Positions 1 to 64,000 of a stretch of DNA of 64,000 nt are shown piece by piece. The number at the start of each line of letters is the position of its first letter. Position 1 is the first letter of the stretch. This stretch comes from a bacterium. Its GTDB lineage: Bacteria; UBP15; UBA6099; JAJRTR01. The notes beneath the pieces were generated by a model. That model saw nothing but the letters and a program-made list of their open reading frames with translations, was not told the DNA's origin and searched no databases. The stretch spans positions 1 to 64,000 of the forward strand of contig JAJRTR010000011.1 of NCBI GenBank assembly GCA_024278215.1, written 5' to 3'. Both the position numbers and the translations under genes were made by a program.

Positions 1-435
1 ATGCTCGATACACCGCCGCAAACATTGCGGATATACGAAAAAGCCAACCTTGTCGTGCCGAAAAGGACTTCCCGCAATACGCGTCTGTATTCAATGCGTG
101 ATGTGGAAAAACTTCAGCGAATCGTCCGTCTTCATCAGGACCTCGGCATCAACCTCGCAGGCATAGAAGTAATACTTCACATGCGTCTTAAGATGGAAAA
201 AATGCAGAATGAGTTCAGCAGGTTCGTCAAGCTGGTCAGGGACAGGTTCGGAGAAGACATGGGCGACGGACTCGACGAAAACTCGACCGACCTGGTCCCG
301 CTTTCAGATCAGGGTGCGTATATAATGAAGATAATAGACGTTAAGCAACAGGAATTCGGCAAGGATGATAAAGCAGTTGAAGATATAAATACCAAAATCG
401 ACGATGCTGATATTATTGATAATGTGAGTGAGTGA
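1..435 (+). CDS. MerR-family (HspR-like) regulator, 5' truncated
   Basis: This is the C-terminal part of a MerR-family DNA-binding regulator whose start lies before the window. The visible protein opens inside the winged-helix domain: TPPQTLRIYEKANLV is the recognition-helix/wing region, followed by RLYSMRDVEKLQRI and DLGINLAGIEVIL, the order seen in HspR-type MerR proteins, which repress chaperone operons such as dnaK/clpB. Residues about 60-144 form a charged helical tail without the cysteine pattern of metal-sensing MerR members. The Met at position 1 is only the first in-frame ATG at the window edge; family alignment suggests about 10-15 residues are missing. HspR genes often follow dnaJ/cbpA, which cannot be checked here. 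The MerR assignment is firm; the heat-shock role is inference from the QTLR..E and GINLAGI motifs. Confidence 0.85.
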   Translation: MLDTPPQTLRIYEKANLVVPKRTSRNTRLYSMRDVEKLQRIVRLHQDLGINLAGIEVILHMRLKMEKMQNEFSRFVKLVRDRFGEDMGDGLDENSTDLVPLSDQGAYIMKIIDVKQQEFGKDDKAVEDINTKIDDADIIDNVSE

Positions 436-526
436 TTTCCTGCATTGTGTTCCCCGGAAAATACTTCCTGACTTAAAAACGGAAACGCAAGAAAATCATA
501 AGTAATTCCATAACCAACTGAACGAA

Positions 527-3361
527 TCAGGAATCAGGCGATGTGTCGAGTTTGTCGAGATACTCCTTGAGAAAGGTGCCCGTTACGGAATTTTTATTTG
601 AAATTATATCCGCGGGGCGGCCCTGCGCGACGATTTCGCCGCCCATGTCGCCGCCCTCGGGGCCGAGGTCGATGACATGATCCGCTTTGGCGATCACGTC
701 GAGGTTGTGTTCGATGACGATCACGGTGTGGCCGTCCGCGATGAGGCGATCGACGCATCGCAGGAATTTCCCGACTTCGTCGGGGTGAAGGCCCATCGTC
801 GGTTCGTCGAAAATGAAAAGTCCGTGTCCTTTGCCTGAAGAGTTGAGTTCACGCGCGATCTTCAGACGCTGGCCCTCACCGCCGGAAAGAGTGTTGAGCG
901 GCTGGCCGAGCCGAAGGTAGCCGAGACCGACCTCCTCGAGCACGAAAATCTTGCTCGCGAATGTTCCCGCGCTCTGGAAAAAGCCTATGGATTCGCTGAC
1001 TGTAAGATCGAGAATCTGCGCGATATTTTTATCCTGATATTTTACTTCGAGTATGCTGGGCATGTAGCGCGCGCCGTCGCACTCGTCGCATTTCACATAG
1101 ACGTCGGCGAGGAACTGCATGTCGATCTTCAGAAAGCCGGACCCCTCGCATTTGTGGCAGCGACCGTCGGGTGTATTGAACGAGAATGCGCCGGGGCCGA
1201 GCCCGCGGCGTTTGGCGTCGGGAGTGTTGGCGAGCATGAGACGAACGGGCGAGAAGAGGTCCATGTAGGTAAGCACATTGGCGCGCGGGTTGCGACCGAT
1301 AGGGTCCTGGCCCATCATCTCGACAAAAGAAAAGTGGTCGATATTTTTTATTCCCGCGCAGTCGCCTGCCTTGATGTTTTCCCTGCCCAGCGTGCGTGCC
1401 ATGCGCGGATAAAGTATGTCGCACACCAGCGAACTTTTTCCCGAGCCGCTGACGCCCGTCACGCAGGTGAACCTGTTGATGGGAAAACGGACATCGATAT
1501 TTTTGAGGTTGTTGTGCGATGCCTTATTGATAGTCAAAAACATGGCGGCTTTGGTCTTGAGTTTTGCGCGGTGGAAGTCGGAGACTTTTTTGCGGCCCGT
1601 GAGATACGCCGCTGTGATCGCCTTCCTGTTTTTTCTGAATTGTTTTATCGTGCCGTTGAAGACGACGCGACCGCCGTCTTCGCCGGGTCCGGGTCCCATG
1701 TCCACGATGCGGTCTGCTTTGGCGATGACCTGGAGGTCGTGCTCGACGACGACTATCGTGTTGCCCAGGTCGCGGAGGTCTTTGAGCACGCGCACGAGAC
1801 GGTCGGTGTCGCGCGGGTGAAGTCCGACGGTAGGTTCGTCGAGCACATACAGAGTGCCGGTGAGGCGCGAGCCGAGGAAGCCCGCGAGGTGAATGCGCTG
1901 CATCTCGCCACCGGAAAGTGTGCGCGAAAGCCGCCATAGCGTGATGTAGCCCAGTCCGATCTCGTCGAGATATTTTGTTCTCGCTTTTATTTCCTTCAAC
2001 GGGAGTTTCACCAGATCAGCAGCCTGGCCCTCGAGTTCGAGCGCGTCGAAGAAGCAGCGCAACTGCGACACAGGCATTTCGCCGAGCTGGGCGATGTTCC
2101 TGCCGCGTAGTTTAACACTGCGGGCGAGCGGGTTGAGGCGCGAGCCGCCGCACTCGGGGCAACGATTCAGGCTGCGGTAACGCATCAGTATGAAACGGTT
2201 GTTCGCCTTGTATGTTTTCCTTTTCAGCCTGTCGAAGTAGGTGTCGAGCCCGTAGAGTTTTTTGTAGCCGCGCATGAGGCGGTCGATCTCGGTTTTCGTC
2301 AGTTCACTGAAAGGAACATCCACGCGCACACCGAGGTCCTCTTCGGGCTGTGCCCACATTTTACGGACATACTTCCTGACGCCCTTTGTTTCCCACGGCT
2401 CGACGGCTCCCTCGCGGAGTGTTTTGGTTTTGTCGGGCACGACAAGGTCCATATCCACAAGGTAAACGTCGCCGAAGCCCTTGCAGTGCGGACAGGCACC
2501 GAGCGGGCTGTTGAAGGAAAGGTTCTGCGGCGACGGGCGTTTGACATCTATGCCGCAGGCGGTGCAGCGGGGCAGGTCGGAATAGGTTTTAACTTTTCCG
2601 TCGACCGACTGAACGAAGAACATGCCCTCCCCTTCCTTGAGGGCGGTCTCGAAGGAATCGGCGATGCGGCTTTTCTTTTTCGGATTGATAATGATGCGGT
2701 CGACAACGATGAAAATCTGGCGGTCGTCGGGCGGCGCGTCGAACTCGTCGCCGGGCGGTTCGACGGCCTGGGCAAGAGTTTCCGCGTCTGCCGTTTCGAG
2801 GTCTATCAGCGCGTCGCCGGCCATGATATACGAGTAGCCACGCGCCCTGACGAGGTCGGCCAGCAGCTCGGGCGTCATTTTCTGCGATATCGCCAGCGGG
2901 GCGAGCACATAAGCTTTCACGCCGGTGAAGGTGTCGAAGGCGTCAGCGAGCATTTCGTCGACTGTCGACTGCTCGACCGGCCTGCCGCATTCCGGGCAGT
3001 GAAGCTCGCCTATTTTTGCATACAGCAGCCGGAGGTAATCGTAGATTTCAGTAACGGTGCCGACCGTCGAGCGTGGACTCTTGTACGTATTGCGCGACTG
3101 GACAGCGATCGTCGGGCGCAGACCCTCTATCGAGTCGACGTCGGGCTTGTCCAGCCGCTCCAGAAACTGGCGTGCGTAAGTGGATTGCGACTCGACAAAC
3201 CGGCGCTGACCTTCAGCGAATATCGTGTCGAAAGCAAGCGAACTCTTTCCCGAACCGCTCACGCCCGACACCACAGTCAGCTTGCCGTGTTTTATATCAA
3301 GCGAAATGTTCTTGAGATTATGCTGCCGCGCGCCTTTTATCCTGATGCTGTCGAACGTCAA
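527..3361 (-). CDS. uvrA: UvrA, excinuclease ABC subunit A
   Basis: Damage-recognition ATPase of nucleotide excision repair; the UvrA dimer loads UvrB at bulky DNA lesions. Both ABC modules are intact. The first Walker A ([14 protein letters not shown], about residues 33-46) has its signature [13 protein letters not shown] near 485. The second Walker A ([13 protein letters not shown]) lies near 640 and its signature [12 protein letters not shown] near 822. Zinc-finger CxxC pairs are visible at CPECGRP, CTACG...CPHCKG, CPECGG and CHKCEG...CDECDG. At 944 residues it has the normal family length. It is the last gene of a minus-strand run, with only 6 bp separating it from the HAD gene upstream, so the two are probably cotranscribed. 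No terminator is obvious in the 91 bp that separate it from the convergent MerR gene. No LexA-type operator was recognised. Confidence 0.97.
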
Positions 3362-3367
3362 TTTTCG

Positions 3368-4252
3368 TTACACCCCGAATGCTTCTTCAAAAAGATCGGC
3401 TACAGGCCGCCAGTCGGGCGCTATCACCGCGATGTCCAGCATGTCGAGCACGTCGCCCGCCGGGCTGAAACCGAGCGCGGTGCCGCCGAGTTTTTTCGCC
3501 TCGTCGAACATCATTATGTCGTCGCAATCGTGGCCCACGACGAGCACATGTCTCGCGCCGTACTCCTCGACTCGCGCCCGCACCCTGTACCTCTTATCTT
3601 CGTTTTCAGTATAAGTTTTTTCCGGCGAATATCTCACGAACAGCCCGTCATCGTCGATCTCCACCTCATTGCAGTCGCGGAAATTCACCCGCACGCCATG
3701 TTCCGATTCCATACGCTCGAGCAGCCTGTCCATAACATTATTTATACCCAGGCTGACCACGCCGACAGGCACCCCGCGCTTCGCGACGATCTCCAGAGCC
3801 CGCGGAGCGCCCTCGGAAAACGGCGGGGCGACTTCGCCGATAGCGTCCTGGAAGTATTGGTCGGGTATGCCTTTTACAAATTGCTCAAACGTCCTGTTTA
3901 GCTTCGAGTTCTGCACGCGGCCCGTGATTCTCTGGACGGCGACCTTTCCGACGAGCCTGCCCGCGTTGCGCGCCATGCCCGCTACGAGATGCGAATGAGT
4001 GTTGTCGAAAGGCGACAGCAGGACACGGCGGAAGATGCCCAGCCCGACGACGGCCTGCGATATTGCCGGGCAGAGACATTCGTCGAAATCGCTGATGAAC
4101 AAGTCTGTCGCTGCGATGCGACGCAACGTTTTCGCGCCGCTCTCGCGCGACCACACGCGGGGGCTGATCTCTTCGAACCCTTTTCTGCCGAGCGCCGCGC
4201 GGTTTGCCCTGTGTCTGTTGTTACTGCCCGTCTCTATGGTCTCCCTGCTCAT
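3368..4252 (-). CDS. HAD-superfamily hydrolase (phosphatase-like)
   Basis: A 294-residue protein with the HAD phosphatase layout. Motif I is [12 protein letters not shown] near residue 50 (nucleophile Asp plus DxD acid/base). Motif II is probably VVSLGINN near 190. The distal acidic motif is [15 protein letters not shown] near 240, followed by a [14 protein letters not shown] segment like that of sucrose-phosphatase/phosphoserine-phosphatase relatives. The insert between motifs I and II (about 130 residues) is mostly helical. Substrate is not predictable. It lies 6 bp upstream of uvrA and 47 bp downstream of a sugar-kinase-like GHMP gene. A kinase/phosphatase pair occurs in heptose and other sugar-nucleotide pathways, but that link is only suggestive. 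No good ribosome-binding site precedes the ATG at 4252, and no alternative Met lies before motif I. Confidence 0.75.
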
Positions 4253-4299
4253 GTGATAAGGACAGAAAGTTTCACTGTCGCCTTATCCTTATCCGCTTT

Positions 4300-5310
4300 T
4301 CACAACTCTTCGACCACCTTCACGCCGGCGCGGGCGATACTGCAATCGAGCACATCCGCCCCGGCGTCGGCGAGTGCTGCCCGCACGTCGCCGGCAGCGC
4401 CTTCGCTACAGAACGATATCATACACCCGCCGCCGCCCGCTCCGCATATCTTGCTCGCTATCGCGCCCGCGCCGGACGCGATTTCCATGTACCGGTTTAT
4501 CTGTTCATTTGTCACGCCGTCGGCAAGTAGTTTTCTGTTTTCCCATTCTTCGCCGAGCAACCTTCCGAAAGCTTCAAGTCCGCCGCTTCTCAGACAGTCT
4601 CTCATACGCAACGCGGTGTTTTTTATGCGCCCGATGTTCCGGACAGTGTTTTTATCGCCGTTGATGTATGCGCGTGTCATGTCCCAGTTGGTGGAGCCCG
4701 AGAAGCGCGGCTCGCCCGCGAATGTGACGACAAGGCGGTTTTCGAGTTCGTTTATGAGTTCTTCCGAATCGAGAAGCGGAGTCCTTCGGGTACCGTCCAC
4801 GTCAAAGCTTATGCAGCTAACGCCACCGTATGCCGCCGAGTAATAATCCTGCTTGCCGGTCGGAATGCGTATCGACTGCGCTTCGAGATTCGCGCCGATA
4901 TCAATTATCGTTTCGATGTCGTATTTGCCGCCGCACAGCATATTGAGCGCCGAGCAGAGGGCAATGAGCAGAGAAGAGGAAGCGCCGAGCCCAGAGCCGC
5001 GCGGCACATTGTTCCGGGTACGTATTGTCATGCCTGGCGCGTCCTTGAAAAAGCGAACGATGCGCACGAGCAGATCGAGTCCCCGCGCCGGGTCGAGCTC
5101 GCCGATGCGCGGAGCCGAGACTTCCCTGCCGAGGTCTTCGGAGATGATGCGGACCCGCGAGCCCGTGCAGGTCTCGATCCACACTTCGCTCATGAGAGTA
5201 ATGGCGGCATTCAGCGTGAGGCCGCCTTCCTCGAAAATGTAAAGTGGGAAAATATCCAGTGTGCCGCCTGCGAGGTCGACCCTCATCGGTGCGCAACTGT
5301 ACAGTTTCAT
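4300..5310 (-). CDS. GHMP-family small-molecule kinase
   Basis: ATP-dependent kinase of the galactokinase/homoserine/mevalonate/phosphomevalonate superfamily. The three signature motifs are present: APMRVDLAGGTLDI at the N-terminus (substrate region), PRGSGLGASSSLLIAL near residue 100 (phosphate-binding loop) and ICGAGGGGCMISFC near 310 (C-terminal glycine motif). The AGG...D and GLGASSS forms resemble sugar kinases of the HddA/FkgP type more than mevalonate kinases, so a sugar or sugar-phosphate substrate is favoured. The start at 5310 was chosen over an in-frame codon at 5361 because GGCGGAG sits 8 nt upstream of it and the motif-bearing sequence begins at once (MKLYSCAPMR). This gives 336 residues. 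It is followed by a HAD phosphatase and uvrA, and preceded by the SLH porin, on the same strand. Confidence 0.82.
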   Translation of the reverse strand: MKLYSCAPMRVDLAGGTLDIFPLYIFEEGGLTLNAAITLMSEVWIETCTGSRVRIISEDLGREVSAPRIGELDPARGLDLLVRIVRFFKDAPGMTIRTRNNVPRGSGLGASSSLLIALCSALNMLCGGKYDIETIIDIGANLEAQSIRIPTGKQDYYSAAYGGVSCISFDVDGTRRTPLLDSEELINELENRLVVTFAGEPRFSGSTNWDMTRAYINGDKNTVRNIGRIKNTALRMRDCLRSGGLEAFGRLLGEEWENRKLLADGVTNEQINRYMEIASGAGAIASKICGAGGGGCMISFCSEGAAGDVRAALADAGADVLDCSIARAGVKVVEEL

Positions 5311-5390
5311 ATTGTTGTCTCCGCCCTGCGTGCTACTGTCGTCCTGTACTCCGCGAACCATTCTCCGCTCCCGCGGACGAATACAAAACG

Positions 5391-8135
5391 TCAGAAACTC
5401 ATGTAGACTTTCATGCCGATTCTCTGGTCGAGCCGCTCATCTTCCTTTGTCAGGGTGAGGTCCGGACGGCCATAATACTGGTTCATCCACAGTTCCACCC
5501 TCGACACGTCGGTCAGCTTGTATCTAACGCTCGATTTTATCCAGTATTGCTTGCCCTGCGGTACAAGGTCGTTTATTGCAGATGTTATACTTGGAATGCT
5601 TGTAACAGCATTGATGCGGCTGTCGTTGAAACCATAGTCGAGAGAGAATTCCGACTTTTTTGAAGTTCTCCAGAACATGTTGTACGACTGCTTCTTCTGC
5701 GAGAACATAAGCTTGATCAAAAGATCGTCTGCGCCTGACACACAATCGGCGATACCATCACCGATGAACTTATCTATGACATTGCCGTCGTCATCTATGA
5801 CTTCCGTGTAATTGCCGTCGAGGCATGTTTCGGGAAGTCCGGCTTTTATTATTTCATATTTACCTGAAACTGATATATCGTCTGTGAGATAATAAGTGAG
5901 CTTATGAGAATTGTAACTCAATTCAAGAGTCGATTCGGGGCCGCGGCTATTCATACGCGCGAAAAGATTGAACCCCACAAGGGTGCTCATGCTGCTTCCG
6001 GCTGCGCTTGTGTCGAAAAACATCGGCTCCGTCTCTCCACCATTTACAAACAGGAAATCGTAATTGTAGTGGTCTTCGAGCTTTTTATAGCTGCCCATAA
6101 GCACAAATATCTCAAGGCTCTGAAGATTGATCGGGATGACATCTATTCCGAAATCGTCTGTGTTAAAGCCCGGCAGGCCGAGACTCTTGCTGACAAAATT
6201 GTGCCCCAGCCGCAGGTATCCCATCGGGAAAATGGTCAACGGCCCCTTGTTGTAATCGAAAAGAACAAAAAAAGCGTCGTCCTGGTCGCGTTGTTCCGGT
6301 ATGTCTATCCATGTTTTGAACTGCTGGCCGGGTGTCCATGTGCTCTTGATGCTGCTCCAGTAGTCGTCCCAGGCATCGTAGCCGGGCGGGTCGCTTTCGC
6401 TGCTTGGAAACGGCATCTTGAATCCGGGCCTGTTGTATGTACTGTGCGCATACTCGGTCGTTATATACAGATTTTTAACCGGCATCGGATACCTGATATA
6501 AATGCTGTTGACCGAATTCTTTTCCCACGGTAATTTTACCGAACTGTCCCCGCCGTTCCAGTAGCCCCACTTGCTCTCGTCGGTTTCGTTTTTGTCGTAG
6601 CTCGATATGCGCGTGATATATGCCCAGGATTTAACTTCGCCGAACAGATTGAACGTAATGTTCGCCGCGTATATGTAGTTGCCGCTGTCGCCGCTGTGTG
6701 TGCCCACCGCGCCCTTGATCGTGTAGTCGTTCAGCTTGAGTTCCGCGACGAATCCGTCTATCGACCTGCCCAGCGTCGTCAGCGGCGACGAACCGAACGA
6801 CACGCGCCCCGCATTCAGAGACCTCAGTTTGAAGTTGCGCGGGTTGTTTCTATCCGTTGTGAAATCCTGGTATTTTATGTGCAGATTGTACGAGTTGTTG
6901 AACCTGCTCGTCAGTGTCATATCATCGAATTTTCGCGGCTTGCTGTACTGGTTGAGTGAAAGCGATTTCCAGGGCGTGCCCGTCGTCTTGCAATCGGCGT
7001 TATCCGTCCCGCAACTACAATTGGGATAGGGACAGCTGCGTGACCTGCGCTCATAATTCACCGTCCCGCTTCCCGTGATCTTGAACCTCTGGTTCTGCTC
7101 TTCCAGTTTCTCTATATCCCGCTCGTTCCTTTGTGCTGTTCTTTTGACACTCCCTATTTCTTTTTTCAGGTCTTTCGCCGCGTCCCTGATAAGTCCTTTC
7201 TCGACATATTTTATAAGTGCCAGAAGTATCTCAAGGTCACGGTTCGTAAATTTAACGTCCTTATCGAGTTTCTTGAGGTCTTTGGGCAACTTCTTCAGAT
7301 ACTTTTCTTTATCCTTAGCCGCCTTGTTGTCTTTCTTTTTGCCAGTTTTCTTCTTACCGGTTTTTTTCGATGCCGTCGCTTTCTTTTCGTCTTTCGCCCC
7401 ATCGACTGTCTTCTTATTATCAGTCGCCGCGGCCTTTTGTATTTCCGCTTCGTCACCCTCATTTTTCTTCGCGCCGCCTGTCTTTTCCGGTTCCGGCCCA
7501 AGTGTTTTCATACCTGAAGTAACAAATACGCCCATCCGCGGCTTCGGCGCAAGTGTCACCTCGCCCGGTGTCACCCCAGGCGCAATGCCACTGATAACCG
7601 TTCTTTTTTTCAATGTCATCAGGGGTGCGGGTTCATCGGCGACACTTTCGCCGCTTGTCGCGACATCGTTCGTCCCGGCATCCGCAGGTTCGGTTGCAAT
7701 CGAATCGACTACTGACACAGGCTCGTCAAATATCGCCATGCCGGCAGTTTGCGGTTCAGGCACCACAAAGCTGCCTGTCTGTAGATACGTATTGTAATTC
7801 GTGATAAGTTTCGAGACTATCGCGGCCAGCTCGTAGCGAGTGACAGGTTCGTTGCCCCGGAAGCGACCGTCTTCGTAGCCGCCGAGCAGTCCGATATCTA
7901 TCAAGTGCTTCACGTAAGCGTATGCCCAGTGGTCCGTCGGCACATCCTTCATCGCGCCTTCATCGCCGGGCGACAACACAGGAATCTGATCGAGCCTTTT
8001 CGAGAGCAATTCCTCCTCGATATAATCCAGCGCAAAGGGATCGTCATCGGCGGATGCGGCCGCAAATACATAAGCGTTTACAAGCAACCCGAAAGTAAGC
8101 ATGTAAATTATGATTCTACAGAAAAATCTCAACAT
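5391..8135 (-). CDS. SLH-domain outer-membrane porin-like protein (OmpM type)
   Basis: A 914-residue exported protein. Residues 1-27 form a signal peptide (hydrophobic stretch ending AYVFAAASA). A single SLH domain follows at about 63-115 (DVPTDHWAYAYVKHLI, GLLGGYEDGRFRGN, PVTRYELAAIV). After a Pro/Thr/Val linker comes a striking Lys-rich low-complexity stretch (KKTGKKKTGKKK, about 255-290) and a helical coiled-coil segment (about 290-350, KLEEQNQRF). From about 355 the rest is beta-rich and aromatic, ending KVYMSF with a C-terminal Phe as in outer-membrane barrels. In OmpM-like porins the SLH domain binds pyruvylated cell-wall polymer and the barrel sits in the outer membrane, tethering it. 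The basic stretch could add electrostatic contact with the wall. It is probably the first gene of its run; a promoter-like sequence lies at 8199-8228. No clear ribosome-binding site precedes the ATG. Confidence 0.85.
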   Translation of the reverse strand: MLRFFCRIIIYMLTFGLLVNAYVFAAASADDDPFALDYIEEELLSKRLDQIPVLSPGDEGAMKDVPTDHWAYAYVKHLIDIGLLGGYEDGRFRGNEPVTRYELAAIVSKLITNYNTYLQTGSFVVPEPQTAGMAIFDEPVSVVDSIATEPADAGTNDVATSGESVADEPAPLMTLKKRTVISGIAPGVTPGEVTLAPKPRMGVFVTSGMKTLGPEPEKTGGAKKNEGDEAEIQKAAATDNKKTVDGAKDEKKATASKKTGKKKTGKKKDNKAAKDKEKYLKKLPKDLKKLDKDVKFTNRDLEILLALIKYVEKGLIRDAAKDLKKEIGSVKRTAQRNERDIEKLEEQNQRFKITGSGTVNYERRSRSCPYPNCSCGTDNADCKTTGTPWKSLSLNQYSKPRKFDDMTLTSRFNNSYNLHIKYQDFTTDRNNPRNFKLRSLNAGRVSFGSSPLTTLGRSIDGFVAELKLNDYTIKGAVGTHSGDSGNYIYAANITFNLFGEVKSWAYITRISSYDKNETDESKWGYWNGGDSSVKLPWEKNSVNSIYIRYPMPVKNLYITTEYAHSTYNRPGFKMPFPSSESDPPGYDAWDDYWSSIKSTWTPGQQFKTWIDIPEQRDQDDAFFVLFDYNKGPLTIFPMGYLRLGHNFVSKSLGLPGFNTDDFGIDVIPINLQSLEIFVLMGSYKKLEDHYNYDFLFVNGGETEPMFFDTSAAGSSMSTLVGFNLFARMNSRGPESTLELSYNSHKLTYYLTDDISVSGKYEIIKAGLPETCLDGNYTEVIDDDGNVIDKFIGDGIADCVSGADDLLIKLMFSQKKQSYNMFWRTSKKSEFSLDYGFNDSRINAVTSIPSITSAINDLVPQGKQYWIKSSVRYKLTDVSRVELWMNQYYGRPDLTLTKEDERLDQRIGMKVYMSF

Positions 8136-8198
8136 TAAAGTTTTAATCGCTATATCTATTTCCGGTCTTCAGCAGCAAACCGTGAGTTCAGCCACGTT

Positions 8199-8228
8199 AT
8201 TGTACAACTAATTTATATAAAATCGCAA
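8199..8228 (-). promoter_or_regulatory. Putative sigma-70 promoter of the SLH-porin gene
   Basis: Read on the minus strand, TTGCGA (8228-8223) and TACAAT (8204-8199) are separated by 18 bp in an AT-rich stretch, about 64 bp upstream of the porin start. Spacing and -10 match are good, and the -35 keeps TTG. Assigned by motif only. Confidence 0.45.
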
Positions 8229-8253
8229 TACAATATTGGCTGCCGATACAGAA

Positions 8254-8299
8254 AAGTTGTCGCCCGCGGCTCTTTTGGCCGACGCGGGAAGTTGTCGCC
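8254..8299 (+). repeat. 11-bp direct repeats flanking a small hairpin
   Basis: AAGTTGTCGCC occurs at 8254-8264 and again at 8289-8299. Between and overlapping them, CCCGCG (8263-8268) and CGCGGG (8283-8288) form a 6-bp stem. The block sits about 30-70 bp upstream of the amidohydrolase start, in the gap between two divergent genes, so an operator or leader role is possible but unproven. Confidence 0.5.
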
Positions 8300-8326
8300 G
8301 ACAGGGTTTTGATTTAAGATACATTT

Positions 8327-9319
8327 ATGGAAACGGAACAATCCGGCGGGAGAACGCCAGTAATCGACGTGCATTGCCACATCGTGGCCCTGGGACCGTC
8401 CAGCGGGGCGATCCTCAGCCGCAGAACAAAAAACAACTATATATACAGGTCCATGCTAATCGCACAGGGCTACACCGGCGCTATATCCGACGACGAATTC
8501 GACCGCCGTTATGTCCGGCGGCTGGCCCGCGCGCTCGGCGAGTCGAAAACTACGGACCGGGCGGTCGTGCTCGCGCTGGACGGAGTCTACGACCGGGCGG
8601 GCGCGCTGGATGAGACAAGAACACATGTTTATGTTCCCAACGACTACGTTTATGATGTCGCGTCCCGGCATGACGATTTCATATTCGGCGCTTCCGTAAA
8701 TCCGCTGCGGGCGGACGCGCTGGACGAACTCGATAAAGTCGCGGCGCAGGGTGCCGCGCTGATCAAGTGGGTTCCCAACAGCCAGAACTTCGACCCGGCG
8801 GCACCCCGACTGAAGAAGTTCTACGAAAAAATGGCCGCCCTCGACATACCCCTGCTTTCGCATACGGGCTACGAGCACTGTATCCCCACCGCCGACCAGA
8901 TGTACGGCGACCCGGCACGGCTCGTGCAGGCGCTTGACGCGGGCGTTACCGTAATCGCCGCTCACGCCGGCTGCTCGGGCCATCTGCATCCCGTCGAGTT
9001 TTTCGACAACTACGTCGCGATGCTCGACCGGCACCCGAACCTCTACGGCGACCTGTCCGCCTTCTGCAATCTGTCGCGATTCGGTTATATCAGGAAAATG
9101 CTCGACATCCCCGGCTTCTTCGACCGCCATCTCCAGGCCACCGATTATCCCGTGCCGCCGTGGCCGTTCCTTTTCCCGCACATGATACCGCCCGCCGGGA
9201 TTATCCGGCTGATGCGCGTGAAAAATATTTTCGACCGTGACATCTATACTAAGAAAGCTCTGGGGATACCCGAATCCACCTGCCGGACCGCCGCCTCGAT
9301 TTTGTTTCCGTCATTATAG
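8327..9319 (+). CDS. Amidohydrolase-family metal-dependent hydrolase
   Basis: A 330-residue TIM-barrel hydrolase of the Amidohydro_2 family. Metal-binding signatures are DVHCHI (HxH at about residues 15-18), LSHTGYEH after the fourth strand region (about 180-187), AHAGCSGH (about 215-222) and an acidic residue in DYPVPPWPF near the C-terminus (about 276-285). Relatives include gamma-resorcylate and aminocarboxymuconate-semialdehyde decarboxylases and organophosphate-type lactonases, so the reaction could be hydrolysis or non-oxidative decarboxylation; no substrate can be assigned. The protein lacks a signal peptide and should be cytoplasmic. It is a lone plus-strand gene, divergent from the SLH-porin operon and 197 bp upstream of metK. 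No strong Shine-Dalgarno precedes the ATG at 8327, so a slightly different start is possible. Confidence 0.78.
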   Translation: METEQSGGRTPVIDVHCHIVALGPSSGAILSRRTKNNYIYRSMLIAQGYTGAISDDEFDRRYVRRLARALGESKTTDRAVVLALDGVYDRAGALDETRTHVYVPNDYVYDVASRHDDFIFGASVNPLRADALDELDKVAAQGAALIKWVPNSQNFDPAAPRLKKFYEKMAALDIPLLSHTGYEHCIPTADQMYGDPARLVQALDAGVTVIAAHAGCSGHLHPVEFFDNYVAMLDRHPNLYGDLSAFCNLSRFGYIRKMLDIPGFFDRHLQATDYPVPPWPFLFPHMIPPAGIIRLMRVKNIFDRDIYTKKALGIPESTCRTAASILFPSL

Positions 9320-9354
9320 TATTACCGGTTCAAGGGACAATGATTTTTTTGCGC

Positions 9355-9383
9355 TTGAGAAATGTTTCCGCATTCTATAAAAT
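9355..9383 (+). promoter_or_regulatory. Putative sigma-70 promoter of metK
   Basis: TTGAGA (9355-9360), a 17-bp spacer and TAAAAT (9378-9383) precede an AT-rich leader of about 125 nt that ends in the strong ribosome-binding site AAAAGGAG at 9502-9509. The leader is long for a housekeeping gene, but no known SAM riboswitch core was recognised in it. Confidence 0.45.
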
Positions 9384-9516
9384 ATATTATCTTGGGTTTT
9401 GTAATGTTCAGCAGGCTTTCGGAAAATAATATTTTTTCTTTCTTGATTTTTATGAAATATCGAAATGAGCACAGCGGAGAATCTCGTTTTTCAATCATTT
9501 TAAAAGGAGCGCTATC

Positions 9517-10707
<1,191 letters not shown>

Positions 10708-10810
10708 TTAAATTATTGCTGGTTTTGTAATTAAGCCTGAATTCACCAGTGTCACGTCAAGCTTGTAATGCCACAAGATGTGTAGACAGGGGCGGGGGCA
10801 CCGTACCACG

Positions 10811-10872
10811 CCCTGCACTTTTATCGTTTTTTCGCTAACCCATCTTACGTCTTTTCTTTGTTGACACGACAC
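10811..10872 (+). repeat. 62-bp interspersed repeat, copy A
   Basis: The segment runs from CCCTGCACTTTTA through CGCTAACCCATCTTACG to TTGTTGACACGACAC. A second full copy lies inverted at 60309-60370, and a shorter copy with the core CCCATCTTACGTC lies at 53836-53866. It occupies the gap between metK and the next gene, 15 bp before an intrinsic terminator. No open frame or long terminal inverted repeat was seen. The remainder of the 332-bp gap (10708-11039) holds nothing else recognisable apart from a 10-bp match (GAGCCAATTG, about 10985-10994) to the MITE terminus. Confidence 0.7.
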
Positions 10873-10887
10873 TATTGATCACAGTTG

Positions 10888-10912
10888 CCACGCTTCGGCG
10901 TGGTGATTTTTT
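10888..10912 (+). terminator. Intrinsic terminator downstream of metK
   Basis: CCACGC (10888-10893), loop TTCG, GCGTGG (10898-10903), then TGA and six T residues (10907-10912). The stem is GC-rich with a stable UUCG loop. It lies 180 bp past metK and ahead of the next plus-strand gene, isolating the two. Confidence 0.8.
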
Positions 10913-11039
10913 ATAGGCAGCTTTTATGCTTTCTCATGAGTGTAGATGTTCGTGTTTATGAATGGTAAAATATTAGGATAATATAAGAGAGCCAATTGTA
11001 CTGTCGAACCGTTAAGAAGAATACAAAGTAAAAAAACTG

Positions 11040-12506
11040 ATGGGCAGACGCATGAATCTTGCAGAGATACTTAAAGGAAGCACGGAAAGGTTTCCGGGGC
11101 GCGAGTGCATAATTTTCTATGACCGGCGCATCCATTACGCGGAGTTTTACGCCGATGTGGTGAAGCTGGCGGCAGCGTTTGCGGAAATGGGCATAGAACC
11201 CGGCGACAGGGTTGCTATTGCGTTGCCTAACCTACCGGAGTTCGCTCTCGCGCTTTACGCTTCTTTTGCAGTCGGCGCGGAAGTTGTAACGGTGAATCCA
11301 TTTTATACGGTCTGCGAATTGGATGTCATATTCAAGGACTCGTGCGTTAAACTTGCGATAGCGCATCCCATGGTAGCGGAGTCGATGAGTGAGGCGGCGA
11401 AGAGAAATACCGTGCGATTGCTCTATAGCAATAACATGGGCGATCCGGCTAAAGTCGACCTCAAGGTATTGATCGAAGAGACAAAAGAAATACTCGAGCC
11501 GGTGCCGAAACAACCTGGCGACACGGCCCTGATAATTTATACAAACGCATATCATGGTGTTCCCATGGGCGCATGCCTGACACACGACGGCCTGAGGTTC
11601 GACGCCGAAATGAGCAGGAGAGTTGCAATGGTCGACGAAAAAGACTCTCTTCTTTCTGTTATTCCTCTTTATCATGCCTTTTCTCTGACTGTGTGCCTGA
11701 ATCTTTCACTTCTCACCGGTGGTAAAAGTGTCTTTCATGAAACTTTTTCCGAGTCACGTGTCGTCGAAGATATAAAAAAAGAGAACATTACCCTGTTTCC
11801 GACAGTGCCGACAATATTGAAGAAAGTGCTTGATGCGTATGGAGATAAGGGCTGTGATTTTTCTTTCGTAAAAGGTTTTATCCCGGGAGGCGCCCCGTCA
11901 GATATAAAAATGCTTCAGAATTTCAGCTCGGCTTTCAATGCTGCTGTTTACCAGGGGTACGGGATAACGGAATGCGGGCCTGTGACTGCGGTTAATCCTA
12001 TACATAAGAAGATAAACAAGTGGGGTTCCGTGGGTCCGCCGCTCGAGGGAATATCGGTCAGAGTTGTTGGTGAAAGTGATGAAGAACTGCCGGCGGGTGA
12101 AGTCGGCGAACTGCTCGTCAGGGGCCGGAATGTGATGGGGAAATATCTCAACAGGCCGGAAGAGACAGATAAGTTTCTTCGCGACGGCTGGTTCTATACG
12201 GGTGATCTTGCGCGACTGGACGAAGACGGATTCATCTATCTTACCGGCCGCAAAAAGCGGATGATAATCGTCGGAGGTTTCAATGTGTACCCGCCGGAAG
12301 TGGAGCGCGAACTCAGCAGCCACGAATCGGTGCGCGCGTGCCGGGTGTTCGGCGTGCCGGACGATTCTCTGGGCGAAAAGGTGGCCGCAGAGGTTACTCT
12401 TTGCCCCGGCGCCGGCGCGGACAGGATCAGACTCCAGAAATACTTGCGGCAAAGGCTTGCTCCTTACAAGATTCCGAGAACTATAAACTTCATCGAGGAT
12501 GTATGA
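11040..12506 (+). CDS. AMP-dependent acyl-CoA synthetase homologue, catalytic motifs degenerate
   Basis: A 488-residue member of the ANL adenylating superfamily. The fold motifs are easy to follow: an N-terminal DRIHYAEF.D segment, YGITECGPV (motif A5, about residue 309), GWFYTGDLARLDEDGFIYLTG (A7/A8, about 385-405) and RKKRMIIVGG. Two catalytic elements are abnormal. The phosphate loop, normally YTSGTTGxPKG, reads YTNAYHGVPMG (about 173-183), losing the Ser/Thr-rich core and the Lys. The chain also stops at INFIEDV, just before the C-terminal motif that carries the catalytic Lys (PxxxxGK). Length is therefore 15-40 residues short. Adenylation by the standard mechanism looks unlikely; a binding or scaffolding role, or an inactive remnant, is inferred. 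The stop overlaps the ribosome-binding region of the M28-like gene (next start 12508), implying translational coupling. Start could also be the ATG at 11052. Confidence 0.82.
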   Translation: MGRRMNLAEILKGSTERFPGRECIIFYDRRIHYAEFYADVVKLAAAFAEMGIEPGDRVAIALPNLPEFALALYASFAVGAEVVTVNPFYTVCELDVIFKDSCVKLAIAHPMVAESMSEAAKRNTVRLLYSNNMGDPAKVDLKVLIEETKEILEPVPKQPGDTALIIYTNAYHGVPMGACLTHDGLRFDAEMSRRVAMVDEKDSLLSVIPLYHAFSLTVCLNLSLLTGGKSVFHETFSESRVVEDIKKENITLFPTVPTILKKVLDAYGDKGCDFSFVKGFIPGGAPSDIKMLQNFSSAFNAAVYQGYGITECGPVTAVNPIHKKINKWGSVGPPLEGISVRVVGESDEELPAGEVGELLVRGRNVMGKYLNRPEETDKFLRDGWFYTGDLARLDEDGFIYLTGRKKRMIIVGGFNVYPPEVERELSSHESVRACRVFGVPDDSLGEKVAAEVTLCPGAGADRIRLQKYLRQRLAPYKIPRTINFIEDV

Positions 12507-12507
12507 T

Positions 12508-13686
12508 ATGCTGACAGACCATGTGAGGTATCTGTCAGAGACTATCGGACCGAGACCGCCTGCTTCTCCAGCGGAAAAGAAGGCGGTCGACTATGTCCGC
12601 GAACAATTCGAGGCACTCGGATATGACACGCAAACAGACGAGTTTCCCGCGTTGCGAACATTTTCCCGGCTCCACATTCTGCACTACATAATGTTTATTG
12701 CAGCCTGGTCTCTTTTCCCCACAATGCCTGTACTGTCTGTCCTTCTGTGCCTGGTCGGACTTGTTTCTTTTACGTTCAATGTATCCGGATTTTCCGGGCT
12801 GTCAGTATTTTTTCCGAAGTCGCGGTCTCGCAATGTTGTCGCATATCGTGTACCCGCGAGGCCTTCAGTCAGGAAAGTTATTGTTTCGTCACATGTTGAT
12901 TCTTCGCGTTCCGCGCTGCTTTTTCACCCGATGCTCGTTAAGAATTTCCGGTGTATACTCCTCGCCGACCTCGTCGCGATGGCCAGTACACTCGCGGCCG
13001 CAATCATATTCGCCGCGGGTTTCCGGCCAGTGTGGCTATGGGCTGCCGCGGGTATACTCGACATTCAGCTTGCGGCGGCCTTGCTGATACTGGTAGACAT
13101 GGAATTGCGCGGCAGGCACACCGCGGGGGCAGACGCCAACGCATCGGGCGTGGCCGCTATGCTCGGAGCGGCGGCAGAGCTTTCGGGTGATAAGTTTCGA
13201 CATACGGAAATTGAGTTTGTCGCGACAGGAGCAAAGGTGTCCGGGCTTTTCGGCATGATTCATCACCTCGAGAAAAACTGGCACGACAAAACAAGAACTT
13301 ATGTCATAAATATCGATCACGTCGGAATCGGAGATATAACAGTCACTTCCGGTGAAGGAATACTGATAAGAAAAAAGACCGGCGCAAGGCTGCTCGAGGC
13401 GGCCACATCCATCAACCTTGAAAATGCGGGCCGACCACCGTGCCGCCTCGATTTATGCACGATGCTCACCGACGGCTATGCCGCCCTGATACGTGGTTTC
13501 GACAGCATTTCCATAATGGCGTTCATGCCAGACGGCACACTTCCGAACCGCTACAGACACGCGGATACCGTAGAGAATATTTCCGGATGTAATCTCAGCG
13601 ACGCTTCACTTCTTGTTGCGCAAATGATAAGAAACATTGAAACGGAATCAGAAAGTGTTGTAAAACGTATGCGAGGCGGGCAATGA
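12508..13686 (+). CDS. Membrane M28-peptidase homologue, metal site degenerate
   Basis: About 392 residues with a zinc aminopeptidase (M28) scaffold. HVDSS near residue 130 matches the first ligand motif HxD, and YRHADTVENI near 350 matches the final His motif. The two motifs between them are altered. The bridging-Asp motif GADDNASG reads GADANASG (near 208), putting Ala in the metal-bridging position. The catalytic Glu motif TGAEExGLxG reads TGAKVSGLFG (near 240), losing both Glu. Two hydrophobic blocks (about 50-92 and 153-195) probably give four membrane segments; the second block splits the catalytic domain. The start at 12508 is preferred to the ATG at 12499 because GAGG at 12495-12498 is then 9 nt away. 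It follows the degenerate acyl-CoA synthetase homologue by one base, so two apparent pseudoenzymes are coupled. Peptidase activity is doubtful. Confidence 0.8.
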   Translation: MLTDHVRYLSETIGPRPPASPAEKKAVDYVREQFEALGYDTQTDEFPALRTFSRLHILHYIMFIAAWSLFPTMPVLSVLLCLVGLVSFTFNVSGFSGLSVFFPKSRSRNVVAYRVPARPSVRKVIVSSHVDSSRSALLFHPMLVKNFRCILLADLVAMASTLAAAIIFAAGFRPVWLWAAAGILDIQLAAALLILVDMELRGRHTAGADANASGVAAMLGAAAELSGDKFRHTEIEFVATGAKVSGLFGMIHHLEKNWHDKTRTYVINIDHVGIGDITVTSGEGILIRKKTGARLLEAATSINLENAGRPPCRLDLCTMLTDGYAALIRGFDSISIMAFMPDGTLPNRYRHADTVENISGCNLSDASLLVAQMIRNIETESESVVKRMRGGQ

Positions 13687-13736
13687 GTCCGTCGATGTGG
13701 AACCAGCTCCACTTATAATCATTGTTCGGACAAATC

Positions 13737-16700
13737 ATGAAGTCATATATCTTATCAGTATGCAGTTTCATAATCTTATTGAAGGCTGTCGTATTGATCG
13801 TGCCCGCAGTTGCCGGGGAAGAACCTGTTGTGTATGAAGACCTGAAACCGGCAGTGACCGAAGATTGGAGAGCCGACAGCAATCAGGTCGAAGATATTAC
13901 TCCTCTGCCGGAAAAACCAAAGACGAAACATACTACAATTTCTCACGGGGTGAAGGGCAAGAACGGCAATAATACCTCTGCACAAATAAAGGCGAGATCT
14001 GTTGTCCCGAAAAAGAAAAAGGTTTATAAAGACATGTCGTGGAACACGCTTCCTGAGCGAAGTGATAAAATAAGCACACGTACGACAAAGGAATTAACCC
14101 CGAAAGAGAAGAAGACGAAGCCCGCCGCATTTGATTTCAGCAAAGGGCGAACTGAAGATACAAAGAAACATACCGCCACACCAGAAGAGCGCAATACGGC
14201 TGCCTCGAAAGCCGGCAAAAAAGATGTTGCGGGCGAACAAAAAGCTACACGCGGCACAAAGAAGGCTGATGCGAAAACCGGCGCGAGTGTCCCCGGAAGC
14301 GGCAATAGTACAGTGCCTCCGGCATCCACCAATGAATCCCCGGCTGATGTTGCGGAAGCGGCCGGCGGCGGCACACAGACAGAAAAAGAAACAGAAGAAA
14401 AACCGACCATAAAAGTACGCAGGAGGCCGCTCGGCCCGATATCGGGTGATGTTCGCATAAAATATCAGACGGCTAATGCGTCCGGGAACGAAATAGGTTT
14501 TCTATCGAGCAACGGACTTTTGTTTTTCAACGACAAACTCCAGCAAAGCACAAAACTTCGGATTGACAAAAAGTTTGATAACGGGCTGAAGGTCAACGGT
14601 GTGTTCACAGACATACCATACCAGGACCAGTATTTCCATGTGAACGTGAGCAGCAAAAACGGGTATGCGAAACTGGGCGATGTACAGGCAGAATTCAGGG
14701 GCGGACCGATGACGGGCTTCAAAAAACAGATACGCGGTCTGGACATCAATTATGATTTCGGAAGCGTGGAAGTCGCTGCCATGGCGTCGAAGGAGAAGAG
14801 CACAACGTCAAGGGAAAACTTCCATGGAAACAATATCCGCGGCCCCTATGTGCTGCGCGCCAACTCGATCCTTAACAACAGCGAGACGGTGTATCTCAAC
14901 GGCAGTCCACTGTCGCGAGGCGCGTACAATATGGACTATTTCCTCGGGCAGATTACTTTTAACTTCATCGTCGATCCGACGGACCTGATCGAGATAACTT
15001 ATGAATCCGTGCAGCAGGTGTCAATCAGGACGGGTGATTTGAACGGGATTTCCGTAAAGGCCGACCCCGGCTGGAATAATGTTACTCTTGGTGTCGCATA
15101 TCTTGAAGAGGGCACAGCACGGACGGCTGAAACCACAACTTACGAGATTGTCGAGGAATTCTCCGGCGAGACGTTCGCAACAGACACGACAGTCTATCTT
15201 AAACACGATTATGTAAAAGTATACAGCGAGTCGGTACTTCTGCTCGCCGGCTCCACGCAACAGTACCTGAGCCGTGACACCGACTATACGATTGACTATT
15301 TCACCGGCAGTGTTTCCTTTTCAAACATGGCGGCTTCGGCGACGAGTGAGGTGCGCATCAGCTACAGCTACTACAATCGTGATTACCTGCAACGCATCGA
15401 CGGCGAGGAATTATACGGATACGGCGAGGCGGAATACATCCTTTCAAGGGAGTGGGTCTATCCCGGGCCGGAAGTCGTGTATCTTTATGTCAATGAAAAT
15501 ATGCACCGCGAACTGAAAGCGGGCGAAGACTACGAGATCAACCCGGCGAACAATTCGATTGTGTTTCTCGACGACGATGTAACGCCCAACGACAACACAA
15601 ATCAGTATGTCGTCATCAGTTACGAGATCGTGCCCGAACCGGAATCGGCGAGTGGCGACTCGAAGCGCAGATTGTTCGACATGACGGGTGGAATCAGAAT
15701 AGGTCCGCACAGGATCAACGCCGAGTTTGCCGAGACGACTTCGGACATAACTCTCAAGACCGTGCAGGTGCTCGAAGAGCGTGTGGCAACTGTCGGGGAA
15801 GACTCCGGCAGGGTATTCCCGCTCCAGTTCGACGCGATTCCGAACACCGAGGCTGTTTACTTCAACGACACCGTTCTGGCGGATTCGCGGCAGCGCGCGG
15901 GCGTGGACTACATTCTCGAATATGATCCTTCCTTTGAAAAATATGTGTTGCGTTTTGTCGATGACGTCCCTGTAGGAACCACGATAATCGCAAGCTATAA
16001 GTACATACCGCTTATCACTACGGGAGTAGAAAAAAGCGGTGCGGCAGGCCGCGTCACCGGCGATTTCCTGCTTCCCTTCGGCACTCTTACCACCGAGTAT
16101 ATGAAAAAGAGCGCCTATTTCTCGCCGCTGACTTCCTTCAACGATCTCGAACACGACCGCCTTGCAATGGACTTTAAGATGTCACCAAAAAGGAACTTGT
16201 TCTTCAACCTGAAATACCGTTCGCAAACATATCTGGCCGACATGCACACAGGCGTCGAGTTCGACGACAACACGCTTACGACAGCAGTCGAATACAGGTT
16301 TAAACCCGGCGCGCGCGCGGCCCTGCTCTTCGAGAACAACACTTACAGCGACAATCGCCCGGTCAGCCTCACAAACATTGAAAAGAAGAAAATCCGCACT
16401 GAAATAAAGTATCCGTTCGGCAAGAAAAATAAAGTTGTGACGGAATTTTACTTCGAGAACCGCAATCAGGACGATGCGACAGACAGGACAAGCGACAGGG
16501 ATGTTACAAAAGCCGGATTGGCGGTGAACTATTCGCCCAACCGGAATTTCAGGCTGAAACTTGCGACGGATAACAGCCGTGCGGCATTTGTCGCGCCGCC
16601 GGGCGTCGACCCTCTCCTTGGCAATTTCTCGACACGAACTCTGTCGAATGTGCTCGGACTGACATATATCCCGGTGCCGCTGTGGACGATAACGGCGAAT

Positions 16701-17441
16701 CTCGATACACAGTCGACAAGAGATTCCAGGAACCTGTCGAATAACTCTTCGATTCGTAAGATAAGCGCCGCGGCGACATCGAAACAAATAGGGATCGTGG
16801 AGGGGATAAGCCTGAGTTTTAACCGAACCGACAGGCCAAACCCGATACACGGCGACACAAGTACGGAAGCGGAGAATCTCAGTGTGAAAGTCGCTGTCGC
16901 GAAAGACTGGACAGTGACTCCGTGGCTGAGCCGCACAAAAGCCGGTGTCGAACAAAAAAGCAGGAGCGAAAGCCGCACCGTGGGAGCAAGGGCGGGCTAC
17001 AGGAGCAGAGCGAAAAGAGGGTGGAGCGGTACGGCGATGCTCAGCGCGAACAACGGAAAAACATCGACACTTGGCAGCACTACGGATAATACATGGAGCA
17101 ACTCCACTTCGGACCAGACGCGCACCGAACTTACGACAAAGTATGTGCCGGGCGAGCGCCTCGAATGGCGCAACGCTTTCACATTCACGAGAAGCGGCAG
17201 CAGTACTTCGAGAAACAGCTACAGCTCGAATGTCGACTATAAGTACTCGACTTCTACAAGGATTTCGCTGTTGTTGAATATGGAAGAGACGACATATACG
17301 AGGACAAAGTACCAGCTCAGGTCGGACACTCGCCTGGATGATCACTTCTCGCTGGGGCTTTCCTTTAAAAAAGAAAATCAGAGTGGTGCGAACGATTATT
17401 CAGGCACCCTTTTCAACATGGCGCTGGATATAAAATTCTGA
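13737..17441 (+). CDS. Large exported surface protein with tandem beta repeats and barrel-like C-terminus
   Basis: A 1234-residue protein of unknown function. Residues 1-27 look like a signal peptide (KSYILSVCSFIILLKAVVL...AVAG). A long Lys/Thr/Glu-rich disordered region follows (about 30-225). Then come at least four divergent copies of a unit of the form V-x-V-x-L-N-G...G-x-DY-x-I-DY..G-x-I-x-F...I-x-I-x-Y, for example YNMDYFLGQITF, DYTIDYFTGSVSF and DYEINPANNSIVFL (roughly residues 380-770). The last 400 residues are alternating polar/hydrophobic strands rich in Thr, Ser and Asn, ending FNMALDIKF with a terminal Phe as in outer-membrane barrels. Start at 13737 gives an intact signal peptide and has GGA 7 nt upstream; a TTG at 13722 is less likely. 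It lies 50 bp downstream of the M28-like gene and probably shares its transcript. Confidence 0.7.
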   Translation: MKSYILSVCSFIILLKAVVLIVPAVAGEEPVVYEDLKPAVTEDWRADSNQVEDITPLPEKPKTKHTTISHGVKGKNGNNTSAQIKARSVVPKKKKVYKDMSWNTLPERSDKISTRTTKELTPKEKKTKPAAFDFSKGRTEDTKKHTATPEERNTAASKAGKKDVAGEQKATRGTKKADAKTGASVPGSGNSTVPPASTNESPADVAEAAGGGTQTEKETEEKPTIKVRRRPLGPISGDVRIKYQTANASGNEIGFLSSNGLLFFNDKLQQSTKLRIDKKFDNGLKVNGVFTDIPYQDQYFHVNVSSKNGYAKLGDVQAEFRGGPMTGFKKQIRGLDINYDFGSVEVAAMASKEKSTTSRENFHGNNIRGPYVLRANSILNNSETVYLNGSPLSRGAYNMDYFLGQITFNFIVDPTDLIEITYESVQQVSIRTGDLNGISVKADPGWNNVTLGVAYLEEGTARTAETTTYEIVEEFSGETFATDTTVYLKHDYVKVYSESVLLLAGSTQQYLSRDTDYTIDYFTGSVSFSNMAASATSEVRISYSYYNRDYLQRIDGEELYGYGEAEYILSREWVYPGPEVVYLYVNENMHRELKAGEDYEINPANNSIVFLDDDVTPNDNTNQYVVISYEIVPEPESASGDSKRRLFDMTGGIRIGPHRINAEFAETTSDITLKTVQVLEERVATVGEDSGRVFPLQFDAIPNTEAVYFNDTVLADSRQRAGVDYILEYDPSFEKYVLRFVDDVPVGTTIIASYKYIPLITTGVEKSGAAGRVTGDFLLPFGTLTTEYMKKSAYFSPLTSFNDLEHDRLAMDFKMSPKRNLFFNLKYRSQTYLADMHTGVEFDDNTLTTAVEYRFKPGARAALLFENNTYSDNRPVSLTNIEKKKIRTEIKYPFGKKNKVVTEFYFENRNQDDATDRTSDRDVTKAGLAVNYSPNRNFRLKLATDNSRAAFVAPPGVDPLLGNFSTRTLSNVLGLTYIPVPLWTITANLDTQSTRDSRNLSNNSSIRKISAAATSKQIGIVEGISLSFNRTDRPNPIHGDTSTEAENLSVKVAVAKDWTVTPWLSRTKAGVEQKSRSESRTVGARAGYRSRAKRGWSGTAMLSANNGKTSTLGSTTDNTWSNSTSDQTRTELTTKYVPGERLEWRNAFTFTRSGSSTSRNSYSSNVDYKYSTSTRISLLLNMEETTYTRTKYQLRSDTRLDDHFSLGLSFKKENQSGANDYSGTLFNMALDIKF

Positions 17442-17456
17442 TAGCGGAAAAATATA

Positions 17457-18053
17457 CTACTGTTTTTCAGAGCAGTCACGGCAAAGTATCTTGCCGGGCA
17501 GGCGGACGGCTTTTGGGGCCATCACCTTTTCGCCGCAGGCATCGCACCGGAGGGTTTCAAAGATTCTCGCTTTAGCCGGCGGTGGTTCATTTGTTTCTTC
17601 GGCGGTGATGAAAGTGTCGTCCGGCGCGCTGAGGATTTCCTTGATCTTCTTCGCTCTTATTTCTTCAAATTGTTTCATTTCTTCCGGCGTCGCAGCGCCC
17701 GAACGGGATTTTGCGAAAAGCGCTTTAGTGTCGGGCGATTCCATGACAACATAGTCTTCGACTATGCGTATGCCTTTCCCTCTTGCCCTGTTGAAAAAAG
17801 TGTAGACTCTTTTTCCCGTATCTTTATGAATGAGATTTCCTTTGCCGTAAGTGCAGCCGGTGAGCACCTGTATCGCATCCACAGCGCAGGAGTCGTTCTC
17901 GACGACTGCAACGATTTCTTCATCTTCCGCTCGGTTGGCGTCGAGCCATTCCAGCGCTTTTTTACCAACACGGTAACCGAGTGCCAGTCCGGGACAGACA
18001 TGCCCGTGGAATGTTGCCGCTTCCTCGAAGGTTTTTATGTTATTGTCAGTCAT
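17457..18053 (-). CDS. FmdE-family protein with C-terminal zinc ribbon
   Basis: A 198-residue protein. Residues about 10-130 are the FmdE domain: FHGHVCPGLALGYRVG with its conserved HGHxCPG, ENDSCAVDAIQVLTGCTYGKGN with paired Cys, and a Lys/Arg-rich VYTFFNR segment. The C-terminus carries a CxxC...CxxC ribbon (CDACG and CRDC, about 170-195). FmdE was named from archaeal formylmethanofuran dehydrogenase operons, but in bacteria it occurs alone or beside metal-uptake and molybdenum genes. The conserved His/Cys suggest metal binding. None of the catalytic dehydrogenase subunits are here, so this is an orphan copy and the function is unknown. It is the last gene of a minus-strand run, 66 bp downstream of the epimerase gene, convergent with the surface-protein gene (15 bp gap). 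Confidence 0.85.
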   Translation of the reverse strand: MTDNNIKTFEEAATFHGHVCPGLALGYRVGKKALEWLDANRAEDEEIVAVVENDSCAVDAIQVLTGCTYGKGNLIHKDTGKRVYTFFNRARGKGIRIVEDYVVMESPDTKALFAKSRSGAATPEEMKQFEEIRAKKIKEILSAPDDTFITAEETNEPPPAKARIFETLRCDACGEKVMAPKAVRLPGKILCRDCSEKQ

Positions 18054-18119
18054 GCGGTATCACCTTTCACTTTCAAATATGATTGTATTGATTCAGAGAC
18101 ATGCTTATCAAGTCGATTA

Positions 18120-19040
18120 TTACATCTGTGCCCTGAAATAATCGACCGTCGCTTTCATGCCCTCTTTTATTGATACGAGCGGTTTCCAGCCGAGCACTTC
18201 ACGGGCGTGGGATATGTCGAGCAGGCTGCGGATGAGGTCGCCGGGGCGAGGAGGTCCGTAGTTCACCGGTTTGTCGAATCCGACAGCTTCGGCGAGTGCG
18301 GCAAATATTTCATTGACATCCGTGGCAACACCCGTGCCGACATTGAACGCGTCGCCGCTGCCTTTTTCGATGCATGCGAGGTTGGCGCGGGCGACATCTT
18401 CCACGAATATGTAATCTCTTTCGTACCTGCCGTCTCCGTTGATCGTAGGGGTTTTCCCTTCGAGCAGCAGACGGGTGAAAATAGCAACAACACCCGCCTC
18501 GCCGTGCGGGTCCTGGCGTGGACCGTATACGTTGCCGTAGCGAAGCGAGGTGTATTCAAGTCCATATTCGTTCCAGTAGAAATCGAGGTAAAACTCGAAA
18601 CTCATCTTGCTGATGCCGTAAGGAGACACGGGATGAAAACCGTAGTTTTCTGTCGCCGGCGCATCGGGGACTTCGCCGTAGATTGTGCCACCTGACGATG
18701 AGAAAACCATCTTTCGCGCCTTGTACCTGACACAAAGGTCCAGCAGCCTGAGCGCGCCCATTGTATTGATGTTCGCGTCTTCCATGGGATAACGCACAGA
18801 TCTCGATACACTGATCTGCGCCGCAGTGTGAAATATGATATCCGGTCGTTCGGCCTCGAAAACTTCTTCTATATCCGGCTCGGTAATATCCTTCTCATAA
18901 AAAGCCGCGGACTCCGGGACATTAGCCTTTTTACCTGTGGAAAGATTGTCGACAACCGCGACTTCATGGCCCTGCGCGATAAGCATATCGCTGATATGCG
19001 ATCCGATAAAACCGGCGCCCCCGGTTACAAGTGCTTTCAT
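18120..19040 (-). CDS. NAD-dependent sugar-nucleotide epimerase/dehydratase (extended SDR)
   Basis: Extended short-chain dehydrogenase acting on a nucleotide sugar, most like UDP-glucose/GlcNAc 4-epimerases. The Rossmann motif GGAGFIGSH is at residues 7-15, the acidic NAD-ribose contact VVDNLSTG near 32-39, and the catalytic triad is represented by SSSGGTIYGE (Ser region) and PYGISKMSFE (YxxxK, near 148). The typical NVYGPRQDPHGEAGVVAIF substrate region and RDYIFVEDVARA follow. The 306-residue length is standard. Start at 19040 is preferred over 19046 because AAGGGAAATG then puts the purine stretch about 8 nt away. Product specificity cannot be fixed from sequence; roles in surface polysaccharide or SLH-binding polymer synthesis are plausible given the SLH porin. 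Sits 27 bp downstream of the SpoIID gene. Confidence 0.88.
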   Translation of the reverse strand: MKALVTGGAGFIGSHISDMLIAQGHEVAVVDNLSTGKKANVPESAAFYEKDITEPDIEEVFEAERPDIIFHTAAQISVSRSVRYPMEDANINTMGALRLLDLCVRYKARKMVFSSSGGTIYGEVPDAPATENYGFHPVSPYGISKMSFEFYLDFYWNEYGLEYTSLRYGNVYGPRQDPHGEAGVVAIFTRLLLEGKTPTINGDGRYERDYIFVEDVARANLACIEKGSGDAFNVGTGVATDVNEIFAALAEAVGFDKPVNYGPPRPGDLIRSLLDISHAREVLGWKPLVSIKEGMKATVDYFRAQM

Positions 19041-19067
19041 TTTCATTTCCCTTCGCGGTCGGTATCT

Positions 19068-20807
19068 CTATTCCCAGATTCTTTTCAGTTCTGCGCCGGG
19101 ATAATAATGCAGGAGTATCTGGTCGTAAGTGTAGTTTTCTTTCGCCATCTCCATAGCGCCTGTCTGGCAAAGCCCGACTCCGTGTCCCCAGCCGCCGCCT
19201 TTTAATATGAACTTCCTGCCGGTGCCACTGCCTTCCTTATCTATAACGAACATGGTGCTTTTCAGCATTCCCATCACCCATCGTATCTGGTCTTTCTCGA
19301 AAGTATAGTTGCCTTTTGTCGTCTCGATTACCAGCAACTGCGCGCGGCCCGACTTCGAATACTTTGTTACATTAATATCCTTCAGCGTTCCGATTTCAAG
19401 GTCGGGGTTGTTTGTGAATTCCGGTATTGATTCCTCGAACAGTTTCCGGAGCTGATCGTAAGTATATGTTTTTGTCCACCTGTGATACCTGGATTTGTTG
19501 CAGAACGCTTTGTCGTGTGCGAGGAACTTTCTAAGGTTTGCCGGGTTGGAAAGGTCGGTAATGCTAAATTCCGTGCCGTCGTCGACCGAGGAGAGTGAGG
19601 GCAGAGCCGCGCCGCTCCAGGCATCGTTGAACGCGGCGGTGCGCCCGCCGCATGTCGAGCAGAACAGCGCGTTGATAAGGTTGCTTCCGTTCGTTAGCGT
19701 CTCGCCGCGCGTGAGGTCCACCGCCTCGGTTGTCGCCGGTGTTTCGTTGCGCACGCCGCCGTAGACCTGGCAGTCGGTTGTGTTGCAAAGGTTAAAATGG
19801 TCGGCGACATGGCGACGCAGGTTATTGAGCAGATACGTGCGGGCGATTACCGCCTGTGACTTGAGAGCCTCGATATTCGCCGACGCGGGCATTTCCCGTG
19901 GCAGCACACTGTACAGGTAGTCCTCGACGCGAACCCTGTTTATCACGGAAAACGTGCCGTAGGAATCCAGCACGACTTCCGCGTTGCCGCGATACTCGCG
20001 GTATCCGACCCTGAACCTTCCGTCGTGCGGATAAAACACGACAGGCGTGTTGCCCAGGTGTATGAACTCACCTTTCCGGTCGTATAGTGTCAATACGTGT
20101 ATGTCCTGATCCACCGGCTGTATGCGCACAGCTTCATAACCCAGCCTGCGTATTATGTTTTCGATAAACTCGGCCTGAATCCGGGTTTTGAAAGGTCCGA
20201 ATTTGATACTCCATTGTTTCGGCTGAAATATGGCCGGTACCGCGGGAACGGACGACAGCCTGCCGACAAAAAACTCTGCCTGCTCGAAGCTTCGGAAACT
20301 GCCGAGTGTGACGATGAACTGGTCGGGTAGTTGCTGAAGATGGACATTGTACAATTCCACCTGTATCGTTTCGTCGCTTCCGGAGTACAGTTCCAGCGGG
20401 CTGTCGCCGTTGTCGGGCAGTTTGAAGATCGTAAAATCACCGTTGAAGCTCAGCCGGGCATTATTCGTTTTCTGCACTATGCCTATTCTGACTTCCGGTT
20501 CGTTTCTGAAGTTATCATATTTGACAGCCGCCGCGGGCGCGGCAAAAAAGAGCAGGTGCAACAAAAACACCGATGTTATGCAGATGAAGTTGAGCTTGAT
20601 TCCGGGGAATGAAAACAATTTGTAGCGGCAGCCTGCCCGTGCGGACTGTTGCCGGCTGTTTAAACGGTGATTCTTATTTTCATGGCTGTTCAAAAACAAA
20701 ATATTATTCGCTAAAGCGAGATAACGTGATATCCCGCTTCCTGCTTTTCCACTTCTTTGATTAAATCTGAAGCTATATCGAGCAACATAGCGTGGTTGTC
20801 GTTCCAT
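19068..20807 (-). CDS. SpoIID/LytB-domain peptidoglycan-active protein with SPOR-like repeats
   Basis: An exported or membrane-anchored protein related to the SpoIID lytic transglycosylase and the LytB amidase enhancer. A hydrophobic segment at about residues 72-94 (ICITSVFLLHLLFFAAPAAA) is the likely signal peptide. Two SPOR-like stretches follow (VTLGSFRSFEQAEFFVGRL and IKFGPFKTRIQAEFIENIIR, about 165-245). The SpoIID core runs from VEDYLYSVLPREMPASANIEALKSQAV...ARTYLL (about 290-325; Glu in PREMP is the SpoIID catalytic position) through the Cys-containing FCSTCGGRT to GGWGHGVGLCQTGAMEMA near the end. Sporulation genes are absent from the window, so a role in septal or cell-wall remodelling is inferred. 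The N-terminus is uncertain: the longest frame starts at 20807 inside the upstream gene, and TTG codons nearer the signal peptide are possible. Confidence 0.82.
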   Translation of the reverse strand: MERQPRYVARYSFRFNQRSGKAGSGISRYLALANNILFLNSHENKNHRLNSRQQSARAGCRYKLFSFPGIKLNFICITSVFLLHLLFFAAPAAAVKYDNFRNEPEVRIGIVQKTNNARLSFNGDFTIFKLPDNGDSPLELYSGSDETIQVELYNVHLQQLPDQFIVTLGSFRSFEQAEFFVGRLSSVPAVPAIFQPKQWSIKFGPFKTRIQAEFIENIIRRLGYEAVRIQPVDQDIHVLTLYDRKGEFIHLGNTPVVFYPHDGRFRVGYREYRGNAEVVLDSYGTFSVINRVRVEDYLYSVLPREMPASANIEALKSQAVIARTYLLNNLRRHVADHFNLCNTTDCQVYGGVRNETPATTEAVDLTRGETLTNGSNLINALFCSTCGGRTAAFNDAWSGAALPSLSSVDDGTEFSITDLSNPANLRKFLAHDKAFCNKSRYHRWTKTYTYDQLRKLFEESIPEFTNNPDLEIGTLKDINVTKYSKSGRAQLLVIETTKGNYTFEKDQIRWVMGMLKSTMFVIDKEGSGTGRKFILKGGGWGHGVGLCQTGAMEMAKENYTYDQILLHYYPGAELKRIWE

Positions 20808-21649
20808 TGCGCAGGCACTTGCGCCGCGCCTGCTATCACTTCACAAAGGTTAAACTCCTGAGACTGCTTTGCGCCTTCAACAGTAACATATCCTTTCATC
20901 AATTCGAAAGGAGAGTAGTGGCGGCGGATCATTTTGTCCGAGTTGACGAGCAGGCTCCTGCAGATCGTATCGATTTTTCTTGTTTCGGTGACAATGCAGA
21001 AACAGGAGCCGCCGATGCGGGCCGCGAGGTCGTCCTGCTCACCGTTGATGCGCAGATTTTCTCTGATGATGCCTGCGAGGTCGCGCAGGACCCGGTCGCC
21101 ATAATCGTAACCCTTGATGTAATTAAAAGGTTTCATATTGAGTATTTTCACGATAACAAAGTGCCAGCTTTTCGGACAGTTTTTGCATTTGTCTTCGAGA
21201 ATGGCCGAGAGCGCCGCGCCTGTGAGCAGACCGGTCACCGGGTCTGTTTTCTCGAAAGTTTTTTTCCTGACAAGATTATCCACATAATCCGCCAGTTCCC
21301 CGGCATGTCTGTAATCCGAAATTACAGCTTCTGCACCCTCGAGCAGATACGTTATCTGGCCGCATGTTTCATTCTGCGAAAAAACGACAACAGGGATCAT
21401 AGATGAAACAATATCCGTTTTCAGTTCATTCAAGAAATCTATGATTAATGAAGCCACGGACGGCGTGTAGGCGAAGAGGATCACATCATAAGTATTGTAG
21501 AATGTCACGGGGATCCGACCGTCGACCACCGGCACAACCGAGACATCCATCTCTTTTGCCTCGAAAGGCACGGCAAATTGCTCGACGCCGCCAACATCTT
21601 CACGGATGAGCAAAACACGAATCTTCGATGTGTTATTCTGCTGTTTCAT
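20711..21649 (-). CDS. Receiver-like plus degenerate GGDEF-domain protein
   Basis: A 312-residue signalling protein. The first 125 residues resemble a receiver fold (IRVLLIREDVGGVEQF, YDVILFAYTPS, IPVVVFSQN) but lack the DD pair and the phospho-acceptor Asp. The second half is a GGDEF fold: DPVTGLLTGAAL near 140, YDYGDRVLRDLAGIIRENL near 185-203, and ARIGGSCFCIV near 215, where the active-site GGDEF reads GGSCF. Loss of the metal-binding Asp and the Glu means c-di-GMP synthesis is not expected; such proteins usually bind ligand or partner proteins. The start overlaps the 3' end of comEA by 17 bp and its 3' end overlaps the longest SpoIID frame, so the run is tightly packed. It is distinct from the intact diguanylate cyclase at 35280-36770. 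Confidence 0.75.
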   Translation of the reverse strand: MKQQNNTSKIRVLLIREDVGGVEQFAVPFEAKEMDVSVVPVVDGRIPVTFYNTYDVILFAYTPSVASLIIDFLNELKTDIVSSMIPVVVFSQNETCGQITYLLEGAEAVISDYRHAGELADYVDNLVRKKTFEKTDPVTGLLTGAALSAILEDKCKNCPKSWHFVIVKILNMKPFNYIKGYDYGDRVLRDLAGIIRENLRINGEQDDLAARIGGSCFCIVTETRKIDTICRSLLVNSDKMIRRHYSPFELMKGYVTVEGAKQSQEFNLCEVIAGAAQVPAQWNDNHAMLLDIASDLIKEVEKQEAGYHVISL

Positions 21650-22217
21650 TCGTTCCCGCTGTCAGATGATCTTTTATCTTCTGGAATTTCCATTCGCCGA
21701 TTCCCTGGACAAGTTTTATTTCCTCGATGTTATTGTATGGGCCGCGCGTCTGCCGCAGTTCGACAATTCTTGCGGCAAGAGTGGGGCCGATGCCGGGGAT
21801 CAGTTCGATATCTATCGCGGAAGCGGAATTGATGTCCAGTGTCCAGCCTTCGGGCAATGAAGCCGGCCCCTTCGCCGCGGCACCTGTGCCCGCCGGTGGT
21901 ATCAGGACTTCCTGCCCGTCTTCAACACGCGCGGCGAGATTGATCTCGCTCCTTTTTGCATTTTTTGTAAATCCGCCCGCGATAGTCACCGCGTCGGAAA
22001 CGCGAGCGCCTTTTTTCAGCGTATACAGGCCCGGCCTGGCTACCGCTCCCTTGACATGTACCTTCACAATCGGGTCGGGCTCCCGGCTGATCGTTATATC
22101 TCTGTCGAGCATTTTATTGTCAACCCGCGAGAAATAGAGCCTGACACCGGCTCCGCCCATTATTATCATGAAAATAGATATAACGGCGAACTTCTGAAAT
22201 GTTGTGAGACTTCTCAT
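21633..22217 (-). CDS. comEA: ComEA-family DNA-binding protein (SLBB plus helix-hairpin-helix)
   Basis: Membrane-anchored DNA receptor of the competence type. Residues 8-28 form one N-terminal membrane helix (KFAVISIFMIIMGGAGVRLYF). An SLBB domain follows (IVKVHVKGAVARPGLYTLK...VSDAVTIAGGF...NLAARVEDGQEVLIP, about 50-108). The C-terminus holds two helix-hairpin-helix motifs (LDINSASAIDIELIPGIGP and IEEIKLVQGIGEWKFQKI, about 128-190) that bind DNA. This order is that of Bacillus ComEA. At 194 residues it has the normal length. No comEC or pilus genes are next to it; the partners may lie elsewhere. It is 52 bp downstream of a hypothetical membrane-anchored protein and overlaps the degenerate GGDEF gene by 17 bp. 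DNA uptake is inferred from the family. Confidence 0.88.
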   Translation of the reverse strand: MRSLTTFQKFAVISIFMIIMGGAGVRLYFSRVDNKMLDRDITISREPDPIVKVHVKGAVARPGLYTLKKGARVSDAVTIAGGFTKNAKRSEINLAARVEDGQEVLIPPAGTGAAAKGPASLPEGWTLDINSASAIDIELIPGIGPTLAARIVELRQTRGPYNNIEEIKLVQGIGEWKFQKIKDHLTAGTNETAE

Positions 22218-22269
22218 TTTTCAGGCGTGTTTCACTGCATCCGCCGGTTTCAGAATATACCGACGGATG

Positions 22270-23634
22270 TTATAAAATCTGTTCTCTCCACCGGCTTCTG
22301 AATTCCTTGCCGTTAAGCTTTCCTCTTTTATAATCGACAAAATCTTTATATTCGATATCCCATATCGCTTTTATCTCGCCATCCATATCTTTCAGGTGGA
22401 TAACAATGTATTTCAACGGCAGCGCCGGATTCTGCTGTTTGCTCTCATAAATTGTGTCCAGAAGGTTTTTCATTTCAACCATAAGTTCCTTATTGCCAAT
22501 ATTCGAAGACTCGAATGTGATATGAAGAACTGAGCCGTCTTCTGTGAAATTCATCTCCAGAAGGCTGACATCATAGACTTTGATAACGTCCCGGATAATT
22601 TTCTCGGCGTTTTCGATTGTCGTTTTGATGCTATTGTCGTGCGCTGGTGCGGATTTCCCTGGCGACGACTGTGCGGCAGGTGTTTTGCCTTTGCTGAAAA
22701 GACCGGTGACTTTTGATTTTACCCTGTCGATAAACCCTTCAGGCTTTTTCTGTAGTGGAGCCTGAGCCGTTGGTTGTGCAACCTTTTTCATCAGGTCTTC
22801 AGAAAGATGCTGAGTAGGCCGCTTCGCGGCGTTTATGCCGGGTTTCGCTGCTGCGTTTATCGGCGGCCCGACGCTTTTTTCAACTGCCCTCGCTCTCGCG
22901 TCCTCCGACGCGCTCGCCGCCGCTGCCGCGCCTGCAACCATTCCCACAACTCCACCACCCGCCGCTACGGTCGCCATGGCCGCCGGTGCGCCTGTCGCCA
23001 TTGTCTCCTTCTCGACATATTGCCCGGCTTCTTCTTTCATCTTCGGCACATCGGGCGAGTCAACTATAGGTTTCCCCGCATAAGCCAATCCCATCCACGG
23101 CGATTTCCGGAAGTTATCACCTTCCTTTTTCTTGTAGAAGTCAAAAATCTTTCTGAATTTTTTTATCTGGTTCTTATCGACATTGCACTTGCCGCCCCAC
23201 AACGCCGCCAGGAACAGCGCCTGCTCGAGGTCCACCAGCGATTTGTTGCCTTTGTAATTCTCGACGGATTGCCTGAGCATATAATTATACATATTGAGCC
23301 TGTGGTTGCAGGCAATGACAATGTCCCTGTCCTGAAGATAGTCCAGTATCAGATGCGACTTCAGGGGATACCGGCTCGCTATGCCGAGAAGCGCGTCATC
23401 CATGTTGTCGCCGAGATTATCGGGCAGCCTGCTGATGTCGCCGACATGATTTATCGCATGTGTGATGTTCGCCAGTCCCTGTGTTATCTCGCCTGTATTG
23501 AGCTGACTGTAGCCCTTCTGGATATATTCGGTAGCGACCTGCCTGTTCTTGTACTGAGGCCACACGACATACGCGGCACCCGTAATCGCAAGCAGGGTCG
23601 ACAGTATTACAATCAACGTTATTTTTACTTTCAA
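22270..23634 (-). CDS. Membrane-anchored protein of unknown function
   Basis: I do not recognise this 454-residue protein. It begins with a single hydrophobic helix (residues 3-26, KITLIVILSTLLAITGAAYVV), so it is probably anchored with the bulk outside the cytoplasm. Residues 30-190 are helical with a pattern like tetratricopeptide repeats (ATEYIQKGYSQLNTGEITQGLANITHA). A low-complexity Ala/Gly/Val stretch (about 200-240), hydrophobic enough to be a second membrane segment, is followed by a Lys/Pro/Ala-rich linker to about 330. The last 120 residues are a compact alpha/beta domain (VYDVSLLEMNFTEDGSVLHITF...LPLKYIVIHLKDMDGEI). It heads a minus-strand run ending with FmdE; the next gene is comEA. 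An envelope role is the most that can be inferred. Confidence 0.6.
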   Translation of the reverse strand: MKVKITLIVILSTLLAITGAAYVVWPQYKNRQVATEYIQKGYSQLNTGEITQGLANITHAINHVGDISRLPDNLGDNMDDALLGIASRYPLKSHLILDYLQDRDIVIACNHRLNMYNYMLRQSVENYKGNKSLVDLEQALFLAALWGGKCNVDKNQIKKFRKIFDFYKKKEGDNFRKSPWMGLAYAGKPIVDSPDVPKMKEEAGQYVEKETMATGAPAAMATVAAGGGVVGMVAGAAAAASASEDARARAVEKSVGPPINAAAKPGINAAKRPTQHLSEDLMKKVAQPTAQAPLQKKPEGFIDRVKSKVTGLFSKGKTPAAQSSPGKSAPAHDNSIKTTIENAEKIIRDVIKVYDVSLLEMNFTEDGSVLHITFESSNIGNKELMVEMKNLLDTIYESKQQNPALPLKYIVIHLKDMDGEIKAIWDIEYKDFVDYKRGKLNGKEFRSRWREQIL

Positions 23635-23975
23635 GACAGCACCTCTTCAGTGTCCGGTTTTACTTCATCATATCACGACGTTGCGAAAACTCATATTACC
23701 ATTCCGCCATAGCGCACACATATAAAGCTTTGCGTCTTTTATGGGTGTTTATTGTCCAGTATGCGCTGGATAAAATTATATGTTAAAGAACTAACTCACG
23801 CAATAATCATTATATATTTGAGCCGATTGCAGAATTCCTGTTCTGTCGCAGCCGGTGTAAAAATGCTATGTGATTTGTTAAAATGGAATAACAAACACTA
23901 ACATATTTACAGTCATGTAATTTTTTCACTTGAAGTAATAATGGTGGTATATACTTTTGTGGTGGTGAGCGGGAA
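23635..23975 (+). other. Divergent intergenic region, 341 bp
   Basis: Separates the minus-strand run starting at 23634 from the plus-strand zinc-ribbon gene. It contains one truncated MITE end (23820-23861) and is otherwise AT-rich. TTGTTA (about 23876) with TAACAT 18 bp further on is a weak promoter candidate for the plus-strand gene. No RNA gene or open frame was recognised. Confidence 0.5.
23820..23861 (-). repeat. Truncated MITE, right end only
   Basis: Read on the minus strand, this matches the right terminal 40 bp of the 179-bp element: CGGCTGCGACAGAACAGG, then AATTCTGCAATCGGCTC at the terminus. The left part of the element is absent. Confidence 0.6.
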
Positions 23976-25067
23976 ATGTTCTGCCCGAAATGCGGAAAGG
24001 AAATAGCCGGCGGCGGAAAATTCTGCACGGGATGCGGTTTCAGTGTCGGCGGGCCGGCCGCGCAGGCGGGGCGGCAGGCTGCCGGTAAACCGCCGCAACA
24101 ACAGTTGCCGCTCGACGCGATTCAACAAAGCAACCGGTCCGCACAGCATGTCAGGCAGGGACCAACCCGGCAAGAGCAGCCATCATCCCTGAAACACCAG
24201 AGCCGTCCACACCCGCCGCAGCAATTGCAACAGCGGCGGCCTACGCAGGCGACCTCTAAAACACCGGTGAGAGAAGTTGTGCCGGACTCGCGGCCTGCGG
24301 CTCGGACATCACAGACGTCAGGACTCGATTTCCGGATTCCGCCTCCGCCGGGTCAACCCGGGCAGGAGAATCATCAGAACACGCAAACGCACCCTGACGG
24401 GCTGCCGCCCGGTGAGTTCACACCTTACTCGAGGACGCAGAATCAGTCATCTTTCACAATATCTTATGAACCGAAAAGCCTCGCGATATTCGGGGTTGCA
24501 ATGCTCATGCTGATGATCGTCGGCATTCCGGCGGTTCAATACATTGCGAGCGGCACGAGCGGATTTCCGATCCAGGGACACATCGAAAGCAGGAAAAATA
24601 ATTTTTCATTATATATTCCCGAAGGCTGGAGCAGTGTGAAGGACCCGAGGCGGAAGACAGGCCACAGGGACGCCGCGGCATATTATTTCAAGGGCCGCTC
24701 CAGGAACCCGGACATTGTTTCGATCATTTATTCCATGCCCAATAATTCAAGTTTTCCCAAGTTCCTTTCGCAGCAGGATTTGCAGGCGCTCGAGCCGTTT
24801 CTTCTCCAGATGAATAAACAATACATGCAGGCGCTCGGCATGAGTTATGAACTGCTCGAGTTGAAAACATATATGATTGACGGAGATCATGCCGTGTGGA
24901 TGGATGGCAACGCGATGAAAAGAGGCAAGGCGAATAAGAGGGATTTCACATTTCTTGCATTCCGCAGTTCACGGCTGTACATCGTGAAGTTTATGTTCGA
25001 TGAAATAAGGGTCGAGGAGTTCTGGCCTGAGATCAAAGGCATTCTCGACAGCATGGTATTTCTGTGA
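23976..25067 (+). CDS. Zinc-ribbon membrane protein with Gln/Pro-rich linker
   Basis: A 363-residue protein of unknown function. The N-terminus is a zinc ribbon (MFCPKCGKEIAGG and FCTGCGFSVGG, Cys at 3, 6, 18, 21). A long disordered linker rich in Gln, Pro, Arg and Thr (about 28-160) follows, then one membrane helix (SLAIFGVAMLMLMIVGIPAVQYI, about 168-190). The last 160 residues form an alpha/beta domain (FSLYIPEGWSSVKDP...YYFKGRSRNPDIVSIIYSM...AFRSSRLYIVKFMF) that resembles PsbP/DUF-type lipoprotein folds in outline only. Topology should place the ribbon in the cytoplasm and the C-terminal domain outside. This arrangement is common among uncharacterised bacterial envelope proteins. The gene stands alone on the plus strand, convergent with the Het-C-like gene. 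The sequence before the ATG (GAGCGGGAA) is a weak ribosome-binding site. Confidence 0.65.
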   Translation: MFCPKCGKEIAGGGKFCTGCGFSVGGPAAQAGRQAAGKPPQQQLPLDAIQQSNRSAQHVRQGPTRQEQPSSLKHQSRPHPPQQLQQRRPTQATSKTPVREVVPDSRPAARTSQTSGLDFRIPPPPGQPGQENHQNTQTHPDGLPPGEFTPYSRTQNQSSFTISYEPKSLAIFGVAMLMLMIVGIPAVQYIASGTSGFPIQGHIESRKNNFSLYIPEGWSSVKDPRRKTGHRDAAAYYFKGRSRNPDIVSIIYSMPNNSSFPKFLSQQDLQALEPFLLQMNKQYMQALGMSYELLELKTYMIDGDHAVWMDGNAMKRGKANKRDFTFLAFRSSRLYIVKFMFDEIRVEEFWPEIKGILDSMVFL

Positions 25068-25110
25068 GATCGAGCCGGAAAAGTTAATTCGAATATTGAA
25101 CCGAAGCCGG

Positions 25111-25947
25111 TTAACCCCACACACCGAACCTGTCGGACCACCATTTGGAGCGTCGGGTGGCGGGGCCCTGTTCAGCCGCGCCGAGGTTGGCGTCGCGTCC
25201 GGTTTCCGTAAGCAGCCTGTATTTTTCGGGATTGTTTTCTTTCAGGTTACTGAAAAGCTCATCGAATATTTTTTCGAGTTCTTTTTGCCCGAGATACAAA
25301 GCGATATCGAACGCGCGAGGATACTCTTCTTTTGAAGCGCCCGGAGCGGTCGGATCGTCGAGGTTGCGTTCCTCGTGTGAATCGGGGCCTTCGTCGGGCA
25401 GTGACTGGAAAGTGTAAAGTTTCGGCAGATAATCTTTTCTGAACGAATCGAACTGTTCCGATTCGAGGAGTTGAGAAAAAAGCGGGCAGCGACTTACGAG
25501 GAAATCGTCGAGTTCAAGTCCTGATTCTTTCTGAATATCGGCGGCGGCGGCATCATTCCGGAAATAGTCGTAGATCAATTCGATGAGATTCGAGTGAGAA
25601 AATATGTCGGAAATCGCGTGTGAAGAACGCCCCAGCGTTCTGAATATTTTTTCCGGATCGGCAAGTGGATATTTTGCGTCATCCGCGACATCCATAATCC
25701 ATTGTATGTGGTCGTGCCAGACGCCGAGCGCCTCGTCTTTGTTCATCTGGTCGAAGTGGTCGAGAGGCTTATACCAGTAATGCGCGGCGGGGTAGAGAGG
25801 AAATATTTTATATTGCAGTATCTTCCACGCGATGACACCATAGAAGTCGACACCGAAGTTGTACCTGAAAACACGGTCTATGCCGGCGGGCGTCATGTGT
25901 TTGCCGAGAGCATTTTTGAGTTCCGTAAAGTGGTAGTATGTTCGCAT
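25111..25947 (-). CDS. Phospholipase C/Het-C-like fold protein (putative)
   Basis: A 278-residue protein with no signal peptide. The stretch FRTLGRSSHAISDIFSHSNLIELIYDYF (residues 117-144, key residues H125, D129, H133) resembles the His/Asp zinc-ligand helix of zinc-dependent phospholipase C and Het-C N-terminal domains (HAxxDxxxHSN). Other possible ligands are D/H residues in LGVWHDHIQWIMDVADD (near 74-90) and AHYWYKPLDHFDQ (near 55-67). The remainder is helical with a charged tail. The assignment rests on this motif pattern only, so it is tentative; a lipid-hydrolysing or lipid-sensing role would be inference. The gene is the last of the minus-strand chemosensory run, 62 bp after cheB, with one copy of the 23-bp hairpin repeat (25972-25994) in between. 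Confidence 0.5.
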   Translation of the reverse strand: MRTYYHFTELKNALGKHMTPAGIDRVFRYNFGVDFYGVIAWKILQYKIFPLYPAAHYWYKPLDHFDQMNKDEALGVWHDHIQWIMDVADDAKYPLADPEKIFRTLGRSSHAISDIFSHSNLIELIYDYFRNDAAAADIQKESGLELDDFLVSRCPLFSQLLESEQFDSFRKDYLPKLYTFQSLPDEGPDSHEERNLDDPTAPGASKEEYPRAFDIALYLGQKELEKIFDELFSNLKENNPEKYRLLTETGRDANLGAAEQGPATRRSKWWSDRFGVWG

Positions 25948-25971
25948 AGATAATCTCCGAAGTAGTTATCC

Positions 25972-25994
25972 CCCGCATTTGTGAAATATGCGGG
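25972..25994. repeat. 23-bp hairpin repeat, copy 1
   Basis: Arms CCCGCAT and ATGCGGG with a 9-nt centre TTGTGAAAT. Located 16 bp beyond the cheB stop codon (minus strand). There is no T-run after the stem, so it is not a standard intrinsic terminator. Confidence 0.8.
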
Positions 25995-26009
25995 TTATGA
26001 GACACCCAT

Positions 26010-27146
26010 TTAAGTTTTAGGCGACTCGAACATGTGGCGGTAAATCTCAGAAGCTATTCTTTTGAGCGGCACAACATGGTCGATAAGTTGCGCGTCCACA
26101 GCAGCGCGCGCCATGCCGTATATAGCGCTCGAGTGTTTGTCCTGCGCGATTGTTGTTCCCCCTGCTTCTTTTATGCGACGAAGCCCCTTGAGACCGTCCT
26201 GTCCCATACCTGTCATCATTACGGCGAGGCTGCGGGATTTGCAGGTGGCCGAGATCGTTTCGAAGAGAATGTCGGCGCTCGGGCGGTATAGAACATTATC
26301 AGGCTTGTCGTCGAGTTCCGCACACAGGCGACCGTTTATCCAAGCCGCTTTCAGGTGAAACTTATCGGGCGAGAAATATACAGTGCCGCTTGCGAGGGGC
26401 TCCCCGTCTTCGGCTATTTTTACATTCACGGCACAAGTGCTGTCGAGTCGTTGCGCGATGCCGCTGATGAAACCGGGTATGATGTGCTGCACCACCAGCA
26501 TCGGTGCGGGGAACTCCTCGGGCAACTGAGGTACGAATTGGCTCAGAGCGCTGGGACCGCCTGTCGATATGGCGACGCCCACGATGTCGAAACTTCTGCC
26601 CAGCGTGTTTCTTACGTCGCTGTTGTTTTCCCCGGCTGATTGGATTATCTCTGTTTCAATCTGCTGATCCGGCGATCTTTCCCGCAGAACGGCGAGAATG
26701 TCTTTGAGGGAAACGGGAGCGGTCTTTTTAATGGAGCCTGCACTGACAAGTCTTTTCAGTCTTTGTTCCCTGATGCTGTTTGTGCCGTTCGATGTTTCGG
26801 GAATCTCGATAAGGTCGAGTGCGCCGAGTTTTATACCTTTTTCAATAATATCCTCACAACTTTCGGGCCTTGCGGAAACAAGGAGAACAGGGATTCTGTA
26901 CCTGACAAGCAACCTGCAAAGTGTAACGAGCGGGGCGGTTTCCGTGGTGTCGACCGAGAGAAGAATGATATGCGGAGACAGCCGTGAAACCGTGTCCGCA
27001 GCTTTATCCGCCGACCTTTCGTGATGGAGGTCGAAATCAGGGTCGCTGAACAGCGCATCAAAGAACGAAATGATTTTTTCGCTCTTTGACACCAGTAAAA
27101 TTATTATCTGTTCCCTGACGTTCAACTTTTCCTCACTGTATTTCAC
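26010..27146 (-). CDS. cheB: CheB methylesterase with degenerate receiver domain
   Basis: Chemoreceptor glutamate methylesterase/glutamine deamidase. The catalytic domain (about 190-370) is intact: Ser in VAISTGGPSAL, His in VVQHIIPGF and Asp in MTGMGQDG make up the triad. The N-terminal receiver (about 10-120) has lost its chemistry: the acidic pair normally at VDDS reads VSKS, and the phospho-acceptor position of LLDVxMP reads LLSVDTTE with Ser in place of Asp. Normally phosphorylation of that Asp relieves autoinhibition, so this CheB is probably not switched by CheA in the usual way and could be constitutively active or controlled by protein contact. It is separated from the receptor gene upstream by 314 bp that hold a partial MITE, a hairpin terminator candidate and a 23-bp hairpin. 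Confidence 0.92.
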   Translation of the reverse strand: MKYSEEKLNVREQIIILLVSKSEKIISFFDALFSDPDFDLHHERSADKAADTVSRLSPHIILLSVDTTETAPLVTLCRLLVRYRIPVLLVSARPESCEDIIEKGIKLGALDLIEIPETSNGTNSIREQRLKRLVSAGSIKKTAPVSLKDILAVLRERSPDQQIETEIIQSAGENNSDVRNTLGRSFDIVGVAISTGGPSALSQFVPQLPEEFPAPMLVVQHIIPGFISGIAQRLDSTCAVNVKIAEDGEPLASGTVYFSPDKFHLKAAWINGRLCAELDDKPDNVLYRPSADILFETISATCKSRSLAVMMTGMGQDGLKGLRRIKEAGGTTIAQDKHSSAIYGMARAAVDAQLIDHVVPLKRIASEIYRHMFESPKT

Positions 27147-27249
27147 TCTATATATAACGAACTTTTCGCCCGGGTTGCTTCACAAAGAAATCCGGGAAAT
27201 CGTGATAACGTCCATTCTACTTCCGTTGCGGCGGTGGCTCGGGACCGGT

Positions 27250-27300
27250 CTCCTGAGAATTCAGCTCGACCTCGCCACGAACATAATTTGTAATTGGCTC
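27250..27300 (-). repeat. Truncated MITE, left end only
   Basis: On the minus strand this starts GAGCCAATTACAAATTATG and continues GTGGCGAGGTCGAG, matching the first 50 bp of the 179-bp element; the rest is missing. It lies in the 314-bp gap between the chemoreceptor gene and cheB. Confidence 0.65.
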
Positions 27301-27307
27301 AACTGAG

Positions 27308-27332
27308 AAAAGCGGGATTGGTGATTTCCCGC
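27308..27332 (-). terminator. Possible intrinsic terminator after the chemoreceptor gene
   Basis: On the minus strand, GCGGGA (27332-27327) and TCCCGC (27317-27312) form a 6-bp stem followed by TTTTC. It is 130 bp past the receptor stop codon. The T-tract is short, so termination may be partial. Confidence 0.4.
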
Positions 27333-27346
27333 CAGCCACTATTTAG

Positions 27347-27369
27347 CCCGTATTTGTGAGATATGCGGG
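27347..27369. repeat. 23-bp hairpin repeat, copy 2
   Basis: Arms CCCGTAT and ATGCGGG (one G-U type mismatch) around TTGTGAGAT. Located 92 bp beyond the stop codon of the minus-strand chemoreceptor gene. Confidence 0.75.
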
Positions 27370-27460
27370 TCAGCGCTATATCCCGGAGCCCCCATGTGGC
27401 CGCACTGATGCGGCATACGAAATGCTGGATGCGGCATCGTTAAATAAACATGCGGTGTTA

Positions 27461-30010
27461 TCAGTCCTCTTCGACGAGCGAAAGCCCTTTCGACGCCGGA
27501 ACAGTTGTTTCTGTGACGGTAAACTGGTCTATCATGGTTTCCAGAGCGCCGACTGTCTCGCCAAGATGAGTCGCGTTCTGGTTCACAAGTTCCGAAACAG
27601 TGGAGGTCTCTTCAGTGATCTTGGAGATATTGTTCATCTTTTCGACGATCCTGTGACTGGACTGCGACTGGAGCAGTGTAGAGTCGGTGACCTTCTGGGT
27701 GAGTTCTTTCATTTTGCCGATCTGTTCTTTGACCCGGTCGCCCTCGTTCTTTTGTTTGCTTGTAGCGTCCTGAATCTCGTGGGCAAGGACATTTATATTT
27801 TCCATGGCGAGTTCCATCTGGTTGCTGCCCTTATCCTGTTCGCTGGTGGCGGAAGTGAGTTGAGTGGAGATGCCGTTGAGGGTTTCAATGGCCTGCGATA
27901 TCTGATTTCCGGCTTTACTCTGTTCTATAGTCGAGTTCTTCACCTGCTGAGCTATTTCGCTGAGCTGGTCGAAAGCTCCCTTGACTCTACTGATGCCTTC
28001 CTGCTGGTTCCTGGTGATGACAGTGACCTGGTCGGCGACATCCTTAAGCGAAGTCATGGTTTGTTTGACGGAGTCGCTGCTTGCAGTCTGTTTGTCGGTC
28101 GCGACGGAAATCTGCTGCATGTAAGTGCCGGTCTTATCAACGCTGGAGACAATGCCGAGAAGAGCGGAGCCCGCCTGGTCGGCAAGGTGAGTGCCTTTTT
28201 CGACTTCCTTGACGCCTTCGTCCATCGCGAGGACGGCCTTCTCGGTTTCCTTCTGGATGTTCCTGATGAGGCGCTCGATTTCCTTGGTCGCTTCGGTAGA
28301 CCTTTCCGCGAGTTTTTTAATAGAGGCGGCTACTACGTTGAAGCCGCGCCCTTCTTCGCCCGCACGTGCGGCCTCGATTGCCGCGTTGAGGGCGAGAAGG
28401 TTGGTCTGGTCCGCGATCTCCCGGATGACATTTATAATGTCGCCGATTTGCGCCGAGCTTTCGCCCAGTTCACGGATCTTTCTTGCTGTATCGCTGACGG
28501 TGGTTTTGATGCTCTTCATCCCTTCTATGCTCTGCTGGATGAGTTTACCCCCTGATTTCGCGACTTTGGATGTTTCTTCCGACGACTGGAATGCTTCTTT
28601 CGCATCGTGTGCCACTTCGGACACGGATTCGATGAGTTCTTCGATGTTTTCCGAAGCGCCCTGCATCGAGTCGTTCATCGTATCGATGCTTGTAGACATG
28701 TGGCCGATGGAGGTGAGCATTTCATCGACAATGGACGATGCGTCGGAGGCGGACGTCGCCATTTCTTTGGCGTTGAGAGAAACCTCTTCAATGGAGGCGA
28801 GCATTTCCTGGATGGTGGATGAAGTTTCCTGGACCGCTTCGGACATGACGGTGGAACTGTTGTGGACCTGCGCGGTGGAGGCGGACATTTGCGCGATAAC
28901 GGCAGTTGTGTTGGAGACCTGGCTTGTCAGGTCGGCGACTGATTCGTCGATTTTATAGATCGAACTGATCATGGTGTCGACTGAGCTCGCTGTGTTGAAA
29001 ACTGATTCGTTCATGACTTTGGAGTTTTCGGCGATCGAGTCGATGGCCTGGGTAAGTTGCTGGACGCTGTTGGAGGCGTCGTCGATGGAATGAGCCTGTT
29101 CTCTCGAACCGTCGAGGATATTCCTGCTGCTGGATTCGATTTCGTTGGCGCAGTTGTTTACATGCGACGCCGACGAGTTTACCTGGCTGATCATGGTGTT
29201 GAGATTGGAAGCCATAACTTCGAGAGTAGCGCACAGATGTCCGATCTCGCTGTTTTTGCCGACCATCCTGTTGGGCTTGAAGTTGAGCTTGCGCGTGAGG
29301 TCGCCATCGGCCATGGCGCGTGCAAAGTTCACACACTGGAAGAGCGGTTTGCTCACGCTGCTGGTAATGTATGTAATCAGCAAAATGGTGAGAACAAGTA
29401 CCGCGACAATGGTGAGGGCTGTAATCATCACAATAAATGTTTTGCTTTCACGGCGTTCACGGTTAAGAGTCTGCTCGTCTACCATGTTGTTTTTCTGGAT
29501 AGTGGTGAGCAACTCCTGTATTTTGCCAAGGTCGTTGGAAAAACCGCTTTTTTCGTTAAATTCGGAAGCCTCGTCCGTTTTCCCCTTATCCTTCAGAGCG
29601 AGGATATTATCGCCCTTACTTTTATACTGGTTAAAAAGCGTCGTGAGTTTTGTCGCCAGCACTTTGTCTTTATCGCTTTGCAGCGCGGCCAGGAGGATAG
29701 AGAGTTGTTTCTCGAAATCGTTTCTGGCGGCGATATACTCTTCGGGCGCATCCTCTGGAACCCCGACATAATCGACGAAAGTTTTATCAAGCGAAAGGAT
29801 AACCGGCCCCTGTTTACTCTCGAGTTCGTCTTTCGCCCTTTCCGCATCCTTTGCCTTGCTGACCGCGAGGGCCTTGTACAGCTTGGCAGTTATGCTTTCG
29901 ACATTCCTGCTGTTCATTATTCCGCTGATCACAATAACTCCGGTAATCAGGAAGATGAGACCGAGAAACCAGAACATCATTTTCCTTCGAAGGCTCTGTC
30001 TCCTGTCCAT
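27461..30010 (-). CDS. Methyl-accepting chemotaxis protein, two-TM, long coiled coil
   Basis: Transmembrane chemoreceptor, the presumed input of the adjacent chemosensory operon. TM1 is at residues 12-31 ([20 protein letters not shown]). A helical extracytoplasmic sensor of about 150 residues follows, probably a four-helix bundle. TM2 is at about 188-210 ([22 protein letters not shown]). A HAMP domain comes next ([20 protein letters not shown]) and then an unusually long signalling coiled coil. The conserved hairpin tip, [24 protein letters not shown], lies near residues 530-555. About 260 residues precede it after HAMP and about 300 follow it, so this belongs with the longest receptor classes rather than the E. 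coli type. No CheR-tethering pentapeptide is present at the C-terminus (GLSLVEED). It is 98 bp downstream of cheW. The ligand cannot be predicted. Confidence 0.95.
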
Positions 30011-30108
30011 GTGTTGTCCTCCTCATTTTCTTTAACTGTTTTGTTTATATTCCCTTAAAATAAAAGGCGGAAACAACCTGTTGCGTAGCCAGGGGAGCTT
30101 AACGTCCC

Positions 30109-30627
30109 CTACGCATATTTTTGAACCATTTCCCTTGCGATCTGTATTACTCGTACCATGTCGACAACGATCAGTACGTTCGATGCTGTTTTGTGCATAC
30201 CGACGACATATTCAGCGCCCAGCCCCGACAGGGACGGGGGAGGGTCCTGAAGCGAGGAAAAATCTATGTCCAGAACTTCGTTGACTTTATCCACGATGAT
30301 GCCCACGTCGATATTATCCAGTTCGGGAACATGCAGTACGACAATCATGTAGCTTTCGTCTTCATTGCGCGGCATCTGGAACATCTGCTTGAGATCGATA
30401 ATAGGAATGATCGTGCCGCGCAGATTCAAAATACCATGTACGAAACGGGGAACATTCGGCATCGGCGTTATCGTGAATTCGTCGATTACGGTTTTGACTT
30501 CGTCGACTTTTATCGCGTACTGTTCCGACCCGAGCGTGAACCACAGGACACTCTGAAGATTGAAGTCGGTGTAAATCTGGTCGTCGCTGTCAGTGCTGAA
30601 ACCTACATTGAAAAGGTTAACATTCAT
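30109..30627 (-). CDS. cheW: CheW-family coupling protein
   Basis: Adaptor that joins chemoreceptors to the CheA kinase. The 172-residue protein has one CheW domain: LWFTLGSEQYAIKVDEVKTVI (about 29-49), the hinge PNVPRFVHGILNLRGTIIPIIDLKQMF (about 58-85, key residues N, R, G) and VGIIVDKVNEVLDI (near 113). A short N-terminal extension of about 25 residues precedes it. The sequence PRFVHGILNLRG conserves the receptor/CheA interface. It is 19 bp downstream of the cheA stop codon, so it is almost certainly cotranscribed, and only a single CheW is encoded here. Confidence 0.94.
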   Translation of the reverse strand: MNVNLFNVGFSTDSDDQIYTDFNLQSVLWFTLGSEQYAIKVDEVKTVIDEFTITPMPNVPRFVHGILNLRGTIIPIIDLKQMFQMPRNEDESYMIVVLHVPELDNIDVGIIVDKVNEVLDIDFSSLQDPPPSLSGLGAEYVVGMHKTASNVLIVVDMVRVIQIAREMVQKYA

Positions 30628-30646
30628 ATTGCCGGCGCCTCATTTC

Positions 30647-33600
30647 TTAAAATACCCTGAGGTGTTTATCAATAGCGGTTCTCAAGTCGTCTTCAGAAAA
30701 CGGTTTTGCCAGGAATTCATTTATGCCGACCTCGAACGCTTTGTTCCTGTCGGCGCTTTTAACATCCGATGTCACCATGATTATAGGTATCCTGCTGGTG
30801 TCGGGTTTTGATCTGACTTTCTGTGTAAACTCATAGCCGTCCATGCGCGGCATGTTTATGTCAGTGACGATTACGTCGAATTTTCTTTCGGTAAGTTTCG
30901 TCAGCGCCTGCATCCCCGAGGAGGCGACATCTACGAAGTATCCGATTCGCTCGAGCATCTCGCGCTGTGCGATACGGCCCGAAAGGGAGTCGTCGACAAG
31001 CAGCACCTGTTTTGCTTCGGACATGGCGTCGAAGGCACCCCTGTCTTCCACCTTTTTCGATATATATGGTATTGAAGATACGATGCCGGCCACATCAAGT
31101 ATGAGAGCGATCGAGCCGTCACCGAATATCGTGGCACCGGACATGTGCTTTACGTCCCCGAGAAACGAGCCAAGGTTCTTGATTACCACCTGCTGTTTTT
31201 CCAATACTTCGTCTACAATCAGCCCGAACTTCTTCTCCGCCTGGCCGAGTATTACGACGGGGAACGACCCTGTGCGTTTTTCCAGTTCGGGAAGGTCGTA
31301 GACATCACGCAGGTGCACGAGAGGTATCACCATTTCCTGGTGACGGTAGACCTCCTTGCCCTCGACGAAGGAAAGCTCATATCTCGATACCTGCGCGGTG
31401 GATTCGATCGGGTCCATGGGGATGACGAATTTCTGGTTGTTGCATTTAACAATCATGGCCTGGATAATGGCAAGAGTCAGCGGCAGTTTGAGTTTGAGAG
31501 TCGATCCCATGCCGACTTCGGATAGTATATCGACAGTGCCTTTTAGTTTCGTGATGCTGTTTTTGACAACGTCCATACCGACCCCCCGGCCCGAGAGGTC
31601 GGAAACCTTGTCTGTGGTGCTGAAGCCGGGTATGAATATCAGGTTCATCTTGTCGCGCGGCCCCATCGCGTCTGCCTCTTCCTGCGAGATCAATCTTTTT
31701 TCTATACATTTGCGGGCTATCATTTCAGGGTCTATACCCTTGCCGTCGTCCTGCACTTCGATCACGACGGAGTTGCCTTCGTGGTAGGCGCGCGCCCATA
31801 TCGTTCCGTTTTCCTTTTTGCCGGACTCGCGGCGCCGTTCGCGTGTCTCTATGCCGTGGTCCACCGCATTTCGTATTATGTGCAGAAGCGGCTCTTCGAT
31901 CTCTTCGATAAGTGTTTTGTCCAGCTCGGTGTCTTCGCCCTCGATGATAAAGTCGATTCGTTTTCCGAGGCTTTTCGCGATGTCCCTGACCCTGCGTGGA
32001 AATTTACTGAAAACGCCTGAAATCGGGAGCATCCGCAGCCGCATCGTTTCTTCCTGCAACTCTTCTATCATTCTTCCGATATTCAGGGCATCGTCCTGGA
32101 ACTCCGTGCTGAGGTGTTCGAACTCGGCTTTGAGTAAACTTACTTTTGTGAGCATATCCTTCAGGAGCGATTCCTGCTCGAGTTCCATATCAAAAAGCTG
32201 CGTGGTATTCTCGCGGATGATGCGAAGTTCCTTCATGTTCTCGAGAGTGCTTCGCTCGATGGCGCCCGCGCCGAGGTCGATCATTTCCGGTTGCAGCGTC
32301 TGGAACGGTTTCATAATATCTTCGCGCGTGAGATTCCTCTCCTCGAGACCGGTGGACTTACTGCTGAACTTGAGATTGTCGTACATTTCTCCCACGAGAT
32401 TGACACCCTGTTTGAGTCTTTTTGTTTCCTGTTCCAGCTTATTGTGGTTGATGACGAGTTCGGCGATAAGGTTTACCAGCACATCGAGTTTTTCGGTGTC
32501 GACCCTTACGGTGGAGCGGGGAGCGGCCTTATCGGCTTTTTTCCGGGGCCTGCGCCCAGGCTTTCCCTGCGTCTGCCCCTGCGAAACTGCCGGATGTTCT
32601 TCTTCCGGCGCTTCAGCTTCAAGCGCAAGTTCGATTTCTTCGAATTCGACATCGCCGATTTTGAAAAGGTAAGAATACTTTTTATGGAATTCGTCGAAAG
32701 AAAGTTCCGTGGCGAACAGCAGGAAAAAGTCGTAGGCTGTAGCTTTTTTGCCCTTCTCGCCGAGTGCGATGATAAGAGCGGAAAGGTATTCGCCTTCTTC
32801 GGTGAGCGGTTTGAAGAATTCCGACATACTGGCAATGTCGCTCAGCTCGTTGAGTTTGTAAGCCATCTTGATCTGGAACACATTTTTCGAATCGATGAGT
32901 GATTTTGCCAGAGTGCGTTTTTCATAGGGGGTGAAGAATTCGCCGGCCTCGTGATCGACGCTGAGATGTTTGAATATCTCGACGGCGGCCTCCGCCGAGA
33001 CATAATCTTTTTGTTTTCTCAGCGGCGCCATTATCGTATGGATTTTTTTCAGCAGTGAGTTTATGTCGGGCGGAGGCCCCGATTTTCCGCGTGTGAGCCT
33101 GTATTCTATCAGGATTCCGGCATGTGACACGCTTTTGAAAATGCAATCGAGTGTGTCCATGTTTTGTTGGATCAGGCCCTCGCGCATTGCGTCGCGCAGG
33201 ACGAGTATCCGGGTGAGTATCTCATTTACCGCCGGTTCGCCGTAACAGGTCAGTGTCCGGTGCAGGTAGGTAATGGAATCGAAGAGTTTATTTATGAAAT
33301 TTTCGTTGTCCACGTTTTCGTCGGCAAGAATATATTTGCCGTCGATATCGTTAAAAATCTTGTGGCAGCGTTCGAGAGCAGTGCGGAGTTCTTCGCCGAC
33401 TATTTCAAACAGGTTTGCTCTTGTGCCGGCGTCTGGAACTGCGATATTGGGGCCAGTGGGTTTTTCTTTCTTTTTCTCATGTTTTTTCGCGAATTTTTTT
33501 TCGGGTTTTTTGACCGTTACGTTTTGAGTTTCCGCCGCAGTGTCGTCTGCCGCGTCTTTTGCCTCGACGGGTTCAGGGGCGGATTCTTCGGAGGGCGGTG

Positions 33601-34075
33601 GTTCCTGCGCGGGAGTGGGAGTGGGAGTGGGAGGTTCCTGCGCGGAAGGCTCTACGACCGGCTCGGGTTTTTCCGCATTTGGGGCGGGTTTCTGTTTTTG
33701 CGCTGCCGATATTGCGCCGGGCACGTAGGAGTCGTTCTCGATGCTGTCGAGAATAGCCTTAATGACATCGGCAAGGTCGAAAAACTGGTCCAGCAGGTCG
33801 CTGTCGATCTCCGGGAGTTTGTTTTTGAATTCCTCGAATATATCTTCTATGTGGTGGGCTATTTCGCTGATGTCCATGAATTCGACCATAGCCGACGAGC
33901 CCTTGATAGTGTGTACGTTTCGGGATATCCGGTTGAGAATCTCCTCGTCTGCTTCTCCCTGTTCGAGTGAGACGAGGTCCTGGTCAAGACTATCCATATA
34001 TTCCTTGCATTCATCAAGGAACAGTTTGACGATTTTCGCGGTTTTGAACGATTTAGCCATTGTTTTCGCTGTCAC
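30647..34075 (-). CDS. cheA: Hybrid chemotaxis histidine kinase CheA-REC
   Basis: Sensor kinase controlled by the receptor/CheW array, phosphorylating CheY, the fused receiver and probably the REC-GGDEF protein. The 1142-residue chain shows an N-terminal HPt domain with phosphorylatable His in NVHTIKGSSA (near 53), a Pro/Glu/Thr linker containing a PTPTP run (near 150), and a second helical region of about 280 residues without known motifs. A dimerisation segment (TEKLDVLVNLIAELVI, near 520) is followed by the ATPase domain (HIIRNAVDHGIETRE, DDGKGID, GRGVGMDVVKN, GMGSTLKLKLP) and a CheW-like regulatory domain. A C-terminal receiver (VLLVDDSLSGR, TDINMPRMDGYEF; acceptor Asp near 1070) completes it. 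This layout is that of WspE/FrzE-type kinases. Its ATGA start overlaps the cheR stop by 4 bp. Confidence 0.95.
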   Translation of the reverse strand: MTAKTMAKSFKTAKIVKLFLDECKEYMDSLDQDLVSLEQGEADEEILNRISRNVHTIKGSSAMVEFMDISEIAHHIEDIFEEFKNKLPEIDSDLLDQFFDLADVIKAILDSIENDSYVPGAISAAQKQKPAPNAEKPEPVVEPSAQEPPTPTPTPAQEPPPSEESAPEPVEAKDAADDTAAETQNVTVKKPEKKFAKKHEKKKEKPTGPNIAVPDAGTRANLFEIVGEELRTALERCHKIFNDIDGKYILADENVDNENFINKLFDSITYLHRTLTCYGEPAVNEILTRILVLRDAMREGLIQQNMDTLDCIFKSVSHAGILIEYRLTRGKSGPPPDINSLLKKIHTIMAPLRKQKDYVSAEAAVEIFKHLSVDHEAGEFFTPYEKRTLAKSLIDSKNVFQIKMAYKLNELSDIASMSEFFKPLTEEGEYLSALIIALGEKGKKATAYDFFLLFATELSFDEFHKKYSYLFKIGDVEFEEIELALEAEAPEEEHPAVSQGQTQGKPGRRPRKKADKAAPRSTVRVDTEKLDVLVNLIAELVINHNKLEQETKRLKQGVNLVGEMYDNLKFSSKSTGLEERNLTREDIMKPFQTLQPEMIDLGAGAIERSTLENMKELRIIRENTTQLFDMELEQESLLKDMLTKVSLLKAEFEHLSTEFQDDALNIGRMIEELQEETMRLRMLPISGVFSKFPRRVRDIAKSLGKRIDFIIEGEDTELDKTLIEEIEEPLLHIIRNAVDHGIETRERRRESGKKENGTIWARAYHEGNSVVIEVQDDGKGIDPEMIARKCIEKRLISQEEADAMGPRDKMNLIFIPGFSTTDKVSDLSGRGVGMDVVKNSITKLKGTVDILSEVGMGSTLKLKLPLTLAIIQAMIVKCNNQKFVIPMDPIESTAQVSRYELSFVEGKEVYRHQEMVIPLVHLRDVYDLPELEKRTGSFPVVILGQAEKKFGLIVDEVLEKQQVVIKNLGSFLGDVKHMSGATIFGDGSIALILDVAGIVSSIPYISKKVEDRGAFDAMSEAKQVLLVDDSLSGRIAQREMLERIGYFVDVASSGMQALTKLTERKFDVIVTDINMPRMDGYEFTQKVRSKPDTSRIPIIMVTSDVKSADRNKAFEVGINEFLAKPFSEDDLRTAIDKHLRVF

Positions 34076-34902
34076 CTCGGCACTTTTTGAAATGCCACAG
34101 AATCCTTGAGTGTAATCATTTTGAAACCGTCGGTGAGTCCCCTGATCATCTCGGTGGGGCCGAGAAAGAGATAGCCGCCGTCTTTCAAAGAGTCGTAAAA
34201 CCTGTTCAGGATATCCGCTTTGGTTTCATCCCTGAAATATATCATCACATTTCTGCAGAAAATAATGTCGAAGTCTTTCTGAAAATAAGAGTCGGTAAGA
34301 TTCGAATACTCGAACTCGACATATTTTTTTATTGATTCCCTGATAGCATAGTTGCCGTCACTGGGGGTAAAGTATTTTTGCAGGTATTCTTCGGGCAGGT
34401 TTTCGACGGAGCGTTTGGAATAGATACCCTGGAAGGCTCGCGCGAGCACCTCCGTCGATATGTCGGTCGCAAGGATTTCGATGTCCCATATCGAGTGAAA
34501 CTTCAGTGTTTCGAGGACACATATTGCGAGTGTGTAAGGTTCTTCGCCGGTCGAGCAGCCCGCGCTCCATATATTGAGGTTCCGGTTGTTCTGCGCGACT
34601 TTTTTATCTGTTATCTCAGGGAGGATGATTTTTCTGAAGCTGTCCATTTGAGAGTTGCTTCGATAGAAATATGTTTCATTTGTGGTAACGAGATTTATGA
34701 GTGTCGACAGTTCCGACCTGTCGTCTTCCGAGGCGATAACCAGCAGGTATTTGCCCAGGTCCGATATCCCCGACTCTTTGAGGCGTGTGTTGATCCTGTT
34801 GGAGAGAATGGGCAGCTTCGATTCGTTGAACCACAATCCGCAGGCGCGGAAAATAACGTCTCTGACCTTCAATATCTGGGATTGTTCGAGTTGCTGCATC
34901 AT
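34072..34902 (-). CDS. cheR: CheR protein-glutamate methyltransferase
   Basis: SAM-dependent methyltransferase that methylates chemoreceptor glutamates, opposing CheB. The 276-residue protein has a helical N-terminal domain with LPILSNRINTRLKESGI, then LVTTNETYFYRSN (near 90), the SAM-binding motif IWSAGCSTGEEPYTLA (near 118), ILATDIS (near 145) and the motif IIFCRNVMIYF (near 218). All motifs are intact and the length is standard; no TPR extension is present. The gene lies 9 bp after the cheY-like gene, and its stop overlaps the cheA start by 4 bp, indicating translational coupling. Confidence 0.95.
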   Translation of the reverse strand: MMQQLEQSQILKVRDVIFRACGLWFNESKLPILSNRINTRLKESGISDLGKYLLVIASEDDRSELSTLINLVTTNETYFYRSNSQMDSFRKIILPEITDKKVAQNNRNLNIWSAGCSTGEEPYTLAICVLETLKFHSIWDIEILATDISTEVLARAFQGIYSKRSVENLPEEYLQKYFTPSDGNYAIRESIKKYVEFEYSNLTDSYFQKDFDIIFCRNVMIYFRDETKADILNRFYDSLKDGGYLFLGPTEMIRGLTDGFKMITLKDSVAFQKVPR

Positions 34903-34911
34903 TGTTTTGGT

Positions 34912-35280
34912 TTACAGGAACCTTTTTATGACTTCTTTGACTTTCTGGTAGTTGAAAGGCTTTGTCAGGTATTCGTTGGAGCCCGCCTTGAGTCCCCATA
35001 TACGGTCGGTCTCCGCGCTTTTTGCCGTAAGCATGATAATCGGAATATGTTTATAATTGCTGTCTTTTTTAAGCAGTTTGCAGAGCTGATAGCCGTTCAT
35101 CCTGGGCATATCGATGTCAAGAAGTATCAGGTCGACATGATGCCTTTTGATAACTTCCAGCGCCTCGATTCCGTCCGTGCCCACCAGCACGGAGTAGCCG
35201 TCTCCGGTCAATGCTTCGCGGACGGCTTCGACTACAACCGGGCTGTCATCAACAACGAGAATAGTAGTGCCGCTCGCCAT
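34912..35280 (-). CDS. CheY-like single-domain response regulator
   Basis: A 122-residue receiver protein, phosphorylated by CheA in the family model. The acidic pair is in VVDDSPVVVEAV (residues 8-19), the acceptor Asp in LILLDIDMPRMNGY (near 55), the Thr of the switch in IIMLTAKS (near 85) and the Lys in EYLTKPFN (near 107). No output domain follows, so it acts by protein contact; flagellar targets are not encoded nearby, and it might act as a phosphate sink or a regulator of the following enzymes. The ATG overlaps the TGA of the upstream diguanylate cyclase gene by one base (TGATG), suggesting coupled translation. Confidence 0.93.
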   Translation of the reverse strand: MASGTTILVVDDSPVVVEAVREALTGDGYSVLVGTDGIEALEVIKRHHVDLILLDIDMPRMNGYQLCKLLKKDSNYKHIPIIMLTAKSAETDRIWGLKAGSNEYLTKPFNYQKVKEVIKRFL

Positions 35281-36770
35281 CAGTACTCACTCCCTTCGGT
35301 CGAATAGAGGCAGACCTTATTGCGACCCTCGGCTTTTGCTTTGTACAGCGCCTCGTCGGCCTTTGCTATCAGGTCAAGTCTATTTGCGATGTCGTCGTCA
35401 GGGTGCCCGGCGACTCCCAGGCTTGCCTTTACGTGCAGTATTTCGTCTTTGTGTTTAAACTCGAAGCTCTCCAGAGAACTCCTTATTCTTTCCGCGACAA
35501 CAGTTGCGTTTTTCTTGGGTGTTTCAGGCAGGATCACGGCAAATTCCTCGCCGCCGTACCTTGCCGCCAGGTCGATGTCCCTTACACATCTTTTCAGTAT
35601 AAGAGCGATACCTTTCAAAATCATGTCTCCCTGCTGGTGTCCATAAGTATCGTTGAAATTTTTAAAATGATCTATATCGAGCAGGATCAGCGAAAGCGAG
35701 AGGTTGAATCGCCTTGCGCGGCTGTACTCTTTTTCGAGTTGTTCCTGGAAATACCGGTGGTTATGCAGTCCGGTCAGGCCGTCGGCTATTGCGTATCTTT
35801 TTATTCTTTCATACATTCTCAAATTGTCGAGGACAATCTGCGACTGGCCTGTGATGATATTGCACATTTCGATTTCGTCGTCCGAGAAAGGCCCCTGTTT
35901 GCCGCGGGCCATGGTATACATGCCGTACTTCTCTCCCTGCGATTCCAGCATAGCCATCTTGAGTCCGCGTATGGTGGTGCTGCCGTCGTCTTTGAGCATG
36001 TTGTGGTCCGGGTCATTCACCTCCACCTCGACATTGTCCCATTGTATATTGGTGATGCCGGAATTCTTTTTGTATTCGTTGATCATGCTTTTTCTTGCTT
36101 CTTTGAAAAACTCTCTTGCCAGGGGGTTCTTGATGAAAACGAAAAGTTTGATCCTGTCCTCGTCGGTGATCAGGAAAATAGCGAGGTCGAAGTCGATGAC
36201 GGAGGCGTAGAGGTCCGCGAGATAGCCACAGGTCGTGGGCAGGTCGTCGCGTCCTATTGCTATCTGATGAATCCTGTTTATCAGAGACATTTTGAAGAGT
36301 TGCGTTTCCTGAAGTTCACCCGCTTTGAAAATGACATCTTTTTCCTCGTCCAGTTCGATTTCAGGTAACGGTTTCGCGGGTTTCGGCTTTATTACCGCCA
36401 CTTTTTTCACGCTTTCGAGAAGTTCTTCAACTTTATCCAGCAGGTCGTCGGGGTCGAACGGTTTGGTGAGATACTCGGTGGCGCCTGTTTCCATGCCCCA
36501 GTACTGGTCTTTCTTCTGGTCCCTTGCCGTGAGCATGACAATAGGCAACTCGGCGAAGTTCGGATCATTGCGCAGCATGCGGCAGACCTGCAAACCGCTG
36601 AGGTTCGGCATGTCGATGTCGAGAAAAAGGAGATCAAAATCCTTTTCCCGTATGACCTCCAGCCCCTGCACTCCGTCCGGAGCCGTCGTCACGCTGTAGC
36701 CGGCGCTCACAAGCACTTCCTCGAGCGATTTTCTTATTACCGGACTGTCGTCAACTACCAGTATATTCAT
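35280..36770 (-). CDS. Response regulator with diguanylate cyclase output (REC-GAF-like-GGDEF)
   Basis: Makes cyclic di-GMP from two GTP when phosphorylated, and is the likely output of the chemosensory cluster (as WspR is in Pseudomonas). Residues 1-120 form a receiver (VVDDSPVIRKSL, LLFLDIDMPNLSG with acceptor Asp near 52, IVMLTARD, EYLTKPFD). The middle (about 150-325) resembles a GAF domain (MSLINRIHQIAIGRDDLPTTC...AIFLITDEDRIKLFVF). The GGDEF domain occupies about 330-490: DGLTGLHNHRYFQEQLEKE, DIDHFKNFNDTYGHQQGD and the active site ARYGGEEFAVILPE. An inhibitory RxxD site is possible upstream but was not verified. The gene opens the chemosensory run; GGGG lies 5 nt before the ATG at 36770. 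A full MITE sits 107 bp upstream. Confidence 0.94.
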   Translation of the reverse strand: MNILVVDDSPVIRKSLEEVLVSAGYSVTTAPDGVQGLEVIREKDFDLLFLDIDMPNLSGLQVCRMLRNDPNFAELPIVMLTARDQKKDQYWGMETGATEYLTKPFDPDDLLDKVEELLESVKKVAVIKPKPAKPLPEIELDEEKDVIFKAGELQETQLFKMSLINRIHQIAIGRDDLPTTCGYLADLYASVIDFDLAIFLITDEDRIKLFVFIKNPLAREFFKEARKSMINEYKKNSGITNIQWDNVEVEVNDPDHNMLKDDGSTTIRGLKMAMLESQGEKYGMYTMARGKQGPFSDDEIEMCNIITGQSQIVLDNLRMYERIKRYAIADGLTGLHNHRYFQEQLEKEYSRARRFNLSLSLILLDIDHFKNFNDTYGHQQGDMILKGIALILKRCVRDIDLAARYGGEEFAVILPETPKKNATVVAERIRSSLESFEFKHKDEILHVKASLGVAGHPDDDIANRLDLIAKADEALYKAKAEGRNKVCLYSTEGSEY

Positions 36771-36876
36771 TTGTCCCCAATATAATATCCAGTGATATTA
36801 CAACCCCTGCGATGTATGCACGAAGAAAAATCATTTCTTCCTTCGCCCACATGCAGTTATTCCTGCTTGTGCGTAT

Positions 36877-37055
36877 GAGCCAATTGCAAAATTCTGATTC
36901 GGCTGCGGTCGGCTGCAATTGTCCATAGCTGCGTTGTCGGCGCAAAATCATCCTCAACGTACTCCACGAGTACGCCTGCGGGGATTTTGCACTTCCGCCT
37001 TGCTTCTGAATAATTTCGTTCGACCTCGCTTCGAACATAATTTTGCAATTGGCTC
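36877..37055 (-). mobile_element. 179-bp MITE-like element, full copy 1
   Basis: Bounded by GAGCCAATTGCAAAATT (36877-36893) and its inverse AATTTTGCAATTGGCTC (37039-37055). The flanking tetranucleotide GTAT is duplicated (36873-36876 and 37056-37059), which marks transposition. An internal nested inverted repeat (GCAAAATC...GATTTTGC) is conserved with the other copies. On the minus strand one frame is open through the whole element (SQLQNYVRSEVER...RILQLA). It fills most of the 319-bp gap between the small zinc-ribbon gene and the diguanylate cyclase gene, splitting the region into two transcription units. Confidence 0.85.
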
Positions 37056-37089
37056 GTATAAGTTCGCTTTTCGTTTGCTGTTTCCCCCA

Positions 37090-37362
37090 TCAATCCGCAG
37101 TTGCAGTCGCCTCTTCAGGTTCGATCGTATAGCCGCAATAGGGGCAGAACGGTTCATACTCACTGACGGGCTTTCCACATTTCACGCAGTCGAACTTTGC
37201 GATTTTTGTGGACTCGTGTTTCCCCTTTGCGTCGTCCACGCAGGTTCCGGATTCGTCTGCCGTATTCTCTCTCTTCGCTTTCAGATACCTGTTTGCCCCA
37301 TAACCGATACCAAGAGCGGCGGCTGTTCCTGCGATGACAGCGAGCCAGGTGCGGTTCATCAT
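37090..37362 (-). CDS. Small membrane-anchored zinc-ribbon protein
   Basis: A 90-residue protein. An N-terminal hydrophobic segment (WLAVIAGTAAALGIGYGANRYL, residues 6-27) serves as membrane anchor. A charged linker is followed by a zinc ribbon: CVKCGKPVSEYEPFCPYCGY, Cys at about 58, 61, 72 and 75, and an acidic tail. Function is unknown. It overlaps the end of the 1334-residue TPR protein gene by 4 bp (ATGA), so the two are translated together and may form a complex. Similar short zinc-ribbon proteins occur often in this window (23976, 41372, 17457). Confidence 0.75.
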   Translation of the reverse strand: MMNRTWLAVIAGTAAALGIGYGANRYLKAKRENTADESGTCVDDAKGKHESTKIAKFDCVKCGKPVSEYEPFCPYCGYTIEPEEATATAD

Positions 37363-40300
37363 TCTCTCCTTCCCCTGCCCCGTTTGTTTTTAGCGCCCTG
37401 CATCAGCCTGCATTTTTCCCGGAGCACATTCCTTTTCGCCGCCGCCGCCTGGTAACTCGGGTCATGTTCAAGAATCCGCTCGAACTGCTTCATCGCCGAG
37501 CAATAGTCCTGCTTCTGTTCGAACGCCTGCCCGTATGAGAACAGGGCGTCCGTGTCGCTTGGTTTAATCACAAGCAGTTTCTCGAGATCACTTATCGCCT
37601 GGTTTATTTCCGATTCCGCTGTCTGCAGATCGTTCCTTTTCTCGGCGCGTTCCGAGTTCTGGATGTGTATGTTCGCCATCTTATTGAGAATTCCAGGCCT
37701 TTCCGGGTCGACAGCGTGTGCTTTCATGCCGGCTTCGATAGCTTTTGCGTAATTGTTGTTGTTCTCATATTGTAATGCCTGCCGGTAGTACCACTGGTAT
37801 ATAACGATCTTATGTGTGAATATGTATAATATTCCCATGCCCATCAGAAATACTACGAGCAACCCGATTTTAATTATCTTGGGCATGAGTTGCTCCATTT
37901 CGACCATGGCCTTCTTTCCGACCTCTATCTCGAATGTTGGGATTGCATAAGGATTATCTTCTCCGTCATCAATATATGTCTCAATGTCTTCTTCATAAGT
38001 ATCTTCAGCAGTGGTATTTTCAACAGCGTATTGATCGTCCGTCATGGTCTGATCGTCCATAGCTGCTCCTTCCTGTGAGTAGTCCGGCAGCGCTGCTTCA
38101 GGCTGGTAATCAGGCTGTTCCCCGGGCATAGGCGGCGGACCGTCCGGCTGCGTAGAATCCGGTTCCTCGAAAGCGGGAGCAGGCGCGACCGGCATTTGCG
38201 GCGCGAAGTCCTCGCCTGCCGTTGTATAGTCCGGCCCGGCGGCGGGAGGCGGCGCGAAATCGTCAGCAGGCATAGCAGGCGCTTCCGGATAATCCGCCGG
38301 TTCGGTATAGTCTCCCGCGGGCACCGGGGGCGGCGGTTCGTCGGGGCCGCCGCCTGTTTGACTCGCGAGAAACGCCTGCGGGTCCTCTATGCCGCCGGGC
38401 GCGGAGACATAGTCGTTGTCAACCGCCGGTGCGACAGGTTCCGTGTAGCTCTCTTCGCTGTATTCTTCCTGGTATTCCGGTGCCGGCTCTTCATATATTT
38501 CCGCCGGCTGATCGCCATACACCGCAGGGTCGGTATATTCAGGCTCGTAGTCCGCACCGGCATCCTGCGCATGCTGCGCCGCATATCCGGCGGATGAATC
38601 TATTGTTGTCAGTATTGCTTTTCTGATAGAGAAATCTCCGACGTTTGGATTCGACGCCGTAATCGTTATCGAGTCGCCGATCGATGACGGCGCTGTATAT
38701 GATGTCGTAACTTCTCCGTTATCGTCGCTAAGGGTCTGCGCCTGCTCGCCGAGTGCGCCGGGAGCGCCTGTGTATCCATCCATCGAGATCGCAACGAATT
38801 CGCCGGGTACGGGATTATCGAATGTATCGGTTATTCTTGCAGCAATATCTATTGTTTCGCCGGGTTCGAGTTCGAGTTTCGGCGCGATTATTTCTATCAT
38901 TTCGGGTGCGCCGGGCGCGACATTTATTGTTATACTGTCAGCGGTCGCGCCCGATGAAATATTTACCGTAAAGCTGCCGCATGTGCCGGAGGTTTTTACA
39001 TGTGCCACGGCTTCTCCCGAAAGATCGGGCTCGACATCCACGAAGCGTCCGCTTTCCACGCCGCCCGGCGCGAGCATGACTGCCGCCGCACCCGGGCCTA
39101 TATCTTCGATCAGTTCAAACCTTACTATGTCCGACGACGGCGCTCCGTCACTGTGCTTCGCGGTTATTTTGATCGGTACTACCTCTCCCGCACAGCAGGC
39201 AAGAGATTCATCGGGTTTTATGAAATATATATCGCCGCCCGTAGCCTGTACCTGCTCCTGCGGCGGAGAAAACATATCCGGTTCAGAATAGTCTTTTGTC
39301 GGCTCGAACGCCGGTTCCGAATCATCGGGCAGCGGGAATGAATTGTCGAATTGCGCGGTCGGCTGCGGTTCGTCGAATGAAGGTTCTTCAACTGCGGTTG
39401 AATATTGGTCTTCGCCGGGCTGTGTGTCGTCAGGGAGTACGAACAAGTCATCAGGCGCAGCATCGGCAACCGGTTCCGTATAGGTATTTGACGGGGCGGT
39501 CAGCTCATCCGCACCGGCATCAACAACGTCGAATTGATCCTGTGGCGGCGCAGCTTCCTCGTCGAGCATCGAGCCGAGCACATCGAGAGTGCTGCCGCCG
39601 GGCACCGGTTCAGCATGTGCGGGAGGGGCGACAGGTGGAGACTCCGGAACGTCCGTATCGTCCGTATATGAGGACGCAGCGCCGGCGGCATCGTAGTCGA
39701 GGCTGTCGAACCCGCCTGCTTCTTCGTTTTCAGGCGCGAATTCATCGACAGTGGCGGGTTGGTCCGCGGGTGCGTAATCCTGCGAGGCGGTTTCTCCCGC
39801 CATATCCGGCAGTCCTGCGAGGCTGTCACCGCTCAGTTCCACATCGAGAAGATGTGGGTCGTGCGATGCGGGTGGCTCGTCGTCGAACTCACCGCCGAAC
39901 TCGTCATATACGACTTCATCGGCTGTTTGCGAACTCTCTGCCCCGACTGTTTCCACACGGGACCGCGCTGTAATCGTTGCAGGCAGGTATTCGGACCGGG
40001 GCGCGAACACGGCGGTCGCCCCGGCAGTGCCGGGCGCTGTCACATTTACCGTAATTCCGCCGTCCATTCCCGTAGTTGCCGAAGATGCTTCTGAAAGCAG
40101 CCATTCGCCGCCACTGGATTCTTCTATTATGATCGTTGCCGGGACGCCGTCTATCGGGTTGTCGTACTCGTCTAGCAGTCTCATCTTTATCGCGAATTGT
40201 TGTCCGGGCACAACCGTTGTTTCGGCAGGGATGAACATCGCAAAGTTCGCTTGTCCGGGTACAACATTGAATTCGACATTGTCTTCAAAACCGGTTGTTT

Positions 40301-41363
40301 TGCACGCTACTTCGAATCTGCACCTGGTGTGTCCGCGTGTCGGCATGCGGAATACGCGCGTGAGCCGGCCGGTACCGTCGGTTTTTATATTATCATTATC
40401 TACGACTTCCCACTCGGTCTTTGTCTGCATCTGCAACGACAACGCCAGTTCGGTATCCGCAACCGGATTATCGAATTCATCGTAAGCCTCGATGCGGAAT
40501 TCGACTTCCTGCGCTGTCCGGTACTGGTTGCCGCGCGGTGAAATCTCCACCCTTGCAATATCCGCCGCGTGTGTATTGTCTTCGAAAAACTGAGGCGGAA
40601 GTTCATCGGTTTTTATTTCTATTTTGTTCGAGCCTGCAATCTTTGATCTTCTGAAGAATATCTTTGCTTTTCCGTCGTTGTCGGTTTTCAGGTGGAGTTC
40701 GTCGGGGCCCTGTTCGGCGTTCGCGCGCTCGGGAGTCAGGGCGATGAAGGCATCCTGAAGTCCCTGGTCGCAAACCAGTTTGAAGCATACAGTTGCCTGG
40801 GCGACGGGGATGTCCCTGTCGCCCAGAACAGTTGCGGACACGGAGTCATAGGACCATACACGTGAGGAAATGTTTTCCAGGGCAGGTTCGATGATAAGTT
40901 TTACAGGCTTAAGGCCGACCTGGCCGCGCGGCCTGTCGATGGCGGGCCTTGTGGCAAGGTCCACCGGGGAACCTTCCGCCGGTGCGGCTATTCCTGATGC
41001 GGCGGTGATTCCCGGGTCGAGATTCTGATCGTTGCCGGTGGCGCCGTCTTTGTCTGAAGCGGATTTCTTGTATTCCGCTACTGCCTTGCCCAGCGGTCCC
41101 GAAAGGAGCGAATCGAGTCCGGCATCAATATGTTGTGTCGCATAAGATGTGTTCAGTTCGATCGCTTTCTTGTACATCTGATAAGCTTCGTCTTCGAGTT
41201 TTTTTTCTTCGAGGGTTTCAGCAAGATGATAATAGGCAGCCGAATACTCCGGCTCGAGGTTGATCGCCTTCCGGAAATTGGCTATAGCCTCGTTGTATTT
41301 CTGATCCTTGGTCAATGTGTTGCCAAGTGTGTGAAATTTTACTGCCCGTGGGTCAAGAGACAT
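37359..41363 (-). CDS. Giant TPR / bacterial Ig-like repeat membrane protein
   Basis: A 1334-residue protein of unknown function. TPR repeats open it (AVKFHTLGNTLTKDQKYNEAI, AAYYHLAETLEEKKLEDEAYQMYKKAIEL; about 6-80). Five or so Big1/invasin-like Ig domains follow (for example VVPGQQFAIKMRLLDEYDNPIDGVPATIII and IDIAARITDTFDNPVPGEFVAISMDG), arranged in two blocks (about 165-480 and 730-930). The blocks are separated and followed by acidic Pro/Glu/Asp/Tyr-rich disordered stretches. One membrane helix near 1165-1187 (IIKIGLLVVFLMGMGILYIFTH) precedes a second TPR set (YAKAIEAGMKAHAVDPE, SAMKQFERILEHDPSYQAAA). There is no signal peptide, so the topology is unusual: Ig-like domains normally act outside the cell. 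It lies 8 bp downstream of rpoN and overlaps the small zinc-ribbon gene by 4 bp. Confidence 0.72.
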   Translation of the reverse strand: MSLDPRAVKFHTLGNTLTKDQKYNEAIANFRKAINLEPEYSAAYYHLAETLEEKKLEDEAYQMYKKAIELNTSYATQHIDAGLDSLLSGPLGKAVAEYKKSASDKDGATGNDQNLDPGITAASGIAAPAEGSPVDLATRPAIDRPRGQVGLKPVKLIIEPALENISSRVWSYDSVSATVLGDRDIPVAQATVCFKLVCDQGLQDAFIALTPERANAEQGPDELHLKTDNDGKAKIFFRRSKIAGSNKIEIKTDELPPQFFEDNTHAADIARVEISPRGNQYRTAQEVEFRIEAYDEFDNPVADTELALSLQMQTKTEWEVVDNDNIKTDGTGRLTRVFRMPTRGHTRCRFEVACKTTGFEDNVEFNVVPGQANFAMFIPAETTVVPGQQFAIKMRLLDEYDNPIDGVPATIIIEESSGGEWLLSEASSATTGMDGGITVNVTAPGTAGATAVFAPRSEYLPATITARSRVETVGAESSQTADEVVYDEFGGEFDDEPPASHDPHLLDVELSGDSLAGLPDMAGETASQDYAPADQPATVDEFAPENEEAGGFDSLDYDAAGAASSYTDDTDVPESPPVAPPAHAEPVPGGSTLDVLGSMLDEEAAPPQDQFDVVDAGADELTAPSNTYTEPVADAAPDDLFVLPDDTQPGEDQYSTAVEEPSFDEPQPTAQFDNSFPLPDDSEPAFEPTKDYSEPDMFSPPQEQVQATGGDIYFIKPDESLACCAGEVVPIKITAKHSDGAPSSDIVRFELIEDIGPGAAAVMLAPGGVESGRFVDVEPDLSGEAVAHVKTSGTCGSFTVNISSGATADSITINVAPGAPEMIEIIAPKLELEPGETIDIAARITDTFDNPVPGEFVAISMDGYTGAPGALGEQAQTLSDDNGEVTTSYTAPSSIGDSITITASNPNVGDFSIRKAILTTIDSSAGYAAQHAQDAGADYEPEYTDPAVYGDQPAEIYEEPAPEYQEEYSEESYTEPVAPAVDNDYVSAPGGIEDPQAFLASQTGGGPDEPPPPVPAGDYTEPADYPEAPAMPADDFAPPPAAGPDYTTAGEDFAPQMPVAPAPAFEEPDSTQPDGPPPMPGEQPDYQPEAALPDYSQEGAAMDDQTMTDDQYAVENTTAEDTYEEDIETYIDDGEDNPYAIPTFEIEVGKKAMVEMEQLMPKIIKIGLLVVFLMGMGILYIFTHKIVIYQWYYRQALQYENNNNYAKAIEAGMKAHAVDPERPGILNKMANIHIQNSERAEKRNDLQTAESEINQAISDLEKLLVIKPSDTDALFSYGQAFEQKQDYCSAMKQFERILEHDPSYQAAAAKRNVLREKCRLMQGAKNKRGRGRRE

Positions 41364-41371
41364 GTTCTGTT

Positions 41372-42802
41372 TTACGCCCTCCTGCGTTCATACGATGATG
41401 GAATTCTCAGTTCTTCTCTGTACTTTGCGACAGTTCTTCGGGCAAGTTTGATGCCTTTCTCAAGCAAAATATCGCGTATGCGATTATCTGAAATAGGCTT
41501 CTTCGCATCCTCGTTGAAGATGAGGTTTTTTATATATTCCTTAGGCCGGATGGAAGAGTCGAAAAAGAAATCGAAACTGAATATTTCGCCCGATGGAACC
41601 CGGATGAATTTTCCCGACATTGCCCTTGAAACCGTCGATTCGTGCAGTTCGATTTTTTCCGCGAGCCGTCCTTGCGTCAGTTCAGTATTGAAATTGGGTA
41701 ATCCCTTAATGAGGAATTCCGCCTGCTCCTCACATATCGCTTTTGCTATTTTGTCGAGTGTCTGCTTCCTCTGCTCGATGCTGTCCTGGTAGAACTTTGC
41801 GCGCCTGAAATATTCTCGGACATGGCTCATGTCTTTTCGAGTTATCTCTGTATTGCCCTGCTTGTATGACCTGTACATGTCGAGATATGTGCTGTTTATC
41901 CTGAGCCTGAAATCCGCAAGTTCGAGAACTTCATAGCTGAGCGCCTTTCCGTCATACCGTATCTCTATCGCCGGTTTTGCCAGTTGCACAGCATCGGTGC
42001 TGCGGCCCATATAAGCACGGCCCGGATAAGGGTTCAGGTTTCTGCGTATGAAATCAAGTGTTTCCCTGACACGGCTGACGGGCACTTCAAGTTCCGTGGC
42101 GATTCTCTCATATCTATTTTTTCCGAGGTTTTCGAAGTGCTGATCGATTATCCTTTCCGCGAGTTCGCAGCCTTTTCCTTCCTCGGCCAGTACGTTCAAC
42201 TGTATCAGAAGCGCTTCGCGTGCGTCGCGCGCCCCGACACCCGCAGGCTCCAGCGTCTGGATCACTTTCACCACTTCATCAATCACCTCGGGCGTGGTCT
42301 CAAACATATCGGCAATTGCTGTTTCATCATACGTGAGGAACCCGTCTTCGCTGATCGAGTGCACCAGGAATTCGCCTAGTTCTTTTGTGCCTTCAGGATA
42401 TTCGGACGCAAGGAAATTGAGTGTGAGATAATCTCTGAATGAAGTCTCGCGCGATGTGAAACTGGTAAAAGATGTCGCGTCTTCTCTCTCGCCGATCGGC
42501 CCCTCGTAGGGTGCGCTGTCGCCGTCATATTCCATAATTCTCTGCTGGATGAATTGCTCTGTCTGTTCCTCCTCCAGATTGTCTTTCCTTCCGCAATGTT
42601 CGCATCGTGTGCCGTTCATGGGTCTTCCGCAGTGAGGGCATGTAACGATATTTTCGATCTCGAGGGCCGGGTTCTCGCTCAGTTCCTTCTGTATCTCCTG
42701 CACAAGCTCGATTACCGGCATCTGCAAAAGCTGCTGCGATTGGATAAACTGCGGACTAAGGGTTTGTATCTGCTTAAGCGATGTGACCAGCTTGATTTCC
42801 AA
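41372..42802 (-). CDS. rpoN: RNA polymerase sigma-54 factor with inserted zinc ribbon
   Basis: Alternative sigma factor that needs AAA+ activators and recognises -24/-12 promoters. Region I is Gln/Leu-rich (SPQFIQSQQLLQMPVIELVQ). The core-binding and DNA-binding regions are standard (HSISEDGFLTYDETAIADMF; LTQGRLAEKIELHESTVSRAM helix-turn-helix), and the RpoN box ARRTVAKYREELRIPSS is near residues 452-468. Unusually, a four-Cys ribbon, CPHCGRPMNGTRCEHCG, is inserted at about residues 54-72, right after ENPALEIENI of region I, where typical RpoN has an acidic linker. Start is TTG at 42802, with GGAG 8 nt upstream; total 476 residues. It heads an operon with the TPR/Ig protein. No -24/-12 promoters were recognised inside the window. 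Confidence 0.96.
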   Translation of the reverse strand: MEIKLVTSLKQIQTLSPQFIQSQQLLQMPVIELVQEIQKELSENPALEIENIVTCPHCGRPMNGTRCEHCGRKDNLEEEQTEQFIQQRIMEYDGDSAPYEGPIGEREDATSFTSFTSRETSFRDYLTLNFLASEYPEGTKELGEFLVHSISEDGFLTYDETAIADMFETTPEVIDEVVKVIQTLEPAGVGARDAREALLIQLNVLAEEGKGCELAERIIDQHFENLGKNRYERIATELEVPVSRVRETLDFIRRNLNPYPGRAYMGRSTDAVQLAKPAIEIRYDGKALSYEVLELADFRLRINSTYLDMYRSYKQGNTEITRKDMSHVREYFRRAKFYQDSIEQRKQTLDKIAKAICEEQAEFLIKGLPNFNTELTQGRLAEKIELHESTVSRAMSGKFIRVPSGEIFSFDFFFDSSIRPKEYIKNLIFNEDAKKPISDNRIRDILLEKGIKLARRTVAKYREELRIPSSYERRRA

Positions 42803-42833
42803 GACGCCTGCTCCGGTTCCCTTACATGCAAAA

Positions 42834-42863
42834 CTAATTAAGTTTTATGAACTTAATCATTAG
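42834..42863. promoter_or_regulatory. Imperfect palindrome upstream of rpoN
   Basis: CTAAT (42834-42838) and ATTAG (42859-42863) enclose TAAGTT (42839-42844) and AACTTA (42850-42855). The dyad is centred about 46 bp upstream of the rpoN start, where a repressor or autoregulatory site could lie. The rest of the 358-bp gap to nikR (42803-43160) is AT-rich; it also holds a 16-bp palindrome and a MITE fragment near nikR. Confidence 0.4.
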
Positions 42864-43084
42864 ATATATATACACACATCATGCTGTCGGCTAAACATAA
42901 TTCTACAAAACACATGCCATCCGATCAAGCTTTATTATGATTTATACATACGGAATTACTGTATTTTCCCTGCATTCAGGATGATCTTTCGTTATGTTAC
43001 GTCGCCTCCGCGCTGTAATCCGGGAAATCATTTATACGAATCGGATTGCCCCGGTATCGGGAAAAAGATAAAATATATGTGACA

Positions 43085-43100
43085 CAATTGTCGACAATTG
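43085..43100. promoter_or_regulatory. Perfect 16-bp palindrome upstream of nikR
   Basis: CAATTGTCGACAATTG is its own reverse complement. It ends 60 bp before the nikR start and partly overlaps a truncated MITE end. It does not match the known NikR operator (GTATGA-N16-TCATAC), so its binding protein, if any, is unknown. Confidence 0.4.
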
Positions 43101-43139
43101 CAGCCGACCGCAGCCGAATCAGAATATTGCAATCGGCTC
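43091..43139 (+). repeat. Truncated MITE, right end only
   Basis: Matches the last 49 bp of the element (CAATTGCAGCCGACCGCAGC, then AATATTGCAATCGGCTC at the terminus) with no left part. It occupies the nikR leader, ending 21 bp before the nikR start codon. Confidence 0.7.
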
Positions 43140-43160
43140 AAGGAAAATGAGGCACGATCT

Positions 43161-43577
43161 ATGGATGGAGTTTCCAGGTTCAGCGTTTCAATACCGCATG
43201 ATCTTCTCGGGAAGTTTGACATGTACCTGAAGGAAAAAAGGTATCAGACACGGTCCGAGGGCATCAGGGACCTGATGCGTAATGCCCTGATTGCAGAAGA
43301 ATGGGATGACCCCGCGGCGGAAGTAATGGGTACGATATCAATTGTATACGATCATCACACGAGAGAACTTGATGAAAAATTGAAAGAGATACAACACGCC
43401 CATTATGAAGGGATAATTTCCACGACGCATGTGCATGTGGATCATCATAACTGTTTCGAGGTCATGCTGGTTCGCGGCCGGGCGGATGCCATCCGCAAGA
43501 TCGGCAATATGCTCATCAGCGCCAGGGGCGTCAAGGTGGGCAGGATCACACTTTTAAGCACTGGAAAGAACATTTAA
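43161..43577 (+). CDS. nikR: NikR nickel-responsive transcriptional regulator
   Basis: Ribbon-helix-helix repressor that binds DNA when Ni(II) fills its C-terminal ACT-like domain. The RHH part is residues 1-48 (GVSRFSVSIPHDLLGKFDMYL...RSEGIRDLMRNAL). The metal ligands align with E. coli His76, His87, His89 and Cys95: VYDHHTREL supplies the first, and THVHVDHHNC supplies HxH plus Cys six residues later. Length is 138 residues, close to the usual 130-140. The start at 43161 has GAGG about 8 nt upstream and begins the RHH domain; an in-frame upstream extension reads only through a MITE fragment. No nickel transporter, urease or hydrogenase gene is in the window, so its targets are elsewhere. 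A 16-bp palindrome lies 60 bp upstream. Confidence 0.95.
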   Translation: MDGVSRFSVSIPHDLLGKFDMYLKEKRYQTRSEGIRDLMRNALIAEEWDDPAAEVMGTISIVYDHHTRELDEKLKEIQHAHYEGIISTTHVHVDHHNCFEVMLVRGRADAIRKIGNMLISARGVKVGRITLLSTGKNI

Positions 43578-43682
43578 AGAGAAAAAATCTTCAAACACGT
43601 TAAAATAGCATACTTTAGCGCACAATAGGATATTTATTTTACTCGACTATTTCGAACTTTCATAGTATTATATAGTCTAATA

Positions 43683-43860
43683 GAGCCAGTTGCAAAATTA
43701 TGTTCGTAGCGAGGTCGAGCGAAATTGTTCAGAGCAAGGCGGAGGTGCAAAATCCTCGCAGGCGTACTTGTAAAGTACGTCGAGGACGATTTTATGCCGA
43801 CAACGCAGCTATGGACAATAGCAGCCGACCGCAGCAGAACCAGAATTTTGCAATTGGCTC
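43683..43860 (+). mobile_element. 178-bp MITE-like element, full copy 2
   Basis: Termini GAGCCAGTTGCAAAATTATG and AATTTTGCAATTGGCTC, with a 5-bp duplication TAATA on both sides (43678-43682 and 43861-43865). The inner hairpin is kept (GTACTTGTAAAGTAC core). Relative to the other full copies one base is missing near position 46, breaking the conserved open frame in its first third; the latter part of that frame stays open and continues in frame into the exported-protein gene downstream. Confidence 0.85.
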
Positions 43861-43934
43861 TAATAATATGTAAGATTTGCAATGTGCTCGAAAGTGTGAT
43901 GTTTGAATTATACGTTTTTCCGGGAGGATTCGGC

Positions 43935-44882
43935 ATGAAGAGAAACATCTGTATATCAATATTGATTATTTCATTATTGCTGGTTTTCGGGGCAAAATCG
44001 GCCAGGGTGTGTGCGACGGAATTCGAGGTGGCCACGGCCCCGGTTTCCGTAGCGGTGATCGACACCCGGACAGCAGTCGAAGATATCACAAGAGCAAAAA
44101 CAATGATCGAGTCGGAAAACGCGGGAGCAGATGAATTGAAAATGCTCATCGGACATGCAATGCACGTCCTGAGAGGTCCGTTGCCCAATGGAAAGGGCTA
44201 TCATCTCGCTACGGTCGATATGGGCGACGATGTCGAGAACACGAACCTTATGAGCGTAAAGATCGACGCAATATGGGAACTCGGACAGAAGAAAACCATA
44301 ACTGCCGAGTTGTCTTCGGTATATAAATTTATTATTTATTCACCGCTTCACAGGGGATTCTTCAAGAATAACGGTAACTTCTACCTGGACTCCTACACTG
44401 TGGAATATACGATAAATGGAATCACCGAATCGAAGACTGTCGAGTACAAGGACTGGATTACAAGAGACAGCACACTTGAGGTTCCGCTTCCGGGAATAGC
44501 GGAATGGGCGAAGCTCGAACTGGTAGTCGGTGTCGAACCGGCGGACGTAAACAACGCGATTTTACAGATTTATGCCAGACAGCCTGTCGTGGACGATGAC
44601 CCCAAGAATCCATTTTCGTATTCCATTTCGATGCTTGCCGAAGCGAAAGATAGAATCGAGATCGGCAGACGCCTCAAAGAAATCGAGAAATTTCTCGACG
44701 AAGCCCTGCTCGGCATAAAAGTCGCAAAGACTTATGCCGCAGATGCGTCTGTTGTCGCCGGGGGACGTGGAATCTCCGTGCAGGAACTCGAACGTATCCT
44801 CTACTTGCTTGAAGGCAACGCGCTCGAAAACGATGAAGGTGTAGAGGAATTAAAAACACTGCTTGAGAAACAAAAGAAGTAA
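43935..44882 (+). CDS. Exported protein of unknown function
   Basis: A 315-residue protein I cannot assign. A signal peptide is clear (KRNICISILIISLLLVFGAKSARVCA, about 1-27). Residues 40-85 are helical (IDTRTAVEDITRAKTMIESE), the middle (about 90-220) is beta-rich (MSVKIDAIWELG, FYLDSYTVEYTINGITESKTVEYKDWI, WAKLELVVGVEP), and the C-terminus (about 230-315) forms charged amphipathic helices suited to a coiled coil (RIEIGRRLKEIEKFLDEALLGI...ELKTLLEKQKK). Start at 43935 has GGGAGG 7 nt upstream. The frame is open 210 bp further upstream, but that extension lies in the MITE and would bury the signal peptide. It is a single-gene unit between nikR and a convergent gene; a periplasmic location is inferred. 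Confidence 0.7.
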   Translation: MKRNICISILIISLLLVFGAKSARVCATEFEVATAPVSVAVIDTRTAVEDITRAKTMIESENAGADELKMLIGHAMHVLRGPLPNGKGYHLATVDMGDDVENTNLMSVKIDAIWELGQKKTITAELSSVYKFIIYSPLHRGFFKNNGNFYLDSYTVEYTINGITESKTVEYKDWITRDSTLEVPLPGIAEWAKLELVVGVEPADVNNAILQIYARQPVVDDDPKNPFSYSISMLAEAKDRIEIGRRLKEIEKFLDEALLGIKVAKTYAADASVVAGGRGISVQELERILYLLEGNALENDEGVEELKTLLEKQKK

Positions 44883-44910
44883 GAGCGGATTGAAAAAAAA
44901 TGGTTTCCGG

Positions 44911-44949
44911 AGCCGATCGCGGCGAAAACAGGATATTGCAGCCGGCTCA
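44911..44949 (+). repeat. 39-bp MITE-derived end fragment
   Basis: Begins GAGCCGATCGCGGCG and ends GGATATTGCAGCCGGCTC; both ends show the GAGCC/GGCTC terminus, but the internal 140 bp of the full element are gone. Located 28 bp after the exported-protein gene. The rest of the 356-bp gap (44883-45238) contains a minus-strand terminator and a 23-bp hairpin. Confidence 0.55.
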
Positions 44950-44969
44950 CCGGTAATCTTTTTTCAGAC

Positions 44970-45008
44970 AAAAAAAATCCTGCCTTGCTTTTACCCGGAT
45001 AAGGCAGG
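44970..45008 (-). terminator. Intrinsic terminator, minus strand
   Basis: On the minus strand CCTGCCTT (45008-45001), a 14-nt loop and AAGGCAGG (44986-44979) are followed by eight T residues (44977-44970). It lies 230 bp beyond the enoyl-CoA hydratase-like gene, implying a long 3' untranslated region or an unrecognised short transcript. Confidence 0.8.
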
Positions 45009-45191
45009 AGGAAACCGCGCTCAAAATTGACGAACGCGACATATTTGACGGTTCTCCGGACAACATGCCCGGAGTCCCGGTCGACTCTATAAATTTCAGG
45101 TTTTAAAGTGTTTTTTTGTAGGCCGTACATTTATACTATCCACGCGTTCCGCAATTTTTTCACTTGTTTTAAAAAATCTTTTCACGCATAA

Positions 45192-45214
45192 CCCGCATAT
45201 TTCACTAATGCGGG
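45192..45214. repeat. 23-bp hairpin repeat, copy 3
   Basis: Arms CCCGCAT and ATGCGGG around ATTTCACTA. Located 25 bp beyond the stop codon of the minus-strand enoyl-CoA hydratase-like gene. Confidence 0.8.
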
Positions 45215-45238
45215 CCAAAAAACCATTCGTTCAGCAAT

Positions 45239-45949
45239 TCAGCTCTTCGCGAGAAACTTTCTGAAGACGTCATCATGTTCTACGGCAAATGAATCTTCAA
45301 AATTTTTATCGACATTTCCTGTCATATAGCTTTTTGTCGTCGCCAGTGTTTCGGACGGCGCCTGGAGAATAGTTTTGGCAATATCAACAGCTTTTCCGAT
45401 CAATTTTTCAGGTTCTACAACATAGCTGACAAGGCCGATGCGGAGTGCTTCCGCGGCGTCTATTTTTCTTCCCGTCAGGCACAAGTCGCGAGCTGTTCCG
45501 TGGCCTACGATCCAGCGCAGCGGCGTAAAGAGCGGCGGCCCGCCGAATTTTATTTCAGGATGCGCAAATACTGCTCCGGTCGCGCAGATACGGATGTCGC
45601 ACAATACCGCGAGGTCGAAACCACCCCCCATTGCCGCGCCGCCTATCGCCGCGACAACAGGTTTCGGGAAGTTCCACAGGTCGCGGTGATAGCGTGCCGA
45701 CGACTCGAACAATTCCTCGCGGCGGTCGGTCCGCCCGAACTCTGTAAGGTCGAAACCCGCGCAGAACACCTTTCCCTCGCCTGAGAATATGACAGCTTTC
45801 GCGTCCGCATTATCCCTGAGTTCGCCAAGTGCGTCGGAAATCTCCCTGCGCATCATTATCGACAGTGCGTTTCTCGCCTCCGGCCTGTCGAGGACGATCA
45901 TCACTACTCCATCGGCTTTTTCTTCGATACGTATTGTCTTATATTCCAT
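45239..45949 (-). CDS. Enoyl-CoA hydratase/isomerase (crotonase) family protein
   Basis: A 236-residue crotonase-fold protein. The CoA-binding region MIVLDRPEARNALSIMMRRE is at about 13-32, the first oxyanion-hole segment FCAGFDLTEF near 72, and the second, AAIGGAAMGGGFDLAVLCDI, near 101-120. The catalytic Glu positions of mitochondrial enoyl-CoA hydratase are not both evident: where they would lie the sequence has GGGFDLAVLCD and AHPEIKFGG, keeping one Glu. The reaction may therefore be hydration, isomerisation or thioester hydrolysis on an acyl-CoA. The length is about 20 residues below the classic 255-260. It has AAGGAAG upstream of the ATG and possible promoter elements at 46014-46042. 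It is a lone gene; a functional link with the acyl-CoA-synthetase homologue at 11040 is not supported. Confidence 0.85.
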   Translation of the reverse strand: MEYKTIRIEEKADGVVMIVLDRPEARNALSIMMRREISDALGELRDNADAKAVIFSGEGKVFCAGFDLTEFGRTDRREELFESSARYHRDLWNFPKPVVAAIGGAAMGGGFDLAVLCDIRICATGAVFAHPEIKFGGPPLFTPLRWIVGHGTARDLCLTGRKIDAAEALRIGLVSYVVEPEKLIGKAVDIAKTILQAPSETLATTKSYMTGNVDKNFEDSFAVEHDDVFRKFLAKS

Positions 45950-46013
45950 ATTCGGCCCACTTCCTTTGTATGCGTATTTTTTCTTCTCAGCTGATCCCGG
46001 GGAAAATCACTTT

Positions 46014-46042
46014 GTTATCTGCAACGGTAAGCTTCTGCTCAA
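46014..46042 (-). promoter_or_regulatory. Putative promoter of the enoyl-CoA hydratase-like gene
   Basis: On the minus strand TTGAGC (46042-46037) and GATAAC (46019-46014) are 17 bp apart, about 65 bp upstream of the start codon. The -10 match is moderate. Confidence 0.35.
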
Positions 46043-46177
46043 TTGTATCAGATTATTCACAGCAGGAAACTTGTTCGCGCAATTTCGATTTGCGGACCCT
46101 TCGCGGAAATTTGACTCTGATATGTCCCTGAACTAAACTGGATCAGCAAGCCGGTATTATATCGACGCAAAGTACAG

Positions 46178-46215
46178 GGTGGTGTCACCTCTTCAGGGCG
46201 AAGGCCCGGACGAGG
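46178..46215 (+). promoter_or_regulatory. Structured 5' leader of the UPF0182 gene
   Basis: Two hairpins lie close together: GGTG-GTGT-CACC (46178-46189), then CCTC...GAGG enclosing GGGC-GAAG-GCCC. The ribosome-binding site GAGG is about 25 nt further on. GACGCAAAG upstream recalls part of the c-di-GMP-I riboswitch, but the remaining conserved elements were not found. A regulatory role is possible only. Confidence 0.35.
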
Positions 46216-46248
46216 CGCAGGATTTTATAATTAAATGAGGATACATTT

Positions 46249-49065
46249 ATGAGAAAAAATACATTTATTCCTATTATCGTGTCGCTTATCATCGGCGCTT
46301 TCATGGTCGGCACATGGCTCATCGGTATATGGACGGATTACCTGTGGTTCGACAACCTGGGCTATAATTCCGTCTTCCTGTCCATTATACAGACAAAGAT
46401 AATTCTGGGATTACTTGTCGGCTCCGTATTCTTTGTTGTGCTGTATGCCAACTTCATTATCGCCGACCACCTGAGCAAGGTGGGTTATATCAAAACCGGC
46501 GACAATGCCATCGAACTGCCCGGACTTGAGACGCTGGGCGCAAATTCAAAGTTCATTTTTCTCGGCACGGCAGCCTTCTTCGCACTCATAATAGGACTCG
46601 ACGCGTCAAGCAACTGGTCCGCTTTTCTCAAGTTTATGAATGCCGTCAAATTCGGCGCGAACGATCCTGTGTTCGGACTCGACATTTCATTCTTTGTATT
46701 CCATCTTTCATTTCTTCAGAGCGCCTACCGATGGGTCCTTATGGGATTGATCTTCAGTATCGCAATCTCATTCTCCGTCTATGTCACAAAGCGCGGCCTG
46801 ATAATCACAGAGAATGGAATACATTACCGTGCGACATTGATTTCGCATCTTTCGGTTCTCGCGGCGGCGGCATTTGTGCTCAAGGCGGTCGGCTACAGGC
46901 TGACGGCCTACAGCCTGCTGGTGTCGTCGCGTGGTTTTGTCACAGGAGCGGGCTACACGGATGTTATAGTGCGGCTGCCTGTGTTGAACATTCTGTATCT
47001 TCTGTGTCTCGTGATCGCGGTGATTTTTCTCGCCAACGCATTCTTCAGAACGTGGAAAGTGCCTGTGGGTGCGCTGTTGTTTTTCGTGCTTGCCGCGGGG
47101 CTGGGCGCCGCATATCCCGAGCTGATACAGCGCCTGCGTGTCGAGCCCAACGAAATCTCGATGGAAACGCCCTACATCAAGCGGCAGATCGACTACACAC
47201 GCGCGGCTTATGATCTCAACAATGTCACGGTGAAACAGTTCGAAGTCGATGAAAAACTCACTCCCGACGACATCGAGAACAACGAACTGACTATTAAAAA
47301 TGTACGGCTGTGGGACACGCGCCCCCTGTTGCTGACATTCCAGCAACTCCAGGAAATACGCACCTACTACAGCTTCGCGAGCGTGGACATCGACCGCTAC
47401 TATATCAACGGCGAATATCGCCAGGTGATGCTGTCGCCGCGCGAGTTGTCCTATGCGCAGCTTCCGAGCAAAATCTGGATCAACGAACACCTCTCTTTCA
47501 CACACGGCTACGGTTTGGTGATGTCGCCTGTCAACAAATTTACACGCGAGGGCATGCCCGAGTTTTTTATCAAGGACATTCCGCCTGTGTTCGACACAAA
47601 CATAAAAGTCGACAGGCCGCAGATTTATTACGGCGAACTTTCCAATGATTATGTTTTTACCAGAACAAAATCGGACGAATTCGACTATCCGCAGGGCGAG
47701 CAGAATGTTTTCGCCGACTACACAGGCAAGGGCGGCGTCAAGCTGGATTCCTTATTTAAAAAGGCGGCGTTCGCGCTGAAATTCTCGTCGCTTGCTATCC
47801 TGCTCAACACAGACATCACGACAGACAGCAGGATAATGATAAACAGGCGGATAACCCCCGGCGCGGGGCGCAGCTCGCGCGCGGAACGCATTATGCCGCT
47901 GCTCGCTTATGACAGCGACCCATACATTGTCGTGGCCGATGGGAAACTCAAGTGGATGATCGACGCCTACACGCTCACTTCTGCTTATCCTTATTCAGAA
48001 CATTACCCTCTCGGCGGCAACGGTTCCGGTTTCAACTATATCCGCAACTCGGTTAAAGTAATTATCGACGCCTACGACGGTTCGGTCGATTTCTATATCT
48101 ACGATGAGGACGACCCGATTATAAAAACTTATGCGAAAATGTTTCCCACTCTTTTCAAGCCGCGCTCCGAGATGCCCGAAGCGTTCCGAAGCCATGTGCG
48201 ATACCCGGATGACCTCTTCAGGGTGCAGACCGACGTCTACACTGTATACCAGATGATGGAACCACAGATTTTCTACAACAAGGAAGACCTCTGGACTTAT
48301 CCGCGCGAGCTCTTCTACCAGGCCGAGCAGGAGATGTCGCCATACTATACGATCATGAGACTGCCGGGCGAAAAGAGAGAGGAGTTTATCCTCATGCTGC
48401 CCTTCACTCCAAAGAACAAGGACAACCTTTCAGCCTGGATGTGCGCGCGCAACGACGGCGACAACTACGGTCGCCTGATGGTCTACAAATTCCCGAAAAA
48501 GAAACTGATCTTCGGGCCGTTCCAGGTTGAAGCGCGGATCGACCAGGACCCGGAAATATCGAGACAATTTACGCTCTGGAGCCAGAAGGGTTCGCAGATA
48601 ATCCGCGGCAACATGCTGGTGATTCCTATCAGCGATTCGCTGCTGTATGTCGAGCCTGTGTTCCTTAAATCTGATAAGGGCGAGATACCCGAACTTAAAC
48701 GAGTGATCGTGTCCACAGGCAGCAGGGTCGTGATGGAACAAACGCTCGAACTCGCCCTCGAGGAACTCATCGGCGAATACACAAGTGAGGTCGAAAGACT
48801 CGAAAAAGAAGAGGAAGTTAAGTCCGCCGCCGCGACGCCCGGAACGGCGAATAGATCCGATGCTGAACTCGTGAAGCGCAGCAGGGAATATCTCGATGCC
48901 GCGAAACAGAGCCTTCGACAACTCGACTGGCAGGGCTTCGGCGACAATCTCAACAATCTCGAAAAAACACTCGAAGCGCTCGAAGCGCAAACCGAACAGG
49001 AAACTGCGGAACCGCCAGCCGCCGCGCCGGCTGATGGCGAACCAGGCGCGGCATCGGGCAAATAG
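46249..49065 (+). CDS. UPF0182-family integral membrane protein
   Basis: A 938-residue member of the UPF0182 family, large proteins with about seven N-terminal membrane helices and a big extracytoplasmic domain; biochemical function is not established. Membrane segments are visible from FIPIIVSLIIGAFMVGTWLIG (residues 5-25) through about residue 290, including IILGLLVGSVFFVVLYANFII, FIFLGTAAFFALIIGLD and LLFFVLAAGLGAAYPEL. The family motifs WTDYLWFDNLGYNSVFLSI (near 28-46), YTRAAYDLNNV and GYGLVMSPVNKFTREGMPEFFIKDIPP (near 422-450) and FALKFSSLAILLNTDI are present. The C-terminus (about 850-938) is a charged helical and Ala/Pro-rich tail. The start has GAGG 8 nt upstream. The gene is 39 bp upstream of a B12-binding radical SAM gene on the same strand and may be cotranscribed with it. 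Confidence 0.9.
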   Translation: MRKNTFIPIIVSLIIGAFMVGTWLIGIWTDYLWFDNLGYNSVFLSIIQTKIILGLLVGSVFFVVLYANFIIADHLSKVGYIKTGDNAIELPGLETLGANSKFIFLGTAAFFALIIGLDASSNWSAFLKFMNAVKFGANDPVFGLDISFFVFHLSFLQSAYRWVLMGLIFSIAISFSVYVTKRGLIITENGIHYRATLISHLSVLAAAAFVLKAVGYRLTAYSLLVSSRGFVTGAGYTDVIVRLPVLNILYLLCLVIAVIFLANAFFRTWKVPVGALLFFVLAAGLGAAYPELIQRLRVEPNEISMETPYIKRQIDYTRAAYDLNNVTVKQFEVDEKLTPDDIENNELTIKNVRLWDTRPLLLTFQQLQEIRTYYSFASVDIDRYYINGEYRQVMLSPRELSYAQLPSKIWINEHLSFTHGYGLVMSPVNKFTREGMPEFFIKDIPPVFDTNIKVDRPQIYYGELSNDYVFTRTKSDEFDYPQGEQNVFADYTGKGGVKLDSLFKKAAFALKFSSLAILLNTDITTDSRIMINRRITPGAGRSSRAERIMPLLAYDSDPYIVVADGKLKWMIDAYTLTSAYPYSEHYPLGGNGSGFNYIRNSVKVIIDAYDGSVDFYIYDEDDPIIKTYAKMFPTLFKPRSEMPEAFRSHVRYPDDLFRVQTDVYTVYQMMEPQIFYNKEDLWTYPRELFYQAEQEMSPYYTIMRLPGEKREEFILMLPFTPKNKDNLSAWMCARNDGDNYGRLMVYKFPKKKLIFGPFQVEARIDQDPEISRQFTLWSQKGSQIIRGNMLVIPISDSLLYVEPVFLKSDKGEIPELKRVIVSTGSRVVMEQTLELALEELIGEYTSEVERLEKEEEVKSAAATPGTANRSDAELVKRSREYLDAAKQSLRQLDWQGFGDNLNNLEKTLEALEAQTEQETAEPPAAAPADGEPGAASGK

Positions 49066-49104
49066 ACTGCCGCCCCTGCGCAGAACAAAAGAAAGCGCCG
49101 GCTC

Positions 49105-50535
49105 ATGAACATTCTGCTCGTAAGGCCTCCCACGATAATGGGCGCGGAACACGCACACGCTTTCCAGCACCCGGTAAATCTGTGCCTGCTCGCCGCCTGC
49201 GCCGCCGCGGCCGGTTTCAAACCTTCCATAATAGATTATGAAATTTTCCCATACTCGCACAAAGCCTTCGGCGACACTGTCCGCGCAAAGAATCCATCGC
49301 TGATCGGCTACACCGCAATGACGCCGTCTATAGACTTCGCCGCCGAAATGGCCGCAACAGCGAAGCAGGCCGCGCCGGATGTGATAAATGTTGTCGGCGG
49401 CCCGCACACTTCCATTCTCCCCATAGAAACGCTGGAGCGATACCCGCAATTCGATGTGGCCGTGATGGGAGAAGGCGAGAAGGTTTTCGTCGATATATGC
49501 AGGACCGCCGAAGACGGCATGCTCGGTGCCGACGCCCTGCCCTCGGCTGTTATACGCAATGAAGACGGCGAACTTGTCGGCAGCGCCGGTTCGAGAATGA
49601 CGCCGATGAACCTCGACGAATTGCCGTTCCCGGCTCGCGAACTGCTCGACCTTAAAAAATATCGTGGCGTCTCCACACCGGGTGTGCCGGGCGGCAGGGG
49701 CGGCGCGACCCAGTTGTTCACAGCGCGCGGCTGCCCCGGCAAATGCATCTTCTGCTGCTCGGAGCATGTTTTCGGTCGCAGGGTACGCTCGCGCAGCGTC
49801 GATCACGTCATGGCGGAAGTCGAGGACTGCATCGCGCGCTTCGGCTTCACTCATTTCACTATCGACAACGACACTTTCACATACCGGCGCGGCGACGTAA
49901 TGGAATTCTGCGAGCGTATCGCCGCGCTCGGCGTCACATGGGACTGCGACACCCGCGTTGACCGGGTCGATGAAGAAATGATACACGCTATGGCACAGTC
50001 GGGTTGTCTCAAAATCGCCTTCGGCGTCGAAACCGGCAGTCCGGAGATTTTAAAACTCATAAAAAAGGGAATCACCATCGAGCAGATAAAAACGGCATTT
50101 GCGGCGGCCTCGAAAGCGGGGATGCTCACATGCGCGTTTCTCATGGTGGGCAATCATCCGGAAGAAACAGAATCGGACATCGAAATGACGGGAAAACTTG
50201 TGCGGGAAATAAGACCGGACCTGGTATCCGTCGCCATCGCGACACCCTATCCGGGCACACAGCTCGAAAGGCTGATGAAAGAAGAAGGGCTTCTCGAAAA
50301 CAGCCTGCCCTGGCACGCCTGCGGCCAGTCGTTTCACGGAAAACCCATCACACGCACAAAAACAATATCGCCCACTCGCCTGCTCGAACTCCAGACCCGA
50401 ATGTTGCGCTCCTTCTATCTCGACCCCGGCTACATCCTCCGCCGCCTCGCCCGGCTGCGCTCACCCGGTGAAATACGCTACTGGTTCGGCGCAGGCATCG
50501 AATTCGTCAAGTACCTTGCAGCAAGGAAAAAGTGA
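49105..50535 (+). CDS. B12-binding-domain radical SAM protein
   Basis: A 476-residue enzyme with an N-terminal cobalamin-binding fold and a radical SAM core. The N-terminus (about 1-150) matches the B12-binding domain (MNILLVRPPTIMG, PSLIGYTAMTPSID, VINVVGGPHTSILP; the His of DxHxxG is not obvious). The 4Fe-4S motif is FTARGCPGKCIFCC (CxxxCxxC, near residues 210-219). A typical TIM-barrel continuation follows: FTIDNDTFTY, IAFGVETGSPEILKLIKKGI and AFLMVGNHPEETESDIEMTG. Such proteins often methylate or rearrange lipids, cofactors or hopanoids (HpnP, BchE, methylthiotransferase-like relatives); nothing in the neighbours fixes the substrate. The ribosome-binding site is weak. It would draw on SAM from MetK and on cobalamin, for which no synthesis genes are in the window. 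Confidence 0.9.
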   Translation: MNILLVRPPTIMGAEHAHAFQHPVNLCLLAACAAAAGFKPSIIDYEIFPYSHKAFGDTVRAKNPSLIGYTAMTPSIDFAAEMAATAKQAAPDVINVVGGPHTSILPIETLERYPQFDVAVMGEGEKVFVDICRTAEDGMLGADALPSAVIRNEDGELVGSAGSRMTPMNLDELPFPARELLDLKKYRGVSTPGVPGGRGGATQLFTARGCPGKCIFCCSEHVFGRRVRSRSVDHVMAEVEDCIARFGFTHFTIDNDTFTYRRGDVMEFCERIAALGVTWDCDTRVDRVDEEMIHAMAQSGCLKIAFGVETGSPEILKLIKKGITIEQIKTAFAAASKAGMLTCAFLMVGNHPEETESDIEMTGKLVREIRPDLVSVAIATPYPGTQLERLMKEEGLLENSLPWHACGQSFHGKPITRTKTISPTRLLELQTRMLRSFYLDPGYILRRLARLRSPGEIRYWFGAGIEFVKYLAARKK

Positions 50536-50615
50536 ATTATACGGTTCTTCGCTGAATTGTGTGGGGAATCCGGATTTCTCAAAAAAAATCCTGAAAAGGG
50601 ATCTCTTTCATCGAG

Positions 50616-52094
50616 TTATGAACTGAAGAGTGGCAGGATGCGGCCTTCACTGCCGAGTACGGGCAGGTCGTAGATGGCGGCGATTGTGGGAACGACATCT
50701 ATGATGCTGGACATGCCCGGCAGAGTGCCCTCCCTGATACCGGGCCCGGCGAACATGAGTGTTGTAAGAGAGTCTTCCCGGTGAAGCCCCCCGTGTTGCC
50801 CTTTATATTTGAAATCGGAGAAATGGAATCCTTCGTCACAATTCGAGAGAAGTATCAGGTCTGAGGAACGCTTGCTGCGCAGATTGGCGATCCGGCCGGA
50901 AGCGCCGGGATATTTTTCCCGGTTGACCTGAAGCGAGAAGAATTCCTTTCTTCCATAAAGTTCGCCGTCTTTCATCACATTGTAGGTACTGTTTGCATAG
51001 TCATTTATGAGAATGAGGTCCAGCCAGCCCGGCGGCAGTGGCCCTCTCTGTCTTTTGCTGAGTTCCATGAGTTTTTCCGCAATGTCCACAAGGTCTTCGC
51101 GCAAACGCGGTGGATCATACCAGCGTTCCGTACTGCGGTTTCTTATATAAATGTTGGCGCAATTGCCGTGCGCGAGAATGACAGCGGAAGTTTTTTTTAC
51201 TTTTTTGTGTTCGGCGGGATTGTAGCAAATGCAGCCGAAAGAATCGAAAATGGATTTGAGCCTGTTTTCGGTAATTCTCCTATTGTCCATGGCGGAAACA
51301 GCCGTCTGGGCGTATGAAGATGTCAGTACAAAAAAGCACTCTTTTTCGCCATGGCGCTTATCTATCGCGTTGATAATATTCGACAGGATATTATCCAGCG
51401 TATTAGTTAAATAGCCGGCCTGTGATGCCGGGCCGTGCAGATGTGAATGGCCGTCGCAACCCGGTAGATTAAAGAGAATCACTCGCTGGAGATGTTCTTC
51501 ATCTTCTATGAGATAGAGAATTTTTTTCAAAACAGCCTTGTCTAAAACGGAGAATGGCAGCTTGTTGGTTTGGCAGAGTTTATATTTTATGAGGTCCGAG
51601 CGAGCAGGCCGCACCCACTCGTTGACACTGCGGCTGAAAGGATTAAAAACACAGGCAGTACGCACATTTCTTGCCTTCAGCGAATCGAAGAGAGTTTGTG
51701 TGGAACCACTGAGATCGGCCTCGCCGAGTGGGTGATCGTCCCTGTTCGGGAGAATCACGGTAGGCAGGCCATACGGCCTGTAGCCGAAGAGATGCAATCC
51801 GTCTTTAGGAGCTCTGTAGTCGCGAAACAGAGGAAATTTGCCGTAGCGGTCGAACCATGCGTCGGCAAAGATGAGATTGCCGGCGGGCATGGCCCCCGTG
51901 ATAAGCGACGCCTGGCAGGGAATCGTCGAAGTGGGAAAGATGCTGACACATTTATCGGCGCGTCTCGCTTCGGAGAAAAGCCTGCTGAACCCCTCAAGCC
52001 GGCCGGAATCGAGCAGATTATAGAAAATATCGGGACGCAAACCATCTATATTGAACCATATAACGCGCGGCCTTTTCATCCCGTTATTCACCAT
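50616..52094 (-). CDS. Type I phosphodiesterase/nucleotide pyrophosphatase-family protein
   Basis: Alkaline-phosphatase-superfamily hydrolase of about 492 residues. VIWFNIDGLRPDIFYNLLD (near 10-28) carries the first metal-binding Asp. The nucleophile region is SIFPTSTIPCQASLITG (near 55-71, Thr or Ser nucleophile). Later ligands are in LPGCDGHSHLHGP (D and H, near 215), the SSYAQTAVSAMDN region, and FKYKGQHGGLHRED (His, near 440). Family members hydrolyse phosphodiesters, phosphonates or pyrophosphates. No signal peptide is seen, so it is probably cytoplasmic. Start at 52094 is preferred, with AAGGA 5 nt upstream; a TTG at 52112 is an alternative. The gene lies alone, convergent with the radical SAM gene and divergent from the thioredoxin-fold gene. 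Confidence 0.82.
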   Translation of the reverse strand: MVNNGMKRPRVIWFNIDGLRPDIFYNLLDSGRLEGFSRLFSEARRADKCVSIFPTSTIPCQASLITGAMPAGNLIFADAWFDRYGKFPLFRDYRAPKDGLHLFGYRPYGLPTVILPNRDDHPLGEADLSGSTQTLFDSLKARNVRTACVFNPFSRSVNEWVRPARSDLIKYKLCQTNKLPFSVLDKAVLKKILYLIEDEEHLQRVILFNLPGCDGHSHLHGPASQAGYLTNTLDNILSNIINAIDKRHGEKECFFVLTSSYAQTAVSAMDNRRITENRLKSIFDSFGCICYNPAEHKKVKKTSAVILAHGNCANIYIRNRSTERWYDPPRLREDLVDIAEKLMELSKRQRGPLPPGWLDLILINDYANSTYNVMKDGELYGRKEFFSLQVNREKYPGASGRIANLRSKRSSDLILLSNCDEGFHFSDFKYKGQHGGLHREDSLTTLMFAGPGIREGTLPGMSSIIDVVPTIAAIYDLPVLGSEGRILPLFSS

Positions 52095-52385
52095 TGTTCC
52101 TTTGACAATCAATTCCTTTTTTCAGCAATGCGATTTTGTCCCTGAATCGCACTTCAGAAACGAATTCCTCTGTAAGGATTCTAACAGTTTTACTTGATTA
52201 TTAAAGTTGTTTCCGTTAAAAGTACTACAAAGGCGACTATATTCGTTTGGAATTCGGCGCTATCGCGATTTCCTCAAATGGATAATCCGGGAAAGATTAT
52301 ATTTTTCCTTATTATAAGTGAAAGGTTGAAGACAAAAACACAGTTGATAATAAAGCGGGAAAATGAGAAAATTAAGGAGCGGAAA

Positions 52386-53426
52386 ATGAGAAATGTAAAA
52401 GAACAGATTCTTGCGGCAATAATAATTGTGGCTTTGCTTACGATTGCACATACGGCGTGGGCGGAGATAATTCCGGGCCAGAGTGTGGGCAAGCTTGTCG
52501 TGGAAAGCGCGAGCGGCGAAGAGGTGAATCTTGGAGATTACGGTAAACCTTTTATCCTCGCTTTTTTTGTGCCGAATAAGGAGGAAGACACGAAGCAGAT
52601 GAAAGCGCTCAAAGAAATTCTTGTCAAGAAGAAACATAATAAATATACCGTTTTTGCAATCACGCGGGGAAAAAACGATGCTGAGAAGGCGGTTGCGGTA
52701 AACTTCATGAAACAGAACGGGCTTGATTTCGAGTTGCTGTTCGACTCTCGCGCAAAGGCCGCGCGAAAGTTTGAAAACAGGGTCTTTCCCACGTTCTATG
52801 TTTTTGACGAAAGAGGTATCATGAAGGCTGCTTCTTTGAATACTGTTACAGAACCCAACCGAAGACTGACGTTCGAGGACTTCCTTGATTATGTGACCGA
52901 AGGCCGTGAAATACCGTTTGTCGATTTCATACCGTACCCGCCGGAAAACCGCCGGAGCAAGACCGCTCACGGACTGCTGGGAAAAACCGCTCCGGATTTT
53001 ACTCTGCCGGACACCTATGGACGTATGCACGCGCTGTCTGATTACAGGGGTGAGAAGAATGTCATACTTATCTTCTGGAGCACGACCTGCCCGCACTGTC
53101 TGAAAGAGTTGCCGCTGGTCCAGAGTTTCTACCTGACTCACAGGCTGAAAGACAATTTCGAGGTTCTCGCCGTGACAACTGTCAAGGGCGAGAGCGGACT
53201 AAAAAAGCTGAAATCCCTGATAAAGAAAAATATGTTTACTTTTATCACGCTCAACGACGAACAGAATGTGTCGGAAATGTACGGAGTACGCTATGTGCCG
53301 ATGGCTTTTTTCATAAACAAGGATGGCGTAATAGTGGATTACCTGTCGGGAGAGAACAAGTATTTCGGGCAGGTTTACAACTCTATATTCGCGGACCCCA
53401 ACAGGCTCGGCGAGAAAAAAAAGTGA
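52386..53426 (+). CDS. Exported protein with two thioredoxin-fold (TlpA/AhpC-like) domains
   Basis: A 346-residue protein with a signal peptide (ILAAIIIVALLTIAHTAWA, about 8-26). The first domain (about 28-165) has the peroxiredoxin-like order (PFILAFFVPNKEEDTKQMKALKEIL, VFPTFYVFDERGIMKA) but no cysteine, so it cannot act as an oxidoreductase and may bind a partner. The second domain (about 195-340) is TlpA-like: GKTAPDFTLPDTYGRMHALSD, FWSTTCPHCLKELPLV with the active-site CPHC, and YVPMAFFINKDGVIVDY with cis-Pro. It probably reduces or isomerises disulfides outside the cytoplasm, for example in cytochrome c maturation, which is inference. Start at 52386 was chosen because AAGGAG is 6 nt upstream and the signal peptide follows; the frame extends further upstream without support. 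Confidence 0.85.
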   Translation: MRNVKEQILAAIIIVALLTIAHTAWAEIIPGQSVGKLVVESASGEEVNLGDYGKPFILAFFVPNKEEDTKQMKALKEILVKKKHNKYTVFAITRGKNDAEKAVAVNFMKQNGLDFELLFDSRAKAARKFENRVFPTFYVFDERGIMKAASLNTVTEPNRRLTFEDFLDYVTEGREIPFVDFIPYPPENRRSKTAHGLLGKTAPDFTLPDTYGRMHALSDYRGEKNVILIFWSTTCPHCLKELPLVQSFYLTHRLKDNFEVLAVTTVKGESGLKKLKSLIKKNMFTFITLNDEQNVSEMYGVRYVPMAFFINKDGVIVDYLSGENKYFGQVYNSIFADPNRLGEKKK

Positions 53427-53455
53427 AGAATAGTGATTTGTAAGGGAGAAAGATA

Positions 53456-53752
53456 TTGAGAAGCTTTAAAATAGTTTTTTATAAATCCGAGAGTGGAGAA
53501 CTCGTCAAGATGAAGGAGTTTTTTCGGGAAGTCGACGGTCTCCAGGAACTGATTGCAGACCCCCCGGATGAATTTTTCGAGATGCTCGGCTCATTCTTCC
53601 CAGTGCATGGCTGGGCGGAAATGGACAGGGAGCGGTCTACGGTGTTCGTGGTCTTCGCGCCGCGAGAGAGTGATCTGGACGAGATAGATAACGACGAGTT
53701 CAAAGACTGGCTGAACAGCGTAAGTCCCGGCGACATAAAAGACTTCCTCTGA
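53456..53752 (+). CDS. Small acidic hypothetical protein
   Basis: A 98-residue protein, not recognised. It starts with TTG at 53456, preceded by AAGGGAG about 7 nt upstream, and lies 29 bp after the thioredoxin-fold gene, probably in the same transcript. Composition is rich in Asp, Glu and Phe (KMKEFFREVDGLQELI, DEFFEMLGSFFPVHGWAEM, SDLDEIDNDEFKDWL). Predicted secondary structure is mixed alpha/beta, with a central TVFVVFAP strand. There is no signal peptide or membrane segment, so it is likely cytoplasmic. Confidence 0.6.
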   Translation: MRSFKIVFYKSESGELVKMKEFFREVDGLQELIADPPDEFFEMLGSFFPVHGWAEMDRERSTVFVVFAPRESDLDEIDNDEFKDWLNSVSPGDIKDFL

Positions 53753-53812
53753 TTCTTCAAATGCGATTCCAACACGGAGATTGTGTATTCCCGACGCGCA
53801 AAGGATTTTCGG

Positions 53813-53835
53813 CCCGCACTTGTGAAATATGCGGG
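53813..53835. repeat. 23-bp hairpin repeat, copy 4
   Basis: Arms CCCGCAC and ATGCGGG around TTGTGAAAT (extended by a flanking G/C pair). Directly abuts the 62-bp-type repeat at 53836 and lies 11 bp beyond the stop codon of the minus-strand MetE/UROD-like gene. Confidence 0.8.
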
Positions 53836-53866
53836 CTACCCCATCTTACGTCTTTTCTTTGTTGCC
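53836..53866 (+). repeat. 62-bp repeat, partial copy C
   Basis: CTACCCCATCTTACGTC followed by TTTTCTTTGTTG matches the core of copies A (10811) and B (60309); the flanks do not match. It overlaps the final codons and stop of the minus-strand gene 53846-54895. Confidence 0.65.
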
Positions 53867-54895
53867 TCTCAACACCCTTGAAAGCCGCGCCGTCAGGTCC
53901 AGCATCTTAACCGCCTGTCCGGGTGTCAGCGAGCCGGCCCCGCAGGTTGGTGTGATAAGCGCCTGCTCGAGAATCACATTCTCTTTTATGCCCTTCTTTT
54001 CAAGCAGTCTGACTCCATCCTTGAAAATGCCGGTCAGTTTGTTTATGTCCTGCGAATCTATCGCAACGGTGCTGGGCACAACACCCCAGGCCAGCAGGCC
54101 GCCGCGTTCGAGATAATCGAATATCTGCTTTGCATAAAGAGACAGCGATTCAGCATATTCGAAAGCGTCGAAATTTATTATGTCGACATTCGTGGACGCG
54201 ATCAGCGACCAGTCCGTGTTCCCGCAGCAATGGATACCGGCGGAAGCGCCGGCGGCGTGAATATCGGCGATAACTTCATCGAGGCTTTTCACGACATCGT
54301 CGTACAGCAGCGGCACAGTAGCCGAACCGAAACTCTGCAAGTAGGGCTCGTCGATGAAAATAATAACTTCCGGGTTAAGTCGCTTCAGGAGCTGAGCCTG
54401 ACGCCGCGCCTTGCGTCCGAGCCCCTTGACGACTCCATCCTTGAGCATATCGTCGTAGTATGACGCCCTGCCGTTCTGGTCGCACACGGTAAGACCGAAA
54501 GTTATGGGACCTGTGACATGTCCTTTAACAGCAAAATAATCTGTTCCCTTTTCCTTATATTGTCTAATGAATTCATAAAATCCCGGCGCGTAATCTTCGG
54601 ATATGTCGAACGGTTCGAGCGCTTCAGACATATAAGTTTCGTAGAACTTTTCCATCACCCCCGGCAGCGCGTCGCCGGTGTCGGAACTGATCTTCTCATT
54701 TTTCGTATCCACTTTCACTGCCGGGATTCCCTCGCTGTACTGCGGGCACATCCCTTCGACAAAAGCGCGCGCCGGAAGCTGCGGCCACACGGGTATATCC
54801 ACGAGGCACCTGAAGATATCTTCGAGTGCTTCTCCAGGTGTTTTATAAGGGAAGCTGCCTATAGCAGTCGCTCTGCAAGCGGGTTGAATATTCAT
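53846..54895 (-). CDS. MetE C-terminal/uroporphyrinogen-decarboxylase-like methyltransferase-family protein
   Basis: A 349-residue TIM-barrel protein of the UROD/MetE-like superfamily. AIGSFPYKTPGEALEDI opens the barrel. KGHVTGPITFGLTVCDQ (near 122), FIDEPYLQSFGS (near 182) and the putative zinc/thiol region HCCGNTDWSLI (near 223) and TPTCGAGSLTPGQAV (near 320) resemble cobalamin-independent methionine synthase C-terminal domains, which bind zinc through His, Cys and a late Cys. It lacks the N-terminal half of MetE, so it is either a single-domain methionine synthase of the archaeal/MesD type or a corrinoid-linked methyltransferase. The last codons (NKEKT and stop) lie inside a copy of an interspersed repeat, so the C-terminus may have been altered by its insertion. 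Start at 54895 begins at the conserved barrel strand. No metH or methylenetetrahydrofolate genes are adjacent. Confidence 0.78.
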   Translation of the reverse strand: MNIQPACRATAIGSFPYKTPGEALEDIFRCLVDIPVWPQLPARAFVEGMCPQYSEGIPAVKVDTKNEKISSDTGDALPGVMEKFYETYMSEALEPFDISEDYAPGFYEFIRQYKEKGTDYFAVKGHVTGPITFGLTVCDQNGRASYYDDMLKDGVVKGLGRKARRQAQLLKRLNPEVIIFIDEPYLQSFGSATVPLLYDDVVKSLDEVIADIHAAGASAGIHCCGNTDWSLIASTNVDIINFDAFEYAESLSLYAKQIFDYLERGGLLAWGVVPSTVAIDSQDINKLTGIFKDGVRLLEKKGIKENVILEQALITPTCGAGSLTPGQAVKMLDLTARLSRVLRGNKEKT

Positions 54896-55066
54896 TGCCG
54901 TTTGTTCCGTTCTCGTGTTTCAGATCGATTCGATCACAACAAAAAGCGGCTTGCAAAATCGCAGCGTACCGCTCGATTACATTTTATTCAGGGTACATGA
55001 AAATACAAACAACTATTGGTTGATCGGTTTAAACTTTGTGGTATGAACACTGCAAAATACAGATAG

Positions 55067-55089
55067 CACGCATATTTAACAGATGCGGG
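55067..55089. repeat. 23-bp hairpin repeat, copy 5
   Basis: Variant with outer sequences CACGCAT and ATGCGGG around ATTTAACAG. Located 28 bp beyond the stop codon of the minus-strand CHASE2 gene. Confidence 0.7.
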
Positions 55090-55116
55090 TGAAAAATAGA
55101 AAGTCAGATGCCGGAT

Positions 55117-56238
55117 TTATTGTTTCTCGATTGTTATCTTGTTCATTTCATCGAGTGCGTCATTGACCGCTTCCTGTCCGGACAGGGGGGAGAGTTCTTT
55201 TTCCGGGGAAAATGTACGGTGGCCTCCGATGCCGCGCGCACCGGCCCAGAGGTTCAGCAACTGGTTGAGTGTTGCCGCCTGGATTTCCACGCCTGTATAT
55301 CCGCTGCCTCGGTATGTTTTGTGTAGATCGTTCAGTGAGTTATCTGTTGGCCCGATGAGCACTATCTTTCCTTCGAAATACTCACGCATCCTTTTCCTGT
55401 GTTCTTCCATCTTCCCGGTCTTGAACGAGTCCTCCACATAGACGACGTCGAGAAAAGAATAGTGTTTGAACACTTTTCTCTGCGGAGGAAGCACGAGCGG
55501 CAGCGAATCCCCGGCGGCGAGTTTTATCTGGAGTCCGCGAATCTTCATATAGCGCGCTCCGTATCCGGAAACAGTGATCTCGCCGGGAGAGACGCCCGCG
55601 GCTTTCATGAAAATCTGCATCGGGAACGAGGGCAGCACATAGCGGTCGTATTTCGTGAGCAGAAGCCCGCGCCGCACGATGCCGTCGGTGTCGGTGAGTA
55701 TCTTCATGCAGCCGATGCGCGCGCCCGAGCCGACGAGTTCCGCATAGGGCAATGCGAGAGCGGCTGCTTTCGGAGCGAGTGTCGAGGTGGTCGTGATATT
55801 GGGAAAAGTGAACTGCCTGAGGTTTATCGCCTGCTTGTCTTTTTGTGGTCTCGGTATCATCTCGAAGCCGAAAACAATCGGTGGCGGGCCGGCCGCGACT
55901 GTTTTCGCCACGGTAATATCTTCAGTGGTGGGAGGCACCCTGGCCGTCAGCAGAAGGTCCACGGCGATTGTGTGCGCCTTCGCCTCGCGCAGTACGTTTA
56001 TCACTTTCGAATACCATACGCGCGGAATCGGGAAATTGCCCGTGTAAGCATAATTCGCCATTGGATTTCTGCCGATGTAGTAGAGCGTATCGGAATCGAT
56101 ACCCACAATGACGACATCCGCGATCGGGTTCATCGTCGCGGGCCATTCGACATTCTCGCTACGCACCGGCTGCGCCCACAAACAGCACAGGGCCAGCGCG
56201 GCAAGCAGGACAATTGCATTATTCGATAACTTCATCAT
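55117..56238 (-). CDS. Stand-alone CHASE2-domain sensory protein
   Basis: A 373-residue exported protein consisting of an N-terminal signal/anchor (NAIVLLAALALCCLWAQPVRS, about 6-26) and one CHASE2 domain. Features of the domain are ADVVIVGIDSDTLYYIG (near 40), IPRVWYSKVINVLREAKAHTIAVDLLLT (near 75-102), the ARIGCMKILTDTDGIVRRGLLL stretch and FEGKIVLIGPTDNSLNDLHKT...GVEIQAATLNQLL (near 290-335). In sensory kinases and adenylate cyclases CHASE2 is followed by three membrane helices and an output domain; here the protein ends soon after with a charged tail, so the sensor has no output of its own. It may act with a partner or be a truncated descendant. Start at 56238 was chosen because GAGG is 9 nt upstream; an in-frame ATG lies at 56253. 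Confidence 0.82.
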   Translation of the reverse strand: MMKLSNNAIVLLAALALCCLWAQPVRSENVEWPATMNPIADVVIVGIDSDTLYYIGRNPMANYAYTGNFPIPRVWYSKVINVLREAKAHTIAVDLLLTARVPPTTEDITVAKTVAAGPPPIVFGFEMIPRPQKDKQAINLRQFTFPNITTTSTLAPKAAALALPYAELVGSGARIGCMKILTDTDGIVRRGLLLTKYDRYVLPSFPMQIFMKAAGVSPGEITVSGYGARYMKIRGLQIKLAAGDSLPLVLPPQRKVFKHYSFLDVVYVEDSFKTGKMEEHRKRMREYFEGKIVLIGPTDNSLNDLHKTYRGSGYTGVEIQAATLNQLLNLWAGARGIGGHRTFSPEKELSPLSGQEAVNDALDEMNKITIEKQ

Positions 56239-56569
56239 TAAGCATTTCCTCATTTATTGAATGGCGTATGTTGACGTTATCTTACCCCAGCAGACGAAAA
56301 ACTGTCAAAGGAAATGAAGACGGAGCATAAAACCGGGCGGTGATGGATTCCCGCATTGCCATGTGGAACGCACTGTTGATTTCAAGCAGGATTATTTCGG
56401 TCATGATGAAAAAATCGTTGGAATGCAAGCCGCGTGAGTAGAAATAATCTTGAAACTGGAGATCAAATACTTAAGAATTAAGGATATAATTGTTAAGATG
56501 TGAAGAAACCTACAGGAAGAACTGAAGAAGACATGCCGATATAAGGCGGCAGCGGTGGAGGTGCAGGAC
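56239..56569 (+). other. Divergent intergenic region, 331 bp
   Basis: Separates the CHASE2 gene (minus) from yebC (plus). An AT-rich stretch holds a good -10 hexamer TATAAT at 56485-56490 without a convincing -35; it could serve yebC. No RNA gene, repeat copy or supported open frame was found. Confidence 0.5.
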
Positions 56570-57322
56570 ATGTCCGGCCATTCGAAATGGAGTACGATCA
56601 AACGCAAGAAAGGCGCGGCCGACCAGAAACGCGGGAAAGAGTTTTCCAAACTGATCCGTGTTATAACCCAGGCTGCGAAAGAAGGCGGAGGCGATCCCGA
56701 ACAGAACGCACAATTGAGGTCTGTTCTCGATAAGGCCAAGTCCATCAACATGCCCAAGGACACAATCCAGAACGCCATCAAACGCGGCACGGGCGAGATC
56801 GAGGGCGCGGACTATATCGAGTTGACTTACGAGGGCTACGGACCCGGCGGCATTGCGTTTGTCGTCGAGACTGTGACGGATAACAAGAACCGCACAACCG
56901 CCGACATCCGCTATGTGCTTTCGCGGCACGGCGGCACACTCGGCGAATCGAATTGCGTGCAGTGGATGTTCGACAGAGTTGGCCTTGTGCTGGTGCCGTC
57001 GGAGGGTATCGACGAGGACGACATCATGGAAGTAGGCATCGAGGCGGGAGCTGAAGAAGTCGTCGAGGACGGCGGTTTCTACAGGATAACATGCAGTCCC
57101 CAGGATTTTGAGAACCTGAAAAAAGCGATAGCGGACGCCGGATATACTATAGATACGGCAGAGCTGTCGATGGAGCCGCAGACAACAGTCGAGGTGGATG
57201 AAAAAAAGGTCGGCTCGGTGCTCAAACTCATCGGACTGCTCGAAGAGCTCGACGACGTGCAGAACGTCTACTCGAATTTCGACATATCCGACGAAATACT
57301 TGAGAAACTTGCCGCCGAATGA
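56570..57322 (+). CDS. yebC: YebC/PmpR family protein (TACO1-like)
   Basis: Conserved bacterial YebC protein; members act on translation of proline-rich stretches or as transcriptional regulators. The family N-terminus SGHSKWSTIKRKKGAAD is intact, followed by RGKEFSKLIRVITQAAKEGGGDPEQN, NMPKDTIQNAIKRGTGE, YEGYGPGGIAFVVETVTDNKNRT and GESNCVQWMFDRVG. The 250-residue length is typical. Start at 56570 has GGAGG 8 nt upstream; a GTG at 56555 is in frame but would place the conserved start five residues in. The gene is the first of yebC-ruvC-ruvA, the usual order in many bacteria, 25 bp ahead of ruvC. Confidence 0.97.
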   Translation: MSGHSKWSTIKRKKGAADQKRGKEFSKLIRVITQAAKEGGGDPEQNAQLRSVLDKAKSINMPKDTIQNAIKRGTGEIEGADYIELTYEGYGPGGIAFVVETVTDNKNRTTADIRYVLSRHGGTLGESNCVQWMFDRVGLVLVPSEGIDEDDIMEVGIEAGAEEVVEDGGFYRITCSPQDFENLKKAIADAGYTIDTAELSMEPQTTVEVDEKKVGSVLKLIGLLEELDDVQNVYSNFDISDEILEKLAAE

Positions 57323-57347
57323 CATCATATCAGTTCGGAGATTTTAA

Positions 57348-57872
57348 GTGCGAATAATAGGAGTTGATCCCGGACTTGCCAACTCGGGAATCGGAATTGT
57401 CGAACAGGACGGCGGCGGCATCACGCTGGTCGGATCGAAATGTATCACCACGCAACCTTCAACATCTTTCCCGGAAAGGCTCATGAGCATATACGGCGAG
57501 TTAGAGGACGCGCTCGACGAGTATCAGCCCGAGGCGTGCGCAATCGAATCGATATTCTTTGCGAAAAACGCGAAGAGCGCGTTCCAGGTGGGACACGCAC
57601 GCGGGGTCTTCATCCTTTCGGCGGGCATTCGCGGCATACCGGTCTTCGAGTACACACCGCCGCAGATAAAGAAAGCGCTGGTGGGCAAAGGCCGCGCGGA
57701 TAAATCACAGGTGCAGTACATGACAAAAATGATCCTGAACCTGCCGGAGATACCGAAACCCGACCATGTCGCCGACGCGCTTGCCGCCGCCATCTGCCAT
57801 TTGAACTCCATCAAGTTCATGAGTCTCACCGGCTCCGAACAGCTGGTATATAAAAGGAAACGGAAACGCTGA
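57348..57872 (+). CDS. ruvC: Holliday junction resolvase RuvC
   Basis: Endonuclease that cuts Holliday junctions symmetrically after RuvAB branch migration. The four acidic catalytic residues can be placed: Asp in MRIIGVDPGLANSG, Glu in ACAIESIFFAKN (near 66), and two Asp in KPDHVADALAAAIC (near 138-141). The phenylalanine-bearing loop FFAKNAKSAFQVGHARG is present. Start is GTG at 57348 with GGAG 7 nt upstream; length is 174 residues, normal. It is 25 bp after yebC and 2 bp before ruvA, consistent with a single transcript. Confidence 0.97.
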   Translation: MRIIGVDPGLANSGIGIVEQDGGGITLVGSKCITTQPSTSFPERLMSIYGELEDALDEYQPEACAIESIFFAKNAKSAFQVGHARGVFILSAGIRGIPVFEYTPPQIKKALVGKGRADKSQVQYMTKMILNLPEIPKPDHVADALAAAICHLNSIKFMSLTGSEQLVYKRKRKR

Positions 57873-57874
57873 AA

Positions 57875-58477
57875 ATGATATCTTTCGTCAGGGGCGATAT
57901 AACAGAAGTGTCGGAGAACAGCACGGTAGTGGATGTCGGGGGCGTCGGCTATCTCGTCTATATCCCCACGTCGCTTGCGGCATCGCTCGAACTCTACGCG
58001 AAGGATGTTACAATCCACACATTATTGATTCCGGGCGACGACAAAATGAGCTTGTATGGATTTGCGACACCCGACGACAGAGCCGTGTTCGAGCTTCTTA
58101 TCTCAGTGTCGGGGATAGGCCCCAAGGCCGCGGTGAAATTGCTGTCGATGCCGCGCGAACGGCTGACCGACGCCATAGCGGGCGGAGATGTCGCCGTACT
58201 GACGACTGTGCCGGGTGTCGGGCCGAAAACCGCAAAAAGGGTGATACTCGAATTGAAGGACAAAGTCGGCAAACTATACGGTGGAAGCAAAAGTTATGTG
58301 ACGTTGCCTGAGACTGCCGGCGGAGAGGCCGAAGCGGCGGTGCAGGGGCTCCAGGCGCTTGGCTACACCGCTTCCGAGATACGCGCCATGATGAAAGCGC
58401 TCGGCACTGAAGACCTGAAGACAAAGAGCGCGTCCGAACTAATCGGGCTCTGCCTCAAACATAAAAAGGGCGGTTGA
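57875..58477 (+). CDS. ruvA: Holliday junction DNA helicase subunit RuvA
   Basis: Tetrameric Holliday-junction-binding protein that recruits the RuvB motor. The N-terminal OB fold (MISFVRGDITEVSENSTVVDV), two helix-hairpin-helix motifs (LLISVSGIGPKAAVKLLS and LTTVPGVGPKTAKRVILEL, near 75-130) and the C-terminal RuvB-binding domain (ALGYTASEIRAMMKAL) are complete in 200 residues. ruvB, which normally follows, is not here: a full MITE begins 44 bp past the ruvA stop codon and the next gene is argG. Confidence 0.97.
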   Translation: MISFVRGDITEVSENSTVVDVGGVGYLVYIPTSLAASLELYAKDVTIHTLLIPGDDKMSLYGFATPDDRAVFELLISVSGIGPKAAVKLLSMPRERLTDAIAGGDVAVLTTVPGVGPKTAKRVILELKDKVGKLYGGSKSYVTLPETAGGEAEAAVQGLQALGYTASEIRAMMKALGTEDLKTKSASELIGLCLKHKKGG

Positions 58478-58521
58478 CTTCGTCAATAAAACGCCACTCC
58501 CGCGAAAGCGGAAGTCTATTT

Positions 58522-58700
58522 GAGCCAGTTGCAAAATTATGTTGGAAGTGAGGTCGAGCGAAATTGGTCTAAAGCAAGGCGGAGGTGCAAAATCCCCGCA
58601 GACGTACTTGTAGAGTACGTCGAGGAAGATTTTGCGCCGACAACGAAGCTGTTAACAATTGCAGCCGACCGCAGCCGAATCAGAATTTTGCAATTGGCTC
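58522..58700 (+). mobile_element. 179-bp MITE-like element, full copy 3
   Basis: Termini GAGCCAGTTGCAAAATTATG and AATTTTGCAATTGGCTC with a flanking 4-bp duplication ATTT (58518-58521 and 58701-58704). Internal hairpin: outer arms GCAAAATC (58587-58594) and GATTTTGC (58628-58635), inner arms GACGTACT (58601-58608) and AGTACGTC (58614-58621). A frame starting at the left terminus is open across the element (SQLQNYVGSEVERN...ADRSRIRILQLA), closely matching copy 1. It stands between ruvA and the argG leader. Confidence 0.88.
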
Positions 58701-58810
58701 ATTTAAATATCCCGGTTTTCTTTTTTAGTATCTTACGACTGAAATGCTACGCAGGATGGTAAAGAAATGCTGAAAAGAGATCGGGGAAAGCTGGAGCTTC
58801 CAGTAACAGG

Positions 58811-58836
58811 CGTTTCCAAGGTAAACCTTGGAAACG
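58811..58836. promoter_or_regulatory. Strong hairpin in the argG leader region
   Basis: CGTTTCCAAGGT (58811-58822) and ACCTTGGAAACG (58825-58836) are perfect 12-bp complements with only AA between them. No T-tract follows, so it is not an intrinsic terminator. The smaller CTGGA-GCT-TCCAG dyad lies just before it. Confidence 0.6.
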
Positions 58837-58846
58837 ATGAAACTCT

Positions 58847-58894
58847 GTGTGCCGTGCTCAAACCGTAGACCGTGCGTGTGCCGTGCTCAAACCG
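58847..58894 (+). repeat. 19-bp direct repeat in the argG leader region
   Basis: GTGTGCCGTGCTCAAACCG occurs at 58847-58865 and 58876-58894. Bases 58883-58892 of the second copy (GTGCTCAAAC) also pair with GTTTGGGCAC (58900-58909) to make a 10-bp stem with a 7-nt loop, and CCGCATTT (58892-58899) can pair with AAATGCGG (58912-58919) as an alternative. A further small dyad CCGGC-TAC-GCCGG lies at 58931-58943. Confidence 0.6.
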
Positions 58895-58997
58895 CATTTG
58901 TTTGGGCACGAAAATGCGGCCTGTTTGGTTCCGGCTACGCCGGGTTAGGTACTGATCAAGTAGATATTAACATAATCAGAGAAGGAGCAGCAATACC

Positions 58998-60203
58998 ATG
59001 AAAAAAGACAAAGTTGTTCTGGCATATTCAGGCGGAGTCGACACATCTGTCGGAGTCAGGTGGCTGCAGGAGGAAAAAGGGCTGGATGTTATCGCGCTTA
59101 CAGTGGACATCGGGCAGGGCGCGGAGCTTGCGGCCATCAAGAAAAAAGCGGACAGGCTCGGCGCGGTGAAGAGCCTGGTCGTGGACGCTAAAGACAAGTT
59201 CTGCAACGAATATCTCTCGAAAGCTATCAAAGCTAACGCCATGTATGAGGGAAGATATGTGCATTCGACATCGCTGAACAGGCCGTGCATTGTCGAGATA
59301 ATGGTCGATGTAGCACGCAAAGAAGGCGCGAAATACATCGCCCACGGCTCGACCGGCAAAGGAAACGACCAAGTACGTTTCGAAGTGTCGGCAATGGCGC
59401 TCGCGCCCGAACTCGAGACAATAGCCTTCGCCCGCGAGTGGGGAATGACGCGCGACGAAGAAATCGAGTACGCGAAAAAGCATAATATCCCCATTCCCGT
59501 GACGGCCGAAAACCCTTACAGCATCGACCTCGCCGTATGGGGCAAAAGCACGGAATGCGGCATTCTCGAAGACCCGTGGGCCGAGCCGCCCGAAGACGCT
59601 CACACATGGGTGACGCCGCTACATAAAACGCCCGACGAACCTGAATATATCGTGTTGACATTCAAACTCGGTGTTCCCGTGGCGCTTGACGGTCGCCGCA
59701 TGAAACTGTTCACAATAATCAGTAAACTGAACGACGTCGCCGCCAGACACGGTATAGGACTGACCGACATGGTGGAAAACAGGCTTGTCGGCATAAAAAG
59801 CAGGGAAACTTACGAAGCGCCCGCGGCCGCCGTCATTCTCAGGGCGCACTCCGATCTCGAATCACTCGTTCTTACTCGCGACGCCGCACACTACAAAAGG
59901 CTCATCGAAGAAAGATACTCGGAACTGATCTATGACGGACTCTGGTTCTCCGAACTTCGCGAATATCTCGACGCTTTTATCGACGCCTCACAGGAAAAAG
60001 TGAACGGCAAAGTGCGGATGAAATTGTTTAAAGGCAATGCTGTCGTCGTAGGCCGGAAATCCCCGCAGGCTCTCTACAGCCACGGGCTGGCGACCTACGA
60101 CAGGGGCGATGAGTTCGACCACACCGCAGCGAAAGGCTTCATTTCTATCTGGGGACTGCCTCATAAAGTAGACGCCGTGGTGCGCGGAAAGAAGAGAAAA
60201 TAA
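58998..60203 (+). CDS. argG: Argininosuccinate synthase (ArgG)
   Basis: Joins citrulline and aspartate with ATP to make argininosuccinate, the penultimate step of arginine synthesis. The nucleotide-binding loop VLAYSGGVDTSV is at residues 7-18, followed by AHGSTGKGNDQVRFE (near 117), the SIDLAVWGKSTECGILEDPW region (near 175) and KLNDVAARHGIGLTDMVENR (near 240). The 401-residue length is typical. AAGGAG lies 10 nt upstream of the ATG. The leader between the MITE and this gene (58701-58997) is densely structured. argH follows after 683 bp containing a pseudogene, so the two are probably separate transcripts. No ArgR box was recognised. Confidence 0.97.
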   Translation: MKKDKVVLAYSGGVDTSVGVRWLQEEKGLDVIALTVDIGQGAELAAIKKKADRLGAVKSLVVDAKDKFCNEYLSKAIKANAMYEGRYVHSTSLNRPCIVEIMVDVARKEGAKYIAHGSTGKGNDQVRFEVSAMALAPELETIAFAREWGMTRDEEIEYAKKHNIPIPVTAENPYSIDLAVWGKSTECGILEDPWAEPPEDAHTWVTPLHKTPDEPEYIVLTFKLGVPVALDGRRMKLFTIISKLNDVAARHGIGLTDMVENRLVGIKSRETYEAPAAAVILRAHSDLESLVLTRDAAHYKRLIEERYSELIYDGLWFSELREYLDAFIDASQEKVNGKVRMKLFKGNAVVVGRKSPQALYSHGLATYDRGDEFDHTAAKGFISIWGLPHKVDAVVRGKKRK

Positions 60204-60308
60204 TCGTTCACAGGCGCATTGTAATCGGCGTAAGCAGCTTCGAGCGCCGGGAGTTTTCTGTTGCTTGAACATATTTCTTATAGAACTTGTGCGATTTTAT
60301 AAAAGGTA

Positions 60309-60370
60309 GTGCCATGTCAACAAAGAAAAGATGTAAGATGGGGTAGCGTAAAAACTGTAAAAGTGTAGAG
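60309..60370 (-). repeat. 62-bp interspersed repeat, copy B
   Basis: On the minus strand it reads from CTCTACACTTTTACAG through CGCTACCCCATCTTACATC to TTGTTGACATGGCAC, matching copy A at 10811-10872 with scattered changes. It sits about 105 bp after argG and before the nucleotidyltransferase remnant. Confidence 0.7.
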
Positions 60371-60464
60371 CGGGGTCACCCTGCACGTTCGTGCGACATT
60401 ACATGCCTGACGTGACAGTAGTAGAATTTATGGCGACACGATCCGGAACAAAAGGTCAAATTTC

Positions 60465-60760
60465 AGTCATGCCGAACTTCTTCAACACCTTAAGGAGTGT
60501 CTCTTTGACTTGTATGGCGGTCGGTTCCGCAGGCTGGTGCTGTACGGCAGCGTGGCGCATACCCCCTCATGATAGAGGCTAAAAAAGAGGGAGCCCGGTC
60601 TGACTCTATGGAACAATCGAGCACGCGGAACATGAGGAGGCGGAAGACGATGTCGGAGCTTCCGGAAGAATACTCCGAGCCATTCACAAAGCACATACGG
60701 ATATTTTTCCTCTGGATGCGTTGGCGGTCGAAAGCGACAAAAGCGAATAAAAAAACATAA
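60465..60760 (+). pseudogene. Decayed MNT-type nucleotidyltransferase remnant
   Basis: Conceptual reading from 60465 gives SHAELLQHLKECLFDLYGG, then RFRRLVLYGSVAH, which matches the start of minimal nucleotidyltransferases (RLVLYGSxARG motif). The frame then stops at 60570-60572. A shifted frame (60570-60609) reads EAKKEGARSDSMEQ, resembling the continuation ARxDSDxD, and a third frame from about 60610 reads IEHAEHEEAED...IHKAHTDIFPLDALAVE before a stop near 60750. The pieces lie in order but in different frames, and the metal-binding DxD is lost. MNT proteins are often antitoxins paired with HEPN partners; no HEPN remnant was found. This is inferred from motif resemblance, so confidence is moderate. 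The rest of the 683-bp argG-argH gap holds repeat copy B and the argH leader. Confidence 0.5.
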
Positions 60761-60816
60761 ATTTCATTTCTTCAGAAATATTCTTTACCCTGACATTGAT
60801 ATTATTAGTACTGGAA

Positions 60817-60880
60817 TTCTGTGCGGGATATTTGTTGCGTTTTTTCAAGTGCCGAACATTCGCACAGAACTTGAAAAGGA
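60817..60880 (+). promoter_or_regulatory. Interleaved inverted repeats in the argH leader (pseudoknot or switch candidate)
   Basis: Stem A pairs TTCTGTGCG (60817-60825) with CGCACAGAA (60861-60869), a perfect 9-bp match extended by two G-U pairs. Stem B pairs TTTTCAAGT (60842-60850) with ACTTGAAAA (60869-60877), also 9 bp perfect, and can extend over GG of the ribosome-binding sequence AAAAGGA (60874-60880). The 5' arm of B lies in the loop of A, so the arms are interleaved as in an H-type pseudoknot; they share one base, so they may instead alternate. Either form would hide or expose the argH ribosome-binding site. Confidence 0.55.
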
Positions 60881-60886
60881 ACAGGG

Positions 60887-62311
60887 ATGTCGAAAAAAAA
60901 GACGGACAACAGAAAAACCGGCGAATCAACAAAACTATGGGGCGGTCGCTTCGAGGAATCGACAAACCGCGCCGTGGAGGCCTTCTCGGCATCGGTGCAT
61001 TTCGACTGTGAACTCGCTCTCTTCGACATAATGCAGTCTAAAGCGCACGCGACGATGCTGTGCGAGTGCGGCCTGATAAACAAGACGGAACTGAAGTCGA
61101 TTCTGAAAGGACTCGACACGATCCGGGCCGACATCGACAGCGGCGAGTTCGTGTTCTCGCCCGCACTCGAGGATGTGCACATGAACATCGAGTCGAGGCT
61201 CGCGCAGATTGCGGGCCCGGCCGCGGGCAAGCTCCACACCGCCCGCAGCCGCAACGACCAGGTTGTCACCGACCTGAAGATGTATATAAAACACGCTGTG
61301 GAAAAAATAATCGGCGGTGTGAGGGATGTGCAGGCGGCGCTTGTCGAGCAGGCGCGGCGCCACGAGTCGACGGTGATGCCCGGATACACGCATTTGCAGA
61401 GGGCGCAGGCTGTGCCGCTGGGTCATCACCTGATGGCGTATTTCTGGATGCTGGAGCGTGACGCCGGCAGGTTCGCCGATTGCGCGGTGCGGATGGACAC
61501 CCTGCCGCTGGGCGCGTGTGCGCTGGCAGGCTCGGCCCTGAAGACGGACCCGGGAATTGTCGCGCGCGAACTCGGCTTCAAATCCATCGCCGAGAACAGT
61601 ATGGACGCAGTCGCCGACCGCGACTTCCTCGTCGAATATCTCTCGGCTTGCGCGATCCTGATGATACACCTGGGCAGGAGTTGCGAGGAATTTATTATCT
61701 GGATGAGCACGGAATTCGATTTCGTGACTTTCCCCGATTCGCTCTGCACCGGCAGCAGCATCATGCCGCAGAAAAAGAACCCGGATGTTGCCGAACTCAT
61801 CAGGGGCAGGAACGGTCGTGTGACCGGCGCGCTCGTATCACTGCTGACAACGCTCAAGGGGCTGCCGCTCACTTACAACAGGGACCTTCAGGAAGACAAG
61901 GAGCCTGCGTTCGACGCGACAAAAACAATATTGACATCGCTGGAAGTCTACGCGCTGCTCGTGCGCGGCGCGGCGTTCAATACCGCGCGACTCGCGGAAT
62001 CTACGGCGGACGGTTTTCTCAATGCCGTGGACATAACCGATTATCTCGTGAAAAAAGGGATGCCGTTCAGGGAAACGCATCATGTGGTGGGACGGCTCGT
62101 AAAGAGGGCGACGGATGCCGGGCGCAGGAATTTCAATGATTTTACACTGAAAGATTTCCGGGCCGAGTCGGATAAGTTCGATGAAGATGTTTTTAAAATT
62201 CTCGATCCCGCCAAAGGCGTCAAAAGCAGACGCGGTCGCGGCGCGGCGAGCCCGGCGGATGTTCGCAGGCAGATAAAAAAAGCGGAAAAGATACTGGCAC
62301 GGAATAAATGA
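60887..62311 (+). CDS. argH: Argininosuccinate lyase (ArgH)
   Basis: Splits argininosuccinate into arginine and fumarate, the last step of arginine synthesis. The protein has the superfamily signatures LWGGRFEESTNRAVEAFSAS at the N-terminus, VHMNIESRLAQIAG and TARSRNDQV (near 110-125), MPGYTHLQRAQ (near 165) and the fumarase/ASL signature GSSIMPQKKNPD (near 288) with its catalytic Ser. The 474-residue length is normal, with about 14 extra Lys-rich residues before the conserved start. The ATG at 60887 has AAAAGGA 6 nt upstream, within a stem-forming leader. Its final four bases overlap the start of cdaA (ATGA), coupling arginine synthesis to c-di-AMP synthesis at the level of translation. Confidence 0.97.
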   Translation: MSKKKTDNRKTGESTKLWGGRFEESTNRAVEAFSASVHFDCELALFDIMQSKAHATMLCECGLINKTELKSILKGLDTIRADIDSGEFVFSPALEDVHMNIESRLAQIAGPAAGKLHTARSRNDQVVTDLKMYIKHAVEKIIGGVRDVQAALVEQARRHESTVMPGYTHLQRAQAVPLGHHLMAYFWMLERDAGRFADCAVRMDTLPLGACALAGSALKTDPGIVARELGFKSIAENSMDAVADRDFLVEYLSACAILMIHLGRSCEEFIIWMSTEFDFVTFPDSLCTGSSIMPQKKNPDVAELIRGRNGRVTGALVSLLTTLKGLPLTYNRDLQEDKEPAFDATKTILTSLEVYALLVRGAAFNTARLAESTADGFLNAVDITDYLVKKGMPFRETHHVVGRLVKRATDAGRRNFNDFTLKDFRAESDKFDEDVFKILDPAKGVKSRRGRGAASPADVRRQIKKAEKILARNK

Positions 62312-63141
62312 TTGATTTTACAAATCTCATAAGTTTCTTTGAAAACTTCACCGTCTGGGACGGCGTGCGCTCTGTTATCGAGATCACGATCATCAGCCTC
62401 GGCATATACTACCTTCTGCTGTTCCTTCAGAGGACGCGCGCCGTGGCGATCTTAAGAGGACTCGCGCTGCTGTTCCTTTTCGCCGCGGCGTCTTATGTCC
62501 TGCAACTCAACACGATTTTTTTCATCCTGAAGGGACTCGGCGCGGTCACGATCATCATCCTTCCGATTATATTCCAGCCCGAACTTCGCCGCGGCCTCGA
62601 ACAGATGGGCCAGCGCGGCCTGTGGCAGCGCAGGTTCGGCGGACTCGAAAAGGAACAGATAATAAAACTTATTCATTCGCTCGTGCTTACGCTCGAGGAC
62701 CTTTCGATTGTGAAAATGGGTGCGCTGATTGTGCTCGAACAGGAATCGAAACTCGATGAATATTCGCGTTCGGGTACAAAACTCGACGCCCTGCTTACGC
62801 CGGAACTTCTGAAAACAATCTTCTTCCCGCACACGTTCCTTCACGATGGGGCCGTGCTGGTGCGGGGCGACCGTGTGATGGCCGCCGGTTGTTTCCTGCC
62901 TCTGTCGGAGAATCCGAATCTGCCACAGGATGTAGGCTCGCGACACAGGGCCGCGCTCGGCATATCGGAAGTGACCGATGCCGTCGCGCTCACTGTTTCC
63001 GAGGAGACCGGCCGCATCTCTCTATCCCACAACGGGAAACTCATCCAGGACATCAAACCCGATGCCCTGCGCGAACTGCTTTATTCGATTTGCTTCCCGC
63101 AGGGAACGACATTTTCTTCGCCCATTGGGAGTGACGATTGA
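62308..63141 (+). CDS. cdaA: CdaA (DacA) diadenylate cyclase
   Basis: Membrane enzyme that makes cyclic di-AMP from two ATP. Three N-terminal membrane segments span about residues 18-95 (SVIEITIISLGIYYLLLFL, VAILRGLALLFLFAAASYVL, AVTIIILPIIFQPEL). The DAC domain follows: the LRRGLEQMG lead-in, the metal motif LHDGAVLVRG (DGA, near 178-187) and GSRHRAALGIS (RHR, near 210-220). The 277-residue size matches CdaA. It overlaps argH by 4 bp and is followed, with a 4-bp overlap (TTGA), by cdaR, its regulatory partner. In Firmicutes glmM is the third member of this cluster and would be expected just past the window. Confidence 0.95.
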   Translation: MIDFTNLISFFENFTVWDGVRSVIEITIISLGIYYLLLFLQRTRAVAILRGLALLFLFAAASYVLQLNTIFFILKGLGAVTIIILPIIFQPELRRGLEQMGQRGLWQRRFGGLEKEQIIKLIHSLVLTLEDLSIVKMGALIVLEQESKLDEYSRSGTKLDALLTPELLKTIFFPHTFLHDGAVLVRGDRVMAAGCFLPLSENPNLPQDVGSRHRAALGISEVTDAVALTVSEETGRISLSHNGKLIQDIKPDALRELLYSICFPQGTTFSSPIGSDD

Positions 63142-64000
63142 GAAAAAAGATACTGAACAACTGGCGCTACAAAGTTTCCGCAATAGTGATATCCACATTG
63201 CTGTGGCTCTTCATATATTCCGAACATCAGCCCCGCTTCAGGGCGGATTATCCCGTGAATATTCAATATCTGAACCTGCCGATTTCGCTCCGGCTCGTCG
63301 ACAGGGAAGACGTATTGAGAATAAGACTTCAGGGTGAACCGGCAGCACTCAATAACGTGAATAATGAAACCCTGAAAGCCACTGTCGACCTGGCCGGGCT
63401 GGGCGAGGGAATCCACCGCGTGCAGGTCAAAGTCTTCAACAGCACCGGCGCGCGGCTCGTTCGTCGAAACCATAATGTGCAGGTCGAACTCGAAAAGCTC
63501 AACAGCATCGAAATGCCTGTCAAACTGGGCTTCTTCGGCTCTCTTCCGGTAGGCATGCGGCTCGGCCACGTTACCTTTACTCCTGAAAAAGTCGTCATCT
63601 ACGGCCAGACCGACGAACTGGCGCTTGTCCATCTCGTTGTCGCGAATATCGACCTGACGGAAAAGCAAAAGACTTTTCGTGTTAATGTGCGCCTGTCGGC
63701 GGTCGACGACCAGGGCGTTCCGCTCGACGATACTGTGAAGATCGATCCTGAAAGGATTACCGCCGTTGTTCCGGTGAAAAAAGAATTCGTCAAGGTTGTG
63801 CCCATTACGCCCAGGTTTAAAAAGGGGTCCGGGAAAGGCGGGTTCTCGGAGGCGGATTTCTACCCGACTGTCGTCAATCTCGTCGGCAACGAAGACGCGC
63901 TACGGGATATTAAAACTATAGAGACCGAAGAGTTCGACCTTTCGCGCTGCGAAGAGGGCGGCGTCTTCCCGCTCAGGCTGGATACACCCAGAAATGTATT
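63138..64000 (+). CDS. cdaR: CdaR (YbbR-domain) protein, 3' truncated by the window
   Basis: Regulator of CdaA in Firmicutes, anchored by one N-terminal helix with YbbR domains outside the membrane. The TTG start at 63138 overlaps the cdaA stop and has GGGAG about 7 nt upstream; it gives MRKKILNNWRYK, then the membrane segment VSAIVISTLLWLFIYSE (about 13-29). At least two YbbR repeats follow, for example FRADYPVNIQYLNLP...LRIRLQGEP and the second, IEMPVKLGFFGSLPVGM...VTFTPEKVVIYGQ with NIDLTEKQKTFRVNV. The reading frame is open to position 64000, giving 287 residues so far; full CdaR proteins have 300-480. The stop codon is outside the window. Confidence 0.9.
   Translation, partial: MRKKILNNWRYKVSAIVISTLLWLFIYSEHQPRFRADYPVNIQYLNLPISLRLVDREDVLRIRLQGEPAALNNVNNETLKATVDLAGLGEGIHRVQVKVFNSTGARLVRRNHNVQVELEKLNSIEMPVKLGFFGSLPVGMRLGHVTFTPEKVVIYGQTDELALVHLVVANIDLTEKQKTFRVNVRLSAVDDQGVPLDDTVKIDPERITAVVPVKKEFVKVVPITPRFKKGSGKGGFSEADFYPTVVNLVGNEDALRDIKTIETEEFDLSRCEEGGVFPLRLDTPRNV

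Follow-up and report, generated by a model that had tools for sequence, protein, structure and literature searches.

MITEs that lie between genes, form stable hairpins, have truncated derivatives and reach up to hundreds of copies have been reviewed in PMC10969869. Compared by description rather than by sequence, one of the closest to the family analysed here is the Chunjie MITE of Geobacter uraniireducens (PMC10969869), which is likewise intergenic, measures 178–235 bp, has conserved ends and direct repeats and exists in many truncated copies, but counts ~38 full-type copies vs the ~250–340 copies of our family. The Correia elements of Neisseria, QMITE1/2 of Coxiella and ERIC (PMC10969869) are, again by description, similarly short, palindromic and mostly intergenic, with tens to hundreds of copies; unlike for them, no hybrid-promoter or host-function signal was detected in our family. 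The Rickettsia palindromic elements (RPEs; PMC10969869) are palindromes of ~150–180 bp, too, and one subfamily of our element has an open frame from end to end, but RPEs often lie in frame in genes and none of the sampled copies does. The family was noticed in a 64,000-nt stretch of DNA (the window) from a UBP15-type bacterium. As a kind of element it is well known, i.e., well preserved but ordinary mobile DNA. With high confidence, we consider it a MITE with a 178-bp and a 179-bp subfamily that owes its multiplication to a DDE transposase, which acted in trans, recognised the 17-bp ends, used AT-rich C-WWWW-G targets and left 4-bp duplications.

Three full copies are present in the window (Table 1), as an earlier note made from the letters alone had reported, and their 17-bp inverted ends correspond to GAGCCARTTGCAAAATT and its complement without a single mismatch. 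Altogether, nine GAGCCARTTGCAAAATT end matches with ≤3 mismatches were found in the window vs 0.51 expected. The flanking repeats that the note had named are all there as well; with 4 bp as the usual duplication length of the family, TAATA most plausibly consists of a duplicated AATA and one base that matches by chance. Searching the window with an nhmmer profile built from sampled copies added three remnants that were absent from the first list, one of them weak. One remnant (window 43082-43150) stops ~10 bp 5′ of AAGGAAAATG, the probable start codon of a gene for a nikR-type regulator, and may be part of the leader of this gene.

Table 1. Full copies and remnants of the MITE in the window, and the shortest derivative in the sample (its position is given with the stretch label).
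Feature	Position	Element orientation	Target-site duplication	Context or support
Full copy, 179 bp	36877-37055	(-)	GTAT	between GGDEF response-regulator gene and TPR/Ig-domain gene
Full copy, 178-bp subfamily	43683-43860	(+)	(T)AATA	3′ of nikR-type gene
Full copy, 179 bp	58522-58700	(+)	ATTT	44 bp 3′ of ruvA
Truncated copy, right-hand ~58 bp of element	43082-43139	(+)		nhmmer E 7.7e-14
Truncated copy, left-hand ~50 bp of element	27250-27300	(-)		nhmmer E 2e-8
Probable degenerate right end, weak	23820-23855	(-)		nhmmer E 0.005; 2 TIR mismatches
46-bp derivative, scarcely more than two ends	L035:1501-1546		TATC	

The genome-wide search that the note had suggested revealed a family far larger than its copies in the window would suggest. 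The host assembly (G000; 207 contigs, 4.55 Mb) contains 672 end sites (334 + 338) at ≤2 mismatches vs none for a reversed-pattern control. Copies were sampled stretch by stretch, and about half of them were read. A sample of 859 kb, consisting of the window and stretches from large contigs that were picked by size, not content, contained 49 full and 35 partial copies, or one full copy per 17.5 kb, which translates into ~250–340 copies genome-wide and roughly 1% of the genome. Most copies are 178 or 179 bp long. Thus, the family combines the characters of a MITE: a short sequence (<500 bp) without a transposase gene, terminal inverted repeats, target-site duplications and dispersal in many copies. 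Many host contigs start or stop within a copy, and the abundance of the element accounts for many of the assembly's contig breaks. A further 144 genomes, six of them from the same order, gave no match to the MITE, and neither did plasmids or viral contigs; among the matches listed, three GAGCCARTTGCAAAATT-type ends in other genomes were at chance level and had no matching second end. A search of the literature met the end sequence in no relevant paper, and within that literature, whose scope left ISfinder and most subscription journals outside, the family in this host lineage appears to be unreported.

The 178-bp form corresponds to the 179-bp form minus one A at position 51, and the two consensus sequences differ at nine other positions. 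In the first sample, divergence was lower in the 178-bp copies, with 6.4 vs 13.5 substitutions per copy. Because two old, strongly diverged copies (L095 and L221) also lack the A at position 51, either of the two forms may be ancestral.

Among 132 full copies read with their flanks, an exact direct repeat of 4 bp was found in 81, of 5 bp in six and of 3 bp in three. The flanks of a further 25 agree at three of four bases, compared to two copies in a control shifted by 4 bp. Approximately one-fifth of the full copies lack a duplication; we read these as aged, recombined or mis-bounded. Even the deleted derivatives, the shortest of which measures 46 bp (Table 1), retain the duplication along with the two ends. 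The inverted ends, the 4-bp duplications in many copies and the high copy number strongly support the earlier proposal that a non-autonomous element has transposed. Reconstruction of empty sites yielded the target consensus C-WWWW-G with an AT-rich core, with G at +1 in 66% of the cases and C in 0%, and with C at −1 in 41%. Placement is intergenic for 62 of 64 copies, and divergent, tandem and convergent gaps are occupied approximately as their share of length in the window predicts.

Other repeats were met alongside the MITE. Two small inverted-repeat elements with the ends GATTCGTGTGCAATAAGTC and GATTCCGGCGCAAAAAGTCC reside inside MITE copies (L124:1-274 and L125 around 1501), where they occupy the same insertion place, each after GAGCCAATTGCAAAATT and with the 6-bp repeat AAAATT. 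Another dispersed repeat, with the motif GCTAACCCATCTTACGTCTTTTCTTTGTTGACACGACA, occurs at positions 10750-10874 and 60283-60473 of the window, and the MITE copies in L014 and L074 are apparently inserted in such a repeat. Two more stretches of the window (27168-27250 and 58723-58949) are repeated elsewhere in the genome, and the latter adjoins the MITE copy at 58522.

The 4-bp target duplication points to a DDE-type enzyme. Such a transposase would act in trans by recognising the 17-bp ends, and its insertions at AT-rich C-WWWW-G sites would leave the 4-bp duplications. As the note had stated, no mobilising transposase is encoded in the window, nor was one with GAGCCARTTGCAAAATT ends found in the rest of the 207-contig assembly, where many breaks inside copies could have caused such an element to be missed; the enzyme may have been lost or may be absent from the assembly. 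The three host DDE_Tnp_1 (IS4/DDE_Tnp_1) transposases were rejected as partners, having other or no matching ends, and searches of the host for the domains DDE_Tnp_1_2, DDE_5 and DUF772 gave no hits. Only a handful of sites combine exact ends with a different interior. None of these borders a transposase, and they turned out to be nested elements, ordinary genes or old fragments, not autonomous partners. In L206, an end pair spanning 2.1 kb has a matching TGAT and surrounds ordinary host genes; we attribute it to chance. IS1380, IS5, IS701 and IS1182 were considered as families of origin. One degenerate 3′ remnant of an IS1380-type (DDE_Tnp_1_4) transposase is located at C44:16102-16254 (L074:2103-2255), ~140 bp from a MITE copy, with no matching ends visible. 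Since the IS1380 family is known for duplications of 4–5 bp, an origin of the MITE from this family is a lead only.

The earlier note had also described a frame that is open from end to end, and suggested that it was either a by-product of composition and structure or a short peptide, encoded or donated as in RPEs. The frame is indeed open in both 179-bp copies of the window and broken by a 1-bp deletion and stops in the 178-bp copy. This division extends to the family, with frame +1 open in 39 of 47 colinear 179-bp copies vs one of 61 copies of the 178-bp form. However, open frames arise easily in this sequence, as frame −2 is open in 54 of the same 61 copies. An RPE-like reading, in which the 179-bp form donates a peptide, its frame is kept by selection and the 178-bp form is a relative with a broken frame, is quite improbable, although several observations favour it. 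The element together with its 4-bp duplication measures 183 bp, i.e., 61 codons. Moreover, eight of the nine consensus differences are synonymous in frame +1 (p 0.0008), and so are 12 of the 20 variants common to at least six 179-bp copies (p 0.0015; 0.0005 if matched for base-pairing class), in overlapping sets of small numbers; neither set shows a synonymous excess in frames +0 and +2. Yet third positions are the same in frames −2 and +1, which means that periodicity by itself does not tell the two apart.

Further results speak against a peptide. No sampled copy is in frame with coding sequence on both sides, consistent with the intergenic placement, and the 178-bp subfamily multiplied despite two stops in the frame. 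Stops are also carried by the deep lineage L095/L221. The synonymous excess disappears in private variants and in all variants taken together (37 of 158 vs 43.9 expected). Coding in the 179-bp form had been suggested by a first simple-permutation frame test that ignored shared ancestry, but the tree-based version over all changes did not show it, with 71 synonymous changes vs 71.7 expected and eight stops gained vs 13.5 expected (z −1.6). Codon usage in frame +1 is poor for the host (log-odds −9.1). No significant relative of the peptide was found in Pfam, plasmids or viral contigs, and the sole NCBIfam listing, NF008561, has an E value of 0.062 and falls well short of its cut-off. The peptide-coding idea is mostly not supported and not established, and it escapes outright refutation because a synonymous bias remains among the shared variants of the 179-bp lineage. 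We do not count this residual signal as evidence of coding but regard it as unexplained. That the 179-bp lineage was a peptide-donating mobile element (+61 codons) with a frame kept by purifying selection in its source copies, the non-coding 178-bp form having multiplied without it, is quite improbable.

The note had named an internal nested hairpin. The element folds end to end into one long hairpin: as RNA, the copy at 43683 reaches a minimum free energy of −79.6 kcal/mol (z −9.7; other strand z −5.5), and the copy at 58522, folded as DNA, a z of −7.3. Of 108 copies, 105 show a strand bias in folding, the G-U pairs of the favoured strand being A-C mismatches on the opposite one; this bias may reflect RNA-level selection or just a shared ancestor.

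Private variants were taken as mutations after insertion and variants common to at least six copies as carried by source elements. In the two subfamilies, only one of 20 and none of 18 shared variants fell into the ends vs 3.8 and 3.4 expected, and the pair-breaking fraction of shared variants was 0.30 and 0.17 vs 0.54 and 0.57 expected (p 0.0055 and <0.0005). In contrast, singletons were at expectation for both ends and pairing. Consistently, changes on internal branches of the trees cost less folding energy than expected in both subfamilies (z ~ −3), whereas those on terminal branches showed no such saving. Because shared variants spare ends and hairpin and private ones do not, we infer that intact ends and the hairpin, or near-palindromic arms, were probably needed for copying and not maintained by the host. 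The pairing part of the pattern could alternatively stem from templated correction between the arms.

Retention by the host, either for a transcript hairpin (terminator, RNase III site, sRNA) or as Correia-like mobile promoters, is very improbable. The great stability and strand bias of the hairpin would fit such a role, as would an outward TTGCAA −35-like hexamer within each end, but singletons do not spare the hairpin. Hybrid promoters from the MITE ends were rejected, as −10-like hexamers are not enriched at a spacing of 16–18 bp from the end. At the one copy scanned, an intrinsic-terminator-like site was absent, and placement tracks the available intergenic length, not gene ends. In the best explanation, inserted copies decay neutrally and have no detectable host function. 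REP/REPIN-like palindromes mobilised by a Y1 (RAYT) transposase share the palindromic structure, intergenic location and high copy number, but REPIN/IS200-type transposition leaves no target duplication and 4-bp duplications are the rule here, which makes this origin next to impossible.

If the residual coding signal of the 179-bp lineage were true, the family would add a second, independent example to the RPE-like elements. As a very abundant, apparently recently active MITE in which ends and hairpin are spared by shared but not by private variants, it constitutes a clean natural data set on what a transposase needs of its substrate.
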